Shown: positions 1 through 64,000 of the stretch, piece after piece
Layout of the letters: the number at the start of each line of letters is the position of its first letter
How positions within the stretch are numbered: the stretch's first letter is position 1
NCBI RefSeq assembly: GCF_019879105.1
Contig: NZ_CP082247.1
Span: 806,001-870,000 of the forward strand
Direction: 5' to 3'
DNA from: Natrinema sp. SYSU A 869
Lineage (GTDB): Archaea; Halobacteriota; Halobacteria; Halobacteriales; Natrialbaceae
Length of the DNA stretch: 64,000 nucleotides
The notes under the pieces: generated by a model
Told to the model about the DNA's origin: nothing
The model's input: only the letters and a program-made list of their open reading frames with translations
The model's database searches: none
Made by a program: the position numbers and the translations under genes

Positions 1-684
1 CGGGTCACCGATACTCCCGACCGGAATCCCAGAGCTCCGTTCTTCCAGCCCCTCCTCGTAAGAGTCGTACTCACCTCGTTCGAGACCCTGTTCGATGACT
101 TCGCTGATGCGTGGCGTCTCGTGGACGCCGGGGAGCACGGCGTTCGCGCGAATTTCGGGCGCAAGTTCCGTCGAGAGCGTCTTTTCCAGTCCGATAACGC
201 CCATCCGGACAGAGTTCGAGAGAACGAGCCCGTCGATCGCTTCCTTGACGCTACTGGACGTGATTGTGACGATCGTTCCGCCGCCATCGCGAAGGTGATC
301 GACCGCCTCGCGGACGACTCGGACGACGCTCATCACGAGCAGATCGAACGCCTCGTACCAGTCCTCGTCGCTTTTCTCCAGGAAGGGGCCGCTCGGCGGG
401 CCGCCGGCACTGGTCACGAGGTGGTCGATCGTCCCGAATTCGTCGACGGTCCTCTCGACGAGCGCAGTGATATCGTCGGGCTCGGTCAGATCGCCGGACT
501 GACCGACAACGGTGCCCGTCGCATCGGTTCGGACGTCCTCGACTGCCGCCTCGAGGCGCTCCTCGTCCCGACCGTTCAGTACGACGTTCGCTCCCTCCTT
601 CGCGAGCGCGCGAGCGGACGCTTTGCCGAGCCCGCTGCTCGACGCCGTGACGAGCGCTGCGTTACCCTGCAGTTGCAGATCCAT
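1..684 (-). CDS. SDR-family dehydrogenase, C-terminus beyond window
   Basis: NAD(P)-dependent short-chain dehydrogenase/reductase, cut by the left edge: 228 codons are visible and the end lies outside. The start ATG is at 684-682 and the protein opens with MDLQLQGNAALVTASSSGLG, a Rossmann start with a glycine pattern shifted from the usual TGxxxGIG. A NAG-like motif reads SAGGPP near residue 90. The segment SSSVKEAIDGLVLSNSVRMG sits where the catalytic Ser and Tyr-x3-Lys belong, but the Tyr/Lys pair is not obvious, so this looks like the atypical SDR branch with a changed active site. The FAH-like stub upstream is on the same strand, which suggests a sugar-acid oxidation role; the substrate is unknown. 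Confidence 0.85.
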   Translation of the reverse strand, partial: MDLQLQGNAALVTASSSGLGKASARALAKEGANVVLNGRDEERLEAAVEDVRTDATGTVVGQSGDLTEPDDITALVERTVDEFGTIDHLVTSAGGPPSGPFLEKSDEDWYEAFDLLVMSVVRVVREAVDHLRDGGGTIVTITSSSVKEAIDGLVLSNSVRMGVIGLEKTLSTELAPEIRANAVLPGVHETPRISEVIEQGLERGEYDSYEEGLEERSSGIPVGSIGDP

Positions 685-857
685 GGACACTCGTCTAACA
701 CGTTTCGAAATAAAGGTTCATCCCACGGCAAACCCCTCGGGACGGGGACGGACACCGATCAGATGATCGATCGCGCCGCGTCGGTTCGGGAATCACGACA
801 CGAATCCGAGCGCGGGACCATGTCCTCGAAGACCGGGACCAGCAGAGACCGCAGACC

Positions 858-1040
858 TCAGACGACGGTAACACTGTTCTCGAGTCGCCCGAGATCGGCG
901 AGGCCAGTCCCGTTGGTCCGTGTCGCAGCGGCGAGGTCGCGAAACGTCTCGATCGGCGGGTCGGCCGTACCGAGATCGAACAGTTCGCCGTCGCCGCTCG
1001 CGACGAGGCCCTCGGCTCGCTCGAGTTGGAAGTACTGCAT
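858..1040 (-). pseudogene. N-terminal stub of a fumarylacetoacetate-hydrolase-family gene (tentative)
   Basis: A 60-codon frame starting MQYFQLERAEGLVASGDGE and containing PPIETFRDLA resembles, from memory, the N-terminus of haloarchaeal FAH-family proteins such as 2-keto-3-deoxy-sugar-acid dehydratases. Those proteins are near 280-330 residues; here the frame ends in TGA. The same frame continues past the stop with LLVPVFEDMV, which resembles the next conserved stretch, and then stops again. The catalytic body is absent before the SDR gene. It is most likely a truncated remnant. The resemblance is by eye only and could be wrong. Confidence 0.35.
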
Positions 1041-1321
1041 AGTTCTCTCTGTGTGAGTATTACCCCCAAGCAGTGATAAAATATCGGGACCGATACAAAC
1101 CCTGAATCGAGTCGGTAATCGGATCGGTCAGTACAAGGGAAACGAGCGGGCTGTCTCCTCAATCCGTGTCAGCGCCCGTTCATCCGGCCAGCGGTCGGTG
1201 AGAGGGGCAGGAGACTCTCGGTCGAAGCCGAATCGGGATCGATGCCGGTAGCGGAGCGTCTCAAATTTCACGCGAATATAAGTTCCAGTACGAAATAGAG
1301 TGGCTTGAACGATTTCGATCC

Positions 1322-2299
1322 ATGAGTACGACTACTACCGATATCGTCGTCCTGCGCGGCACTGCACACGGAATGTCGAGTGAACGGTGCGCAGAGCGGC
1401 TTCGCGACCGCCGTCCCGATCTCGAGGTCGAACTGGCTCGAACGCCGGCGGCGGAACGAGAACTCATCACCGAGGCCCCCATCGCGACCGGCCTCCGAAT
1501 CGACGAGGAATTACTGGCCGGCGCGGACTCGCTCCGACTGTTCGCCTGCGCATCGGCGGGCGTCAACCACCTCCCGATAGACGAACTCGAGTCGCGTGAC
1601 ATCGCCGTAACGAACGCCTCGGGCGTCCACGCACCGAACATGGCCGAACACGTGCTCGGAAACGTATTGACGTTCGCGCGCCGGCTTCACCAGGGCTGGC
1701 GGCGTCAATCTCGAAACGAATGGCGACACTACCGTGCGGGCGAACTCAACGGGAGCACCGTCACGGTCGTCGGGATGGGGCCGATCGGGCGACGGACGCT
1801 CGAGTTACTGGCTCCGTTCGATGTCGAGCGGATCGGCGTCCGATACACGCCGGCGAAAGGCGGGCCGGCGGACGAGGTGCTCGGATACAGCGATGACCTC
1901 CACGAGGCGTTCATGCGATCCGATTACGTCGTGCTGGCCTGTCCCCTCACCGACACCACTCGAGGAATTATCGACGAGGAAGCGTTCAGAACGCTCCCGC
2001 CGAACGCAGTCGTCGTCAACGTCGCTCGCGGCGCAGTCGTCGACACCGACGACCTGCTCGCGGCGCTGCGCGGAAACGAGATCCGCGGTGCGGCACTGGA
2101 CGTGACCGATCCCGAACCGCTTCCCCACGACCACCCGCTCTGGACCCTCGAGAACGTCCTGATCACACCCCATAATTCGGGGCACACTGATGAGTACTGG
2201 GAACGACACGCCGACATTCTCGTGGAGAACCTCGAGCGAATCGACGACACGGGGTCGTATACCGGCCTCGAGAATCAGGTAGTGACGCCGGACGAGTGA
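1322..2299 (+). CDS. D-2-hydroxyacid dehydrogenase (NAD-dependent)
   Basis: 325 residues, the usual size for the D-isomer-specific 2-hydroxyacid dehydrogenase family, which interconverts 2-oxoacids and D-2-hydroxyacids in the cytoplasm. The Rossmann fingerprint is visible as VVGMGPIGRR near residue 140. The catalytic triad is in place: Arg in NVARGAVVD near 235, Glu in DPEPLP near 264, and His in PHNSGH near 283. An AT-rich box (aatataag, about 1273-1280) precedes the ATG. The next gene downstream starts the 2-oxoacid dehydrogenase operon, so the substrate may be glyoxylate, hydroxypyruvate or a branched 2-oxoacid. The exact substrate cannot be read from sequence. Confidence 0.9.
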   Translation: MSTTTTDIVVLRGTAHGMSSERCAERLRDRRPDLEVELARTPAAERELITEAPIATGLRIDEELLAGADSLRLFACASAGVNHLPIDELESRDIAVTNASGVHAPNMAEHVLGNVLTFARRLHQGWRRQSRNEWRHYRAGELNGSTVTVVGMGPIGRRTLELLAPFDVERIGVRYTPAKGGPADEVLGYSDDLHEAFMRSDYVVLACPLTDTTRGIIDEEAFRTLPPNAVVVNVARGAVVDTDDLLAALRGNEIRGAALDVTDPEPLPHDHPLWTLENVLITPHNSGHTDEYWERHADILVENLERIDDTGSYTGLENQVVTPDE

Positions 2300-2338
2300 T
2301 CGGCGTCGATAGTTCACGTTCGGGTAAAGTGACCGCAA

Positions 2339-2350
2339 CCTATTTTTCCG
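2339..2350 (+). promoter_or_regulatory. Likely promoter box of the 2-oxoacid dehydrogenase operon
   Basis: The AT-rich stretch acctatttttcc lies about 25-30 bases before the ATG at 2373, the spacing expected for an archaeal TATA box and a leaderless transcript. No Shine-Dalgarno sequence is seen before this start. Confidence 0.45.
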
Positions 2351-2372
2351 TTGGTTTGGTATTCCCACGCAC

Positions 2373-3506
2373 ATGTCACAGTGGTCAGAATCGCGACCGG
2401 ACGACGATTTCTATCGGGTACTCGCTCCGGACGGAACGATCACCGCAGATCCACCGGATCTCTCCGAAGACGTTCTCCGTCGCCAGTATCGAACGATGCG
2501 GCTCTCCAGGCGGTACGACGAGAAGACGCGGAGCCTCCAGCGGCGGGGAGAGATCAGTATTCTCTCGGGATCGATCGGCGAGGAGGCGATCCCGATCGGC
2601 AGCGCGGCGGCGCTCGAACCGGACGACTGGTGTTTCCTCACCTATCGGCAGACGCCCGCGATGCTGTACTGGGGGGCATCGCTCGAACGGTCGATAGCGG
2701 GCCTCATGGGGGCCGAACCCGAAACGATCGACGAACACCTCCCGCTTGACGACGAGGACGCACCACCAGTCAACTTCCCGCCCGTGTACGTCCCGTTGGC
2801 GGCGAACGTTACCAACGCCGTGGGATCGGCGATGGCAGACCGGTTCGGTGACACCGACGCCGTCACCCTCTCGTACATCGGCGACGGCTCGACGAGTCAG
2901 GGCGACTTCTACGAGGCGCTGAACTTCGCCGGCGTGTTCGACGCCCCCGCAGTCACGATCTGTCACAACAATCAGTGGGCGATCTCGGTCCCCGCCCACC
3001 GACAGACCGCCGCCGAGACGTTCGCACAGAAGGCCGAAGCGGCCGGCGTTCCGCACGAGCGAATCGACGGGAACGACGTCCTCGCCGTGTACGAGGGAAC
3101 GCGGCGAGCCGTCGAGCGGGCGCGGGAGGGCGACGGTCCGACGCTCATCGAGTGCGTCACCTACCGGGTCGACGACCACAACACTGCGGACGACGCCGAC
3201 GCCTATCGAGACGATTCACAACAGGAGTACTGGGCCGAGCGCGACCCGATCGATCGGTTCGAAGCGTATCTGCGTTCCGAGGGGATTCTCGACGACGAGA
3301 CCGTCGAGTCGATCGGCGAAGAGATAGACCGACGCGTCGAGGAAGCCGTCGACCGCGCCCGCGAGGTCCCCGACTCGGATCCCCAGCGGATCTTCGATAA
3401 TCACCTCAAGACGACGTCGTGGAACGAGCGCCACCAACGCGAGGAGCTCCGCGCAGAGCTCGAGGGCGAGAACCCGTTCACCGACTTCACAGGGGAGGGG
3501 CTATGA
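2373..3506 (+). CDS. pdhA: 2-oxoacid (pyruvate-type) dehydrogenase E1 component, alpha subunit
   Basis: 377 residues. This is the thiamine-diphosphate-binding half of the E1 decarboxylase. The TPP motif runs from GDGSTSQGDFYEAL to ICHNN at about residues 170-200. Further E1alpha features are the YRQTPAML segment and a final region rich in Glu and Arg. The stop overlaps the E1beta start (ATGA), so the two are translationally coupled. In haloarchaea such complexes are encoded alongside a separate 2-oxoacid ferredoxin oxidoreductase, and the true substrate (pyruvate, branched 2-oxoacid or acetoin) is often unproven. Confidence 0.92.
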   Translation: MSQWSESRPDDDFYRVLAPDGTITADPPDLSEDVLRRQYRTMRLSRRYDEKTRSLQRRGEISILSGSIGEEAIPIGSAAALEPDDWCFLTYRQTPAMLYWGASLERSIAGLMGAEPETIDEHLPLDDEDAPPVNFPPVYVPLAANVTNAVGSAMADRFGDTDAVTLSYIGDGSTSQGDFYEALNFAGVFDAPAVTICHNNQWAISVPAHRQTAAETFAQKAEAAGVPHERIDGNDVLAVYEGTRRAVERAREGDGPTLIECVTYRVDDHNTADDADAYRDDSQQEYWAERDPIDRFEAYLRSEGILDDETVESIGEEIDRRVEEAVDRAREVPDSDPQRIFDNHLKTTSWNERHQREELRAELEGENPFTDFTGEGL

Positions 3507-4507
3507 GCGCTCAGGACTATCCCGAGTCCGAGACCAGCGAGATAAACCTCGTCACGGCGGTCCGAGAGACGCTCGCTCAGGAGATGCGACGTGACGAGTC
3601 GGTCCGGCTGCTCGGCTACGATATGGGGCCGATCGGCGGCGTCTTTCGGGCCACCGAGAACCTCTACGAGGAGTTCGGCGAGGAACGCGTTATCGACACG
3701 CCGCTCTCGGAGAACGGCATCCTCGGTACCGCCGCGGGAATGGCGATGCGCGGCCAGCGCGTCGTCCCCGAGATTCAGTTCCTCGGGTTCTTCTACCCGG
3801 CGTTCGGCCAGTTCATGTACACGATCTCGAAGATGCACGAACGCTCGGGCGGAGAGATCGACATGCCGCTCACCGTCCGGATCCCCTACGGCGGTGGCAT
3901 CAAGTCCAGCGAGTACCACTCCGAGTCGACCGAGGCGCTCTTCATCCATACGCCGGGCGTCCGCGTCGTCTGTCCGAGCACGCCCGCGGAGACGAAAGGG
4001 CTGCTCGCCGCGAGCATCCGGTCCGATGATCCCGTAATGTTCCTCGAGCCCAAGAGCATCTACCGGGTCGGGACCGAAGCGGTCCCCGAGGAGGAGTACA
4101 CGCTTTCGCTCGACGACGCCCGGATCGTCCGAGAGGGAAGCGATATAACCGTTCTCACGTGGGGGGCAATGGTCCGACACGCGGTCACGGCGGCCGATCG
4201 GGTCGACGCCGACGTCGAGATCGTGGACGTCCGGACGCTCTCGCCGCTTCCGGTCGAAGCGATCCTCGACTCGGTGAAAAAGACCGGCCGCTGTGTCGTC
4301 TTCCACGAGGCACGACGCACGCTCGGGCTGGGAGCGGAGTTATCGGCGCTCATCAACGAGTACGCGCTCGATCGGCTTCACGCCCCGATCAAGCGCGCGA
4401 CGGGATACGACGTCCACTTCCCAGGCCATCAGACCGAAGAGGCGTACCTTCCGGACGAACAGCGAGCGGTCGACGCGATCGAGGCGGTGATGTCGTATGA
4501 GTTCTGA
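3503..4507 (+). CDS. pdhB: 2-oxoacid dehydrogenase E1 component, beta subunit
   Basis: 334 residues from ATG 3503. The open frame extends further upstream, but [10 protein letters not shown] is chosen because it overlaps the E1alpha stop by the ATGA pattern and matches the family N-terminus before [15 protein letters not shown]. Recognisable features are [31 protein letters not shown], the RIPYGGG segment, and a C-terminal transketolase-like domain starting with [10 protein letters not shown]. It pairs with E1alpha to form the decarboxylase that loads the E2 lipoyl arm. Its end overlaps the E2 start by 11 bases. Confidence 0.92.
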
Positions 4508-5870
4508 GTTCGAATTCACGCTACCGGACGTCGGAGAGGGAATCACGGAGGCGGAGATCGTCGACTGGTTCGTCGACGATGGAGACGCCGTCGACGAGGA
4601 CGAGCCCGTCTGTACCGTCGAGACCGACAAGGCGATGGTCGAGATTCCGGCGCCGAGCGATGGGACCGTCACAGAGCGCCGCGCCGAAACCGGCGACACG
4701 GTCGCCGTCGGCGAGGTGTTACTAGTCATCGAAACGGACGAGCCGCCGAAAACGAGTAGCGAGCAGTCGAGCGAGGCGGACGATCGGGGAGTCGCCGGCA
4801 GCTCGAACGAGCCGAGCGACGAGCCGGCGGCCGCCACCGGCGAGACGGATCAGAGCGCTCCCGCGGGAGCCGTCTTGGAAGAGTCGCGCGAAACGGCCGC
4901 CAACGGAGCGACGGGAGCCGTTGCGGACCAGCGCGTGGGAACCGTCGCGGACCAGCGGGTGTTCGCCGCACCCAGCACTCGACGGTACGCTCGCGAACAG
5001 GGCGTCGACATCGCGGCCATCGACGGGACCGGTCCGAACGGTCGCGTCCTCCGGGAGGACATCGATGCCCGCCTCGAACAGCGACGGCCGACCGGCGACG
5101 CGGAGCCGACGACGGAGTCGAGCGAGGTGAGTACAGCTTCAACCGAGCCCGACATCTCGACGGACGACGAGCGGACTGTTCATCGCCCGCTGCAGGGTAT
5201 CGAAAAGCAAATGGCCGAGAACATGAGCGAGTCGTGGCAGACCGTTCCCCACGTTACCTCGGTGTCCGAAGCCGACGCGACCGAACTCGTTGCACTGAAA
5301 GAACGGCTCGACGAGAAGCACGAACGTCGAATCACGTACACGGCGATTATCGTCAAGGCGGTCGTCCCGGCGCTACAGGAGTTTCCCGAGATCAACGCCA
5401 GTGTCGACCTCGAGGCCGAGGAGGTTATCGAGAAGAACTACTACAACGTCGGCGTCGCCGTCGACACCGAACACGGACTCGTCGTTCCGGTACTCCGCGA
5501 CGTCGATCGGAAATCGATCACCGAAATCGCGGCGGAGCTCGCGGAACTGGTCGACGCCGCCGCCGACCGAGAGCTAGAGCCGTCGGACTTCGCAGACGGG
5601 ACGTTCACGGTAACGAACACGGGGACACACGGCGAACACGGCGTGTTCGGAACGCCGATCATCAACCATCCCGAGGCGGCGATCATGGGGGTCAATCGGA
5701 TCCGAAACGCGCCCGTTGCAGTGGACGACGAAACGGTCGAGGTCCGAAAGCAGCTCCGACTGACGCTCTCGTACGACCACCGCATTATCGACGGAGCGAC
5801 CGGGTCTCAGTTCATGGAGACGGTCATCGAGGGACTCGAAGATCCGGACGTGCTGCTCAGTCGGATCTGA
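4497..5870 (+). CDS. pdhC: 2-oxoacid dehydrogenase E2 (dihydrolipoamide acyltransferase)
   Basis: 457 residues with the full E2 layout: one lipoyl domain at residues 1-80 with the lipoylated Lys near 45 in [11 protein letters not shown], an acidic Ala/Glu/Ser linker, a peripheral-subunit-binding domain near 155-195 ([15 protein letters not shown]), and the acyltransferase core ending in [10 protein letters not shown], with catalytic His near 428 and Asp near 432. It transfers the acyl group to CoA. The start overlaps the E1beta end. No E3 (dihydrolipoamide dehydrogenase) follows; the operon ends here and the next genes run on the other strand. Confidence 0.92.
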
Positions 5871-6061
5871 ATCGTCCGGACACCGTTTCAGGGAATCGAG
5901 ATTGAGATACCACCGCCGAGTAAGGCGGATAATCGCCAGACATCACTGACTCAATTGGCACGTAATCAAGCGTTCGGGGCTCATATTCAAACAGTTCACC
6001 GATCAGGGCAGGGATCAGCGGACGGCGTCGAAAGCGGTCCGAAGAGCAGACGGGCGCAGAA

Positions 6062-7546
6062 TCAATTCGCAGTGAACCGTTTTGCGAGAAACGGCGAGAG
6101 CAGCGACACGACGGATAACAGCAGGATCACCATCGCGATCGGACTCGTATAGAAGATGTCGAGCGACCCCTCCGAGAGTTGGAGCGAGCGGCGGAGGTTC
6201 TCCTCAGCGATCGGGCCGAGAATTAACCCGAGCACCATCGGTGCAAGGGGGTAATCGTCCATCCGCATCACGAACCCGAGCAAGCCCGCGAGGACCATCG
6301 CCCAGACGTCGAAGATCCCGCCGCGGAGTGCGAACGAACCGACGACGCAGAGAACGATAATTATCGGCCACAGGTACTGCGGCGGAAAGTTGATGATCCG
6401 TACCCAGAAGTGCGCCCCGAGGAGTCCGAGGACGAGGATAACCACGTAGACGAGGAAGAAGCCGATGAAGATCGAGAACACGAGACCGGTCTCTTGCTCG
6501 AACAGACCGGGCCCGGGACGGATCCCGTGGACCAGCAGTGCGCCGATCAGTATCGCGGTAACCGAATCGCCGGGAATGCCGAGCGTGAGCGTCGGAACGA
6601 GGGCACCGCCGGTGCTCGCGTTATTACCGGCTTCCGCGGCGGCGACGCCGCGGATATTCCCCTTCCCGAACGGGGGCGTCGCGTTACTCGCCCACCGCTT
6701 CGCCTCGTTGTACGTAACGAACGAGGCGATGTCTCCGCCGGCACCCGGCAGCGCACCGATGAAGGTTCCGATGATGCTCGAGGTGAACGTGACGTTTCGA
6801 ATGTCGCTCAGATCGGCCCGAGTCGGCATGATATCCGTCACGTCCTGCTCGACGTCGATGCCATCGATCCCTTCGCGATAGCGGTTGAACGCTTCCGCGA
6901 GCCCGAAGAGACCGATCATCACGGCGATGAACTGAACGCCGGCGGTCAGCGCCGTAATCCCGAAGGAGAATCGCGGATATCCGGTCGTCGGATCGAGCCC
7001 GATCGTCGCGATGAGCATACCCAGGAGCCCGGTGATCATCCCCTTCATGATCGAATCGCCGCTGACGCTTGCGATGATTGTCAGCCCGAAGAACGCGAGC
7101 GCGAAGTACTCCGGCGAACGGAAGTTCAGCGCGAACTGCGCGATCTGCGGGGAGATGAACGTGATGAGTACGACGCTGATCGCTCCCCCGACGAACGACG
7201 CGATGGTGGCGATGCCGATCGCGTTCCCGCCCTTTCCCTGCTGTGAAAGCGGGAATCCGTCGAAGATCGTCGCCGCAGCGCTCGGCGTTCCCGGTGTGCG
7301 GATGAGGATCGCGGGAATCGACCCCGCGAAGAGGGCGCCGCCGTAAATACCGAGCAGGAGCATCATTCCCGTCGTCGGTTCCATGCCGAACGTGAACGAA
7401 ACCAGGACGGCGACAGTCATCGTCGCAGTCATGCCGGGGATCGCGCCCATCGCAATACCGATGATAACGCCGAGAACAATCAATATCAGCGGTAGCGGCT
7501 GGAAAACGAGCGCCATTCCCTCGAGTACTCCTGCAACAATATTCAT
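6062..7546 (-). CDS. tctA: Tripartite tricarboxylate transporter, large permease TctA
   Basis: 494 residues, almost entirely hydrophobic, with about 11-12 membrane segments, the normal size for TctA. Hallmarks are PGMTATMTVAVLVSFTFGM near the N-terminus, GIYGGALFAGSIPAILIRTPGTP, and the second repeat with FIGALPGAGGDIASFVTY and LGIPGDSVTAILIGAL. It forms the substrate channel of a sodium- or proton-driven carboxylate importer with TctB and the binding protein TctC. The three genes are in order C-B-A on the minus strand, with 37 bases between tctB and this gene, so they form one operon. Confidence 0.95.
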   Translation of the reverse strand: MNIVAGVLEGMALVFQPLPLILIVLGVIIGIAMGAIPGMTATMTVAVLVSFTFGMEPTTGMMLLLGIYGGALFAGSIPAILIRTPGTPSAAATIFDGFPLSQQGKGGNAIGIATIASFVGGAISVVLITFISPQIAQFALNFRSPEYFALAFFGLTIIASVSGDSIMKGMITGLLGMLIATIGLDPTTGYPRFSFGITALTAGVQFIAVMIGLFGLAEAFNRYREGIDGIDVEQDVTDIMPTRADLSDIRNVTFTSSIIGTFIGALPGAGGDIASFVTYNEAKRWASNATPPFGKGNIRGVAAAEAGNNASTGGALVPTLTLGIPGDSVTAILIGALLVHGIRPGPGLFEQETGLVFSIFIGFFLVYVVILVLGLLGAHFWVRIINFPPQYLWPIIIVLCVVGSFALRGGIFDVWAMVLAGLLGFVMRMDDYPLAPMVLGLILGPIAEENLRRSLQLSEGSLDIFYTSPIAMVILLLSVVSLLSPFLAKRFTAN

Positions 7547-7583
7547 CGGATCACTCTCTCGGTGGAGATAGTGGGGAGTAGTC

Positions 7584-8089
7584 TCACACTAATCCAACGC
7601 CTCCGTACCACAGTGATGGCAACAGTCGTCCGATCGGAACGAACGGGTTTTCGGGGAGCGGTATGCGAAGGAATTGAATGAAGATGTAGTGCAATGCGAG
7701 ACTGACACCGAGCGCGACCGGGACTGACTTCCAGACTCGGTCGACGCCCGAGAAGTGCATACTGACCACGAGAAAGACGACCGTGGCGAGGAGGAAGCCG
7801 AGAAACGGCATGAGAACGACGTATCCCACGACGAGGACGGCGGCGATGCCGACCGTCACGGCCACCGATGCGGAGATTTCATACGACCGTTCCTCATCGG
7901 ACCGAATCGCGTTTATTAACTGAGCGACCGCGAACAGGGCGATCAAGCCAGCGATCACTCGCGGAAAGAACGCAGGCGACGTCTCGCCGAACCCGCTCGG
8001 GAAATCCGCCGTGTAGAAAATATAGCACCGACTAGGAGGAGCAGTAATCCGCTCGCGATCTTGTCGGTATGACTGATTCTAATAGACAT
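7584..8089 (-). pseudogene. tctB: Tripartite tricarboxylate transporter, small permease TctB (frameshifted)
   Basis: Small four-helix subunit of the TctABC importer. The N-terminus MSIRISHTDKIASGLLLLLV reads from ATG 8089, then leaves frame. The rest, starting YIFYTADFPSGFGETSPAFF and continuing through FPRVIAGLIALFAVAQL to the stop at 7584, is in another frame. Joining them needs one extra base near 8022-8030 and gives about 168 residues, the usual TctB size. Nothing else in the gene is damaged. Either the sequence lost a base or the gene was recently inactivated. A shorter product from GTG or ATC near 7958 would lack the first helix. Confidence 0.85.
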
Positions 8090-8138
8090 TTTATTTCGTT
8101 TTTGGAGTGGTGAAATCCGTGTGGTTCGATCGGCTATG

Positions 8139-9146
8139 CTACTCACCCAGCTCGAGATTCTCGACGAGTTCTCCGAAGTCCTCGTAGGACTGCTGCATGA
8201 ACTGGCCGAACTCCTCGGTGTCCCGTTTCCGGAGGCCGAAGCCGCTCGTATCCATGAACTCCTGGAACTCGTCGGATTCGTACACCGAATTATAGGCGTC
8301 GTAAAGCGTCGAAATGACGTCGTCGGGCGTGTCGTTCGGAACGCCAAGTCCTCTCCAGGCGCCCATCGAAAAGTCGACCCCTTCTTCCATCAGCGTCGGG
8401 GTGTCAGGCATCAGATCGACTCGTTCCTCCCCGAAGACGGCGAGCGTCGTGAGCGGCCCGTCTTCCACCTGCCCGGCGACCTCCGGAGCGCTCGAGGTGG
8501 TCGCTTGGACTTCTCCGTTGACGACGGCTTCCGTTGCGGGCGCAGCGCCGTTGTACCCGACGTGATCCAGTTCGATCCCGGCCTCCTGTGCGAAGCCGGC
8601 CGCGGACAGATGCCAGATTCCGCCCGGCCCGGAGTTCGAGACGCTGATCTCGCCTGGGTTGTCCTCAGCGTAATCGATGAACTCACTGAGAGTCCCGTAG
8701 GGCGCGTCTTCAGGAACGGTGAGCGCTGCAGGGTCGAAGTTGTACTGCAGTATCGGTTCGACGTCTTCGTGACTGACCTGTGCCACGCCCAGATGTTCGA
8801 TCGTTGTGATTTCGACGGTGAGAACGCCGACGGTGTGACCGTCAGGGGCGGCGTTTGCGATCGCACCGAACCCGACGCTACCGGTCCCACCGGTCTGGTT
8901 ACTGACGTATGCCGACGTATCAAGGTGGTTTTCGACACCGCTGGCCAACTGCCGTGCGGTCTGGTCGGTCCCACCACCTTCGGCCCACGGGCAGATCATC
9001 TCGATATCTTGACTGGGGAACTCGCCACCACCGCTCCCACCGGAGATGTCGTCCGTACACCCAGCGATCCCCACGGTCCCGAGAACGGATCCGGCGCCCG
9101 CGGCTTTGACGAACTGTCGCCGCTGAAGCGTGGTATCTTTTACCAT
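8139..9146 (-). CDS. tctC: Tripartite tricarboxylate transporter binding lipoprotein TctC (Bug family)
   Basis: 335 residues. The N-terminus has a twin-arginine motif (LQRRQFVKAAG), a hydrophobic stretch and a lipobox ending GIAGC, so it is exported folded by Tat and anchored by lipid. Bug-family features are FPSQDIEMICPWAEGGGTDQTAR near residue 45, IANAAPDGHTVG, and NSGPGGIWHLSAAGFAQ, where the carboxylate is bound by backbone contacts. It delivers substrate to TctA/TctB. First gene of the tctCBA operon. The ligand could be a di- or tricarboxylate or a sugar acid and is not readable from sequence. Confidence 0.93.
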   Translation of the reverse strand: MVKDTTLQRRQFVKAAGAGSVLGTVGIAGCTDDISGGSGGGEFPSQDIEMICPWAEGGGTDQTARQLASGVENHLDTSAYVSNQTGGTGSVGFGAIANAAPDGHTVGVLTVEITTIEHLGVAQVSHEDVEPILQYNFDPAALTVPEDAPYGTLSEFIDYAEDNPGEISVSNSGPGGIWHLSAAGFAQEAGIELDHVGYNGAAPATEAVVNGEVQATTSSAPEVAGQVEDGPLTTLAVFGEERVDLMPDTPTLMEEGVDFSMGAWRGLGVPNDTPDDVISTLYDAYNSVYESDEFQEFMDTSGFGLRKRDTEEFGQFMQQSYEDFGELVENLELGE

Positions 9147-9162
9147 ACACCGTTTGGGTATG

Positions 9163-9178
9163 CCATTATATCATTTAA
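9163..9178 (-). promoter_or_regulatory. Likely TATA box of the tctCBA operon
   Basis: Read on the minus strand, taaatgatataatgg lies about 20-30 bases before the ATG at 9146, matching an archaeal TATA element with little or no leader. Confidence 0.45.
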
Positions 9179-9409
9179 GTTTTCCTATCAGTATTCATGT
9201 TCTATAGGTAAAATCAACTGCACATCAGTACTGCTGCAGGAATAATACAATTTCGGTTGAATATAGTTTGAATCATGTATTCAATCCGATCAGACAGCTG
9301 GTTTCCGAAGACAGCGGCTCCGACCGGGTCGGACTACTCGCAGGGCGACAGTGGGAAACGGACCGAGTCCGTGCCGATTACTTATAGTCACCGAGGGAAA
9401 TGACAGTGT

Positions 9410-9856
9410 ATGCCAGTCGTCGCAGCCATCGATCGGTCTCCGACTACAGACCGAGTCGTCGCCGAAGCCGCCACGCTCAGTGAGACGTTCGACACGGAAC
9501 TGCACGTCGTCCACGTCGCCGGCCAGTACGAAACGACCAACCGCGTCCGGATGGACGCGGCGGAGGGATCCCGCGATCCCGTCGATCTGGACGACGACGA
9601 ACGTGCACGGACTCACGTTCGGAGCGTCGCTCGTTCGGTCACCGACTCGTTCACACCGGTCGGTCTCGTTGGGTATCCGGAACAGGAGATATTACGCTAC
9701 GCGACCGAACACGATGCCGACTACATCGTCATCGGCGGACGAAAGCGGTCACCGATCGGCAAAGCGCTGTTCGGAAGTACGGCACAGGCCATATTACTGG
9801 ACGCGGACCGACCGGTAGTAGCGATTCCAACCACTGATTCCGATACCGACCGCTGA
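9410..9856 (+). CDS. Universal stress protein (UspA family)
   Basis: 148 residues, a single Usp domain. The ATP-binding signature G-x2-G-x9-G-S/T is seen as [17 protein letters not shown] followed by [15 protein letters not shown]. The N-terminal strand [10 protein letters not shown] supplies the usual Asp. It is transcribed away from the tctCBA operon, sharing its upstream region. Usp genes next to transporters are common in haloarchaea and are thought to sense ATP state or adjust transporter activity, but a functional link here is inference. Confidence 0.9.
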
Positions 9857-9968
9857 CCATCGGAAGAAGGCAAGAGCGTAAACCGTATTTCGATATTTCG
9901 ACACCGTATTAGAAGGCAGGCAGACGGTCAAATTATATAGACACTTATTGATTGTGTAGTTTATCATT

Positions 9969-10460
9969 CTAGTCAAAATCCCAGAGTCCGTCGACCGAGT
10001 GGATAGTGAGAGACGTGCCATCCGACGAAGCGGTAACCTTAGTATGGACCTGTACCCGGTTAAAGTTCTCCCGGGTCGTCGAGACGTTGAAACTTCCGAC
10101 CGACTCGCCGTCCTCGGCCCACTGCGGACTGGTCGTTCCGACCACGTAGCGGACGGAATCGAACTGCTCGGTCAGTTCGTCGTGAAGTGAATCGGAGACG
10201 ACCGGCGTTCGGGGCGTCGGAAATCGGTCCGCCCACTCCTCGTTGAGGTGAACGAGGTCCGGCGGAGTATTATTCGGCTCGTAGCTGGCATCGACGTTGA
10301 GGATGGACACCGGGACAGTCCGGTTGGACTCCTCGATGATGCCGTCGATTATTTTGAACTGTATGTACGCTTCGACGCGCTCAACGGAGTTCAGACATCC
10401 AGCAAGGGCGAACGGGATGCCAGCCCCAATAGCACCGAGGAACGGTCGTCGGGAAATCAT
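9969..10460 (-). CDS. Small Tat-exported lipoprotein of unknown function
   Basis: 163 residues from ATG 10460. The open frame extends 26 codons upstream, but MISRRPFLGAIGAGIPFALAG fits a signal peptide start. Twin Arg is followed by a hydrophobic run and a Cys in ALAGC, so a lipid-anchored surface protein is likely. The mature part has no cofactor motif I recognise; it is rich in Ser, Thr, Val and Asp and looks like a beta-rich extracellular domain. Neighbours (a stress protein and an aldo/keto reductase) give no function. Confidence 0.7.
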   Translation of the reverse strand: MISRRPFLGAIGAGIPFALAGCLNSVERVEAYIQFKIIDGIIEESNRTVPVSILNVDASYEPNNTPPDLVHLNEEWADRFPTPRTPVVSDSLHDELTEQFDSVRYVVGTTSPQWAEDGESVGSFNVSTTRENFNRVQVHTKVTASSDGTSLTIHSVDGLWDFD

Positions 10461-10717
10461 ATACTCGGATTCACTAGTTTGATGCGTATATGTTTTCTGA
10501 GAATAATAGCACACACGCAAGCATACTGGGCAATCCAATCGATTATTCTTGACGTGCCCGTCTTCAGCCGTCTCGCTCTGACTTCCGTCTCAAGTCTCTC
10601 CCGATCACGCGGAGACACAGCGCCAGTCACTGTGGGAGACGCCTCCGCGATACGTCAGAGGACGACACTGAGCGGATCCCGTCCCCACGGGTTACGAGTG
10701 CGTCGATAGCGCTCTCG

Positions 10718-11533
10718 CTATCGATCGTTCCACGGCGCGTATTCGCGATCGATATGGCGGTGTTTCCGCTCGATAGCGTCGATCCGGTCGATGTCCGCCT
10801 GCTCAAGTTCGAGGTCGCGGGCATGCCAGTTCTCACGCATGTGACGTTCGCTCGACGCCTTCGGAATGACGGCGACGTTCCGTTTCGAGAGCAACCACGC
10901 AAGCGATACTTGGGCCGGTGAGACGTCGTGTTTCTCCGCGACGGTCTGGAGTTCGGGAACGTCGACCACGTCTCCCCGCGCGAGCGGACAGTGTGCGATC
11001 AGCCAATGATCGTCGTTGACGGCGTACTCGCGGAGTTCCTCCTGCTGGAGAAGCGGATGACACTCCACTTGATTGGCGAAAATCGGCGCGTCGAGGACGT
11101 CGCGGGCGACGTCCAACGTCTCGGGTTCGAAGTTCGAGACACCGATATGCTTCGTCTTCCCCCGCTCGTAGAGCTCTTGAAACGCCTCGAGCGTCGTCCG
11201 TGGATCGTACGATCCCGCCGGCCAGTGGACGTACAACAGGTCGACGTACTCCGTCCGGAGGCGGTCGAGACACGAGTCCACTGCGGTGATGATATCGTCT
11301 CGTTCCGGGACGGGCTCGTCGACGTGAACGACCTTCGTCGCGAGGAAGATATCATCGCGGTCGACGTCCGCACTGTCGATTCCCGCGCCGACGTATTCTT
11401 CGTTTCCGTACACCTGAGCGGTATCGACGTGTCGATAGCCGATCTCGAGGGCCTGACGAACGCGCTCCTCCCACCGGTGGCGGTCGGAGTCCGAGTAGGT
11501 CCCGAATCCGACGCGAGGCATGGGCCGTGCCAT
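10718..11533 (-). CDS. Aldo/keto reductase
   Basis: 271 residues from MARPMPRVGFGTYSD at 11533; the longer open frame upstream has no family match. NADPH-dependent reductase with a TIM barrel. The catalytic tetrad is visible: Asp and Tyr in DTAQVYGNEEYVG, Lys in FLATKVV, and His in LLYVHWP. The phosphate-binding segment reads IPKASSERHMREN near residue 225. It matches the 2,5-diketo-gluconate reductase type found widely in haloarchaea. It is divergent from the Gfo/Idh gene that follows, about 215 bases apart. The substrate is unknown. Confidence 0.9.
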   Translation of the reverse strand: MARPMPRVGFGTYSDSDRHRWEERVRQALEIGYRHVDTAQVYGNEEYVGAGIDSADVDRDDIFLATKVVHVDEPVPERDDIITAVDSCLDRLRTEYVDLLYVHWPAGSYDPRTTLEAFQELYERGKTKHIGVSNFEPETLDVARDVLDAPIFANQVECHPLLQQEELREYAVNDDHWLIAHCPLARGDVVDVPELQTVAEKHDVSPAQVSLAWLLSKRNVAVIPKASSERHMRENWHARDLELEQADIDRIDAIERKHRHIDREYAPWNDR

Positions 11534-11748
11534 GCTGGACCACGCCACGAGAGCGAAGGTAAATGTGACGGTGAGTATATGTTCTCTCACTGTCTTCTCT
11601 GGCGGCTGGGAATTTGATCGCGAGCGAGACGACGGGTCCAATTACTGTGTGAAAGATATATTAGTCGAGATGATAATTAGACGAGTACGAATCCGGTGCT
11701 CACGGATTGCCTCCCGATCCCGGGTTCTCGCTACCGAGCGTGGTTCAG

Positions 11749-12845
11749 ATGACATACAGGACAGGTATTATCGGCACTGGCGGCATCGCAGGGATGGGAA
11801 TCCTTGGACTGCACGACGAGGAAGTTATCGGGACGGAGAAAATCGAGGCCAGTCACGCCGGCGGGTACGACGCGACGGACGAGATCGAACTCGTCGCCGT
11901 CGCGGACGTCGACGAAGAGACGCTCGAGCGGTTCGGCGAGGCCTGGGAGATCCCGTCCGAGCGACGGTACGTCGGCCACGAGGCGATGCTCGACGCGGAG
12001 GATCTCGATGTCGTCTCGATCTGTACCCCTCGTATCTCCATCACGAACACACGATCGACGCTGCTCGGTCGGCCGCCGACCCCGACGTCATCTGGTGTGA
12101 GAAGCCCATCGCTTCGCATGTCAGCGCCGCCGAAGAGATGATCAGCGCCTGCGAGGAGAGCGACATCGAGCTGATCGTCAATCACTCGTTCCGGTTTACG
12201 ACCAAACTCCAGCGGCTTCGTGATCACATCCGAGATGAGAATATTCTCGGTGACGTCGTTTCGGTCAGCACGCAGTACCGCATGGAACTCATGCGTAACT
12301 CGACGCACGTACTCGACACGCTGGTCTATCTGCTCGACGCGCGTGCAGATCAGATCAGCGGCCACGTCACCGGTGAGAACGAGGCGGTCGAGTCGCTCGA
12401 CGTGCCACGGGCGGTCGACGACGCCGGTGGCGGCGGACACATCGTCATGGACGACGGAACGTTCGTCACCGTCGACTGTACGATTCCCCGCGAGATTTCG
12501 TCGATGACGCTCCAGTTCATCGGAACGGAGGGGAAGTTGTACATGAACAACGACGACGGCGAATGGCGGTACTGGACGCTCGAGGACGGCGATCACGTCG
12601 AGACCGAACTCCCGGGAATCGACGGTACTTGGACCTGGGACGACGACTACGAGCGCTCCTTCGCGAACGCTGCGCGCCACGTCGAAGACGTGCTGAACGG
12701 CGACGCGAAGAACGTCTCGCCCGGTGTCGAGGCTGTGCGGTCGCTCGAAATTATCGTCGCGTTCTACCTGTCGCACTACACCGACGGGTCCATCGACGTT
12801 CCGCTCGCGGAGCCGCTGCGCGAAGTCGCGATTACGTCCTGGTAG
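11749..12845 (+). pseudogene. Gfo/Idh/MocA oxidoreductase (frameshifted)
   Basis: NAD(P)-dependent sugar or inositol dehydrogenase family. The start MTYRTGIIGTGGIAGMGI is a Rossmann loop. The frame is good to VVSICTP near residue 95, then continues one frame over as SYLHHEHTIDAARSA and DPDVIWCEKPIASHV (the family's EKP motif), ending in AITSW at 12845. The shift maps to the C-run at 12026-12029, where one more C would restore about 365 residues, normal for the family. No other damage is seen. It may be a sequencing loss or a new pseudogene. A 30-base gap follows before a MITE-like repeat. Confidence 0.85.
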
Positions 12846-12855
12846 CGATCCCCGG

Positions 12856-12939
12856 TATAGTAGCCGCTGAAACGGATTACACACTAATTGCAACGTCGAT
12901 ACGCGATTAGGTGTGCATTGACGTTCAGTGGCTACCATA
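12856..12939. repeat. MITE-like inverted repeat, copy 1
   Basis: About 84 bases with imperfect terminal inverted repeats. The left end reads tatagtagccgctgaaacgg, and the right end, read on the other strand, gives tatggtagccactgaacgtc. No coding frame lies inside. Two further copies with the same ends are at 23058-23184 and 47345-47440. This looks like a non-autonomous element mobilised by a transposase elsewhere in the genome. Confidence 0.6.
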
Positions 12940-12986
12940 GCTCACGTCTCGTTCGATAGCGACACGCGACGCCACAGTTCGGACCG

Positions 12987-13491
12987 TTACGTCGAGGTTT
13001 CCGGTCGGTTAGGGGCCCCGTACCGACGCGCGATCCAGAGACCGACAACGAGGGTGCCCGCGACGGCCGCAGGCCAGCGATCCGTGCTGAGATAGAGGTC
13101 CAGGGAAGGTGGCCGATACGTGCTGAACGGGAACAAGACGGCATACACCCTCCCGGTGGCCGAGAGCAACGCGACGTCGAGGGCATAATGGGACACTGCG
13201 CCGAGAGCGAGGAGTGCGGTCGCCTGCCGTCGGTAGTCGGGAGCGACCGAGAGCGAGGAGGACGACGAGCAGGGTCCCGCCGAGAGTGTGTAATGGTGCC
13301 CACGAGAATGGAACACCGATCAGTCCCTCGACGAGGTCGTCCGGAATCAGCAGTCCGATCTTTCTGAGGTCCGGCGAGAGTGCACCGGCCATGACGAGCG
13401 TGACCTGCGCCGGCCGTATCCGCTCGTCTCTGAACGAGAGGAGCGTCCCGATGCTGTAGCCGACCAGCACGTGCGTGAGGAGGTCGGACAT
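12987..13491 (-). pseudogene. DUF457-like membrane metal-dependent hydrolase (frameshifted)
   Basis: Small multi-helix membrane protein of the YdjM/YbcI (DUF457) type. The frame starts MSDLLTHVLVGYSIGTLLSF and runs to LLALGRSRLP. The continuation is in another frame as VAPDYRRQATALLALGAVSHYALD and on to NRPETST at 12987. The His and Asp positions typical of the family remain (LLTHVLVGY, PLHTLGG, SHYALD). The frame change lies near 13235-13255 and, unlike most others in this window, needs removal of one base or addition of two. The start touches the stop of the upstream broken gene (TGATG). Confidence 0.7.
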
Positions 13492-14096
13492 CACCGATCA
13501 CCGTCATCGCGGTGGTGACCGGTGTCCGGTCGCTCCCCTTGCACCTCGCTTGAGCCGCGGACCGATTCGTCCCCTAGTGACGCACTCCGAGCTGTCCCGC
13601 GGTGGCCGTCACTGGTCAGCGCCTCGGTTCGGGGAACGAGCGCGAGCCGGTCGTGATCGACACGCCAGCCGCGAACGAGACGCGCGAGAACCCAGCAGCC
13701 ACCAATGACCGAGACGACGCCCATATATAGGGAGCCCCACAGCTCGTCGGTGACGGTCCGATCCGCGTCGAGAGTAGACTCGTTCTCGAGGGTGCCGAAG
13801 GCGGTCACGCGGGCATCAGTCTCGAGGGAGGCTGTCGGCCGTGTTCGCCGCGGTGAATCACCCGTTGCCGCCGGTTCGCGTCGCGATCACGACGGGGTCG
13901 GTTTCGACGACCGTGCCGCTGAGAACGACGCGGTCGCCGACGTAGGCCTCGCGGTCCGTTGTCACGTCGTCTTCGGCCGGGTACCCACTCTTCAGCGGCT
14001 CGACGGCCGCGGCCCCGTCCAGCACATGAGCCCGAGCAGGGCGACAAAGAGGATGACCGCGCCGAAAATCGGCCAAAGTATCCGAACGAGTCGCAT
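13491..14096 (-). pseudogene. Haloarchaeal membrane protein with a small beta domain (multiply disrupted)
   Basis: The parts read in order on the minus strand: MRLVRILWPIFGAVILFV (a membrane helix), then in the next frame AAAVEPLKSGYPAEDDVTTD and YVGDRVVLSGTVVETDPVVI (a small beta-barrel-like segment), then a TGA, then SLETDARVTAFGTLENEST and YMGVVSVIGGCWVLARLV (a second helix). The first shift lies in the C-run at 14013-14016 on the plus strand; the second break is near 13825-13860. About 195 residues would be restored. It is paired with the DUF457-like gene, so the two probably worked together. Function unknown. Confidence 0.6.
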
Positions 14097-14235
14097 AGAA
14101 GCATCTATCTCGTCTATGAGACGTATGTGACCATAGAGATTGGGCAGGTCAGGGCACAGACGGGCGTCTATCGGAAGTATACTACCTCTGCGTCTCACCC
14201 TGCGACGAGAGTGACTTACCGGGTACGGGCACAAC

Positions 14236-14754
14236 GTGTGCGCGACCTCGACCGTCCAGACCCGATCCGCTATTCTTTTTTCTCTCACCTCCGTCCTCAC
14301 TACCCAGCGCTACTTCGAGGACATCGAGGTCGGCACGACCGAGGAATTCGGCGAATATCACGTCACCAAAGCGGAGATCACCGAGTTTGCCGAGCAGTAC
14401 GATCCGCAGCCGTTCCACACTGACGAGGAGGCGGCCGAAGAATCGGCGTTCGGCGAGCTCGTCGCGTCGGGATGGCATACCGCCGCGATGTCCATGCGAA
14501 TGCTCGTCGAGAACTACTTAGGGGAACAGGCAGGCATGGGCGGGCGCAGCGCGGACGAACTGCGCTGGGAGCGGCCGGTCAAGCCGGGCGATACGCTCTC
14601 GCTTCGCACCGAGGTGGTTGACAAGCACCGCTCCGAGAGCGACCCGCATCGAGGATACGTGGATAATTACATCGAGGTTCTGAATCAGAACGATGAGGTC
14701 GTTCTCTCCTATACCGTTACCGGGATGGTCAAGCGACGAAACCCGGGCGAGTAG
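14236..14754 (+). CDS. MaoC-like hot-dog dehydratase
   Basis: The conserved part starts RYFEDIEVGTTEEFGEYHVT and contains the hydratase motif YDPQPFHTDEEAA with the catalytic Asp/His pair, then FGELVASGWHTAA. The family hydrates enoyl-CoA thioesters; length from RYFED is about 147 residues, as expected. No ATG sits just before RYFED; the only in-frame start candidate is a GTG 25 codons upstream (14236). The codon where a start would be expected is CTC (before ACTACCCAGCGC). The start may have mutated, or a rare start or the upstream GTG is used. Confidence 0.8.
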   Translation: MCATSTVQTRSAILFSLTSVLTTQRYFEDIEVGTTEEFGEYHVTKAEITEFAEQYDPQPFHTDEEAAEESAFGELVASGWHTAAMSMRMLVENYLGEQAGMGGRSADELRWERPVKPGDTLSLRTEVVDKHRSESDPHRGYVDNYIEVLNQNDEVVLSYTVTGMVKRRNPGE

Positions 14755-14898
14755 ACACCAGACCGCCGTCGATTCGCTACAACACGCATACACCACCCGT
14801 CGGCCGCCGGCTCTTGTCTCGCTTGAGTAACGTCACAGCCATCAACCCCCAAATTGGACATCCTCTCGGCCCACAGTATGAAGTGAGGTAGTACGATA

Positions 14899-15834
14899 TT
14901 ATCGGTCGAGCCAGCGAGCCAACCAGTCATAGGCGCGCGACCGGACATCGGCGGGGAACTCGTGGCCGCCCTCGAAGAACAGCGTTTCGAACCGGTCCGA
15001 AACGCCAGCGTCGGCGTAGGCCTCGGAAAGGGTACCAGAGAGCGTGCGGACGGAATCAGGAGGGAAAATACGATCCGCCGTCCCGTGAGTTAGCAGCAGC
15101 GGCGTCGGCGCGACGTCCGCCAGTACGGCCTCCATGTCGCCGACCGTTAGCAGATCGGGGACGTACAGTGCGAAGTTGTGGGTGATCTGCTCGCGTTGAA
15201 CGGCGGCAAGTCGGGCCGCGCCGCTGGAAACGACGGCGGCAGCGACTCGATCGTCGAACCACGACAGCCAGGCGGCCTCCTGACCGCCTAGGGAATGTCC
15301 GAGTACGCCCATAGCACCGGCGTCGACCAGGTCATAGCTCTCGAGGACATCGAGTGCGACGACGAGGTCCGAAAGGTACTTCGCCTGGAGAGTGGAGCCA
15401 CGCAGCAGTCGGTCCATCGCGACGAATTTCTCGTAATCGGCACCGTCGGGAGCCGTTCCGGCCGTGCGCTCGTGCTCGGGCGGTCGTCGATCCTCGAAGC
15501 AAAGCAGATCCGGACAGCAGACGACGTGACCGCGCTGGCAGAGTTCGACGCCATAGTGGTACGGCTCCGTGTCGCTCAGTCCAGCAGGGTCAGACTTGCC
15601 GACGGCAAACTCGCCCGCGTGAGGATGAACGGCGAGGATGCTAGGCCGTTCACCGTCGATATCATCAGGGACGAGCAGATAGGCTCGGATTCGTTCATCC
15701 GATTCGACATTGTACTCGAGGAGACGACGCTCGAATCCGTCGGCGGCCGTGACCGAAACGGTCTCAACGGCCGGGCCGGGACGGTCAGGGACCGTCCCAA
15801 GACAATCGAGAATCGCGTCACGAGTGACGTCCAT
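14899..15834 (-). CDS. Alpha/beta hydrolase (dienelactone-hydrolase / acetyl-xylan-esterase type)
   Basis: 311 residues. The nucleophile elbow is GHSLGGQ (Ser near 180), the acid is probably the Asp in THGTADRIFPP, and the base is His in FEGGHEFPADV. The N-terminal part with IRAYLLVPDDIDGERPSILA and HPHAGEF is typical of the large cytoplasmic ABhydrolase group that includes acetyl-xylan esterases. No signal peptide is visible. The gene stands alone between a MaoC-like gene and the ParA operon; the substrate is not clear. Confidence 0.85.
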   Translation of the reverse strand: MDVTRDAILDCLGTVPDRPGPAVETVSVTAADGFERRLLEYNVESDERIRAYLLVPDDIDGERPSILAVHPHAGEFAVGKSDPAGLSDTEPYHYGVELCQRGHVVCCPDLLCFEDRRPPEHERTAGTAPDGADYEKFVAMDRLLRGSTLQAKYLSDLVVALDVLESYDLVDAGAMGVLGHSLGGQEAAWLSWFDDRVAAAVVSSGAARLAAVQREQITHNFALYVPDLLTVGDMEAVLADVAPTPLLLTHGTADRIFPPDSVRTLSGTLSEAYADAGVSDRFETLFFEGGHEFPADVRSRAYDWLARWLDR

Positions 15835-16018
15835 ATCGGCATGACGGACGAGAGAACCATAAGTACAATCATCAGAGAGATTATTTTCGTCGGAATGTCC
15901 TCCGCGAGTGTAGCGAAGGAACGGTCACTCGTTTGGGGAACGAGAACCGAGAACGGTGATGATCAACCGAGGTACGAGCGTTGGTAGGACGTACTACACT
16001 GACCGGTGGTCAAGTGAA

Positions 16019-16480
16019 TTATTTGGTTGATTCGAAGCCCCATGCACGAAGTCGTTCGACGACCTCGTCGACGTTGTGCATCGCAGCCTCGTAGGCCGCT
16101 TCCCGGACGTCAGTCTTTGAGACATCAGTTCCGAGTTCGTCGCTGACTGCATCGACAAACTCGTCCTCCGCGTCGACCACGTAATCTCGGAGGTAAAACT
16201 GGACCATCTCCCGGTCCTGTTTGACGTTATCCCGTACGTAGACCCAAGGGACACCGCCGTCATCAGTGCCGGCTTGCGGGGGGTCCCGGATCACTTCGCT
16301 CGAATTGGATTCACTGACTTCATCCTGATCGTCGTCTTCAGTGGTCTCTGCTCGAGGTGTCTCCTCCCCGGTAGCTGAGTGATCCGGTTCGGGATCGGAT
16401 TCGTCATCGACGGTCGTCTCTGCTTCTGCGTCCTCGTCTTGCACGTCCGCGAACGGATCACTACCGGATCCCTTCTTCAT
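16019..16480 (-). CDS. ParA partner protein, probable partition or centromere-binding factor
   Basis: 153 residues from MKKGSGSDPFADV at 16480; the ATG overlaps the parA stop, so translation is coupled. The first 80 residues are extremely acidic and low in complexity, likely disordered. The C-terminal 70 residues look structured and helical: VPWVYVRDNVKQDREMVQFY, DEFVDAVSDELGTDVSKTDV, EAAYEAAMHNVDEVVERL. Haloarchaeal plasmid parA genes often have such a partner in the ParB position. A classical ParB HTH is not obvious. DNA binding and the target, possibly the adjacent repeat array, are inference. Confidence 0.75.
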   Translation of the reverse strand: MKKGSGSDPFADVQDEDAEAETTVDDESDPEPDHSATGEETPRAETTEDDDQDEVSESNSSEVIRDPPQAGTDDGGVPWVYVRDNVKQDREMVQFYLRDYVVDAEDEFVDAVSDELGTDVSKTDVREAAYEAAMHNVDEVVERLRAWGFESTK

Positions 16481-17319
16481 CGTTCGCTCACCTCTTCGAT
16501 CTCCGTCGTTAACTGATCGATCTTCTCGAGGGTTTCCATCTCGTGATCGCGCTGGCGATCGCGATAGTCCTCGACATAGCGTCGCGGTGTACACTGCTGG
16601 TCCCAGCAGCCCTCGAAGAGCGACGATCGGTCGCGAATCGCGACCGGTGCGGGATAGCCCCGATCGCGAATCTCCATGAGGTATCGCTCCTGATCGGACG
16701 TTCGACCGACGCCGTTCGGGACGGCCGAGAGGACGCCGATTTCGGCTTCGAGCCGATCCTCGAGGCCATCGACGAGTTCCTCTAAGCCGAGGACACTTTG
16801 CATTCCTTTGCCGGTCGGCTCGACGGGAATCACCAAGCTTCGCGTGGCCGAAACGGCGTTATAGAGGTGCGGGCCCGCAGTCGCCGGCGGATCGATAACG
16901 ATCACGTCGTATTCCTGTGGGACACTGGACGCCAAGAGCACCTGTCGGAGCCGGTCATACGGATCGAAGTCGTCACCCTCACCGAGATCGTCGGCCATCT
17001 GCTGTGCTCTGTTCAGGAGATCCTCGAGGTTCTCGAGCATGTTGTGACTCGGAATGAGATCGAAGCCGTACTCCGTTTCGCAGATGAGATCCTCGAAGGA
17101 CCCTTTCGGTCGATCGATCAGGTGGCGAACGATATTATCCGCCTGACTGTCGTCTCGAGGTGCATCAACATCAAGGAGGTAGGTGAGTGATCCGTTCTGC
17201 TGGTCCATATCGATTGCGAGGACATCGAGTCCGTGGTTGGCATGAGACTCGATCAGTGCCGCTCCGATCGTCGATTTCCCGACGCCGCCGGCCTCCGAGT
17301 AGGTCGTATATGTGAGCAT
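16477..17319 (-). CDS. parA: ParA-family partition ATPase
   Basis: 280 residues. The N-terminus MLTYTTYSEAGGVGKSTIGA carries a deviant Walker A in which the usual initial Lys (KGGVGK) is replaced by Glu-Ala-Gly; the P-loop Lys and Thr remain. Walker A' (AIDMDQQNGSL) and Walker B (YDVIVIDPPAT) follow, as in ParA/Soj/MinD. It should drive segregation of the replicon with the coupled downstream protein. The upstream 1.1 kb is non-coding and contains the repeat array, as expected if the centromere or promoter operator lies there. No Orc1/Cdc6 or RepH gene lies in the window. Confidence 0.9.
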   Translation of the reverse strand: MLTYTTYSEAGGVGKSTIGAALIESHANHGLDVLAIDMDQQNGSLTYLLDVDAPRDDSQADNIVRHLIDRPKGSFEDLICETEYGFDLIPSHNMLENLEDLLNRAQQMADDLGEGDDFDPYDRLRQVLLASSVPQEYDVIVIDPPATAGPHLYNAVSATRSLVIPVEPTGKGMQSVLGLEELVDGLEDRLEAEIGVLSAVPNGVGRTSDQERYLMEIRDRGYPAPVAIRDRSSLFEGCWDQQCTPRRYVEDYRDRQRDHEMETLEKIDQLTTEIEEVSER

Positions 17320-17380
17320 ACGAGTTAGTTAGTCTTCTCGAATATAATACTTCACCATACGCACTCGAGAAGGCAACTGG

Positions 17381-18414
17381 TTAGCCTAATTAGATAGCCT
17401 AACTATAATCCCAACACGACACCACTGGCGACGACGGTTCTCGAGAAAGGGCGTTGGAATACCCGATCAGTTAGCCTAACCGAATAGACCAACGGCTGAT
17501 GTAGACACAGCACTACTCCGCTGCAGCCCCCAGTATAGATTTCTGGATCGTATAACCGATTACCCCAACCAGTTATCCTAACCAGTATCCCAACATGGTA
17601 CTACCGGCGACGACAGTTCTCGGGAAAGGCTATCGACACATCTAATCAGTTAGCCCAATCGAATAGGCTAACTACTATGTACGCACAGTGCTACCCACCG
17701 CGTTAGCCGTCAGTATAGGTTTCTAGATCACCTAACCGATTGGTCTAATCAGCTATCCCAACCAATATGCCAACACGGTACTACCGGCGGCGACAATTAT
17801 CGAAAAAGCCCACCGGTATGCCCACCCAGTTAGCCTAATTGGATAGGCCAACTACTGGGTAGATACAGCTCCCCTCCGCTGCAGCCGTCAGTAGAGGTTT
17901 CTAGATCGCCTAATCGATTGACCTAATCAGCTGCCCTAACCAATATGGCAACAGAGGATCAGCCGCTGCTAGATCGCTCAATATAGATTTTCGACTCATC
18001 TAACTAATTAGCCTAACCGACTATATTGGCCAGTAGAATTAGCCGAACGATCGCCCAGGAATTGACCATACCAACAGACCTCCCCAGCAAGCTGCCCCAA
18101 CGGACTACCCTAATTGGCTAGCTAACTTGGGAAATCTATTCGGTTAGCCTAATTGAGAGGCCGAAATGACCGGCCGAACACAGCAGGTCAGTCCCTCTAT
18201 CCAGAAATGGATTCGATTCGGGCAAGCTATGCAACCTAACTAGATAGACTGGTCGATCAGCATATCCATTCAGCCTAATTAGGGGCATCTATGGACTCTT
18301 CGATGAAAGATGCGGTTTGGACATGACGATCGTACTACTGTCGACTGATAAGCTACCCGGACTGTATAGGATGACAGGTGGGGCTAACTAAATAGACTAA
18401 CCAATAAGCCTAAT
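17381..18414. repeat. Degenerate repeat array upstream of parA (candidate centromere or iterons)
   Basis: About 1 kb without a gene, lower in GC than its surroundings. The core TTAGCCTAAY or close variants occurs at 17381, 17471, 17650, 17830, 18008, 18144, 18270 and 18405. The spacings 17471-17650-17830-18008 are 179, 180 and 178 bases, and the flanks are also alike, giving three near-complete tandem units (17412-17590, 17591-17770, 17771-17948) and a weaker fourth. Between cores lie shorter 12-13-base units such as AACCAGTTATCCT in direct order (17550-17595). Position before parA suggests a partition site or replication iterons. This is an inference. Confidence 0.75.
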
Positions 18415-18639
18415 AGCGTAATTGAGTTTGGACCACAGTCATCATCGACGTCACGTCCAGTTCACTGAAGCGCGACTGGTCGCTGCTACCGATTATCTGT
18501 TCACTATCTTTCTACCGACCATGATAAACGGTACCATTTTACTCACGGCGTCGGTAGAGGTGACCATGTCGATGCGCAGTACCGTCCGTTTGGGTCCGGG
18601 ACAACTATTCGAAGCACAGCTTCTGAGAGGAAGACGCGA

Positions 18640-19358
18640 ATGATCGCTCAGTCCGACCACATCGACGCAATCAAGTTCGACCTCGATATGGAGCAGGACA
18701 ACGAGCCGGATCCGTACAACGGTCGGCTCACGAACGCCGCGCTGAATCGCAAGGTCGAGGTCGTCGACGCCGTCCGCGAGGCGGTCAGTAACGAAATCGA
18801 CCTCGCCTTCGACTGCCACTGGGACTACACTGTCGAGAGCGCGACCCGTCTCGCGAGCAAGCTCGAGCCGTACGACCTCATGTGGCTCGAGGACGTCGTT
18901 CCACCGGAGGAGACGGACGCGCAACGCGAAGTCGCCCGGCGGACCGAGACGCCACTCGCCACCGGCGAAAATCGGTTTCGTATCCACGAACTGAGCGAAC
19001 TACTCGATGAGTATGCTGTCGACGTGATCACGCCTGATCCGACGACGTGTGGCGGTCTCGCGGAGTCGAAACGCATTGCCGAACGCGCCGAGGAGCGATA
19101 CATTCCCGTCTCACCGCACAATGTCTGTAGCCCCGTGGGACGATGGCCTGTGTTCACCTCTGTGCGGCCGTCCCCAACGCCGACGTACTGGAATACCACG
19201 CGCTCGAGGTCGACTGGTGGGATGACCTGCTCGAGCGCGACGAGCCGTTGATCGAAGACGGGTTCATCGACGTGCCGACCGAGCCGGGACTCGGCATCGA
19301 GCTAGACGACGAAGTCGTTGAGGAACACGTACTTGCCGGAACGGACGGGTTCGACTGA
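18640..19358 (+). pseudogene. Enolase-superfamily (mandelate racemase / sugar-acid dehydratase type) gene, truncated and frameshifted
   Basis: Only the barrel part remains. IDAIKFDLDMEQDNEP carries the catalytic Lys region, IDLAFDCHWDY the first metal Asp, MWLEDVVPPEE the second acid, and TPLATGENRF the third. The gene then leaves frame at the GGG at 19137-19139 after PHNVCSPVG and resumes as MACVHLCAAVPNADVLEYH to the end at 19358. About 150 N-terminal residues are missing upstream of 18640, with no match in any frame there. The intact family dehydrates sugar acids such as galactonate or rhamnonate. The truncation is real decay, whatever the cause of the frameshift. Confidence 0.75.
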
Positions 19359-19454
19359 CAACGCGATGGCAAACGCGTTCAAACAACGCACTTCGTCGGC
19401 GTTGTGCAACACAGCGTCACCGAGTACGACCACCGGGAGTGTTGCTCCGTCCCA

Positions 19455-19877
19455 TCACTCAGCCGGGCTGAACGCGTCGACCCCTACGCCGGCGACCGCA
19501 ACGTCTTCCGAAACGTCACCGCCGCTGGCACCGACCGCGCCAACTACCTCGCCATCGTGCTCGATCGGGATACCGCCACCGAACGTGACAACGCGAGTAT
19601 CGTCCGTCGACTGGAGACCGTACACGTCACCGCCTGGTTCGGATCCCTCCTTCAGGGCTGCCGTCGGCTTCTTCACGGCCGCTGCAGTGTAGGCCTTGTC
19701 ACGTGCGATACTCGCTGCAACGAGCTTCGCACCGTCCATTCGGCGAAACGCGAGGAGGTTCCCTTCGTCGTTTGTTACTGCGAGGTTCATCGGAACGCCG
19801 AGTTCAGTTGCCTTCGCTTCGGCAGCGTCCAGTATCTCTTTCGATTCGTTTAGCGAAACCGAATGTTGTGTCTGCAT
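19455..19877 (-). CDS. GlcG/HbpS family protein
   Basis: 140 residues from MQTQHSVSLNESKEIL at 19877; the open frame reaches 20015, but the extra segment does not resemble the family. Typical features are AEAKATELGVPMNLAVTND, LLAFRRMDGA, SIARDKAYTAAAVKKPTAAL, GGGIPIEHDGEVVGAVGASG, and a C-terminal AVAGVGVDAF. The family is known from heme-binding HbpS and glycolate-operon GlcG and often sits by genes for sugar-acid breakdown; the activity is unsettled. It converges with the broken enolase-superfamily gene. Confidence 0.82.
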   Translation of the reverse strand: MQTQHSVSLNESKEILDAAEAKATELGVPMNLAVTNDEGNLLAFRRMDGAKLVAASIARDKAYTAAAVKKPTAALKEGSEPGGDVYGLQSTDDTRVVTFGGGIPIEHDGEVVGAVGASGGDVSEDVAVAGVGVDAFSPAE

Positions 19878-20015
19878 TTCAGTAACCGGTGCTCGATCCA
19901 GTGACAAGCCATTTTGGATCCATACGTGTATTGCTGGGTCCTCCGAAACGGGACTCACATCGGCGAAGCTATCGATTCCGTTGTCAGTCGTCTCATCGGC
20001 CGGTACGATACTCAC

Positions 20016-21484
20016 GAAGAGATATACAGTATTCCTCGAGCAGCCAGAGAATCGACGAGATCTGACACTAACACCGACTCGGACCGCCAGGGTTCATGAA
20101 CTGTCTCCTATTATGCTGATAGGGTGTCCTACGTCTTGCCGTTGTCCCGGAGTTCGTCGCCGACCGTCTCGCGAGCGTGTTCGAGACTGGACTAGCGGCG
20201 ATCGGTATCTCTAACCCCGCTACAATGCCGAAGCCAGGATCGTCGTGACGGTGATCGATACTGGCAGTACCACACCGTCCATACATCAGTCAGTAGGACG
20301 GTCACAGCTGTTCTATATATCGTATATTGCTATATGATTCGGATGGCGAACGGGGTTCGAAACCAGATTACTCGCTGTTCAAACAGAGCGTATCGACGTT
20401 ACCGAGACGAACGGTTCGGCACTGCCAGACGACACGTGCGTCCTCGCTGGTGTCTGGGAGCACGAAGACCTCACGGGAACTCATCACTGCGTACGATGGG
20501 ATCGGCTCGACGCGATAATGATCATGCTTCCGGACCACACGTGCATTCACGAACAGGGATTCCTCGAGGATGACAAACGCTCGCGAGCGACAACGTGGTG
20601 CCGTGCGAACTGGTTGCCAGCCTCTCAACGAATAGCAAACGACAGGCCAAAGCGGACGGAACAGCGCCAACCCAATCTCGACCGACTGCTCTGAACACCG
20701 GGTCACGAGTCGAGTCCGTTTTCGAGAGCAGCGTTGCAGAGCCGGTCGGGTCCCGTGATCACGCTGGGTACGGTTCGCCACGGTCAGTTTTCGTGATATC
20801 CGTCATCGTCGGAAGAACGGTCCCAGCGGACGCAGCCGGATGATAACCGGTACTCGGACGCTGTCTCCGGCACAGTTTGATGGGTAACCGCGAAATGTCG
20901 TCCGGGAGCACCGGAACTGTGTGTGCCACCGGTGGTTTGTCCGCCCGTGAGATTACGATCATACACATGTAAATATCGGCCGGCATTCCGATGGAAACAC
21001 GTCTAAGCGACCGAATTCCATGGACTCAAGACCGAGAAGTGGCGTTCTCGGGCCGTCCGGTAATAGCGGACACAGAGTGGGTAGCGCTATCACGGGGCAG
21101 AGAAGCAGATAGAGACGGACGACACTCCCAGCAGTCGGACATGCTCTTCGAGCGCATTACCCGCTCATAGCCGTCCCGGTACTCCCAGCCGTAGACAACA
21201 TAGTTGTCGAACGGACAGTGTCGGATATCCCCACTCACACCGAACATCGCTTCTCTGGTTCTATAGGTACCTCCGACGAGCGTGATTAGCGGACGACGGA
21301 CCAGTCGTCTCGAGCAGAGACTAACACCTCACTGTCGGTAGGACGGTGTAGTGTGATGGCGGGTCTCGGTGTGTCCGGGTTCGATGCAGCCGACTTACGG
21401 ACAACGAGTGACGCGGTTACGACGCCCTGGATAGCAGATGACACAACGGCAATGCCTTTGTACCCCCGTCTACGTACAGTTCGT
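20016..21484. other. About 1.4 kb without a recognisable intact gene
   Basis: Apart from the remnant at 20338-20694, all frames here are short and arginine-rich or have no family match. One minus-strand frame (21026-21247) starts MFGVSGDIRHCPFDNYVVYG and has fair codon use, so a small gene or remnant is possible, but nothing supports a function. This stretch separates the ParA/enolase-remnant region from the pectin island and looks like decayed DNA. Confidence 0.5.
20338..20694 (+). pseudogene. Unidentified coding remnant without a start
   Basis: An open frame of 118 codons begins right after a TGA and has no ATG at its head. The middle reads like a real haloarchaeal protein: TERIDVTETNGSALPDD, VLAGVWEHEDLTGTHHC, RWDRLDAIMIMLPDH and IHEQGFLEDD, with GC-rich third positions and many acidic residues. 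After about 20590 it becomes Arg-rich and looks non-coding. I do not recognise the family. It is probably the fragment of a gene lost in this decayed stretch. Confidence 0.3.
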
Positions 21485-22912
21485 ATGCATCAGCTCGAAG
21501 AGAGATCTTCGTCGCAGTCGCGTTCCTCGGTAAAGATCGGCTATATTGGTGGCGGCAGTCACGGATGGGCACACACGCTCATCAACGATCTGCTCCAGTG
21601 TGATGATCTCGCAGGGACGGTATCACTCTACGATATCGACTACGAAGCGGCCGAACAGAACGCGAGGCTAGCGAACGGTCTCGCGGACCGGCCGGACGCC
21701 AACGGAGCGTGGACATTTGAGGCGCGTCGGAACGTTGACGACGCGCTCGCGGATGCCGACTTCGTCATCTGTTCGATTCAGGATCCGGTCGAAGAGACGT
21801 TCGTCCACGACATTGATGTCCCACAGGAGTACGGGATTTACCAGACCGTCGCGGATACGGTGGGCCCCGGCGGCACCCTACGCTCGATGCGAGTGATCCC
21901 GCAGTATCGTGAGATCGCGTCGACGGTCCGCGAACAGTGTCCCGACGCGTGGGTGATCAATTACACGAACCCGATGACGGTCTGTACGCGGGCGCTCTAC
22001 GAGGAGTATCCCGATATCAACGCGATCGGACTCTGCCACGAGGTGTTCGGAACCCAACGGCTGCTGGCCGACGTCGCCGAGACGCACATCGACGAGGCCG
22101 AGGACGTTACGGCCAATGAGATCAACATGAACGTAAAGGGGGTCAACCACTTCACGTGGATCGATAACGCGTACTGGCACGGCCACGACGTCTTCCAGTA
22201 CCTCGATCGCGAACTCGAGGAGCGACAACCGATCCCGGGGTTCGAACCCGGTGAACTGGACGACGAGTCCTACTGGACGAACCACCACCAGATCGCCTTC
22301 GATCTGTACGATCGGTTTGGGCTGCTCGGTGCGGCGGGCGACCGACACCTCGCCGAGTTCGTCCCCTGGTATCTCGACATTGACGAGCCAGCGGAGATTC
22401 AGCGCTGGGGCGTTCGGCTGACACCCAGTTCCGCCCGCACTGGCGACAGCGAGGGCCCAGCGAAGATGGAACAATATCTGTCCGGCGACGAGGAGTTCGA
22501 GTTCACCGAGTCCGGCGAGGAGGTCGTCGATATTATGCGTGCGCTCGGGGGGCTCGACCCGATCAAGACGCACGTCAACTACCCGAATCGGGGGCAGACT
22601 CCCGACCTGACGGACGGTGCCGTCGTCGAGACCAACGCCGTCATCACCGGCAGCGGCGTCGCACCGATTACCGCCGGCGAACTCCCGCGTGAGATTCGGT
22701 CCATGGTCATGACGACCGTGAACAATCAGGAAACGCTCATCGAAGCCGGCTTCGCCGGCGACCTCGATCTCGCGTTCCAGGCGTTTCTCAACGACCCGCT
22801 CGTCACCATCCAGCGCGACGAGGCCCGCGAACTGTTTGCCGAACTCGTCGACCTCGAGCGCGACTACTTACGGAACTACGATCTCGAGGACGCCGACGTC
22901 CTCGAGGATTAA
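21485..22912 (+). CDS. GH4 family alpha-galacturonidase (LplD-like)
   Basis: 475 residues from MHQLEERSSSQSRSSVKIGY; the open frame begins 44 codons earlier without a family match. GH4 enzymes use NAD and a divalent metal to cleave by oxidation and elimination. Seen here: the Rossmann loop IGYIGGGSHGWAH, NYTNPM near residue 160, LCHEVFG near 184, and VKGVNHFTW near 220. The CHEV motif, in place of the CHS of alpha-glucosidases, has been reported for the Ni-dependent alpha-galacturonidases of Bacillus and Thermotoga. With pectin genes around it, release of galacturonate from oligosaccharides inside the cell is likely. Confidence 0.85.
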   Translation: MHQLEERSSSQSRSSVKIGYIGGGSHGWAHTLINDLLQCDDLAGTVSLYDIDYEAAEQNARLANGLADRPDANGAWTFEARRNVDDALADADFVICSIQDPVEETFVHDIDVPQEYGIYQTVADTVGPGGTLRSMRVIPQYREIASTVREQCPDAWVINYTNPMTVCTRALYEEYPDINAIGLCHEVFGTQRLLADVAETHIDEAEDVTANEINMNVKGVNHFTWIDNAYWHGHDVFQYLDRELEERQPIPGFEPGELDDESYWTNHHQIAFDLYDRFGLLGAAGDRHLAEFVPWYLDIDEPAEIQRWGVRLTPSSARTGDSEGPAKMEQYLSGDEEFEFTESGEEVVDIMRALGGLDPIKTHVNYPNRGQTPDLTDGAVVETNAVITGSGVAPITAGELPREIRSMVMTTVNNQETLIEAGFAGDLDLAFQAFLNDPLVTIQRDEARELFAELVDLERDYLRNYDLEDADVLED

Positions 22913-23057
22913 CGACGGAACAGCTGAGGGACAGCACTGGAGACCATATCAGCTGTTCTCCGTGTTGTCGGAACGCGTTGGCGTCCACTCGTGACGCGGT
23001 AAAACCGACTGTCGATCGATATTCGGTCCGAATTTTGTCGCAGAAGACGAGCTACCT

Positions 23058-23184
23058 TTTTAGTACCAACTGGAACGGTTTACACGCTGATCGCATCGTC
23101 CGCGGTTCTCGCTCACGTAGCTCGCTCCGAACCGCGCTACCGTCGTGCGATCGGGTGTGCAGTGACGTTCAGTGGCTACTATAG
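23058..23184. repeat. MITE-like inverted repeat, copy 2
   Basis: About 127 bases. The right end ttcagtggctactatag matches the other copies, and the left end tagtaccaactggaacgg is its imperfect inverse. A central hairpin is formed by CGCGGTTC and GAACCGCG around 23101-23136. No coding frame. It lies between the GH4 gene and the first beta-helix gene, in a 425-base stretch that otherwise holds only the promoter of the latter. Confidence 0.6.
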
Positions 23185-23261
23185 TTCTCGCCCGACTGAT
23201 CGAACGGAGACGAGTCCTCGTTTGGGTTGGTTTTATATTCATGAATCCGTTCGGCACAGGT

Positions 23262-23310
23262 TTTTACTGTAGATATAATAATTATATTCTAGAAATAAGA
23301 TTTAATAATA
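23262..23310 (+). promoter_or_regulatory. AT-rich promoter of the first beta-helix gene
   Basis: A stretch of about 50 bases is almost only A and T. The box gatttaataatag at 23298-23310 lies about 28-38 bases before the ATG at 23338, a good place for an archaeal TATA box. Confidence 0.5.
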
Positions 23311-23337
23311 GTGTTCCCGATAGACATTGATGCAACT

Positions 23338-24582
23338 ATGCCACTAAATAGCACGAGAAATAGTAACAGAGAAGAGACTGAGCGAGTCGAATCGAGTACT
23401 GCGACTCCGGGCGTAACCCGTCGCCGCGCGTTATCGCTCGCAGCCACGGGGCTGGCAGCGGGTGCGATCGGTACTGTGCAGGCGAGCAGCCACGACGCAG
23501 AGGTGTGGCAGACTGACGGTACCTGGTACGCCGCAAACGACGGGACGGTATACGAGGGTCCGGACCACATCGATGCGATTCAGGCGGCCGTCGATAGCCT
23601 CACCGCCGGTCGCGACTGGAAGGAGACGGTCCTGATCAAAAACTCCGGGTCAGTCGGACCCCACTCGTGGGATGGTGACCTCAAGACGGTCGATTTACCC
23701 AGTTATACCGTCATCAATCACAACGGGACGATCTCCGTCGAGGACACCGGCGACGACTTGATCGTGCCGTTTCGCGCACAGAGTGTCGAATCGATCGAGA
23801 TCCAGAACGTCAATATCGAAGGGAACCCCCGCTACGGCATCTGGATCCAGAGCTGTTCGGATGTCCAGTTGGGCACCATCAGTATGTCGCTGTGGGACAC
23901 CGAGGACGTCGGGATCGGGATTCGGATCGACGACAGCGACGGCGGCCGGAGCCAGAACGTCACACTCGACTACGCCTCCATCGAGGGATCCCAGCATCAC
24001 GCGGTCGAGACCTACGGCGTCGACACTGTCGACATCGGCACCGTCGAGACCGTCGACACGGGTGGCTGCGGGCTGCTGTTGAACGACACGGCTCACGCGA
24101 CGGTCGACCACGTCGACGCCACTCGGGCGGACCAGGGCGGGGGCTATGCCGGCTTCCGGTGTGCGAACGGTGCCGGACCGGATATCACCGTCAATCAGGT
24201 TGACGCCGTTGACTGCGGTCGCGGGATCTTCACCGTCTCCGGGAGTGAGGGTATCGAGATCTACAACGTGTCCCTCGATGGCAACGGCGGGAACCTTATC
24301 CAAGACTCCCGATATATACTCATCGACGGCGGGACTGTTACGAACACTGGTAGCAGCGGTATCCGCATCGACTCGCGGAACAGCGACGACCACCCGTATA
24401 CGACAAACGTCACGGTCCGAAACCTCGAGATCACGGGCAACGCCGAATACGGCGTCTACGAGACCGGACCCGACACGGGAGACAACGCGATCGTCGACAA
24501 TCACTTCTGTGACAACGCCAGCGGTGCGATCGAAACATACGCAGACAGCACGGACGTCAGCGGGAACTCGTACTGCAGCTAG
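23338..24582 (+). CDS. Tat-exported right-handed beta-helix protein, pectate-lyase-like
   Basis: 414 residues from ATG 23338, chosen for its spacing from the AT-rich box; a GTG 9 codons upstream is possible. The N-terminus has the Tat motif VTRRRALSLAATGLAAGAIG and a cleavage-like end QASS. The rest consists of short repeating strands with Asn and Gly turns (IEIQNVNIEGNPRYGI, HHAVETYGVDTVDIGTVET, GSSGIRIDSRNS), the ladder seen in pectate lyases and GH28. No catalytic set is assignable by eye. It is clearly related to the larger protein at 29622. A secreted pectin-acting lyase or hydrolase is likely from context. Confidence 0.78.
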   Translation: MPLNSTRNSNREETERVESSTATPGVTRRRALSLAATGLAAGAIGTVQASSHDAEVWQTDGTWYAANDGTVYEGPDHIDAIQAAVDSLTAGRDWKETVLIKNSGSVGPHSWDGDLKTVDLPSYTVINHNGTISVEDTGDDLIVPFRAQSVESIEIQNVNIEGNPRYGIWIQSCSDVQLGTISMSLWDTEDVGIGIRIDDSDGGRSQNVTLDYASIEGSQHHAVETYGVDTVDIGTVETVDTGGCGLLLNDTAHATVDHVDATRADQGGGYAGFRCANGAGPDITVNQVDAVDCGRGIFTVSGSEGIEIYNVSLDGNGGNLIQDSRYILIDGGTVTNTGSSGIRIDSRNSDDHPYTTNVTVRNLEITGNAEYGVYETGPDTGDNAIVDNHFCDNASGAIETYADSTDVSGNSYCS

Positions 24583-24747
24583 GACGGCCCAACGGTGGGG
24601 ATCACCAGTGACGGACGATCGAGTTGATCCGAGAATGAGACCGGACTCCGATCGCGAGCACTGGTTCCAGATTCGGATTCAGGCGCGGCCGCGGCCGCAG
24701 CCCGAGCCACCACATAGTTGATATGGTAGCGGGATAACGTGTCCGCT

Positions 24748-25775
24748 ATGCACCACGACGGCATCCAGTTTCACAACGTCGGCGATGTGCGATCGATCGA
24801 GGGCCGAAATGGGAAGTTACTGCAACGGGTTCCCGAGGCGGTCAGAACCGAACTCAACGACGGCGCGCAGTCGCGGATGCGCCACCCCGCGGGGGTCGAA
24901 CTCCGGTTCGTCCCCGACGGTCCCACGACGGTGACGCTCTCGACGGTCCCCGGCGGGAGTTCCGAAGAAGGAACCGTCCGGGTCTTCTGGGGACCGATCC
25001 AAGGCCCGACCGAGATCGTTATCGATGACGACCCGACGACGATCGAAGTCTCGATCCCGGAGAAGCTGACCGACCTCGAGCCGTCGGCCCGCGAAGACCT
25101 CGCGTTCGATCCGCGAGTCTGTCGGATCCAGTTGCCGGGCGAACACCGCTGCGGACCGATGGTCTATCACGGCCTCAAGGGCGACGTCCGTCCGCCCCGT
25201 GAGGACGAACTGCCCGACCAGCGCTATCTCGCCTACGGGACTTCGATCACCGAGGGCGAAGCACCGCTGGGCGAGCATCTAACCTACGTGAGTCAGACGG
25301 CCCGTCGGCTCGGTGCCGATCCGATCAACCTCGGTTCCTGTGGCACGGCCTACTGCGACGCCGCGATGGCCGACCACATCGCCGAGCGCGACGACTGGGA
25401 TATCGCGACGCTCTCGATTTCGATAAACATGGTCGGTACCTTCTCCCCGAGGAGTTCCGCGACCGCGCCGAACGGATGATCGACCGGGTCGCGAGCGCCC
25501 ACCCCGACAAACCGGTCGTCGCCATCACCATCTTCCGCAACTCTCGGGACGTCTGCCAGAGCGCCGATCCCGAGAGGCTGTGCGCGCGGTTCCGCGAGGA
25601 ACTCCGTGAGATCGTCGCCGAGACGCCTCACGAGAACGTTTCACTCCTCGAGGGGCCCGACCTGCTGCCGACCATCGGCGGACTCACCACTGATTTAGTC
25701 CACCCCGGTGACGACGCCATGATCACGATGGGCGAGAACCTCGCTGCCGAACTCGAGCCACTGCTCGAGGACTAA
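24748..25775 (+). pseudogene. SGNH/GDSL-type carbohydrate esterase (frameshifted)
   Basis: About 340 residues when joined. Residues 1-150 form a beta-rich front domain, then the SGNH domain: Ser in LAYGTSITEGEAP, Gly in NLGSCGTAYC, Asn in LSISINMVGT, and Asp/His in TTDLVHPGDDAMI near the end. The frame is lost at 25439-25448, just after SINMVGT, and continues as LPEEFRDRAERMIDRV in the next frame; one missing base explains it. No signal peptide is seen. In this setting it probably removes acetyl groups from imported pectin oligosaccharides. The start MHHDGIQFH follows a likely promoter box; a GTG nine bases upstream is possible. Confidence 0.82.
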
Positions 25776-25850
25776 CGACGGAGCCGGAACCAGGTCACCG
25801 GGTTCGATTTCGACGGTCGATGGGCTCGATGCCGACGGTCCAGTGGCGAC

Positions 25851-26525
25851 TCACTCGAACGGAAGCCGACCGAAGTACGTCGGCGAGTGATAGTCGGGTT
25901 CGGGTTTCTCGATGAGGTTCCAGGTCGCCTTCTGAGAGTCAGAGGCGACGCCGCTCCGGTAGAAGTTGCCCCGCCACTCCGTCCCCGCGGTCGGCGCGAT
26001 TTCACGGCCGGTCAGGGTCGAGAGAACGTCGAAGGGGATCGCGGCGGCGAGCCACCAACCGTCATCGTCGGCGTCGCCGTCCGCCGTCGAGCCGGTAACC
26101 GAGGTCCGAATCGAAATCCGCGAGGCGAGGTCGGGCGAAATGAGATCGCGACCGATCCCTCGCTCCTGCCAGCCGGCCTCCTGCCAGGCCAGTTTGAACT
26201 GGCCACAGCAGTTCGGCTCGAAGTTGAGGTACAGCGAATCCTCATCGGGAGTCGGATCGGCGAAGAATTCGACGGAACTGTCCTCGAAGGTTGGACCGTT
26301 GAGTTCCGTCACCGACGCGGTGATATCGTCGTCTTCGACGAAGAACTGTAGGTATATCGCCTCGTCGTCGTAGAGAACGCGGCCGGTCGTGAGTGGTTTC
26401 GGACCGCTCTCGTGCCACGAGAACTCGTCGATGTGAATTGCCGCTGCCTCCTCCCACGGCGCCCCGTCGACGGCATCGCTGAGGGGGACATCGCTTCGTG
26501 TACGGGTGATCGTGTACTGTTTCAC
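25851..26525 (-). CDS. CBM9-like carbohydrate-binding protein
   Basis: 224 residues from GTG 26525 (reads VKQYTITRTRSDVPLSDAV); a GTG 11 codons further up is open too. The features match the CBM9-like family common in glycan loci: DGAPWEEAAAIHIDEF, VLYDDEAIYLQFFVEDDDI, DSSVEFFADPTPDEDSLYLN, a Cys pair in EPNCCGQFK, WWLAAAIPFDVL, WRGNFYRSG, and the C-terminal W-rich YHSPTYFGRLPF. No signal peptide is visible. It lies downstream of the rhamnosidase on the same strand. Binding of reducing sugars is known for true CBM9; the role here is unproven. Confidence 0.82.
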   Translation of the reverse strand: MKQYTITRTRSDVPLSDAVDGAPWEEAAAIHIDEFSWHESGPKPLTTGRVLYDDEAIYLQFFVEDDDITASVTELNGPTFEDSSVEFFADPTPDEDSLYLNFEPNCCGQFKLAWQEAGWQERGIGRDLISPDLASRISIRTSVTGSTADGDADDDGWWLAAAIPFDVLSTLTGREIAPTAGTEWRGNFYRSGVASDSQKATWNLIEKPEPDYHSPTYFGRLPFE

Positions 26526-26708
26526 GCGAGACGTTCGATCCTCGAGTGACAATAACACACCGATCCCGACGCCGAACTGACGGTTGATAACGGCCGATGA
26601 CGACTGACGACGACCGACGACGACCGATGGCGGCCGCGATTGCGATCGAGCCCGTTCGCCGTCGTCTCGAGCCCGGTCCGTCCCGTCTACTGTGGCGCGT
26701 TCACTGCG

Positions 26709-29471
26709 TCACTCGAGCGCGAACCGGTAGGTCCCCGATTCAACGTCGATTGCGAGTCGTTCGCCGTCCCGAACGGCCGAGACGCCGTCTGGAAGCGTCG
26801 CCGATTTCCCGCTGTTCCCGCCGTCCCCATCGTCCCAGACCGGGTTGCCATTGACAGTCGCGACGGCGTCTCGATCGCCCGTCGGGAGCGCGACCGTCGC
26901 TGACGTATTCCACGGGATCGTCGCCTCGAGTCGGAATGTCTCACTGCCACCGTCCGCCCGAGTCCCCGCAGGTTCGCCGCCTCGCGTCCACGAGATTTCG
27001 ACGGTGCCCCGTTCAGTCGGCACCCGGCCTGACGCGGACTCGAGTCCCGCTTCAGGCGGGCGGATTTCGACGTGCTCGCCCGCGACGCCGTCGGAGCGAA
27101 CGCCCAGAAGCGTCCGAAGAATGCTCACCAACACCGTCGCGCCCATGGCGTGGGACTCGCTGCGATTGCGCCGGTGGTCGTCCGGCAGAGACGAGTCGCG
27201 ACAGTGCCAAGTCTCCCAGGTGAACGTGCCGCCTTGCTCGAGGATGTTTGCCCAGCCGTCGTCCTCGGCGTTCGTCACCAGTTCGACGATCGCGTCGGGA
27301 CGGTCCGCGGTCTCGAGCGCCTCGAGCAGCCACGGGACCATCATCGGCCCCATCTCCATGCCACAGTCGGCCACGTACTCGGTGACGGCGTCGACGTGCG
27401 CGTCGGGGACGAGGTCGAACGCTAACGGGAGGGCGTTGGCGTGCTGAGAGGTGGAATCGCTCGCGTCGCTCGCGTCACAACCGTCGACGTAGCGGTCGTC
27501 CTGTCGGAGGTGCTCGTCGATCGCCGCCTCGAGCGCGTGCTGGCTGTCGCGATAGTGCGCTCGCTCGTGGTCCGGTCGGTCGAGTGCAGCCGCGATGTCG
27601 GCCGCCCGCCCGAGTGCGCTCGCACAGAGAACGTTGACCGTCGTTCTGGCGGGCCAGTCCCGATCGTAGCCGTAGCGCATTTCGGGGGGCCAGTCGACGA
27701 TCCCCTCCTCGTAGGGGCCGCCCTCGCCGCCCGAGAGGGCCGTGACAAGTCCGGTATCGGCGTCGACGTGGCGCTCAACGTAAGCCGCGACCGCCTGGAC
27801 GACCGGGTAAGCGAGATCGAGCGTTCGCCGATCGCTGGACGTGCGGTAGTATCGCCAGACCCATTCGGGAAACGACGCGGTGAAATCGGGGATATCGCGT
27901 TTTCCGTCTCCGTTCGGGTAGACGGCGTTCAGACGCCCTTCACCCGTCCAATACCGGTAGTGGGATCTGACAAACTCCTCGATCGCCGTCCGGCTCAGCG
28001 TCCGTTCCGCGAAGGCCCGGGTCGTCGTCTGAGAGACATTAAAGCCGTCCAGCAGGAACTGCCCTTTCTCGCGAGTGGGCGTGTCGACAAACCGTTCCTG
28101 ACAGCCGTACAGCGCGGAATGGCGGGCGAGTTCAAAGACCGCGTCGACCGTTTCATTCGCGGACTCGAACGTCGCCGCCGTCTCGTCGGGGACGTCGTTT
28201 CGCGTCGCCAGCAGTCGCACCTGCTCGGGCTCGAGTCGCTCGCCCGGGTCGTCGATCTGCAGGTACCGGACGCCGAGGTAGTTGAACGGCCGGAACCGTC
28301 CCTCGCCGTCGGACTGGACGTACTCGTAGCTCATGTCGGTCCACTGGGTACCCTCGGTGGCCGAAACCGTCCCGTCGTCCTCAAGCAGATAGCCCGCCCT
28401 GAGTTCGACTCGATGACCGGCCGTTCCGTCCTCGAAGCGCACTTCGGGAAGCCCGGCGTAGACGCGGCCGAAATCGACGACGTACGAGCCGGAGTCGAGG
28501 CGCTCAATCGAGGCCGGTTCGACCGGTGACTGGACGACCTCGCACTCCCGTGCGACGAGGCGCTTCCACGGGTCCGTGGGATGGGTGCCGACGACGTCTG
28601 CGGGCTCCCATCCTCCCGTATCGAACCCTGGTTCGTCCCAGCCGAGCGGGACCCGGCGACCGTCGATGATCTCGACCGGCTCGGCGATCTCGTCGTTTCG
28701 CTGCGGTGCGTCCTCCCGCCACTCGGCCTCGCGGACGCGCCACGATCCGTCGGTGACGACGGTGCGCTCGGAACCGTCGGCGAACGTCACCTCGAGTCGG
28801 CAAATGAACCCCGGTTCGACGGCGGGTCGTCCCTGTCCGGCGCCGTTCCAGTTGCACAGCGCGCCGATCGCGTTCTCGCCCGTCTCGAGGTTGTCGGTGA
28901 GGTCGACCGTCTCGTAGTACTGGAAGTCCGGATAGGAAAACGACTGGCCGCGATCGACCGTGCGGCCGTTGACCGAAAGTTCGTACTGGTGGCTGGCAGA
29001 GACGTACGCTCGTGCCCGATCGATCTCCCCTTCGACAGTGAGTTCGCGGCGCAAATAGGTGAACTGGTCGCGCTCGAACGTGCCGTCTTCGGGACGGCGT
29101 ATCCAGGACGCCGCCCAGTCATCAGGATCGAGGAGTCCCATCTCCCACCGGGCCGGTTCGCTCCACTCGCTCGGTTCGTCGGCCTCGTCCCATACTCGAA
29201 CTGTCCAGTAGTACGCAGTTCCGGACTCGAGGGGATCGCCGTCGTACGTCACTGCCGGACGGTCCGACGATCGCTTTCCGGTGTCCCAGAGGTTCCCCTC
29301 GCCAGCCGAGAGCCGGTCCGGCGTCGATGCGACGAGCACTCTGAACGCGGTTTGTCGCGCGCCGCGGCGGTCGGCGTCGACCCGCCAGCGCAGGTCGGGC
29401 GTCGGCTCGTCGATTCCGATCGGATTTGAGGCGTACTCGGTTCGAAGGTCTACCGGCTGGTTCCGTGACAT
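26709..29471 (-). CDS. GH78 alpha-L-rhamnosidase
   Basis: 920 residues, the usual size for GH78. Order: an N-terminal fibronectin-like domain (PTPDLRWRVDADRRG, YYWTVRVWDEADEPSEWSE), beta-sandwich domains (SASHQYELSVNGRTVDRGQ), an (alpha/alpha)6 barrel with the acid segment CQERFVDTPTREKGQF near residue 460 and the base segment GGTFTWETWHCRDSSL near 745, then a C-terminal beta domain (GVAGEHVEIRPPEAGLESA). It removes terminal rhamnose from rhamnogalacturonan fragments by inversion. There is no signal peptide, so it acts inside on imported oligomers. Divergent from the second beta-helix gene. Confidence 0.92.
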   Translation of the reverse strand: MSRNQPVDLRTEYASNPIGIDEPTPDLRWRVDADRRGARQTAFRVLVASTPDRLSAGEGNLWDTGKRSSDRPAVTYDGDPLESGTAYYWTVRVWDEADEPSEWSEPARWEMGLLDPDDWAASWIRRPEDGTFERDQFTYLRRELTVEGEIDRARAYVSASHQYELSVNGRTVDRGQSFSYPDFQYYETVDLTDNLETGENAIGALCNWNGAGQGRPAVEPGFICRLEVTFADGSERTVVTDGSWRVREAEWREDAPQRNDEIAEPVEIIDGRRVPLGWDEPGFDTGGWEPADVVGTHPTDPWKRLVARECEVVQSPVEPASIERLDSGSYVVDFGRVYAGLPEVRFEDGTAGHRVELRAGYLLEDDGTVSATEGTQWTDMSYEYVQSDGEGRFRPFNYLGVRYLQIDDPGERLEPEQVRLLATRNDVPDETAATFESANETVDAVFELARHSALYGCQERFVDTPTREKGQFLLDGFNVSQTTTRAFAERTLSRTAIEEFVRSHYRYWTGEGRLNAVYPNGDGKRDIPDFTASFPEWVWRYYRTSSDRRTLDLAYPVVQAVAAYVERHVDADTGLVTALSGGEGGPYEEGIVDWPPEMRYGYDRDWPARTTVNVLCASALGRAADIAAALDRPDHERAHYRDSQHALEAAIDEHLRQDDRYVDGCDASDASDSTSQHANALPLAFDLVPDAHVDAVTEYVADCGMEMGPMMVPWLLEALETADRPDAIVELVTNAEDDGWANILEQGGTFTWETWHCRDSSLPDDHRRNRSESHAMGATVLVSILRTLLGVRSDGVAGEHVEIRPPEAGLESASGRVPTERGTVEISWTRGGEPAGTRADGGSETFRLEATIPWNTSATVALPTGDRDAVATVNGNPVWDDGDGGNSGKSATLPDGVSAVRDGERLAIDVESGTYRFALE

Positions 29472-29585
29472 CGTCGTTTCCGTCTGTCACCCCTCTCGGA
29501 AACCCTAAAAGAATACCGGCGCGGACGCGCCAATCATCGATACCCGGGATCGTCCGTCAGCTCTCGTGACAGTGATTGTATCCAC

Positions 29586-29600
29586 AATAAATACTTATGA
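29586..29600 (+). promoter_or_regulatory. Likely TATA box of the second beta-helix gene
   Basis: The stretch aataaatacttatga lies 25-35 bases before the GTG at 29622. Its position decides the start, since no ATG is available in frame there. Confidence 0.45.
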
Positions 29601-29621
29601 TAGGCAACTGTTCACACCGGT

Positions 29622-31817
29622 GTGGTACGAGATATCGAACCGCAGGGAAGTGGCAACGCGAGCGAACGCGACGTCGGTCCAACGTTCGACCGACGGACGA
29701 TCCTCGGTCTGTTGGGTGCCGGCGGCCTCGCCGCGACGTACGGAAGCGGTGCGGCGCGGGCCGACGGTGGCCAACCCGCTCAGCAAAAGGGGGATTCGGG
29801 CCCGACGCGCAAGTGGAATCAGGACATCGACGCACAGGAACACGACCTCTCGAATCTGGGTTCGCTCGAGGTCGATCACGTCTATACGGCGGCGCGGAAC
29901 GCGGACGTGATCGTCTGGAAGGACGATGACGGCGTCTTCCACGCCGACGGCGCAGACGGCCACGTCGCGAGCGGTGAGGACGTAATCGAGGTCACCCAGG
30001 CAGCAGTCGACAGCCTGACCGACAGCCGCGACTGGAAGGAGCGGGTTGCAGTGGTCTCGCCGAGTACCGTCGGACCGGTCGACGGAAGCGGCGACGTGCC
30101 GACCTACGAGGGGTCGAACGACATCAAAGGGATCGAACTGCCCAGTTACACCGTACTGGACGTCCCTGCGACGATGCGCGTCGAAGACGAGGGCGATCAG
30201 GCGCTCGTCGTCCCGGTCGAGGCCCACGACGTCGAACACGTTGAAATCCCGAACTTACGGGTGGTCGGCAACCCCCGGTTCGGGTTGTTCCTCCGGAGCG
30301 TCCGGAACCTCCGACTCAGGAATGTGAGCGTCGAGATGACCGGCGAGAGCCCCCGCGGCGGCATCGGCGTCCGCATCGACGGCTTCGCCCACGGCCGCGG
30401 CGAGGACACCGTTCGCTGTACGGATATTCAGATCGACTCGGTGTACGTCGAGAACTCGGGCGGCCACGCATTCGAAACGTACGCGGTCGACCGAATCCAG
30501 GTCGGACAGGTCATCGCGAACGGCGTCGAGTCGGGCTGTGGCGTCCTGCTCAACGAGACTACCGACGCGACGGTCGGCTCGGTCGTCGGGAAAGAGATCG
30601 ATCCCGGCGGCGGCTACGCCGGTTTCCGCGTCGCCAACGGGACGCACGACGTCACCTGCGATCAGGTAGTCGTCCGGGGCGGTGCCCGCGGTATCTTCGG
30701 CGTTTCGGGATCACATAACATCACCATCGGCGAGGTGAACATCTCCGAGATGCTCGGCGGCGTCTTCATCGAGGACAACCAGAACTTCACCATCGAGGGC
30801 GGCGTCGTCAAGAACTGCGATTGGGAGGCCGTGCGCATCCACTCGCGGTCTGACTTCCAGCACGATCCAACGAACGGCGTCACGATCGCGAACCTCCGCA
30901 CCTACGACGATCGACCGGCGGACGAGCGCGAGCAGAGTTACGGCATCTACGTCTCCGGCGGACAGACCTCGAACGTCCGGATCATCGACTGCGACGTGCG
31001 CGGCGGCGGTACCGACCAGAACATCCGCGTCGACGCCGACGACACCGTTCTCCAGAACAACCACGGCGGCGGCCTCGCGAAGGGTACTGCCTCCCTCGAG
31101 TCCGGCACAGACCCCGCCGCGACCGTCGAGGGCGTCAGCCCGTTCGGCTACCAGCAACCGTCGCTCCGGGCCGATCCCGTCGAAGCGGCGGGCGTGACGT
31201 TCGCCTACGATCACTATTTCCTCTGGAACGCTGACACGGAGGCGTGGGATCTCCACTTCGAGTGGAAGCGCGACCCCGGCCAGGACGTGGACGTCCAGTA
31301 CGTCGTCGACAATCCGCGAGCGAACCTCGGGACTCACGAGTCGATGGACGACGGGGGAGAGTTGACGGAACTCGAGGCGGGGACCTACCGGCTCACCTCG
31401 GCGCTCAACGACGACGACATCGTGATGAGCGTCGACGGCGACCTCGCCGACAGCGCAAACGTCTACAACGACACCTGGGGCGAGGCGAACGGCCAGGTGT
31501 GGGACGTCACGGAACTCGAGGACGGCGTCTTCCGCATCAGTCCGACCGACGCCGACGGGCTCGCGCTCGAGACGGCCGACGGCGGGACCGATACCGGCAC
31601 GAACCTCGAACTCGGCGCGTGGGAGGAGGCCGACCACCAGAAGTTCGAGGCTAACCCGGTCGCGCCGGACCGCTACTCGCTCGAGCCGACTCACGCGGAC
31701 GACCTCGCGGTCGACGTCTGGGAGACGGATCCCGATCCGGGCGCCGATCTGCGCCACTGGAACGTAACGAACGGGAGCAACCAGCTCTGGTCGTTCCAGG
31801 ACCCCCAAGACGGATAG
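29622..31817 (+). CDS. Tat-exported beta-helix protein with C-terminal ricin-type lectin domain
   Basis: 731 residues from a GTG start. The Tat motif is DRRTILGLLGAGGLAATYG. Residues about 70-520 form a right-handed beta-helix clearly related to the protein at 23338: both share AAVDSL, RDWKE, ELPSYTV/DLPSYTV, GNPRFG/GNPRYG and a GCGVLLN/GCGLLLN turn. A linker follows, then from about residue 585 a beta-trefoil with repeated W and Q positions (GQVWDVTELEDGVFRIS, NLELGAWEEADHQKFE, NQLWSFQDPQDG), a ricin-B-like carbohydrate-binding module. A cell-surface or secreted pectin-acting enzyme is likely. The catalytic class is unknown. Confidence 0.8.
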   Translation: MVRDIEPQGSGNASERDVGPTFDRRTILGLLGAGGLAATYGSGAARADGGQPAQQKGDSGPTRKWNQDIDAQEHDLSNLGSLEVDHVYTAARNADVIVWKDDDGVFHADGADGHVASGEDVIEVTQAAVDSLTDSRDWKERVAVVSPSTVGPVDGSGDVPTYEGSNDIKGIELPSYTVLDVPATMRVEDEGDQALVVPVEAHDVEHVEIPNLRVVGNPRFGLFLRSVRNLRLRNVSVEMTGESPRGGIGVRIDGFAHGRGEDTVRCTDIQIDSVYVENSGGHAFETYAVDRIQVGQVIANGVESGCGVLLNETTDATVGSVVGKEIDPGGGYAGFRVANGTHDVTCDQVVVRGGARGIFGVSGSHNITIGEVNISEMLGGVFIEDNQNFTIEGGVVKNCDWEAVRIHSRSDFQHDPTNGVTIANLRTYDDRPADEREQSYGIYVSGGQTSNVRIIDCDVRGGGTDQNIRVDADDTVLQNNHGGGLAKGTASLESGTDPAATVEGVSPFGYQQPSLRADPVEAAGVTFAYDHYFLWNADTEAWDLHFEWKRDPGQDVDVQYVVDNPRANLGTHESMDDGGELTELEAGTYRLTSALNDDDIVMSVDGDLADSANVYNDTWGEANGQVWDVTELEDGVFRISPTDADGLALETADGGTDTGTNLELGAWEEADHQKFEANPVAPDRYSLEPTHADDLAVDVWETDPDPGADLRHWNVTNGSNQLWSFQDPQDG

Positions 31818-31994
31818 CTGCGGTCCGTTTCGGCTCGAAAACGTTCCTCCGTTCGATTCGATCAGCGGCCGACTGTGAGACGGCGAGACTTTGTAGCAAT
31901 CCAAATCTTGATACTCGTCCACAGAGTAGGTCGATTCGCGCACCGAAACGTGCGCTACAAACGGAATAGCCTCTGGCAAGTCTATTCACAGACA

Positions 31995-32029
31995 TCTCCC
32001 TCTGTGGAGTATCACCCACCAGAGGGAGA
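31995..32029. terminator. Strong hairpin between convergent genes
   Basis: The arms tctccctctg (31995-32004) and cagagggaga (32020-32029) are exact inverse copies of 10 bases around a 15-base loop. It lies in the roughly 490-base gap between the beta-helix gene and the PL22 gene, which face each other. It may stop transcription from one or both sides. Archaeal terminators usually rely on T-runs, which are weak here. The rest of the gap shows nothing recognisable. Confidence 0.35.
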
Positions 32030-32307
32030 GATTTCGAGACGACCGAGACGATCGGACCGCTGTGTCCGCGAGTGAACGGTGTACGGCGCGAAGCGGTCGA
32101 GAATCCCAGCGCGATGCTCGAGCCCAGCGGAACTGCTTCGTACTTCTGAGGACGCCGCGGGAAGGCAAATAGCCTGGAATAGTGATCCCGCGAACCATTC
32201 GAATAGTGCGAGACCTCCGGTGATAGTCGCCCCTCACTCGTACTGCCGGCCGGACCGGTTCCCGTCGACTGTTCGCGGCGAGAAACCGCTTTCAGGCGAC
32301 AGGGCTG

Positions 32308-33486
32308 TTAGCTCTCTCTCCCGTCGAACGTTGGTAGGTCACCGAGATCGTCGGGTATCTCGACGACATAAACGTCGCTGCCGGTGCCGCCCCGGCTGCT
32401 GTCGAAGACGACGTAGTTCCCGTCCGGACTCAGCCTCGAGTGGGGGTGAACGTCGCCGTCACCGCTCCAACCGTGGGACGCCAGTTTTCGCGGCATTCGG
32501 TACTCGTCGGCGCCGTCGTCCCACTCCCAGAGCAGGTCGAAGGGAGCCCCGCGGTACGTGCCGTCCCCGACGGCCAGGTCGCGGGTATTGCTGTGGAAGT
32601 GTGTGTAGATGTCCGGCGCCGGCCACTCGCGCCGCTCCGTGCCGTCATACCGAACGTGGCCGAAGAACGGGTCCGGGTCGTCGCGGCTGCCCCGCCAGCC
32701 GTGGTAGCCGATCGTCTCGCCGTCGGCGAGCCAGTACTCGTGGCCGACGGCCTCGTCTTCGTCGGTCCGCCGGACGAGCCACGTCTCGTCCGTCTCGAGG
32801 TTCAGCGCCCGGATCCGGTCGACGTCCTCCCAGGTTCCCTCCTCGCAGTACGTGACGAGTTCGGGCCGGGTCGGCGACGCGTTGACGTGATTGAGCCACC
32901 GATCCTCCTCGACGTGGACCGTCGGCTCGTCGCCGGAGAGCGGAACCGAGATTACCTTTGAGTGGGGGCCAGCGTCCATTCGGTCAGCGATCCACTGCTC
33001 GCGGTCGTCCGACCGCCCCTCGATGTCGAGCACCTCCGAGAGAGCCACGACGGCCCGCGCTCCGTCGGCCGTCCCCGCGGCGATGCTCCCTGTGTAACCG
33101 TCGGGGCGTTCGTACAGCGGCGTCACCTCGAGGGACTCGAGATCGAGCACGACGAGCCGGTCATCGCACCAGAACAGCGCCGTCGGTTCGGTCGCGACGC
33201 GGGTGACGCCGCCGATCTCGGCCGGAAGGTCGGTCAGCTGCGTTATCCCGCCGGACTCGAGCGCGATTGAGTAGAGTTGCTGCGTCCCGTCGCGGTCCGA
33301 GCGAACGAGCAGCTGGCGGCCGTCGTCGTACCACCCCGGTTCGGTGAAGTACAGGTGTCGGCTATCGGCACCGGGATCGCTCGTCAACCGCGTGACTTGT
33401 GCGCCGGTCTCCGGATCGGTGAATCGTTCGCGCTCCGGTGGTAACGTCCGGCCGGCGTTTGGCCCTTGTCGTAACTCGTCTCCCAT
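32308..33486 (-). CDS. ogl: PL22 oligogalacturonide lyase
   Basis: 392 residues, close to the 388 of the Yersinia enzyme. The protein is a beta-propeller with repeated LYFTEPGWYDDGRQLLVRSD-type blades. Landmarks: RFTDPETGAQVTRLT near the N-terminus, EDRWLNHVNASPTRPELVTY, CEEGTWEDVDRIRALNLETD, VGHEYWLADGETIGYHGW, and IYTHFHSNTRDLAV, which supply the His residues for Mn and catalysis. It cleaves digalacturonate and its unsaturated form inside the cell into 5-keto-4-deoxyuronate-type monomers. There is no signal peptide, as expected. It lies 64 bases from the stop of the DUF2264 gene on the same strand. Confidence 0.92.
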   Translation of the reverse strand: MGDELRQGPNAGRTLPPERERFTDPETGAQVTRLTSDPGADSRHLYFTEPGWYDDGRQLLVRSDRDGTQQLYSIALESGGITQLTDLPAEIGGVTRVATEPTALFWCDDRLVVLDLESLEVTPLYERPDGYTGSIAAGTADGARAVVALSEVLDIEGRSDDREQWIADRMDAGPHSKVISVPLSGDEPTVHVEEDRWLNHVNASPTRPELVTYCEEGTWEDVDRIRALNLETDETWLVRRTDEDEAVGHEYWLADGETIGYHGWRGSRDDPDPFFGHVRYDGTERREWPAPDIYTHFHSNTRDLAVGDGTYRGAPFDLLWEWDDGADEYRMPRKLASHGWSGDGDVHPHSRLSPDGNYVVFDSSRGGTGSDVYVVEIPDDLGDLPTFDGRES

Positions 33487-33550
33487 CTGGCTCGAGAAAC
33501 GCCGTCAACACGCAAAAAGATACGCGACGGTGCGGTCGACTCGAGTCCGG

Positions 33551-35413
33551 CTACTCGGTCCCGCCAGTCCCCGAAATCTCGCCGGGTCGGCACTCGAGGA
33601 TGCGGTCGCCATCGGCCGTCTCGATCGCGATGCGGTCGTCGCCGTCGGCCGTCACGAGTTCCGGCGTCCGATCGAAATCGACCGGTCCCTCGGGCGTCGC
33701 TCGGACGGCAGTGACCAGCCAGTGTTCACCGGCGTCGTATCGGTTCCGGAGCGTCGGGACGACCGTGCGCGGGTGCATGAGATTCGTATTCGGTTCCTCC
33801 GGGACGATCTCCGGCCGTCGATCGCCGCGCAGGTCGGTGATGAGACTCGTCCCGTTCGGATACGCGGCGCGGGCGGTCGCTCCCTCGGTCTCGTGGGAGA
33901 ACCGCGTCGGGTCGTCGTCGCCCGTCCGATCGAGCGCGAATCCGCCCTCCTCGCTGTGAAGGGGTCGCGACGTCTCGAGGCGGTGGACCCGGACGTGCCA
34001 GGGAAGCGCCGGCGCCAGCCAGGTTTCGACGCGCACGTCGTCCCACGGGGTCCACAGCGATTTGAGGGTCGTCCCGTCGGCTTCGGTCGCGGTGACCGAC
34101 TCGGGGGCGGGGGCCTTGTACTGGTCGCCGTCCGGGCTGAGCGCGAGCGAGCTATCGTGTCCCGCCTCCCCGAGGCCCGCGTTCTGCCCGGCCATAGAGA
34201 ACCCGAAGGTCGCGGAGTAGGCGAACTTCCCGTACTTCTCCGGCCCGTAGATGCTGTCCTGGGCGAGCGAGAGCGCGAACAGGTGCTCGTCGTCCCGGCA
34301 GATGACCTTCCTGGGCTCAGACTGGACGACTGTCTCGGGTCGGTCGGGAAGCGGCTCCTCGTCGGCCTGCCAGAACGGGTGCGTCGGCTCGAGCGCGAGC
34401 GGCAGGAACGCCTTCGTCGCCCAGTACGGCGAGTTCGGCGAGTTGTACACCTCCGACGTCTTCAGCGTCGGATACCGGTATCCGACCGACAGCAGGCCGC
34501 CGTCCGTGAAGATCGGCTGGTTCAGCCACCAGCGGACGTTCCGCGCCCAGAGCCCTCTGATGACGCCCCACGGGAGCGGGTTCAGGTCCGCGAACGCGAG
34601 CGCGCCCCAGAACCCGGCCTGCGCGAAGCGGTAGGTGAGGCTCCGTCCGTAGGGGAGCGCGCGTCCCTCGTCGTCGAACCAGTGGACGTGACTGGTCGCG
34701 AACTCGGCGGCCCGCTCGCGAAACCGACCGGCCCGCTCCGGATCCTCGTCGCCGCAGACGGCGGCGTAGACGAGCCCGTAGAAGTGCATCGCCCACGGAA
34801 GGTAATAATCGATCGGGCTCCCATCCCCCGCCGGGCCGTCGGTGTACCAGCCGTCTCCCTGATAGAAAGACTCGAGGCGATCGAGCGACGCCTGTGTGCG
34901 CTTCCAGTCGTGGGTCGCACCAACCGATCGGAGGCCCATATTGACCATGACCCGGAAGAACAGCCAGTTGCAATCGTGGAGTTCGGCGTCATTGATCTGG
35001 TTCAGCCATCGGACGAGCCGTTCCCGCTCCGGTTCGGAGAGTGGGTCCCAGATGCGTTCGGGAGTCAGCGCGAGTCCAAGACCGATCGCGGCCATCTCGA
35101 CGTGTTTCTGGGAGCCGTCGCCCGCCTCGCCCCAGTACTCGTCGTGAGCCGGGTCCGTGCCGTTGACGAGTCCGCGTCGAACGAGGTCCCACCGATCGGA
35201 CGTCGAGTGGACGCTCAGCGGAACGAGACCCCACAGCGGTCTCGCGAACCCCTCGAGTTCGGCGGCGACGGCGGGAAAGTGAGCACCGGCCGCCGTCGGC
35301 CGCACTCGCGCGCCGCCAGGGCTGGCGTGATCGTACAACGGGTCGACGAGCCCCTCGACGGCTCGTTGGAAATCGGTTCGTGTCCGAAGCGGATTCTCTG
35401 CGATCGGATTCAT
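33551..35413 (-). CDS. DUF2264 protein, probable glycoside hydrolase (GH154-like)
   Basis: 620 residues. Matches the DUF2264 layout: an N-terminal alpha-helical barrel of about 380 residues (TDFQRAVEGLVDPLYDH, FARPLWGLVPLS, DGWYTDGPAGDGSPIDYYLP, AMHFYGLVYA) followed by a beta-rich C-terminal domain (SFSMAGQ-like region FGFSMAGQNAGLGEAGHD). A member from Bacteroides was assigned as the beta-glucuronidase family GH154, which I recall but cannot check. In this cluster, removal of a uronic acid or a similar side group from rhamnogalacturonan is plausible. No signal peptide. Transcribed ahead of PL22 and divergent from the GH2 gene. Confidence 0.82.
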   Translation of the reverse strand: MNPIAENPLRTRTDFQRAVEGLVDPLYDHASPGGARVRPTAAGAHFPAVAAELEGFARPLWGLVPLSVHSTSDRWDLVRRGLVNGTDPAHDEYWGEAGDGSQKHVEMAAIGLGLALTPERIWDPLSEPERERLVRWLNQINDAELHDCNWLFFRVMVNMGLRSVGATHDWKRTQASLDRLESFYQGDGWYTDGPAGDGSPIDYYLPWAMHFYGLVYAAVCGDEDPERAGRFRERAAEFATSHVHWFDDEGRALPYGRSLTYRFAQAGFWGALAFADLNPLPWGVIRGLWARNVRWWLNQPIFTDGGLLSVGYRYPTLKTSEVYNSPNSPYWATKAFLPLALEPTHPFWQADEEPLPDRPETVVQSEPRKVICRDDEHLFALSLAQDSIYGPEKYGKFAYSATFGFSMAGQNAGLGEAGHDSSLALSPDGDQYKAPAPESVTATEADGTTLKSLWTPWDDVRVETWLAPALPWHVRVHRLETSRPLHSEEGGFALDRTGDDDPTRFSHETEGATARAAYPNGTSLITDLRGDRRPEIVPEEPNTNLMHPRTVVPTLRNRYDAGEHWLVTAVRATPEGPVDFDRTPELVTADGDDRIAIETADGDRILECRPGEISGTGGTE

Positions 35414-35507
35414 ACTCGATAATACTGTACTAATGGGAAAACGTTTGCTCCGATCGGGTCCCCACCTTCTGAGCCATCGATCGCCTGCGCCCGAGGATTA
35501 ATGATAA

Positions 35508-38719
<3,212 letters not shown>

Positions 38720-38804
38720 CGAGCGACGAGCCGTGTGGTTCGGTGCCTATCGGTTTCGGTGTAAGGAACAACGGTGTGGATCGCTGCCCACCTGATGGAA
38801 CGGT

Positions 38805-38813
38805 GGTTTTATG
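38805..38813 (+). promoter_or_regulatory. Likely TATA box of the GH88 gene
   Basis: The stretch gttttatg lies about 30 bases before ATG 38841, which supports that start over the ATG at 38811. Confidence 0.35.
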
Positions 38814-38840
38814 CCTCGATGTGACGCACTGTGCGTCAAC

Positions 38841-40049
38841 ATGTCACGCACGCCGACCACGCTGGAAGCAGCGACTGCGGATCACGGGCTTCCGGATCGC
38901 TACACTGAACGGTCGACAGTCGACCGAGCGGAGTTGAATGAGGCGTTGTCGGCCGCTATCAATCGTATCGACGATTCCCTCGAGGAGTTCTACGATCGGT
39001 TTCCGAGCCCCTCGAGCCAGGGACTCACCTACACGGCGACGGACAACATAGACGGGTGGACCGCATCCTTCTGGACGGGGTTGTGCTGGCTCGCGTACGA
39101 GGTCACCGGGGAACGACGCTTTCGGGATGCCGCCGAGACCCAGCTAGAAACGTTCCAGCGGCGGTTAGCAAACGGCGATGTCGGCACCCACGACCTCGGC
39201 TTTCTCTATACGCTGTCAGCGGTCGCCGGTCACCGCCTCATCGGAAACGAACGGTACCGATCGATGGCGCTCTCAGCCGCGGATCTCCTCGTCGATCGGT
39301 TTCTGGAAGCGCCCGGGCTCATTCAGGCTTGGGGCGACCACGAGGCTACCGACGACTCTTGGGAACTGGGTCGAATGATCGTCGACACCATGATGAATCT
39401 CCCGCTGTTGTTCTGGGCGAGCGAGGAAACGGGAGAGTCGCGGTACGCCGCGATTGCGGAGACGCACGCTCGGACGAACGCCCAGCACATCGTCCGGCCC
39501 GATGGGTCGACCTACCACACGTTCAAGTGTGACGTCGAGAGCGGGACGCCGATCGGCGGTGAAACGGCCCAGGGGTACGACGCGGACTCCTGTTGGTCGC
39601 GGGGACAGACCTGGGCGATATACGGGTACGCGATCGCGGCCGATTACGCCGACGAGGGAGCGTACGCACAGCTCTCGGCAAAGCTCGCTAATTACTATCT
39701 CTCGCACCTCGAGGACGACAGCGTCCCCCGGTGGGACTTCGACGCGCCAGCCGAGCGAGATATCCGCGATACCTCGGCCGCTGCGATCGCAGCCTGCGGC
39801 CTCGATGAACTCGCCCGACAACTGCCGCTCGCGGACGACCGCGTTCGCGGCTACCGGAACGCTGCCTGCACGACACTCGGTAGTCTCGCGGAGAACTATT
39901 CGACGGCGGGGCTGGATTCGAACGGGCTGCTCACAGATGGGGCCTACGACACGTCGGACGGCGACTACGATGAGTGTTGCATCTGGGGCGATTACTTCTA
40001 CGTCGAGGGGCTCGTCCGAGCGACCGAGCACTGGTCCCGATACTGGTGA
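38841..40049 (+). CDS. GH88-type unsaturated glucuronyl/galacturonyl hydrolase
   Basis: 402 residues from MSRTPTTLEAATAD. An (alpha/alpha)6 barrel. Family landmarks: DGWTASFWTGLCWLAYE, VGTHDLGFLYTLSA with a catalytic Asp, LGRMIVDTMMNLPLLFWAS with the second Asp, NAQHIVRPDGSTYHTFK, GYDADSCWSRGQTWAIYG, and the C-terminal ECCIWGDYFYVEGLVRA. It hydrates the double bond left by lyases, releasing 5-keto-4-deoxyuronate. It is a natural partner for PL11 and PL22. GH105 is a close alternative, but the SRGQxWAxYG and STYHTF segments favour GH88. No signal peptide; cytoplasmic. Confidence 0.9.
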   Translation: MSRTPTTLEAATADHGLPDRYTERSTVDRAELNEALSAAINRIDDSLEEFYDRFPSPSSQGLTYTATDNIDGWTASFWTGLCWLAYEVTGERRFRDAAETQLETFQRRLANGDVGTHDLGFLYTLSAVAGHRLIGNERYRSMALSAADLLVDRFLEAPGLIQAWGDHEATDDSWELGRMIVDTMMNLPLLFWASEETGESRYAAIAETHARTNAQHIVRPDGSTYHTFKCDVESGTPIGGETAQGYDADSCWSRGQTWAIYGYAIAADYADEGAYAQLSAKLANYYLSHLEDDSVPRWDFDAPAERDIRDTSAAAIAACGLDELARQLPLADDRVRGYRNAACTTLGSLAENYSTAGLDSNGLLTDGAYDTSDGDYDECCIWGDYFYVEGLVRATEHWSRYW

Positions 40050-40192
40050 GTTCGTCCGGCCATCCGCGGACCCATCGAGGTCGACCGTAGTGGTTGTCGT
40101 GAGATTTCCCCTTCGCAGAAAGAGAGAGAGACCAGCTCTCAGCGGATGATACGGACAATACACTTATTTGGGTGACTAATCAAAACGATGGC

Positions 40193-40657
40193 ATGGACAA
40201 CGCACTTGTTGTCATTGACGACACTGATACGCATCGGACGTTGCTCGAGGAAGCCGGGAAGCTATCCCACGATACCGGCGCAAAACTGACCGTGCTCGCG
40301 TGGATAACGCCGGACCAGGTTGACGAGACGGCGGCGAGCCTAGAAGTGATCGAACAGGTCGAGGGAACGTCGTACGGCGAACCCGATTCGAACTCTGCAG
40401 CACAGCAGTTCGCACAACAGTTTGCGGATGACGTCTTCGAGTCGGTCGACGATTCGATCGACTTCACTCCCGAGGGAATCGTCGTCGAGGACGACGAACG
40501 CGCCGACGAGATTATTGCCGCTGCGGAGCGCCTCGAGTGTGACCACATCTTCATCGTCGGCCGACGGCGGTCGCCGACCGGGAAGGCGCTGTTCGGCGAC
40601 GTCGCTCAGCGCATCCTGCTCAACTTCGACGGCACCGTGACGCTCAAAATGGACTGA
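40193..40657 (+). CDS. Universal stress protein (UspA family)
   Basis: 154 residues from MDNALVVIDDTDTHRTLLEE; the open frame starts 7 codons earlier, but the AT box acacttattt (about 40159-40168) fits this ATG. The ATP-binding signature is VGRRRSPTGKALFGDVAQRILL. It differs from the Usp at 9410 by a longer middle with many Gln and Asp. Again it sits by a catabolic and transport region, a recurring arrangement in haloarchaea whose meaning is not settled. Confidence 0.9.
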   Translation: MDNALVVIDDTDTHRTLLEEAGKLSHDTGAKLTVLAWITPDQVDETAASLEVIEQVEGTSYGEPDSNSAAQQFAQQFADDVFESVDDSIDFTPEGIVVEDDERADEIIAAAERLECDHIFIVGRRRSPTGKALFGDVAQRILLNFDGTVTLKMD

Positions 40658-40693
40658 ACCAAGTGACGTCGAACTCGTCGGCGTCCACTCCCG

Positions 40694-41449
40694 TCAACGC
40701 CAGTTCAACACTGTGGCCATCGCCTCGTCGGCATCGCCGATCGGCGAGAACTCGCAGCCGACGTAGCCGTTGTAGTCCGTCTCATCGATCGCCGCGAAGA
40801 TGCTCTCGTAGTCGAGTTCACCGGTACCGGGCTCGTGTCGTCCGGGAACGGCAGCCACGTGGACGTGGCCGATACGGTCGATATTCGCCGTAATGTTTCG
40901 GATGACGTCGCCCTCAGTGATTTGCTGGTGATAGACGTCGTACAGCAACCGGACGTTCGGCGAATCGACCTCGTCGATAATCTCGTACCCCTCCTCGGAC
41001 GTCTCGAGGTAGTAATCGGGGTGATCGACCGCCGTATTCAGCGGCTCCAAAACGATCGTCACGTTCGCTGCTTCGGCGTCGGGCGCGACCCGCGAAAGGA
41101 CATCGACGATGGCGTCGTGCTGGGTCGCCCGATCCACCCCCTCCTGATCCGGACCGGTTGTCGCGATGAGCGATGGAATACCGAGGTCGGCCGCCGTTTC
41201 GATCGACTCACGGATGGTCTCGACGGCGGCGTCAGCCGCGTCGGAATCGGTAAGCGTACCACCCGCGACGCAGCCGATAATCGGGATCTCTGCATCCGCC
41301 GCGGCGCTCTCGATCCGCTCGAGATCCTTCTCGCGCCAGTCCCAAAATTCGACCGCGTCGGCCCCGGCCTCAGCGGCCCGCGAGATCCGCTCGTGAAACG
41401 GCTCGTCGTCGTATACCATCTCCACGCAGACGGAGATTTCGGCATTCAC
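40694..41449 (-). CDS. Hydroxypyruvate-isomerase-like sugar isomerase/epimerase
   Basis: 251 residues, an AP-endonuclease-2-type TIM barrel. The Hyi-type signature is present: EMVYDDEPFHERISRAAEAG, VEFWDWREKDL, metal Glu in IVLEPLNTAVDHPDYYL, LLYDVYHQQITEGDVI, HVHVAAVPGRHEPGTGELDY, and the second Glu in YVGCEFSP. Members isomerise hydroxypyruvate and tartronate semialdehyde or epimerise ketoses. It overlaps the stop of the upstream Gfo/Idh gene (ATGA), so the pair forms one operon. A role in converting a sugar acid from pectin is likely but not proven. Confidence 0.87.
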   Translation of the reverse strand: MNAEISVCVEMVYDDEPFHERISRAAEAGADAVEFWDWREKDLERIESAAADAEIPIIGCVAGGTLTDSDAADAAVETIRESIETAADLGIPSLIATTGPDQEGVDRATQHDAIVDVLSRVAPDAEAANVTIVLEPLNTAVDHPDYYLETSEEGYEIIDEVDSPNVRLLYDVYHQQITEGDVIRNITANIDRIGHVHVAAVPGRHEPGTGELDYESIFAAIDETDYNGYVGCEFSPIGDADEAMATVLNWR

Positions 41450-42554
41450 TCGTCCTCCGTCATCGGGGCGAGAGACAGGTCTCCGGAGTCGACCATCGCT
41501 TCGAGCGGGTTATCGTCGATAGTCAGCGGGAGATCGACCCGGCCGCGTCGGCGAGCGGACTCCCACGTGGCGAAGATCAACTCGGTCGCGTTCAGTGCGT
41601 TCGCCGCGCCGAGTTCCGGTTCCTCGTCCATCTCGAGGCAGCGAACGTTGTCGGCGATCGCGCGGTCGATGAACTCCCAACTGTGCAGGCCGTCCTCGGT
41701 CTCGATCGGCTCCCACTCCTCGTCGCCGGCACGGCGGATTCGGAGCGTCGGGAGATCCTCGTCGCCCTCACCGGATGGGCCGAGTTCAATCGTGCCGTGA
41801 GTACCGATCAGCCGATTGTGACAGCCGACAGCGCTCGTCGGACCGTCATCGTCGGCGCTGTCGCTCGTCCCGAGACCACTGACACCGTTCTCGTACTCCC
41901 AGAGAACGACAGCCTGATTCTCGTTGTGCGCACCGAAGAGGATGTTCTCCTCACTGTATTCGATCTGGCCCAGCGCCCAGTCGGCAGCGACCTCGTCATT
42001 GAAGTAGTTACAGAGGTCGAAGGAGTGCGATCCGTAATCGAAGATGCCGACCGGTGCAGCGAACTCGATCCGCTCGAGATCGCCGATTTCACCGTCGTCG
42101 AGCAACTCCTTTGCCGTCCTGACCGCGTCACTGAACCGCCGCTGGTGGTTGAACGTCAACTGGACGCCGTGGCGGTTCGCTTCCTGTACCATCATGCGTG
42201 CCCCACCGTAGCTGTCGGCCATCGGCTTCTCGCAGTGGATCGCCTCGACGACTCCCGACCGGATACAGTCGATCGCGATCGTGTCGTGGGCCGCCGGTGG
42301 GACACACAGCGAGACGATGTCAGGTTCGACCGTCTCGAGCAGTTCGTCGTACTCCTCGAAGACGTTTCGGCGGCGATCTCGAACTCGTCGGCGAACGCCG
42401 CGGCGTTCTCGGGAACGATATCCGCACACGCGACGAGATCGCATTCGGGGTGGTTCTCGTAGGCTGTGGCGTGGTGATACGCCATCGCGTACCCATCTCG
42501 GTTGGGACTGTCCGGTTCCGCGCCGGTACCGATCACGGCAACTCGGTGAGACAT
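41446..42554 (-). pseudogene. Gfo/Idh/MocA oxidoreductase, second copy (frameshifted)
   Basis: About 369 residues when joined. The start MSHRVAVIGTGAEPDSPNRD carries the nucleotide-binding loop and runs to AAAFADEFEIAAE. The frame is then lost at the A-run (42365-42367, ttt on the plus strand) and resumes as NVFEEYDELLETVEPDIVSL, CEKPMADSYGGARMM, LTFNHQRRFSDAV (the catalytic His region) and so on to the end. One missing base explains it. The next gene is the Hyi-like isomerase, overlapping by 4 bases. The family oxidises or epimerises sugars with NAD(P). The window holds two Gfo/Idh genes, both broken by one base. Confidence 0.87.
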
Positions 42555-42685
42555 ACGGTTCGGTTCCAGTGAGTGAAATATAATAGTTGTCACTGTTAAA
42601 CCGTACCGGGTCGGTACTGTTGGGAAATAATTCGCGAACGGCCGGCCATGGTCTTTTTCTCTGCTCGGGACAAATAGCCGAATTG

Positions 42686-45537
42686 ATGGGTATGATAACC
42701 GACAGACCGTCAGACGGCGGCGTCCCGATCGTATACAAGGATGCAGTCGCTGAGGTCTACGTCGATGAGGGCGATCATGAGGTCGCAAAGATTGCAGCGA
42801 CCAACCTCGGTGACGACATCGAGCGCGTCACCGGATGCCGCCCCGCGGTCACCGGGTCACTCGACGATCTCGCTTCGTCCGCCGTGATCGTCGGGACAAT
42901 TGGTCGCTCCGAGGGCGTCGAGAGGTGCCTCCAAGCGAGCGACGTCGACGTCGCGACGCTGACGGACGAACGGGAGAGTTTCGTCATCGAGACGATTGAA
43001 GAACCGCTTCCCGGCCTCGAGTCGTGCGTGCTGATCGCCGGGAGTGATCGCCGCGGGACGGCCTACGGCGCGTACGAACTGTCGAAGCGGATCGGCGTTT
43101 CGCCGTGGTACTGGTGGGCTGATGTGCCACCCGAGAGGCGCAACGCAGTCGTCGTCGAGTCGGGAACGTACAGGTTCGGTCCCCCTCGGTGACCTATCGG
43201 GGGATCTTTCTCAACGACGAGGACTTCGGGTTGCGGCCATGGGCGGCGGAGACGTTCGCTCCAGAGGAGGCCGACGATCGGCCCGGGATCGGGCCGACAA
43301 CGTACGCCCGGATTTTCGAACTGCTGTTGCGTCTCAAGGCGAACACCGTCTGGCCGGCGATGCATCCCGATACGAAGGCGTTCTATCGGTATCCCGAGAA
43401 TTCAGCCGTTGCCGACGAGTACGCGATCATCGTGGGGACGTCGCACTGCGAACCGATGCACAGGAACAACGTCGATGAGTGGGACGACTCCCGCGGCGAG
43501 TGGAACTACGCGACCAACCGCGAGCAGATACTGACGTACTGGCGATCGCGTGTCGAAGCCGTCGCGGACGGCGAGAACGTCTTTACCTTGGGGATGCGCG
43601 GCATCCATGACTCCGGAATGCCCGGCGAGGAAACTCGAGCGGAGACGGTCGAGTTGCTCCAGCAGGTGATCGACGATCAGCGGCGAGTGCTGGACGAAGT
43701 CCACGACCGGCCAGTCGAGGAGATCCCGCAAGTGTTCTGCCCGTACAAGGAAGTCCTCGACGTGTATCGCGGGGGACTTGACGTTCCTGAGGACGTCTGC
43801 CTGATGTGGCCGGACGACAACCACGGCTACGTCCGGGAACTACCGCTCGACGCCGAGCGCAAGCGCGAGGGCGGCTCGGGGGTGTACTATCACCTCTCCT
43901 ACTGGGGCCGTCCTCACGATTATCTCTGGTTGTCCAGCGTGCCTCCGGGCCTCATTCGATCCGAACTGACGAAAGCGTACGACGCCGGCGCTCGCGACTA
44001 CTGGGTCGTGAACGTCGGCGATATCAAACCGACCGAGGCGGAGTTGGAGTTCGCTCTCGATCTCGCGTGGGACGTCGAGGCAACCCGATCCGTCTCGAGC
44101 GACGAGTGGCTGCGGGACTGGGCCGCCCGCGAGTTCGGCGAGACCCATGCCGACGATATCGCCGGGATTCTCGCCGAGTATTATCGGCTGTCGCTAGCCC
44201 GAAAGCCCGAACACATGGGCTGGTCGACAGTGTATCCGGACACGCATCCGGACGAGCCGGCGTTCAGTTTCGTCCACAAGGGTGACGAAGCGCGCCGGCG
44301 AGTCGAAGCGTTCGAACGCCTCGTCGAGCGGGCGGAGTCGGTCAATGAGGACCTCCCCCCGGAGCGACGGCCGAGTTTCTATCAGCTGGTGCTGTACCAG
44401 GTGCGTTGCGCTGCAGCGATGTCGAAAAAGTACCTCCATGCGGCCCGAAGCCGACTGTACGCTGGACAGGGCCGCACGAGCGCAAATCACTATGCCGAAC
44501 TGGCCAAGCGCGCTCACCGGTGTATCGAAGCCGAGACGCGGTACTACAACGAGGACCTGTGCGACGGCAAGTGGGAGGGAATGCTATCACACCGACCTCG
44601 AGACCTGCCGGTATTCGACGCGCCCGCCACGGCGAGTCTCACGCCACGAGAGGGCGCTGCGCTCGGCGTCGCTGTGGAGGGCCGTCGGACGCCGGTCCGC
44701 GGGGACGAGAGCACGCCGCCGTCGTTGCCGACGTTCGATCCGGGGGTCGATCCGGACCGCTTCGTCGACGTGTTCGCTCGCGGCGACAAGCCCGTCGAGT
44801 GGTCCGCGACGCCCAGTGACGAGTGGATCGACGTCGACGCCACCGAGGGAGTCGTCGAAGACGAACTCCGATTGTGGGTCGGAGTCGACTGGGACGCAAT
44901 CCCGACTCAGCGGGCGACCGGCGACGTGACGATCGAGGGGGCGGGTGTTGAAAAAACCGTTCGCGTCGAAACGGCGTCTCCGCGGAGCGAACCGCACGGT
45001 GACTTCGTCGAGACGAACGGAGCCGTCGCCATCGAGGCGGAGCGATACAGCAGAACCCACGACGGCGACCCGGGTGTCTGGACCCGGTGTGACGTCCCGG
45101 GACGCGTTTCGGGGACGACCGTCGCCGTGGAGCCATCGACGTTCTCGAGCCACGATCCAGGGAGCGACGCCGCCCCGCTGTTGGAGTATGACATCGAGCT
45201 GTCCACGACCGGCTCCGTCGACATCGAGGTACAGTGCATTCCGACGCAGGCACTCAACGAACAGCGGGATCTGCGGTACGCTGTCTCCGTAGACAGCGGC
45301 GAGAGAGCCGTCGTCTCGACTGATCCCGATGGCGGAGAGCACGATCCCCAGTGGCAAGTGAACGTCCTCCGCGGAGCCACAATAGAGACGACGACACACG
45401 AGATTGAGACGAGGGGGACGCACACGCTGCAACTCCGAGCGTTGGATCCCGGTCTTGTTGTGGACCGAATCGTCGTCTACGCCGACCGCGACCGTGAGAC
45501 GTACCTCGGTCCGCGAGAGTCCGCCCTCGAACGGTGA
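42686..45537 (+). pseudogene. GH115 alpha-glucuronidase (frameshifted)
   Basis: About 950 residues when joined, as expected for GH115. The N-terminal domain runs from MGMITDRPSDGGVPIVYKD to VVVESGTYRFGPP with the segment GTAYGAYELSKRIGVSPWYW. The frame is lost in the C-run at 43181-43185 and resumes as TYRGIFLNDEDFGLRPWA, the family's hallmark, followed by LKANTVWPAMHPDTKAFYRY, GTSHCEPMHRNN and HLSYWGRPHDYLW. The C-terminal part carries a beta domain (VAIEAERYSRTHDGD). The enzyme removes glucuronic acid or its 4-O-methyl form from side chains. No signal peptide is seen. A further start option is ATG 42692. Confidence 0.88.
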
Positions 45538-45834
45538 TCGACGACCGCGTATTCGGAGCCGCTTTCAACGCTGGTTACAGTCGATTGAAGCGGACCTGCT
45601 GGTCGGGTGCGCCGCCTTCGTAGGCTCGGATTGTTTCAGGCGGCATGAACGCTCCCGGCATGATGGGGGTCCCATAGCAGTTGCCCATCTCGATGACAGC
45701 GAGTTGAGGGGCGGTGTCGCCAGAAACACCCTACCAGCGAGTCGGACGGATCCGCGTCGAAGATGATTCTCGAGCCGACGAGAACGTCTTCAAAACAGCC
45801 AGAAAGCGTGCTGATCAGTGGTCTCCAGCACGGA
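45538..45834. other. Non-coding gap between convergent GH115 and KDG kinase genes
   Basis: About 300 bases in which no frame has coding character. Nothing recognisable is present. Confidence 0.5.
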
Positions 45835-46776
45835 CTACCTATTGATACTCGACTCCCCGTCAGCGATGACCGCTTCGACCTCGGGCTCGGAGATCACTGC
45901 CAGATCTCCCTTGATGGTTCGCTTCAACGCTGCCGCCGCCGCTCCCCACTTCAGTGCGCCCGTTACGGATTCGTTGCGGACGTACCGCGAGAGGAACGCG
46001 CCGACGAACGCGTCGCCGGTCCCGATCGGGTCGACCGTCTCGGTATCGAAGGCGGATTGCCGAACGAGTCCATGTGCGGTACTCGCGACTGCGCCGTCTG
46101 CCCCCCGTGTCACGACGACCGTCTCGGAATCGAACCGCGTGCGGAGATCATCGGCGATGGCTGCAGCCGACCCATCGACGTCGAGTATCGACCGCGCGTC
46201 GCGTTCGGGGACGAACAGCAAATCGACCAGCGGGAGAAGTTCCTCGTATGCCGACTTCGCCGTCGATTGCGACCAGAGTTTGCCCCGATAATTAAGATCG
46301 AAGGCGGTCGTAGTATCGACGCGCAGGAGTTCGGCGGTCGTTTGATACAGCGTTTCGGAAAGCGCCGGTGTGATGCCTGTAGTAAAGAACACATCCGACG
46401 ATCGAATCGTGTCGATCGGAACATCATCGGGATCCGTCGTCGTTATCGCCGCATCTTGTCGGTCGTAAATGACGTTCGTGCCACGTGGCTCCCTGCCCTG
46501 CTCGATATAGTACGTCCCCTGTCTGCCCTCATCACTCCAAGCGATCGCTGGCGTGACCCCGTGTCCCCGAATATCTGTCGTAACGCGCCGACCAAGCGGT
46601 GTCTCCGGAAGTTTCGAGATCCACGTCGTATCAGCACCGAGCCGACTCGCCGCGATCGCGACGTTGCTCTCGGCACCGGCCGTCCGGAACTCGAGCGAGT
46701 CCGCCGTTTCCAATCGTTCTCCGTGTTCCGGTGAAAACCGAAGCATCGTCTCACCGAACGTCGTAATATCACCCAT
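45835..46776 (-). CDS. kdgK: 2-keto-3-deoxygluconate kinase (PfkB family)
   Basis: 313 residues. PfkB family features: FGETMLRFSPEHGERLETA at the N-terminus, FRTAGAESNVAIAASRLGAD, and the C-terminal signature DPIGTGDAFVGAFLS with the catalytic Asp near residue 252. FDLNYRGKLW is typical of KDG kinases. It phosphorylates KDG to KDPG, feeding the Entner-Doudoroff aldolase, which is not in this window. KDG is the common product of pectin uronate breakdown, so the enzyme links the lyase and hydrolase genes to central metabolism. Confidence 0.92.
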   Translation of the reverse strand: MGDITTFGETMLRFSPEHGERLETADSLEFRTAGAESNVAIAASRLGADTTWISKLPETPLGRRVTTDIRGHGVTPAIAWSDEGRQGTYYIEQGREPRGTNVIYDRQDAAITTTDPDDVPIDTIRSSDVFFTTGITPALSETLYQTTAELLRVDTTTAFDLNYRGKLWSQSTAKSAYEELLPLVDLLFVPERDARSILDVDGSAAAIADDLRTRFDSETVVVTRGADGAVASTAHGLVRQSAFDTETVDPIGTGDAFVGAFLSRYVRNESVTGALKWGAAAAALKRTIKGDLAVISEPEVEAVIADGESSINR

Positions 46777-47497
46777 CGTACCATCGGATGTCAGAACCCG
46801 TCATGCTAGATGAGTTCCGATTCGCGGCGACCGACATAATTCTGGGGATTCTCGCGACGGCTGCCAGCGAGGCGGACTCATCGGACATCTCGAGGGAGTC
46901 GGGGAACGATCCCACGAAAAGCCAGCTCTGGCGTTATCGCGGCGTGGAATCGGTCGGTTTGGCTCCTCGGCTGAAGTCTGTTCGTCCAGTGAGTGCGGTG
47001 GTCGCCGGACAGTGTGGGAGCGAAAATTGAGCAATGTGTTCTCTTCTCATGCGCTTCTCCACTGATAGAGGAGGTCCGATAGAAATAAACGAAAATAATC
47101 GTACAGAACGTTGTTGTGTAGGGGGATACGGGTTACAGACATACGATTGTGATCCTTTCGCTCTCGATATGAACCCACGGATGGCTAGTGCTCATGTGTT
47201 ATCGCCAGAGACAACAGTAGAACGTCTCGAAGACCGGTTTCGGGAGCCCTCGAAGAGCGACTCGAGTTCCGAGGGGCGAACGATAATGAAACGAACACCG
47301 TTCCGAAAGAGAGAACGGTCGACGTACTGGGTGATACTGTCGGACAGAAGTCACTGCAGATTCGATCGCGAAAGTCACTACATACCTGCTCGCATGACAG
47401 CTGTGCGATCAGCGTATACTCGTTTCAGTGACTACTATAGTCGAATACCACGGTACCTCGTGAAGGAGACTGGGCTGGACGGAAACGGTGACCGGTG
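46777..47497. other. About 720 bases without a supported gene
   Basis: Frames here lack codon bias and family matches; the longest (47034-47510, plus) is Arg/Ser/Tyr-rich and not credible. The segment holds the KDG kinase upstream region and a degenerate MITE-like copy. Confidence 0.5.
47345..47440. repeat. MITE-like inverted repeat, copy 3 (degenerate)
   Basis: The right end tttcagtgactactatag is a clear relative of the ends of copies 1 and 2. The left end near 47347 (agaagtcactgcagattc) is weak. About 95 bases, non-coding. Only the right end is firm. Confidence 0.4.
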
Positions 47498-47779
47498 TTA
47501 CGATCCGTAGTGATACCAGAGCCGATATGCGATGTCTCCGACGACCGTGACGGCGAGGAGTGAGAGGCCCCATAGCCCGAGCACGCCTGCCATCGACCCG
47601 TCAAAGAAGAGTATCCCGGCGAGCATCAGCGCGATTGCGATCGCGACCGATATCCGGGACGCTCGACTACCGGGGAGATTCACGGATCGGCGCCGTCTGG
47701 AGTTCGATTCGCTAGACGTTTCCATCGTGGTGTTGTCGGTCATATCGGACATGTCTGTTTCGTCGGAACGGCCGCTCAC
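47498..47779 (-). CDS. Small two-helix membrane protein at the end of the ABC operon
   Basis: 93 residues from a GTG that overlaps the stop of the upstream ATPase gene (GTGA), so translation is coupled. The first 40 residues are polar, acidic, then basic (SNSRRRRSVNL). Two hydrophobic segments follow: ISVAIAIALMLAGILFF and VLGLWGLSLLAVTVVGDIAY, ending LWYHYGS. No family is recognised. Coupling to the transporter suggests an accessory subunit; this is inference. Confidence 0.65.
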   Translation of the reverse strand: MSGRSDETDMSDMTDNTTMETSSESNSRRRRSVNLPGSRASRISVAIAIALMLAGILFFDGSMAGVLGLWGLSLLAVTVVGDIAYRLWYHYGS

Positions 47780-48864
47780 GGTGAATCGACTGGCGGCTCA
47801 TCCGTTATCTCAGGGCTGTTCCAGTACTCGTGGGTCTCGTCCGCTCGGAAGCACCGAGCGTAGTTTTCTTCATTGCCGTTCGCGTGGATCCGTCCTGGAT
47901 GTTGGCGTTTACACACCTCTCGAGCGTTCGGACAGCGCGGGTGGAAGTGACAGCCGGAGGGGAGATCCGTCGGATCGGGAACGTCTATTTTCCGTAGGGG
48001 GAACTCCTCGTCGTCTTCGTCCTCGTAGAGGTTCGCCGTCGCCCACTGCAGCGCTTTCGTGTACGGATGCTGTGGATTTTCGACGATTTCCTCGACGGTT
48101 CCGATCTCGACGATCTCGCCGAGGTACATCACAGCAATCCGTCCGCCGGACTTTTCGGCGATGTACCGCGCGTTCGAGAGATCGTGCGAGATGAACAGGT
48201 ACGAGGTCTGGAACAGGTCCTGCAGTTCAAGCATGAGGTCCATCATCTCGACGCGCAGGGACACGTCGAGCGCGCTGATCGCCTCGTCGGCCAGGATCAG
48301 ATCGGGATCTAATAACAACGCCCGAACGAGGACCGCACGCTGTGTTTCCCCGCCACTCAACTGGTGTGGGTACCGGTTGAGATAATCGCCAGGCGGCGAC
48401 ATTCCGACCCGTTCGAACAGCGTGTGGATGCGCTCCTCTCGCTCGTCGCGGCCGAGGTCAGGGTACCACTTCTTCAACGGCAACATTAACGAGGTGAGGA
48501 TCCGCTGATTCGGATTGAGCGCACTCCCCGGATCCTGGTGAATAATCTGGAGCGAGTGGCGGATTTCGTCGAACGGGATCGACGCGTCGCCGGCCCCGTT
48601 TCGCGCCTCCCAGATGTCCTGCCCGCGGTAGCTGACCGTCCCGCTGGTCGGCTTCTGAGCGCCGATCGCCGTCTTCCCGAGCGTCGATTTCCCGCAGCCG
48701 CTCTCCCCGATGAGTGTGAGCGTCTCCTGTTCGCCGAGCTCGAGGGACACGTCGTTGACCGCTCTGACCGTCTCGGACTCGCCGAAGATATCGAGCACCC
48801 CTCCACCGTCGGTGAACTCGACGGAGACGCCGTCCATCGAGAGCATCGGTTCGGACGACGGCAT
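47776..48864 (-). CDS. Opp/Dpp-type ABC transporter ATPase (second, DppF-like)
   Basis: 362 residues. Walker A GESGCGKSTLGK, Q-loop region, signature LSGGETQRAVLVRALLLDPD, Walker B LILADEAISALD, switch His in FISHDLSNARY. The C-terminal OppF-type Cys region SGCHFHPRCPNAREVCKRQHPG can bind an Fe-S cluster in relatives. It powers the permease pair at 49998-52011. The start overlaps the upstream ATPase stop (TGATG). Such Opp-type systems often import sugars in archaea; the binding proteins upstream and the pectin context suggest oligosaccharides. Confidence 0.93.
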   Translation of the reverse strand: MPSSEPMLSMDGVSVEFTDGGGVLDIFGESETVRAVNDVSLELGEQETLTLIGESGCGKSTLGKTAIGAQKPTSGTVSYRGQDIWEARNGAGDASIPFDEIRHSLQIIHQDPGSALNPNQRILTSLMLPLKKWYPDLGRDEREERIHTLFERVGMSPPGDYLNRYPHQLSGGETQRAVLVRALLLDPDLILADEAISALDVSLRVEMMDLMLELQDLFQTSYLFISHDLSNARYIAEKSGGRIAVMYLGEIVEIGTVEEIVENPQHPYTKALQWATANLYEDEDDEEFPLRKIDVPDPTDLPSGCHFHPRCPNAREVCKRQHPGRIHANGNEENYARCFRADETHEYWNSPEITDEPPVDSP

Positions 48865-49928
48865 CAGTTATCGCCTCCGTCAGTCGCGGTACTTCGACCG
48901 GTCGTCGGGCGGGTATCGGGCGCAGCGCTAATCGGAACCGCGTCTGCGGCCTCGTCGTAGTAGAAACACGCCGACTCGTGGCTATCACTCACCTCCATCA
49001 TTGGTGGGTCCTCGGATCGACAGCGGTCATCGGCCATCGGACACCGGGGATGGTACGAACACCCCGGAATATGGTCGACCGGATCCGGCTTGCTCCCTTC
49101 GATGATGTTCATCTCGTCGACCGGGACGTTCAGATCCGGCGTCGTGTCGAGGAGCGCACGCGTGTAGGGATGCGAGGCCTCGTAAAGCAGATCGTCCGTC
49201 GTCCCGATCTCGACGATGTTGAACGCGTACATCACGGCGATACGGTCGGCGAGCTTGGTCAACAGCGGGAGATCGTGCGTGATGAACACGAGCGTCAGAT
49301 CGTACTCCTCCTGGAGTTCGCGAAGGAGCGTGACGATCGAGCGCTGCATCAACAGGTCCAGTGCGGCCGTCGGCTCGTCAAGGACGAGGACGTCCGGCTC
49401 GAGCACCAGGCTTAGCGCGATGAGTGCCCGCTGTTTCATGCCGCCCGAGAGTTCGTGTGCGTACGAGTTGAGGATTCGGTCGGGATCGAGGTACACGCTC
49501 TTCAAGAGGTCGCGTGCTCGGTCCATGCCGGCGGAAATGTCGCGGTTGTGATCCTGCAGGGTTTCCCTGAAGTGCGTTCGAATCTTCGTGACGGGGTTGA
49601 ACGAACTCATCGCCCCCTGGAACACCATGGCGACCTCTTCCCAGCGGAACCGATCCAGTTCGGACTCGGAGAGTTCCAGCACGGAGACCGGGTCGCCATC
49701 TTCCGGATGGAACGTGACGTCGCCCTCCGAGACGCCGGGTTCGACGACGGCGTTGAGAAACGATGAGGCGAGCATGGACTTGCCGCTCCCGCTTTCGCCG
49801 ATGATCCCGAGCGTTTCGTTGCGGACGACGTCGAGATCGGCGTCGCGAACGACACGCGACTGTCCACGATTCATCTGAAACGTGACGTTGAGGTCTCGGA
49901 CCTCGAAGATCGTGTCTGTGTTACGCAT
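48864..49928 (-). CDS. Opp/Dpp-type ABC transporter ATPase (first, DppD-like)
   Basis: 354 residues. Walker A GESGSGKSMLAS (the usual Ser/Thr after Lys is Ser), signature LSGGMKQRALIALSLVLEPD, Walker B VLVLDEPTAALD, and switch His in FITHDLPLL. The C-terminal Opp region GCSYHPRCPMADDRCRSEDPP carries the Cys set seen in this subfamily. It pairs with the next ATPase. It lies 69 bases after the permease gene and overlaps the following gene by one base. Confidence 0.93.
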   Translation of the reverse strand: MRNTDTIFEVRDLNVTFQMNRGQSRVVRDADLDVVRNETLGIIGESGSGKSMLASSFLNAVVEPGVSEGDVTFHPEDGDPVSVLELSESELDRFRWEEVAMVFQGAMSSFNPVTKIRTHFRETLQDHNRDISAGMDRARDLLKSVYLDPDRILNSYAHELSGGMKQRALIALSLVLEPDVLVLDEPTAALDLLMQRSIVTLLRELQEEYDLTLVFITHDLPLLTKLADRIAVMYAFNIVEIGTTDDLLYEASHPYTRALLDTTPDLNVPVDEMNIIEGSKPDPVDHIPGCSYHPRCPMADDRCRSEDPPMMEVSDSHESACFYYDEAADAVPISAAPDTRPTTGRSTATDGGDN

Positions 49929-49997
49929 TCGTTGTCCTCTCGTAGCGAACGGCAGTCAGTGTCATAGTCCTGTCGTCGTTTCCGTCCGTCGATCGGG

Positions 49998-50999
49998 TCA
50001 TGCTTCGGACCCTCCGTCGTCATCGATTGTCGACGAGTGGCGCGCCCTGAGCCGGACGTTGAACACGCTGTCCATTCCCTGCGAGAACAACACGAGTCCG
50101 AACGACATCAGGAAGATTGTCAGTAACGGGAACGCGAGGAAGTGGTACATGTCCGGCCGGCTCAATGCGTTCCCCTCGTAGGCGATGTTCATCATAACGC
50201 CCCAGTTGAACGTCGTGAACGGAAGGATGCCCAGGAAGTACAGCCCGACGGACTCGAAGATGATGCGTCGAGACGCCAGCGCCGAGTTCACCGTTACGTA
50301 GGGCATGAGCTGGGCGAGTACGTCTCGACGGAGGATCGTCCCCGTCGAGATGCCCATGATCTGTGACGCCTCTACGTATGACTCCTCTCGGATACTGAGC
50401 ACCTGCGAACGCACGGTCCTCGCCAGACCGGGCCAGTTGTCAAGTCCGAGCAAGACGCCGATGACGTACGGATTCTTCGGCTGGAAGATCGCGATGAGGA
50501 CGATGACCAGCGGGAGTCCGGGGATCGTGATAATGATATCGGTGATCGACATCAGTATCGTGTCGATCTTCGAACCCCGGTGGAACCCCGAAACGATGCC
50601 GACCAACGCCGCGAATCCGACGCTCACGACCGCTCCGGCGAACACCATTCGGAACATATCCGGCGTCGCGTGGATGAGTTGTGCCCCGATCGGCTGTCCG
50701 AAGGTGTCCGTCCCGAGAATGTAATCGAAGTTCTGGAACGGTGGTTCGAGAACGGGGGCGTCGCCGCTCGTCGGTCGGTCGACAAGCCAGACACCGACGG
50801 TCCCCATCAGGAAAAATATGGTAACAATTGCCGTTCCGATGGCGGCTCGCCAGTCGGTCATGGCTACCCGGGAGGGGGCGGCGACGTACAGGTCGAACTG
50901 ACGTCTGAGTCGCTGTGACCTCGGTGTCGGCTCTCGGTCGACATCCGCATCGAAGAGCGTTTCAAGTCCCTCTGTATCGTCTGGTTGTTCACTACTCAT
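49998..50999 (-). CDS. Opp/Dpp-type ABC transporter permease (DppC-like)
   Basis: 333 residues from MSSEQPDDTEGLETLFDADV at 50999; an in-frame start lies 13 codons upstream. The chosen ATG has GGAGG (51005-51009 read on the minus strand) 6 bases upstream, a true Shine-Dalgarno, and it overlaps the DppB stop by 8 bases. About six membrane segments; the cytoplasmic EAA loop is AGVWL-to-region with YVEASQIMGISTGTILRRDV. The N-terminus (residues 1-60) is polar and soluble, typical for the C subunit. Works with DppB to form the channel. Confidence 0.92.
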   Translation of the reverse strand: MSSEQPDDTEGLETLFDADVDREPTPRSQRLRRQFDLYVAAPSRVAMTDWRAAIGTAIVTIFFLMGTVGVWLVDRPTSGDAPVLEPPFQNFDYILGTDTFGQPIGAQLIHATPDMFRMVFAGAVVSVGFAALVGIVSGFHRGSKIDTILMSITDIIITIPGLPLVIVLIAIFQPKNPYVIGVLLGLDNWPGLARTVRSQVLSIREESYVEASQIMGISTGTILRRDVLAQLMPYVTVNSALASRRIIFESVGLYFLGILPFTTFNWGVMMNIAYEGNALSRPDMYHFLAFPLLTIFLMSFGLVLFSQGMDSVFNVRLRARHSSTIDDDGGSEA

Positions 51000-52011
51000 T
51001 GTTTCCTCCGGACGAGATTCGGGGGTCGATGTATCCATACGTCAGATCCGCGATCAGGATCGCGACGATCGTTACGAGCGTGAAGACGATGAGCGACCCC
51101 ATGAGTACGGGGTAGTTCCGCACCTGTATGGCGTCGTACACCAATAGTCCCACGCCCGGATAGGAGAAGATCTGCTCGACGATGACGGAACTGCTGAGCA
51201 CGCCGGCGATACCGATCATGAACTGGGTGTACATCGGCAGGATGGCGTTCCGTCCCACGTACTGGGTCGCGATACGAGAGTTGCGCAACCCGCGTAGCTC
51301 CGCGACGCGGAGATAGTCCTCCCCAAGGACGCGGACGGAGTTACCCCGCATCGTCAGCGCCGTGCCGAGTCCGAGAACGCTCATCGAAAGTATCGGGAGT
51401 GCAGCGTGAGTAGCGATACTTTGCATGAATTCTAGGTTGAATCCCTTTTCAATACCGAGTCCGTACCGTCCACCCGTCGGGAAGAAATTGTTCCGAATGC
51501 TAAAGAAGAAGATGAACAGGATCCCTGCGACGTAGTACGGCGTGGAGTTGAGTCCGATAACGGCGACGGACGACACCGAGTCGAATTGGGATTTTTCCTT
51601 GAACGCCATCACCGCCCCGAGCACGATGCTGACAGTGTAGCCAATAACCATCGCGTAGACACTGATGAGCATCGACCACGGGAGTCGTTCGGCGAGTAGC
51701 GTCGTTACGGGAGTATTCTCGTAGAGCGACTCACCGAGATCTTGCTCCAGGAAGACACTGCTCATGTACTGATAGTACTGCACGTAAATCGGCGCATCAC
51801 TCTCTATATTCGTATACTGCGCTACTAACTGTTCGATTTGCTCTGGGTTAATTGTATTCGACGATCCCATCTGCTGGGCGAGGATTTGGTTTCGAAGTGC
51901 TTGGGCAGGGCCACCTGGCATCATTTGATACAGAACGAACGTTAGCGTCACTGTCGCGAAAAACGTCAGCAGCGCCTGACCAACGCGTTTTACGAAATAG
52001 TTCCCTTGCAT
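50992..52011 (-). CDS. Opp/Dpp-type ABC transporter permease (DppB-like)
   Basis: 339 residues. N-terminus MQGNYFVKRVGQALLTFFAT with the first helix, then YQMMPGGPAQALRNQ, typical of OppB/DppB, which form a periplasm-type loop. Six membrane segments and the EAA loop (LGEDYLRVAELRGLRNSRIA). It starts 43 bases after the binding protein gene and overlaps DppC at its end. Together these six genes (binding protein, B, C, D, F, small membrane protein) are one operon on the minus strand. Confidence 0.92.
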   Translation of the reverse strand: MQGNYFVKRVGQALLTFFATVTLTFVLYQMMPGGPAQALRNQILAQQMGSSNTINPEQIEQLVAQYTNIESDAPIYVQYYQYMSSVFLEQDLGESLYENTPVTTLLAERLPWSMLISVYAMVIGYTVSIVLGAVMAFKEKSQFDSVSSVAVIGLNSTPYYVAGILFIFFFSIRNNFFPTGGRYGLGIEKGFNLEFMQSIATHAALPILSMSVLGLGTALTMRGNSVRVLGEDYLRVAELRGLRNSRIATQYVGRNAILPMYTQFMIGIAGVLSSSVIVEQIFSYPGVGLLVYDAIQVRNYPVLMGSLIVFTLVTIVAILIADLTYGYIDPRISSGGNNE

Positions 52012-52054
52012 GACCTATATCCTGTTATTTTGGGGTTTTATGATCAAGATGGTT

Positions 52055-53833
52055 CTAGTTCATCGAGATACGTCCGCTCAGTAACGCCGACGGACCCGGA
52101 TTCGGACGGTCCATCCGGAACTCGTCCTCGCTCGGGAAGTCGAAGTTCTCCACGTCACCGGCGAAGCCACGGTTCTCCTGCAGGTGGATGATCGCGGGCA
52201 GATCAAAGTTAACCCACTGAACGAGTGTTCGCGTCAGTTCTCTCGTCTCCTCTTCAGACGATGCACCCTCGAGGTCAACCATGAGCTGCGCCGGGTTAAT
52301 CTCGACGCCGTTGCCCCCAATCTCCGGTGCGCCAACTTCCTCGGGAATGTCGAGTGAGAACGGCACGCCGGTCGGGCCGGTGTCACTATCGCTGTTGACG
52401 TCGCCGGCGAGGAGGCCGTAGAAGTCGTTTGAGAAGTACGCCACGGGGTGCCAGTACGGCAACGCGACGTGCCACATCCAGGCGATGTCGAATTCCCACT
52501 CCTGAACCCGTGAGTAGTAATCCTGCCCGACCGCCTCCATCTCCGCGTTCAGTCCGAACTCGTTGAGGTGGTCGGTGAAGACGTTCGTCGGCTGGGACTG
52601 TGAAACGGCGGATTGCGTGATGACGGTAAAGTCGGTTGCATCGCCGTCGGGGCCGACCCATTCACCGCCGTCCCTCGAGTAGCCGGCGTCTTCCATGTAG
52701 GAAATTGCCCTCTCCTCGTCGGCTTCGACGGGGTAGTCAATGAGGCTGTCGACGAAGTCCTCGCCGAGGTACTGGTCTTCGATGGTCTCTCGGATACCCG
52801 TTTGGACCTGCGTTGGACTCGCAAGCATTCCCGTCTGCGCCGCGGCGTCGACGATCGAGGGAATATCGATCGCAGCGATGATTGCTCGGCGAACCGATCG
52901 GTTCGCGAGGTGCTTGTTGTTCCAGTTCAGGATGTATTTTTGGCAGTTGTAGTGACTCAGTTCGTAAATGTTCTCGATATTATCGGGGTAGTCCGGGCGC
53001 TGGCTCTCAGTGATGTACTGAGTCATGTCGAGTTTGTCGCTCTTCTCGAGTTGCTCGACCTGCGTTCCCGATTCGACGTTCGGATAGACTCGAATCTGCT
53101 CGAGATCCGTCTCGTCCGCCCATGGATGGTCCTCCCATTTGATTGCCAGCGTCTCGGAGGAATTGAAGTCCTCGATCTTGAAGAGCGAGCTGCCGTACCC
53201 CTCCTCGACGAATTCCTCGGTGTCGATCGTCATCTGGAGGAGCTCATCAGTGACTTCCTGACGGGCACTTTCCCCGCTCGCATCCTCGTAGCGCTCGTAA
53301 TAGTCTCGGAAGACCGATTTCGGTGCGGACGTCCCACCGCCCGCGTTCGATTTCGCGATGACCGGCGAAACCTCGTCCTTGTAGATCCGCTTGACGGTGT
53401 AATCGTCGACCAGTTCGTGGCCTTCGATCGGCGAGGCCTCCGGATTCTGGTAGCGCCAGATCTCCTGTTCGATGAAGTAGTCCTCGGCGGTGATGTCGTT
53501 GCCGTTCCAGAAACTCCACTGGTCCGAGAACTCGATCGTGACCTCCCGACCGTCGACGCTGATGTCCTCAAAGAAGTCGGTCGACACGGTCCCGTCGGCG
53601 TGTGTCGCGATCGTCCCCTGAAGCCAGTAGATGCTGTAGGTCTGTCCGTAGTTCGATGCGTTCCAGGGGTTGAAATGGACCTGCGTCGGCTGACGACCAC
53701 CCTCAAACGCTGTGACAAACTCCGTCGCGTCACTGCCGCTGCCGCCGAGACAGCCCGCGAGCGTAGCGGCGACCGTACCGGCGCTCGCACCGATAAACTG
53801 ACGTCTATTCACGCGGGTGTGATTGTGTCTCAT
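52055..53833 (-). CDS. ABC transporter substrate-binding lipoprotein, copy 1
   Basis: 592 residues, family SBP_bac_5 size. The signal is Tat plus lipobox: RVNRRQFIGASAGTVAATLAG followed by Cys near residue 28. The binding domain starts EFVTAFEGGRQPTQVHFNPW. Further blocks are DGREVTIEFSDQWSFWNGND, FNSSETLAIKWEDHPW and DFDIAWMWH-like EFDIAWMWHVALPYWHPV. First gene of the transporter operon. It is a close paralogue of the protein at 53965-55737, with about the same length and the same motifs. An oligosaccharide ligand is inferred from the pectin cluster; the family also binds peptides. Confidence 0.93.
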   Translation of the reverse strand: MRHNHTRVNRRQFIGASAGTVAATLAGCLGGSGSDATEFVTAFEGGRQPTQVHFNPWNASNYGQTYSIYWLQGTIATHADGTVSTDFFEDISVDGREVTIEFSDQWSFWNGNDITAEDYFIEQEIWRYQNPEASPIEGHELVDDYTVKRIYKDEVSPVIAKSNAGGGTSAPKSVFRDYYERYEDASGESARQEVTDELLQMTIDTEEFVEEGYGSSLFKIEDFNSSETLAIKWEDHPWADETDLEQIRVYPNVESGTQVEQLEKSDKLDMTQYITESQRPDYPDNIENIYELSHYNCQKYILNWNNKHLANRSVRRAIIAAIDIPSIVDAAAQTGMLASPTQVQTGIRETIEDQYLGEDFVDSLIDYPVEADEERAISYMEDAGYSRDGGEWVGPDGDATDFTVITQSAVSQSQPTNVFTDHLNEFGLNAEMEAVGQDYYSRVQEWEFDIAWMWHVALPYWHPVAYFSNDFYGLLAGDVNSDSDTGPTGVPFSLDIPEEVGAPEIGGNGVEINPAQLMVDLEGASSEEETRELTRTLVQWVNFDLPAIIHLQENRGFAGDVENFDFPSEDEFRMDRPNPGPSALLSGRISMN

Positions 53834-53860
53834 ATGACTACGGTTTCACAGTCACAATCT

Positions 53861-53885
53861 ATCCTTATGTATGTTTTGACTAGTT
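53861..53885 (-). promoter_or_regulatory. Conserved promoter element before the transporter operon
   Basis: Read on the minus strand, AGTCAAAAYATACATAAGG matches the element before the second binding protein gene (55766-55787) almost base for base. CATAAGG is probably the TATA box, at about 28-38 bases from ATG 53833. The upstream ACTAGTCAAAA may be a regulator site. Confidence 0.5.
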
Positions 53886-53964
53886 GTAATCGAATGCCAG
53901 CGCGCACGATGCTCGTCCGATCGAAGTCTACTACTGTTCGGGCTCGGTTCGTGTCAGGACGGGC

Positions 53965-55737
53965 TCAGTTGGTCGTGATATGGCCGTTCAGCAGCGCGTG
54001 CGGTCCCGGGTCGGAACGGTCCATCCGGAACTCGTCCTCGCTCGGGAAGTCGAAGGTCTCGACGTCGCCGGCGAACCCGCGGTTCTCCTGGAGGTGAATG
54101 ATCGCCGGCAGATCGAAGTTGACCCACTGGGCGAGCGTTCGCGTGATATCGATCGTTTCCTCCGCAGAGGACGATCCCTCGAGGTCGACCATCAGTTGCG
54201 CCGGGTTGATCTCGACGCCGTTACTCCCGACCTCCGGTGCGCCGACTTCCTCGGGAATGTCGAGCGAGAACGGCACGCCGGTCGGGCCGGTGGCGCTATC
54301 GCTAGTGACGTCGCCGGCGAGGAGGCCGTAGAAGTTGTTCGAGAAGTACGCCACGGGGTGCCAGTACGGCAACGCGACGTGCCACATCCAGGCGATGTCG
54401 AACTCCCACTCTTGGACTCGCGAGTAATAATCCTGCCCAACGGCCTCCATCTCCGCGTTGATCCCGAATTCGTTGAGGTGGTCAGTGAAGACCTTCATCG
54501 GCTGGGACTTCCTGACGCCCGCCTGCGTGATGGCGGTGAAGTCGGTCGCGTCACCGTCGGGACCGATCCACTCGCCGTCTTCCCGCGAGTAGCCGGCCTG
54601 CTGCATGTACTCGACGGCCGTCTCCTCGTCGGCCTCAACGGGGTAGTCGATGAGACTGTCGACGAAGTCCTCGCCGAGGTACTTCTCCTCGATGGACGCT
54701 CGGATCCCCGTCTGGACCTGCGTCGGCGACGCCATCAACCCGGTCTGATTCGCGGCGTCGACGATCGAGGGGATGTCGACCGCCGAAATGATCGCCCGCC
54801 GGACCGGCCGCCTCGCGAGGTGCTTGTTGTTCCAGTTCAGGATATACTTCCGGCAGCTGTAATGGTCTAGCTCGTAGATGTTCTGGATGTTGTCGGGGTA
54901 GTTCGACCGCTGGCTCTCGGTGATGTACTGGGTCATGTCGAGTTCGTCGCTCTTCTCGAGTTGCTCGACTTGGGTCCCCTCGGTGGGCCGCACGCTGATC
55001 TGCTCGATGTCCGTCCGGTCGGCCCACGGGTGATCCTCCCATTTGGTTGCCAGCGTTTCGGAGGAATTGAAGTCCTCGATCTTGAAGAGCGAGCTTCCGT
55101 ATCCTTCCTCGACGAATTCCTCGGTGTCGATCGTCATCTGGAGGAGGTTGTCGGTCACTGCATCTCGCTCGCTCTCCGTGGTGGCGTCCTCATAGCGCTC
55201 GTAATACTCGCGGAAGACCGACTTGGGAGCGGCCGTCCCGCCCTCGGCTTCTGATCGCGCGATAGGCGGCGAGATCTCGTCCTTATAGATCCGCTTGACG
55301 GTGTAATCGTCGACCAGTTCGTGGCCTTCGATCGGCGAAGCCTCCGGATCCTGGTAGCGCCAGATCTCCTGTTCGATGAGGTAGTCCTCGGCGGTGATAT
55401 CGTTGCCGTTCCAGAAACTCCATTGATCCGAGAGCTCGATCGTGACCTCCCGACCCTCGACGCTGAGATCCTCGAAGAAGTCAGTCGACACGGTCCCGTC
55501 GGCGTGTGTCGCGACCGTGCCCTGAAGCCAGTAGATGCTGTAGGTCTGTGCGTAGTCCGACGCGTTCCAAGGGTTGAAGTGGACCTGCGTCGGCTGACGG
55601 CCGCCCTGGAACGCGGTCACGAACTCCGACGCGTCATCGCTACTGCTGCCGAGACAGCCCGCGAGCGTGGCGGCGACTGTGCCCGCGCTCGCGCCGATGA
55701 ACTGACGTCTATTCACGCGGCTGTGATTGTGTCTCAT
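53965..55737 (-). CDS. ABC transporter substrate-binding lipoprotein, copy 2
   Basis: 590 residues from MRHNHSRVNRRQFIGASAGT at 55737; the frame begins 6 codons earlier, but this ATG matches copy 1. Tat motif and lipobox Cys are the same. The protein follows copy 1 closely throughout, with differences such as YITESQRSNYPDNIQNIYEL versus YITESQRPDYPDNIENIYEL. It has its own promoter with the same element as copy 1 and no permease of its own, so both probably feed the same DppBCDF. A shift in ligand range is the likely reason for keeping two. Confidence 0.92.
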   Translation of the reverse strand: MRHNHSRVNRRQFIGASAGTVAATLAGCLGSSSDDASEFVTAFQGGRQPTQVHFNPWNASDYAQTYSIYWLQGTVATHADGTVSTDFFEDLSVEGREVTIELSDQWSFWNGNDITAEDYLIEQEIWRYQDPEASPIEGHELVDDYTVKRIYKDEISPPIARSEAEGGTAAPKSVFREYYERYEDATTESERDAVTDNLLQMTIDTEEFVEEGYGSSLFKIEDFNSSETLATKWEDHPWADRTDIEQISVRPTEGTQVEQLEKSDELDMTQYITESQRSNYPDNIQNIYELDHYSCRKYILNWNNKHLARRPVRRAIISAVDIPSIVDAANQTGLMASPTQVQTGIRASIEEKYLGEDFVDSLIDYPVEADEETAVEYMQQAGYSREDGEWIGPDGDATDFTAITQAGVRKSQPMKVFTDHLNEFGINAEMEAVGQDYYSRVQEWEFDIAWMWHVALPYWHPVAYFSNNFYGLLAGDVTSDSATGPTGVPFSLDIPEEVGAPEVGSNGVEINPAQLMVDLEGSSSAEETIDITRTLAQWVNFDLPAIIHLQENRGFAGDVETFDFPSEDEFRMDRSDPGPHALLNGHITTN

Positions 55738-55765
55738 ATGACTACATCTTCCCACTATCCATCAA

Positions 55766-55787
55766 CCCTTATGTATATTTTGACTAG
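55766..55787 (-). promoter_or_regulatory. Conserved promoter element before binding protein copy 2
   Basis: The same element as at 53861-53885, differing at one or two positions. The match extends upstream for about ten more bases (atgccagcg on the plus strand), so the whole promoter was duplicated along with the gene. Confidence 0.5.
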
Positions 55788-55870
55788 TAATCAGATGCCA
55801 GCGTACTTGGAGCTCATCTGATCAACGTAGGCTGCGAGAACGCGGATTCGGTCGTCCGACACAGTCGCCG

Positions 55871-56104
55871 TTAGTCGGCACGTCGCGAGCAGATCACCAT
55901 CATTCCGAACGAGAAGGAACCGGTCACGGCGAACGTCACGAGCTGGATGATCGTAATGACGTACGTCCCAGTCCCTCGCTCGATGGCCGGCAACACGGCG
56001 CCGAGGACGAGCAGCGATAACACCGAGACCATAAACAGCAGCCGAAACTGATGACGGAACCGACAGAACGCGTCCATAAGGGTTTCCTCTGCCATGTCGT
56101 TCAT
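55871..56104 (-). CDS. Small two-helix membrane protein
   Basis: 77 residues from MNDMAEETLMDAFCRFRHQF at 56104; other starts are possible (56095). Hydrophobic segments: FMVSVLSLLVLGAVLPAI and YVITIIQLVTFAVTGSFSFG. It ends MVICSRRAD. No family recognised. It lies upstream of the second binding protein and on the same strand, so it could be part of the import locus or unrelated. Confidence 0.6.
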   Translation of the reverse strand: MNDMAEETLMDAFCRFRHQFRLLFMVSVLSLLVLGAVLPAIERGTGTYVITIIQLVTFAVTGSFSFGMMVICSRRAD

Positions 56105-56463
56105 CGTTCTCGCTCGTCCATCACAAGTGTTACTGTGTGATACTACCACACGATTGTCGCATTCGACCGAGAGACAAGTCCGTCAGACACCGCCTCGAGA
56201 TGATCCAGTTCCGCCGCAGGCGTGGGTGATCGGACGGCGACTTGTGCAGCCCGCCCATGCTCGAGCCGACACTCGCTTCGGCGCAAGGACGCGTTTGATT
56301 CCTTCCAAACGATTGTAACTGGGTGGCCAGATTCAAAGACGCCAGTGAGAATATCCTGAATTGCAGAAGGCTCTTCTCGCCGTGGCTGGCCCTCCGTTGT
56401 GGTTACCGTTACCAAATCCTCTAATAATAGATAATGGATTGAGAAAGTGAAGCGTGAAAGACA
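56105..56463. other. Intergenic region between the divergent small membrane gene and PL11 copy 1
   Basis: About 360 bases with no coding frame. It holds promoters of both flanking genes, including the AT-rich box at 56420-56434. Confidence 0.5.
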
Positions 56464-56469
56464 ATGACT
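56420..56469 (+). promoter_or_regulatory. Promoter and leader of PL11 copy 1 with a 5-codon upstream frame
   Basis: The AT box ctaataatagataatgg starts at 56421, followed after about 20 bases by GTGAAAGACAATGACT at 56454-56469. GTG at 56454 opens GTG AAA GAC AAT GAC TGA, a five-codon frame that overlaps the PL11 ATG at 56464. The same is seen before copies 2 and 3. Confidence 0.45.
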
Positions 56470-58485
56470 GATTCAAACACGAATAGCGTACGATATCGAC
56501 GTGAGTTGTTGAGCGGGATAGCAGTCGGGACGACGGCGATTGCGACCAGCGGTGTCGGTGCAGCAACCACTGGCGGTCGGACTAACCGGTCTGCCGACAG
56601 GGAGGGAAGAGGCAACGATACGAAGGAGTTTACGCGTCAGATGGAGTCACTCGACCGGGGCCTCGTGGCCGTTCCGGTAGAAGACGGGGTGCTCGTCCGA
56701 TGGCGACTCTTCGGGACTGACCCCGCCGACCTCGGGTTCCACGTATACCGCGATGGTAAGCGGATGAACAACAAGCCAATTACCGACAGCACGAACTACC
56801 TCGACCCCGACGGAACAAGGGATTCGACCTACGCGATTCGACCGGTTGGAATCGGCCGGGCCGGCGGGGAGCGGAACGGCGGCAGAGGGGGTGGCCGCAA
56901 ACCAGGCATGTCGAAGTCCGTCGGGGTGTGGGACAACCAGTACAAGGAGATTCCGTTGAACAAGCCCGATCCGGTTGAGGGCGAGAACGGCGAGACGGTT
57001 ACGTACCACGCAAACGACGCGAGCGTGGGCGACCTCACGGGCGACGGAACGTTCGACATCGTCCAGAAGTGGACCCCATCAAACTCGAAGGTAAACCCGC
57101 TCGATGGATATACGGGCGATGTCCTACTCGACGGATATACGATAGAGGGTGAACACCTTTGGCGAATCAATCTCGGGCAGAATATCCAGGCTGGCCCGGC
57201 CTACACATCGTTCGCAGTATACGACTTCGACGGCGACGGGAAGGCGGAATTGGCGATGCGGACGTCTGACGGCACCACGGACGGAGCCGGGACAGTCATC
57301 GGTGACCCGGACGCCGACCACACAACCGAGGATGGACGTATCCTCGAAGGGCCGGAGTATCTCACTGTCTTCGACGGGGAAACAGGTGAAGCACTCGCGA
57401 CGGAAGATTTCGAGCCCGCACGCGGAGACGTCTGCGACTGGGGTGACTGCTACGGCCATCGCGTTAATCATTTCCTCCCGACGCCCGCCTACCTCGACGG
57501 CGAGCGACCGAGCATCGTCATGGGTCGCGGCTACTACGAAAAGACGATGGTGGCCGCGTGGGACTTCCGCGACGGCGAACTCACGACCCGCTGGATCTTC
57601 GACAGCACCGAGGACAACGAGGAGTATGAGGGCCAGGGCAACCACCAACTCTCCATCGCTGACGTTGACGGCGACGGGAAAGACGAGATCGTCTACGGCG
57701 CGATGGTCGTCGATCACGACGGTACTGGGCTGTACTCGACCGGATGGAGCCACGGTGACGCCCTTCACGTGAGCGATTTCGTCCCAGATCGAGAGGGACT
57801 CGAGGTCTTTCAGCCCCACGAGTACGGGTCGTACGGAGCAACGCTCCGCGATGCCGGAACAGGTGAGTTACTATGGGGCAAGGGAGGAGGGGAGAAAGAC
57901 ATCGGCAGGGCCATGATCGCCGACGTCGATCCCAACTATACGGGAGCAGAAGCATGGGCAGTGAAGCCCCTGACCGATGGCGGTCTCGGCACGTGGACCG
58001 CCCACGGCGAGCAGATCCGCGAGAACGCTATCGGTTCGGCCAACTCCGCGATCTGGTGGACGGGCGACCTACACCGGGAACTGCTTGACCACGATTTCCT
58101 CGGCTGGGATGCAGGGTACGGCGTTGGCTGGATTAAAAAGTGGAACCCCGAGACCGAGGAACTAGACCTCCTGAAGTCCTTCGAGGGCACTCATTCGAAC
58201 AACTCCTCAAAGGGCAATCCGTGTTTTTCGGGAGACATCCTCGGTGACTGGCGCGAAGAGGTGATCTGGCGGACCGAAGACAGCGAGGCGCTGCGCCTGT
58301 ACGCGACGCCTCACGAGACCGACCACCGGCTGTACACGCTATTGCACGACCCACAGTACCGGGTGGCGCTCTCTTGGCAGAACGTGATCTACAACCAGCC
58401 GCCGTGGCCGAGTTACTTCCTGGGGAACGGGATGGACGAACCGCCGAAACCTGATATCGAACTCGTCTCCGCCGGCGGTGACTGA
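56464..58485 (+). CDS. PL11 rhamnogalacturonan lyase, copy 1 (secreted)
   Basis: 673 residues. Tat signal with YRRELLSGIAVGTTAIATSG. The enzyme core starts QMESLDRGLVAVPVEDGVLV with the N-terminal fibronectin-like domain, then an eight-bladed propeller with Ca-binding Asp loops (YDFDGDGKAELAMRTSDGTT, ADVDGDGKDEIVYGA), and closes with NPCFSGDILGDWREEVIWRT, LLHDPQYR and QPPWPSYFLGNG, as in Bacillus YesW. It cleaves the galacturonate-rhamnose backbone of rhamnogalacturonan I by beta-elimination outside the cell. Among the three copies it is the most divergent, with MVAAWDF and GAMVVDHDG where the others have MLAAWDF and CVIDHDG. Confidence 0.94.
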   Translation: MTDSNTNSVRYRRELLSGIAVGTTAIATSGVGAATTGGRTNRSADREGRGNDTKEFTRQMESLDRGLVAVPVEDGVLVRWRLFGTDPADLGFHVYRDGKRMNNKPITDSTNYLDPDGTRDSTYAIRPVGIGRAGGERNGGRGGGRKPGMSKSVGVWDNQYKEIPLNKPDPVEGENGETVTYHANDASVGDLTGDGTFDIVQKWTPSNSKVNPLDGYTGDVLLDGYTIEGEHLWRINLGQNIQAGPAYTSFAVYDFDGDGKAELAMRTSDGTTDGAGTVIGDPDADHTTEDGRILEGPEYLTVFDGETGEALATEDFEPARGDVCDWGDCYGHRVNHFLPTPAYLDGERPSIVMGRGYYEKTMVAAWDFRDGELTTRWIFDSTEDNEEYEGQGNHQLSIADVDGDGKDEIVYGAMVVDHDGTGLYSTGWSHGDALHVSDFVPDREGLEVFQPHEYGSYGATLRDAGTGELLWGKGGGEKDIGRAMIADVDPNYTGAEAWAVKPLTDGGLGTWTAHGEQIRENAIGSANSAIWWTGDLHRELLDHDFLGWDAGYGVGWIKKWNPETEELDLLKSFEGTHSNNSSKGNPCFSGDILGDWREEVIWRTEDSEALRLYATPHETDHRLYTLLHDPQYRVALSWQNVIYNQPPWPSYFLGNGMDEPPKPDIELVSAGGD

Positions 58486-58721
58486 ACGGAACGCGTATCG
58501 TAGCGTCACGAGTCACCGACAGCCGACACCGCGCGTCTGAGCGGCCAGTACGGTACACGAAGGCGAGGGACCAGCGGCTCGGTCCTGTTCAGCTATCGGC
58601 GATTCGAGTCCGCGGCCGCGACTCGCTCGAGTCTAGTGCGAGCGATCACAGCGTTGGCTGCCGGCAAAATCGGCGTTAATACCGATTTGAATAATATATA
58701 CGGCAACTGTGTTTATAATAG

Positions 58722-58788
58722 AAAATATTTATATAGAGTGATCTGGACGGGGACGGTGCGGTGTGAAAGACAATGACTAATTCAGACA
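58722..58788 (+). promoter_or_regulatory. Promoter and leader of PL11 copy 2
   Basis: AAAATATTTATATA at 58722-58735, about 40-50 bases before ATG 58773, then GTGAAAGACAATGACTAA at 58763-58780. The transcript should have a short leader rather than none. Confidence 0.5.
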
Positions 58789-60788
58789 CGAATGAGACAC
58801 AACTGCGACGGTACCGACGCGAGATTCTGAGCGGAGTGGCGGCCGGGACGGCAGCGTTCGCAACTAGCAGTGCGGCGACTGCCGCGGATCGAAACGGCCG
58901 GTCTGCCGTCGGGAACGGAAAAGGCGACGAGATGAACGAGTCGACGTGTCAAATGGAGGCACTCGACCGGGGGCTCGTGGCCGTTCCGGTGGAAGACGGA
59001 GTACTCGTCCGCTGGCGACTGCTCGGGACTGAACCAGCCGATCTGGGATTCCATGTGTTCCGCGACGGTGAACGAGTGAACGACAAGCCGATCACCGAGA
59101 GCACGAACTTCCTCGATCCCGAGGGCACGAGGGAGTCGACGTACGCGGTTCGACCGGTCGGCAACGGACGGGCCGGCGGAGAGCGGAATACCGGAGATAG
59201 CGACCGCAAACCGGGCATGTCGGAGGCCGTCGAAGTATGGGATAACCAGTACAAGGAGATTCCGCTAAACAAGCCCGACCCGGTCGAGGGCGAGAACGGG
59301 GAGACGGTCACGTACCACGCGAACGACGCGAGCGTAGGCGACCTTACCGGCGACGGCACGCTCGATATCGTCCAGAAGTGGACGCCATCGAATTCGGGGG
59401 ACAACCTGCCAGGTCATAGGAGCGACGTCCTGCTCGACGGATATACGATCGAGGGCGAGCACCTCTGGCGTATCAACCTCGGACAGAACATCCGGGCTGG
59501 ACCCCACTACACGCCGTTCGTCGTCTACGACTTCGACGGTGACGGGACGGCGGAACTGGCCGTGCGGACGTCCGACGGTACCACGGACGGAACTGGGACG
59601 GTCATCGGGGACCCTGATGCCGACTACACGAATGAGGAGGGATACGTCCTTGAGGGACCGGAGTATCTCACCGTCTTCGACGGCGAGACGGGCGAGGCAC
59701 TCGCGACGACCGACTTCGAGCCTGCGCGCGGAGACGTCTGCGACTGGGGCGACTGTTACGGGAATCGCGTTGATCGATTCCTGGCCGGCGTCGCCTACCT
59801 CGACGGCGAGCGACCGAGCATCCTCATGACGCGGGGCTACTACGAAAAGTCGATGCTGGCCGCGTGGGATTTCCGCGACGGCGACCTCGAGACCCGCTGG
59901 ATCTTCGACAGCGACGACGGCAACGAGGAGTACGAGAGCCAGGGCAACCACCAGCTCGCCACCGCCGACGTCGACGGCGACGGGAAGGACGAAATCGTCT
60001 ACGGCGCGTGCGTCATCGACCACGACGGCACCGGGCTCTACTCGACTGGCTGGAACCACGGCGACGCCCTGCACGTTGGCGACTTCGATCCTAGTCGGGA
60101 CGGACTCGAGGTCTTCATGCCCCACGAGTGGGGGCCCTACGGCGCGACGTTCCGCGACGCCGGAACGGGCGAGTTACTGTGGGGCAAGGAAGGTGAGGGA
60201 GACATCGGCAGGGGGCTGATCGCCGACATTGATCCGAACTACGACGGTGCGGAAGCGTGGGCGGGGATCCCCCTGTCCGATGGCGGACTCGGCATGTGGA
60301 CCGCTCACGGCGAGCAGATCAACGGGGCCAGCGTCGACTCGATCAACTCCGCAGTCTGGTGGACGGGCGACCTGCACCGGGAACTGATGGATCACGATTT
60401 CCTCGGCTGGGACGCGGGGTACGGCGTCGGGTGGATCAAGAAGTGGAACCCCGAGACCCAGGAGCTGGACCTCCTGAAGTCCTTCGAGGGAACTCGCTCG
60501 AACAACTCGTCGAAGGGCAATCCGTGTCTCTCGGGAGATATCGTCGGCGACTGGCGGGAGGAGGTGATCTGGCGGACCGAAGACAGCGAGGCGCTGCGCC
60601 TGTACGCGACGCCTCACGAGACCGACCACCGGCTACACACGCTGTTGCACGACCCGCAGTACCGGACCGCAATTGCGTGGCAGAACGCCGGCTATAACCA
60701 GCCGCCGTGGCCGAGTTACTTCCTCGGTCACGGGATGGACGAACCGCCAAAACCCAATATCGAACTCGTCTCCGCCAGCGGTGACTGA
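58773..60788 (+). CDS. PL11 rhamnogalacturonan lyase, copy 2 (secreted)
   Basis: 671 residues, same architecture as copy 1: Tat motif YRREILSGVAAGTAAFATSS, core start QMEALDRGLVAVPVEDGVLV, propeller blades with YDFDGDGTAELAVRTSDGTT and ADVDGDGKDEIVYGACVIDH, and end QPPWPSYFLGHGMDEPPKP. It is closest to copy 3. About 165 bases after its stop resemble the stretch after copy 1 (58486-58660 and 60789-60950), so the duplicated unit included the 3' flank. Three copies could differ in exo or endo action, as YesW and YesX do in Bacillus; this is not readable from sequence. Confidence 0.94.
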   Translation: MTNSDTNETQLRRYRREILSGVAAGTAAFATSSAATAADRNGRSAVGNGKGDEMNESTCQMEALDRGLVAVPVEDGVLVRWRLLGTEPADLGFHVFRDGERVNDKPITESTNFLDPEGTRESTYAVRPVGNGRAGGERNTGDSDRKPGMSEAVEVWDNQYKEIPLNKPDPVEGENGETVTYHANDASVGDLTGDGTLDIVQKWTPSNSGDNLPGHRSDVLLDGYTIEGEHLWRINLGQNIRAGPHYTPFVVYDFDGDGTAELAVRTSDGTTDGTGTVIGDPDADYTNEEGYVLEGPEYLTVFDGETGEALATTDFEPARGDVCDWGDCYGNRVDRFLAGVAYLDGERPSILMTRGYYEKSMLAAWDFRDGDLETRWIFDSDDGNEEYESQGNHQLATADVDGDGKDEIVYGACVIDHDGTGLYSTGWNHGDALHVGDFDPSRDGLEVFMPHEWGPYGATFRDAGTGELLWGKEGEGDIGRGLIADIDPNYDGAEAWAGIPLSDGGLGMWTAHGEQINGASVDSINSAVWWTGDLHRELMDHDFLGWDAGYGVGWIKKWNPETQELDLLKSFEGTRSNNSSKGNPCLSGDIVGDWREEVIWRTEDSEALRLYATPHETDHRLHTLLHDPQYRTAIAWQNAGYNQPPWPSYFLGHGMDEPPKPNIELVSASGD

Positions 60789-61024
60789 ACGGGACGCGTA
60801 TCGTCGCATCACGATCCACCGACAGCCGACGTCATGCGTCTAAGTAGCCAGTACGGTACACGGAGGCGTGGGACCAGCAGCTCGGTCCCGTTCGGCTATC
60901 GGCGATTCAAGTCCGCGGCCGCGACTCGCTCGAGTGGAGCGCGAGTGGTCCCGGAGTTGGCTACCGACGAAACCGAGATTGATGTCTGATGATGTACAGT
61001 TACACTAACTATAATTATAGTAAC

Positions 61025-61081
61025 AAAATATTTATATAATACGATATGAATGGGGGAAGTGCAGCGTGAAAGACAATGACT
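61025..61081 (+). promoter_or_regulatory. Promoter and leader of PL11 copy 3
   Basis: AAAATATTTATATAAT at 61025-61040 is almost identical to the box of copy 2 at the same distance from ATG 61076, and GTGAAAGACAATGACT at 61066-61081 is exact. Confidence 0.5.
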
Positions 61082-63082
61082 AATATGGGTAACGATAGCA
61101 CGCAGTTTCGACGATATCGACGCGAGATCCTGAGCGGGGTCGCAGCCGGGACGGCAGCGGTCGCAACTAGCGGTGCGGCGACTGCTACGGGTTGGAACGA
61201 CCGATCCGCTAGAAACGGAAGCGACGACGAGAAGAACGGGTCGACGCGTCAGATGGAATCACTCGACCGGGGCCTAGTGGCCGTTCCGACGGGAGACAGG
61301 GTACTCGTCCGATGGCGACTGCTCGGGACCGAGCCCACCGATCTGGGATTCCACGTGTATCGCGACGGTGAACGGGTGAACAACAAACCGATCACCGACA
61401 GCACGAATTACCTCGATCCCGAGGGAACGACAGACTCAACGTACGCGGTTCGAGCGGTCGGAAACGGTCGAGCCAGCGGCAGGAAAGACGGCGGCCAGAA
61501 ACCCGGCATGTCGGAGTCCGTCGAGGTGTGGGACAACCAGTACAAGGAGATCCCGCTGAACAAGCCCGATCCCGTCGAAGGCGAGGACGGCGAGACGGTC
61601 ACGTACCACGCGAACGACGCGAGCGTGGGCGACCTCACGGGCGACGGAACGCTCGACATCGTCCAGAAGTGGACGCCGTCGAACGCGAAGGACAACGCCC
61701 ACGAGGGGCACACGAGCGACGTCCTGATCGACGGGTACACGATCGAGGGCAAGCACCTCTGGCGGATCAACCTCGGGCAGAACGTCCGGGCCGGCGCACA
61801 CTACACGCCGTTCGTCGTCTACGACTTCGACGGTGACGGGACGGCAGAACTGGCCGTGCGAACGTCCGACGGTACCACCGACGGGACCGGAACGGTCATC
61901 GGTGACCCGGACGCGGATTACACGAACGAAGTAGGACGCATTCTCGAGGGACCGGAGTATCTCACCGTCTTCGACGGCGAGACCGGCGAAGCGCTCGCAA
62001 CAGCGGACTTCGAGCCCGCGCGCGGAGACCTCTGTTCGTGGGGCGACTGCTACGGGAACCGCGCCGACCGGTTCCTCGCCGGCGTCGGTTACTTCGACGG
62101 CGAGCGCCCGAGCATCCTCATGACGCGGGGCTACTACGAGAAATCGATGCTGGCCGCCTGGGACTTCCGCGACGGCGAACTCGAGACTCGCTGGATCTTC
62201 GATAGCGACGACGGAAATCAGGAGTACGAGGGCCAAGGTAACCACCAGCTCGTCACCGCCGACGTCGACGACGACGGCAAGGACGAGATCGTCTACGGCT
62301 CGTGTGTCATCGATCACGACGGCACCGGACTCTACTCGACCGGCTGGAACCACGGCGACGCACTCCACGTGAGCGACTTCGATCCCGATCGGGACGGGCT
62401 CGAAGTCTTCATGCCCCACGAGTGGGGGCCGTACGGAGCGACGTTCCGCGACGCCGCAACGGGCGAGTTACTGTGGGGCGTCGAAGCGGAGGGCGACATC
62501 GGCAGAGGGCTGATCGCGGACATCGATCCGAACCACGACGGTGCCGAGGCGTGGGCGGGGATCCCCCTGTCTGACAACGATATCGGCTTGTGGTCGGCTC
62601 AGGGCGAGCAGATCAATGAGAACTCCGTCGACTCGATGAATTTCGGGATCTGGTGGACCGGTGACCTGCACCGAGAGCTGCTGGACCACGACTTCCTCGG
62701 CTGGGACGAGGGGTACGGCCACGGCTGGATCAAGAAGTGGAACCCGGAGACGCAGGAACTGGATCTCGTGAAGTCCTTCAACGGCACGCGGTCGAACAAC
62801 GGCTCGAAGGGGACACCGTGTCTCTCGGGAGACATCCTCGGCGACTGGCGGGAGGAGGTGATCTGGCGGACCGAAGACAGCGAGGCGTTGCGCCTGTATG
62901 CGACGCCGTACGAGACCGACCACCGACTGCACACGTTGCTGCACGATTCTCAGTACCGAACCGCGATCGCGTGGCAGAACGCCGGCTACAACCAGCCGCC
63001 GTGGCCGAGTTACTTCCTCGGTCATGGGATGGACGAACCGCCGAAGCCAGACATCGAACTCGTCTCCGCTGATACTGACTGA
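61076..63082 (+). CDS. PL11 rhamnogalacturonan lyase, copy 3 (secreted)
   Basis: 668 residues. Tat motif YRREILSGVAAGTAAVATSG, core start QMESLDRGLVAVPTGDRVLV, then the same propeller as copies 1 and 2 with YDFDGDGTAELAVRTSDGTT and ADVDDDGKDEIVYGSCVIDH (one Gly of the Asp loop is Asp here), ending QPPWPSYFLGHGMDEPPKP. The region after its stop no longer resembles the flanks of copies 1 and 2. It faces the same direction as the GH42 gene that follows 227 bases later. Confidence 0.94.
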   Translation: MTNMGNDSTQFRRYRREILSGVAAGTAAVATSGAATATGWNDRSARNGSDDEKNGSTRQMESLDRGLVAVPTGDRVLVRWRLLGTEPTDLGFHVYRDGERVNNKPITDSTNYLDPEGTTDSTYAVRAVGNGRASGRKDGGQKPGMSESVEVWDNQYKEIPLNKPDPVEGEDGETVTYHANDASVGDLTGDGTLDIVQKWTPSNAKDNAHEGHTSDVLIDGYTIEGKHLWRINLGQNVRAGAHYTPFVVYDFDGDGTAELAVRTSDGTTDGTGTVIGDPDADYTNEVGRILEGPEYLTVFDGETGEALATADFEPARGDLCSWGDCYGNRADRFLAGVGYFDGERPSILMTRGYYEKSMLAAWDFRDGELETRWIFDSDDGNQEYEGQGNHQLVTADVDDDGKDEIVYGSCVIDHDGTGLYSTGWNHGDALHVSDFDPDRDGLEVFMPHEWGPYGATFRDAATGELLWGVEAEGDIGRGLIADIDPNHDGAEAWAGIPLSDNDIGLWSAQGEQINENSVDSMNFGIWWTGDLHRELLDHDFLGWDEGYGHGWIKKWNPETQELDLVKSFNGTRSNNGSKGTPCLSGDILGDWREEVIWRTEDSEALRLYATPYETDHRLHTLLHDSQYRTAIAWQNAGYNQPPWPSYFLGHGMDEPPKPDIELVSADTD

Positions 63083-63309
63083 GCGGTACCCGTTCCGTCG
63101 TGGGACCGGTACGGCGCTGATCAGTGTCGCACTCGACGGACCGAGATAGTGGAGTTCGTGGTCCCGATCACGGAATCCACCACCCGAAGCGGTTCTAGCA
63201 CGGAGATTCAGTTAGATTCGTGGAGCGTGAGCGGACGAGGTGCTACCTGAGGCAGCGCCGTCTCTCCCTTCATGATAACGTTTACAATGATCGGTGCGAA
63301 CGGGTACCT

Positions 63310-64000
63310 ATGTCAATCGGAGTATGCTACTTTCCGGAGCATTGGCCGCGCGAACGGTGGGAGACGGATATTCAGCAGATGGCCAACGCCGGAATCGAAT
63401 ACGTGCGCATGGCCGAGTTCTCATGGCGGGTCCTCGAGCCGGAACGCAGCGAGTTTGACTTCGAGTGGCTGGACGAAATCATCGACCTGATCGGTGAGTA
63501 CGAGATGCAGGCCGTTCTGTGTACACCGACGGCGTCGCCGCCGCGGTGGTTAGTCGAGGAGCGACCCGAAATCCTCCAGACGGACCGCGACGGAACGACC
63601 AGATCGGTCGGCAGCCGACGGCACTACTGTTTCACCTCCGAGGCGTACCGCGAGGAAACCGACCGCGTCGTCCGGACGATGGCTGAGCGCTACGCCGACG
63701 ATTCGCGCGTCGTCGGTTGGCAGACCGACAACGAATACGGCTGTCACGGAACGACTCGCTGTTACTGCGACGACTGTGCCGCCGCGTTCCGAGACTGGGT
63801 TCGCGAGGAGTACGAAACCATCGACACCCTCAACGACGCGTGGGGGACGACCTTCTGGAGTCAGCAGTACGACGACTTCGAACAGGTCGACATCCCACGG
63901 CCGACGCCTGCCCAGGACCATCCCTCGCTGTGGCTTGACTTCGCCCGGTTTGCGAGTGACAGCGTCGTCGAGTACAACCGACTGCAGGCGAACCTCCTGC
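63310..64000 (+). CDS. GH42 beta-galactosidase, C-terminus beyond window
   Basis: 230 codons are seen. The start MSIGVCYFPEHWPRERWETD is typical, followed by AGIEYVRMAEFSWRVLEPER and the acid/base Glu in VGWQTDNEYGCHGTTRCYC. The Cys set (CHGTTRCYCDDC) is the GH42 zinc cluster. The nucleophile lies beyond the edge. No signal peptide, so it likely acts on galactosides inside the cell, as does the GH2 enzyme upstream. Having both GH2 and GH42 fits rhamnogalacturonan I, which carries galactan and arabinogalactan side chains. Confidence 0.92.
   Translation, partial: MSIGVCYFPEHWPRERWETDIQQMANAGIEYVRMAEFSWRVLEPERSEFDFEWLDEIIDLIGEYEMQAVLCTPTASPPRWLVEERPEILQTDRDGTTRSVGSRRHYCFTSEAYREETDRVVRTMAERYADDSRVVGWQTDNEYGCHGTTRCYCDDCAAAFRDWVREEYETIDTLNDAWGTTFWSQQYDDFEQVDIPRPTPAQDHPSLWLDFARFASDSVVEYNRLQANLL

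Follow-up and report, generated by a model that had tools for sequence, protein, structure and literature searches.

Type Ib partition systems, such as ParFGH of TP228 and delta/omega of pSM19035, combine a small ParA without an N-terminal HTH domain with a downstream adaptor that has a disordered N-terminal arm and a DNA-binding C-terminal domain. Their centromeres consist of short upstream repeats, 7-bp heptads or tetramer repeats, which overlap the promoter. The closest parallel to the locus described here is SegAB of the Sulfolobales, in which a ParA-type ATPase is paired with a small, site-specific partner; SegB is a ribbon-helix-helix (RHH) protein that binds the 13-bp palindrome TCTAGA-S-TCTAGA at sites upstream of segAB (PMC12284271), and its structure has been described in a review (PMC9178275). 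The archaeal plasmid pNOB8 has a partition system of three components, AspA, ParB and ParA (PMC5120986); this source, a review from 2016, counts the question of what serves archaeal chromosomes and plasmids as centromeres among those still unanswered. McdA, the carboxysome-positioning ATPase, has a P-loop (SGGQGKT) without the signature lysine, yet is an active ATPase (PMC9178275). Haloarchaeal Orc1/Cdc6 origins carry repeats of another kind, the origin recognition boxes (ORBs; PMC3528665).

The locus investigated here lies in a 64-kb stretch of Natrinema DNA (the window), which covers 806-870 kb of the 891-kb contig C1; the genome also contains an 881-kb C2 and a 3.9-Mb C3. Its features are listed in Table 1. 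Like type Ib systems, it has a short ParA, a putative downstream adaptor with a predicted disordered arm (the partner) and upstream repeats at the putative promoter, which form the putative centromere. Unlike them, it has 13-bp palindromic boxes, a very acidic linker in the adaptor and Ala or Ser in place of the signature lysine of ParA, and the adaptor family was found here in the Halobacteriales only. With SegAB it shares the archaeal setting, the ParA-type ATPase with a small partner and a palindrome of 13 bp. SegB sites, however, are single and scattered on the chromosome (TCTAGASTCTAGA), whereas the window boxes have another sequence and are clustered in 13-bp register; the present family also differs from SegAB in having one array per operon, several mutually exclusive classes and a mostly plasmid-borne location. 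A PDB-sequence profile search with the partner found no solved partition adaptor. The pNOB8 system likewise pairs an archaeal plasmid with a ParA, but the window operon comprises only parA and the partner and has no ParB. McdA/McdB resembles the present system in its ParA-type ATPase without the signature lysine (SGGTFKT or AGGVGKT in the window family), but it has another adaptor and neither DNA cargo nor centromere. ORBs, too, are found on such replicons as repeats whose family depends on that of the neighbouring gene; they are, however, longer, contain G-strings and lie beside orc1/cdc6, whereas boxes of the window type lie beside parA, usually without orc1/cdc6.

Table 1. Features of the parA locus in the window (positions refer to the window; strand as recorded)
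Feature	Position	Strand	Basis
Partner, putative centromere-binding protein, 153 aa	16019..16480	-	ATGA overlap with parA, alignments, AlphaFold models
parA, 280-aa ParA-type ATPase	16477..17319	-	Pfam AAA_31 (6e-18), CbiA; PDB profile matches to Soj/ParA/McdA
Proximal box, just downstream of the TATA-like element	17327..17339	.	-20 to -8 from the parA ATG
Putative parA core promoter, BRE/TATA-like GAAGTATTATATTC	17340..17353	-	Conserved in the class-A relatives shown, with equal spacing to the parA ATG
Array of palindromic 13-bp boxes, putative centromere (parS-like)	17327..18415	.	Autocorrelation, PWM, shuffle z
Strongest boxes of the array	Starts 17379, 17392, 17469, 17558, 17571, 17648, 17661, 17828, 17903, 18006, 18142, 18390		
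TTAGCCTAAY cores (at most one mismatch)	17381, 17394, 17471, 17573, 17650, 17830, 18008, 18039, 18144, 18270, 18405	+	
Block of boxes duplicated in tandem with a period of ~179 bp	17461..17953	.	Tandem Repeats Finder

The array upstream of parA

An earlier note on this DNA had reported at least eight TTAGCCTAAY-like cores in a gene-free region upstream of parA. The array was found where it had been placed: eleven cores (five exact and six with one mismatch) lie on the forward strand between 17381 and 18405, and the ORF list showed no plausible gene within it. No core with up to one mismatch occurred on the forward strand of the window outside the array. The boxes have the consensus RRTTAGNCTAAYY and repeat in near 13-bp register over the whole array. 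Iterative PWM building yielded the 13-bp unit RRTTAGCCTAAYY, the core of which, GTTAGNCTAAC, is a perfect palindrome. At a loose threshold the PWM picked 41 boxes, about half of them strong, and neighbouring picks were mostly spaced by 12-13 bp or by multiples of 13 bp.

Autocorrelation within the array was stronger at lag 13 than at lags on the 179-bp scale, although lags 26, 178 and 358 were also raised; z scores of self-matches against dinucleotide-preserving shuffles were 10.4 (lag 13), 5.1 (lag 26), 5.2 (lag 178) and 7.0 (lag 358). The dominant unit of the array is 13 bp, not 179 bp. The cores at 17471, 17650, 17830 and 18008 (the one at 17650 being the one-mismatch form TTAGCCCAAT) are spaced 179, 180 and 178 bases apart as claimed, and a tandem-repeat search, which the earlier note had recommended, recovered the period (Tandem Repeats Finder: period 180, 2.8 copies, 74% matches). 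The tandem unit of about 179 bases is real but not the functional unit, as the same program found no 179-bp repeat upstream of parA at the other 30 class-A loci (classes are described below). It was rejected as a functional repeat, being confined to the window replicon among the class-A loci, and, since the 13-bp signal is stronger, the period is attributed to duplication, on a larger scale, of a whole group of boxes.

Across the genome as a whole, exact 12-mer matches fell inside the array except at two isolated places, and one-mismatch matches elsewhere were isolated and no more frequent than those of a control pattern. Matches to the class-A PWM in approximately 390 kb of C1 were clustered at the array only. 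Units scattered in chromosomes without parA, which the earlier note had named as speaking against a centromere, were thus not what was seen in this genome, where the boxes cluster in the array alone.

The array begins at a distance of 8 bp from the start codon of parA and extends to both sides of the TATA-like element. In most class-A loci a box starts at -20 or -21 from the parA ATG. Autorepression of the parA operon is suggested by the position of this box, which adjoins the conserved TATA-like element, and the proximal box of the window is likely to be the operator. Just past the array, at 18640-19370, a truncated enolase-superfamily fragment (MR_MLE_C) without its N-terminal part was observed, possibly a pseudogene at an insertion boundary.

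The operon and its distribution in the Halobacteriales

The assignment of the parA product to the ParA-family ATPases is backed by its Pfam and CbiA matches and by PDB profile matches to Soj and ParA. The protein is short, has no N-terminal HTH domain and carries its P-loop (SEAGGVGKS) at residues 8-16. The deviant Walker A motif KGGxxK[S/T] with its signature lysine was found neither in this protein nor in its relatives; in every readable P-loop (118 + 39 loci) the lysine is replaced by A or S, the sequences being SEAGG or SESGG and, once, GEAGG. An invariant lysine is present further along ParA, in EPxxKG, and might substitute for the missing one. The partner gene overlaps parA by the four bases ATGA, and because this overlap is conserved its start was set at 16480, which gives 153 aa and not the 191 aa of the longest ORF.

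Approximately 170 parA-partner operons from the Halobacteriales were examined, for which 140 regions had been fetched from the family group of the window and 40 from other families. Relatives of the partner were present in 85 of 125 Natrialbaceae genomes and in 178 of 293 genomes (58 of 87 genera) of the Halobacteriales, and all matches in a phylum-wide sample were confined to this order. At essentially all loci examined parA and the partner gene abut (start offset -1 or +2). The systems are mostly located on secondary replicons or contigs and on plasmids; where plasmids have been annotated, the partner mostly appears as a hypothetical protein.

Periodicity was counted at the 112 Natrialbaceae loci with at least 200 bp upstream of parA, the best lag being sought between 5 and 60. 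It was 13 at 88 loci and 26, 39 or 52 at 13 more (101 of 112, ~90%), whereas in the region downstream of the partner 13 was the best lag at 7 loci only. Outside the family, 31 of 39 loci (~80%) had a best lag of 13 or a multiple of it upstream of parA; a clear 13-bp period is missing at ~10-20% of loci. Arrays contain ~8-16 boxes over 0.5-1.2 kb; boxes are densest within 250 bp of parA, background density is reached by 0.5-1.25 kb, and 57-85% of box spacings are within 1 bp of 13n (23% by chance). In a nucleotide search of the array against plasmids, likewise proposed in the earlier note, the match was limited to 86 bp next to parA, in Natrinema versiforme, so that arrays must be compared as boxes and not by alignment. 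Compared in this way, the array accompanies the operon across the order. Two decayed operon copies with truncated ParA and no clear array were also encountered (L111, G056:C2; L174, G069:C2), and each of their genomes holds another system of the same class.

Box classes and partner classes

Classes were derived from de novo palindromic motifs and pooled PWMs, and the boxes sort into at least six of them (Table 2). The PWM of a locus's own class scored best at 101 of 105 loci when the genome of that locus was left out of training, and for the region upstream of parA at the 31 class-A loci analysed the best scores were those of class-A boxes.

Table 2. Box classes and the motif in the predicted strand of the corresponding partner
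Class	Box	Partner strand motif
A	TTAGnCTAA	VQFYL
B	TATCTnAGATA, TATCTNAGATA	VQLHL
C	TCTGTnACAGA, TCTGTNACAGA	[IL]ExHL
D	TTGnnnCAA	LTFFV
E	CAGTAnTACTG	HQLFV
F	TGAnnnTCA	VPLFL
G	Small class, close to E	HQFFL

With loci labelled by DNA alone, the partner residues that discriminate best between classes included 92, 94, 96 and 98, which alternate along one predicted beta strand, as on one strand face; further discriminating positions (118, 121, 123 and 125) are found around the start of the second helix. An alternating pattern of this kind is what recognition by an RHH protein would look like. The classes, of boxes as well as of partners, correspond to clades of the ParA tree, and since class and phylogeny are confounded, the match between box and partner represents co-divergence and not proof of recognition.

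Co-residence was counted for 131 classified loci from 80 genomes, leaving out two decayed copies. Only 3 of 75 same-genome pairs shared a class, one of them a duplication on one contig. Shuffling of labels gave an expectation of 12.6 such pairs (p=0.0004), and shuffling within multi-system genomes 13.6 (p=0.00004). A smaller locus set gave 2 of 62 co-resident pairs. Classes exclude each other within cells, as expected if they are incompatibility groups.

The partner protein and its predicted fold

The partner starts with a short conserved basic/Gly motif (MKKGSGSDPF), followed by an acidic disordered linker with 25 Asp/Glu against 2 Lys/Arg in 64 residues. In the AlphaFold model the N-terminal half is disordered and the C-terminal domain (residues ~90-147, strand-helix-helix-helix) is confident, an extended segment preceding helices at 99-116, 122-135 and 137-146. 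Searches of Pfam, NCBIfam and PDB sequences with the partner returned nothing convincing. No ParB family match was obtained on scanning the partner or nearby proteins, in agreement with the earlier remark that it has no obvious ParB motif.

Judged from this model, the C-terminal domain is probably an RHH domain. Four features point in this direction: the order strand-helix-helix, the motif SKTDxREA with which helix 2 begins, the palindromic form of the site, and specificity residues that alternate along the strand. VIA-align, run on a few candidates, gave low Z scores of 3.6 for the TCP domain of PCF6 and 2.7 for DinJ with the full model, and no match with the domain model; both proteins are of the RHH type. 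Foldseek found no significant match for either the full-length or the C-terminal model, an absence that is not evidence against RHH, and profile comparison (hhalign) with haloarchaeal RHH_1 proteins revealed no similarity. It is conceivable, though rather unlikely, that the partner binds the array by a different fold, a small helical or winged domain, and thus in a new mode, which would still be compatible with a centromere. The missing Foldseek, Pfam and hhalign matches would fit such a fold, as would the third predicted C-terminal helix and the distance from the SKTD cap to the REA motif, which is one residue shorter than in typical RHH proteins. The extended strand followed by two helices, the alternation of specificity residues along that strand, the palindromic box and the low-scoring matches to PCF6 and DinJ, however, argue for RHH. 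The earlier suggestion that the DNA-binding mode may be new is therefore probably wrong in kind, as the partner, by its predicted fold, looks like a disordered acidic arm joined to an RHH-like domain.

Proposed role of the locus

The locus is, by all these comparisons, very probably a plasmid partition locus, the array being its centromere and the partner the protein that reads it. Computed directly were the palindromic unit of 13 bp and the way it clusters upstream of parA, the conservation of the operon, the match of box and partner classes and the exclusion of classes within cells. Comparison thus lends good support to the centromere proposed in the earlier note, as the array accompanies the parA-partner operon order-wide, the box matches the partner and co-resident systems differ in class. 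The best reading of the sequences is a type Ib/SegAB-like system, which would work in that way but is not a canonical member.

In the mechanism that we propose, each box would be bound by a partner dimer through its C-terminal domain, an antiparallel pair of beta strands being placed in the major groove with residues 92, 94, 96 and 98 of the window partner. Neighbouring dimers, aligned at 13-bp steps, might form a nucleoprotein filament. The disordered N-terminal arm may stimulate the ATPase of nucleoid-bound ParA, which would move sister plasmids apart. The box beside the TATA element of parA might also serve the partner in repressing the operon that encodes it, and the box classes would act as incompatibility groups, allowing several large replicons to coexist in a haloarchaeal cell.

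It is very unlikely that the array is nothing but an extended autoregulatory region, with the partner as a repressor of the parA operon and without a role in partition. A box does abut the conserved TATA-like element, and box density is highest next to parA, but the number of boxes and the length of the arrays far exceed what a promoter needs, the neighbouring gene encodes a ParA ATPase, and most systems are located on plasmids or secondary contigs and belong to classes that exclude each other within a cell. Also very unlikely is the origin alternative, by which an initiator would bind the boxes as iterons or origin recognition boxes and parA would be a neighbour, an arrangement seen at many secondary replicons of bacteria. 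In its favour, secondary replicons of Deinococcus have direct repeats in front of parAB that act as origin and as parS alike (PMC7671480), and the array is relatively AT-rich with local skew. However, of 98 loci only 11 have Orc1/Cdc6 in the 2.8 kb upstream, for which reason the array is probably not a replication origin; the nearest Orc1/Cdc6 to the window array is ~149 kb away if C1 is circular, box class tracks the ParA partner, and no clear GC-skew switch was seen at the array in ~290 kb of the replicon.

Partition by the array and the partner being the preferred reading, we lean towards regarding the operons as an undescribed, order-wide archaeal partition family, with an adaptor that has no detectable similarity to known centromere-binding proteins, a ParA that works without the signature lysine, and at least six box/strand classes that would correspond to incompatibility groups of megaplasmids. 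No account of this parA-partner family was found in the open-access literature, which is weak evidence of novelty as most subscription journals are outside it; neither was an account found of how haloarchaea distinguish their large replicons at division. Haloarchaea keep several large replicons per cell, and here, for an entire order, the sequences reveal the cis site, its likely reader and a set of specificities that exclude one another. This offers a candidate centromere for tests in laboratory haloarchaea, a prediction of which megaplasmids can coexist and a strand-to-DNA recognition code, and it allows partner genes that have so far been called hypothetical to be annotated.

Further systems in the same genome

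Two related parA-partner operons are present in the genome of the window, on C1 at 583 kb (54% identity) and on C2 at 523 kb (41% identity). In each of them an array with 13-bp periodicity lies immediately upstream of parA, the sequences being different (CTTAGATAAC-like and TCTGTTACAGA). C1 thus carries two candidate partition systems of different class, that of the window and that at 582905-583711, together with several orc1/cdc6 genes, and in this it resembles a product of plasmid fusion. The class-C partner on C2 (L163:4093-4509) ends with KYASKIQKVLLS where its relatives have KYAFENPEGVAELMR...; a frameshift seems to have cost it the last helix, and the adjoining parA and array are intact. 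A distant ParA paralogue (35% identity) at C2:277386-280955 has a different upstream array, at ~1155-1430 of that region, with a 9-bp periodicity, a 36-bp tandem unit and words like AATAGGTA/CTACCTATT, which suggests that this genome also contains another partition family, unrelated to the first.
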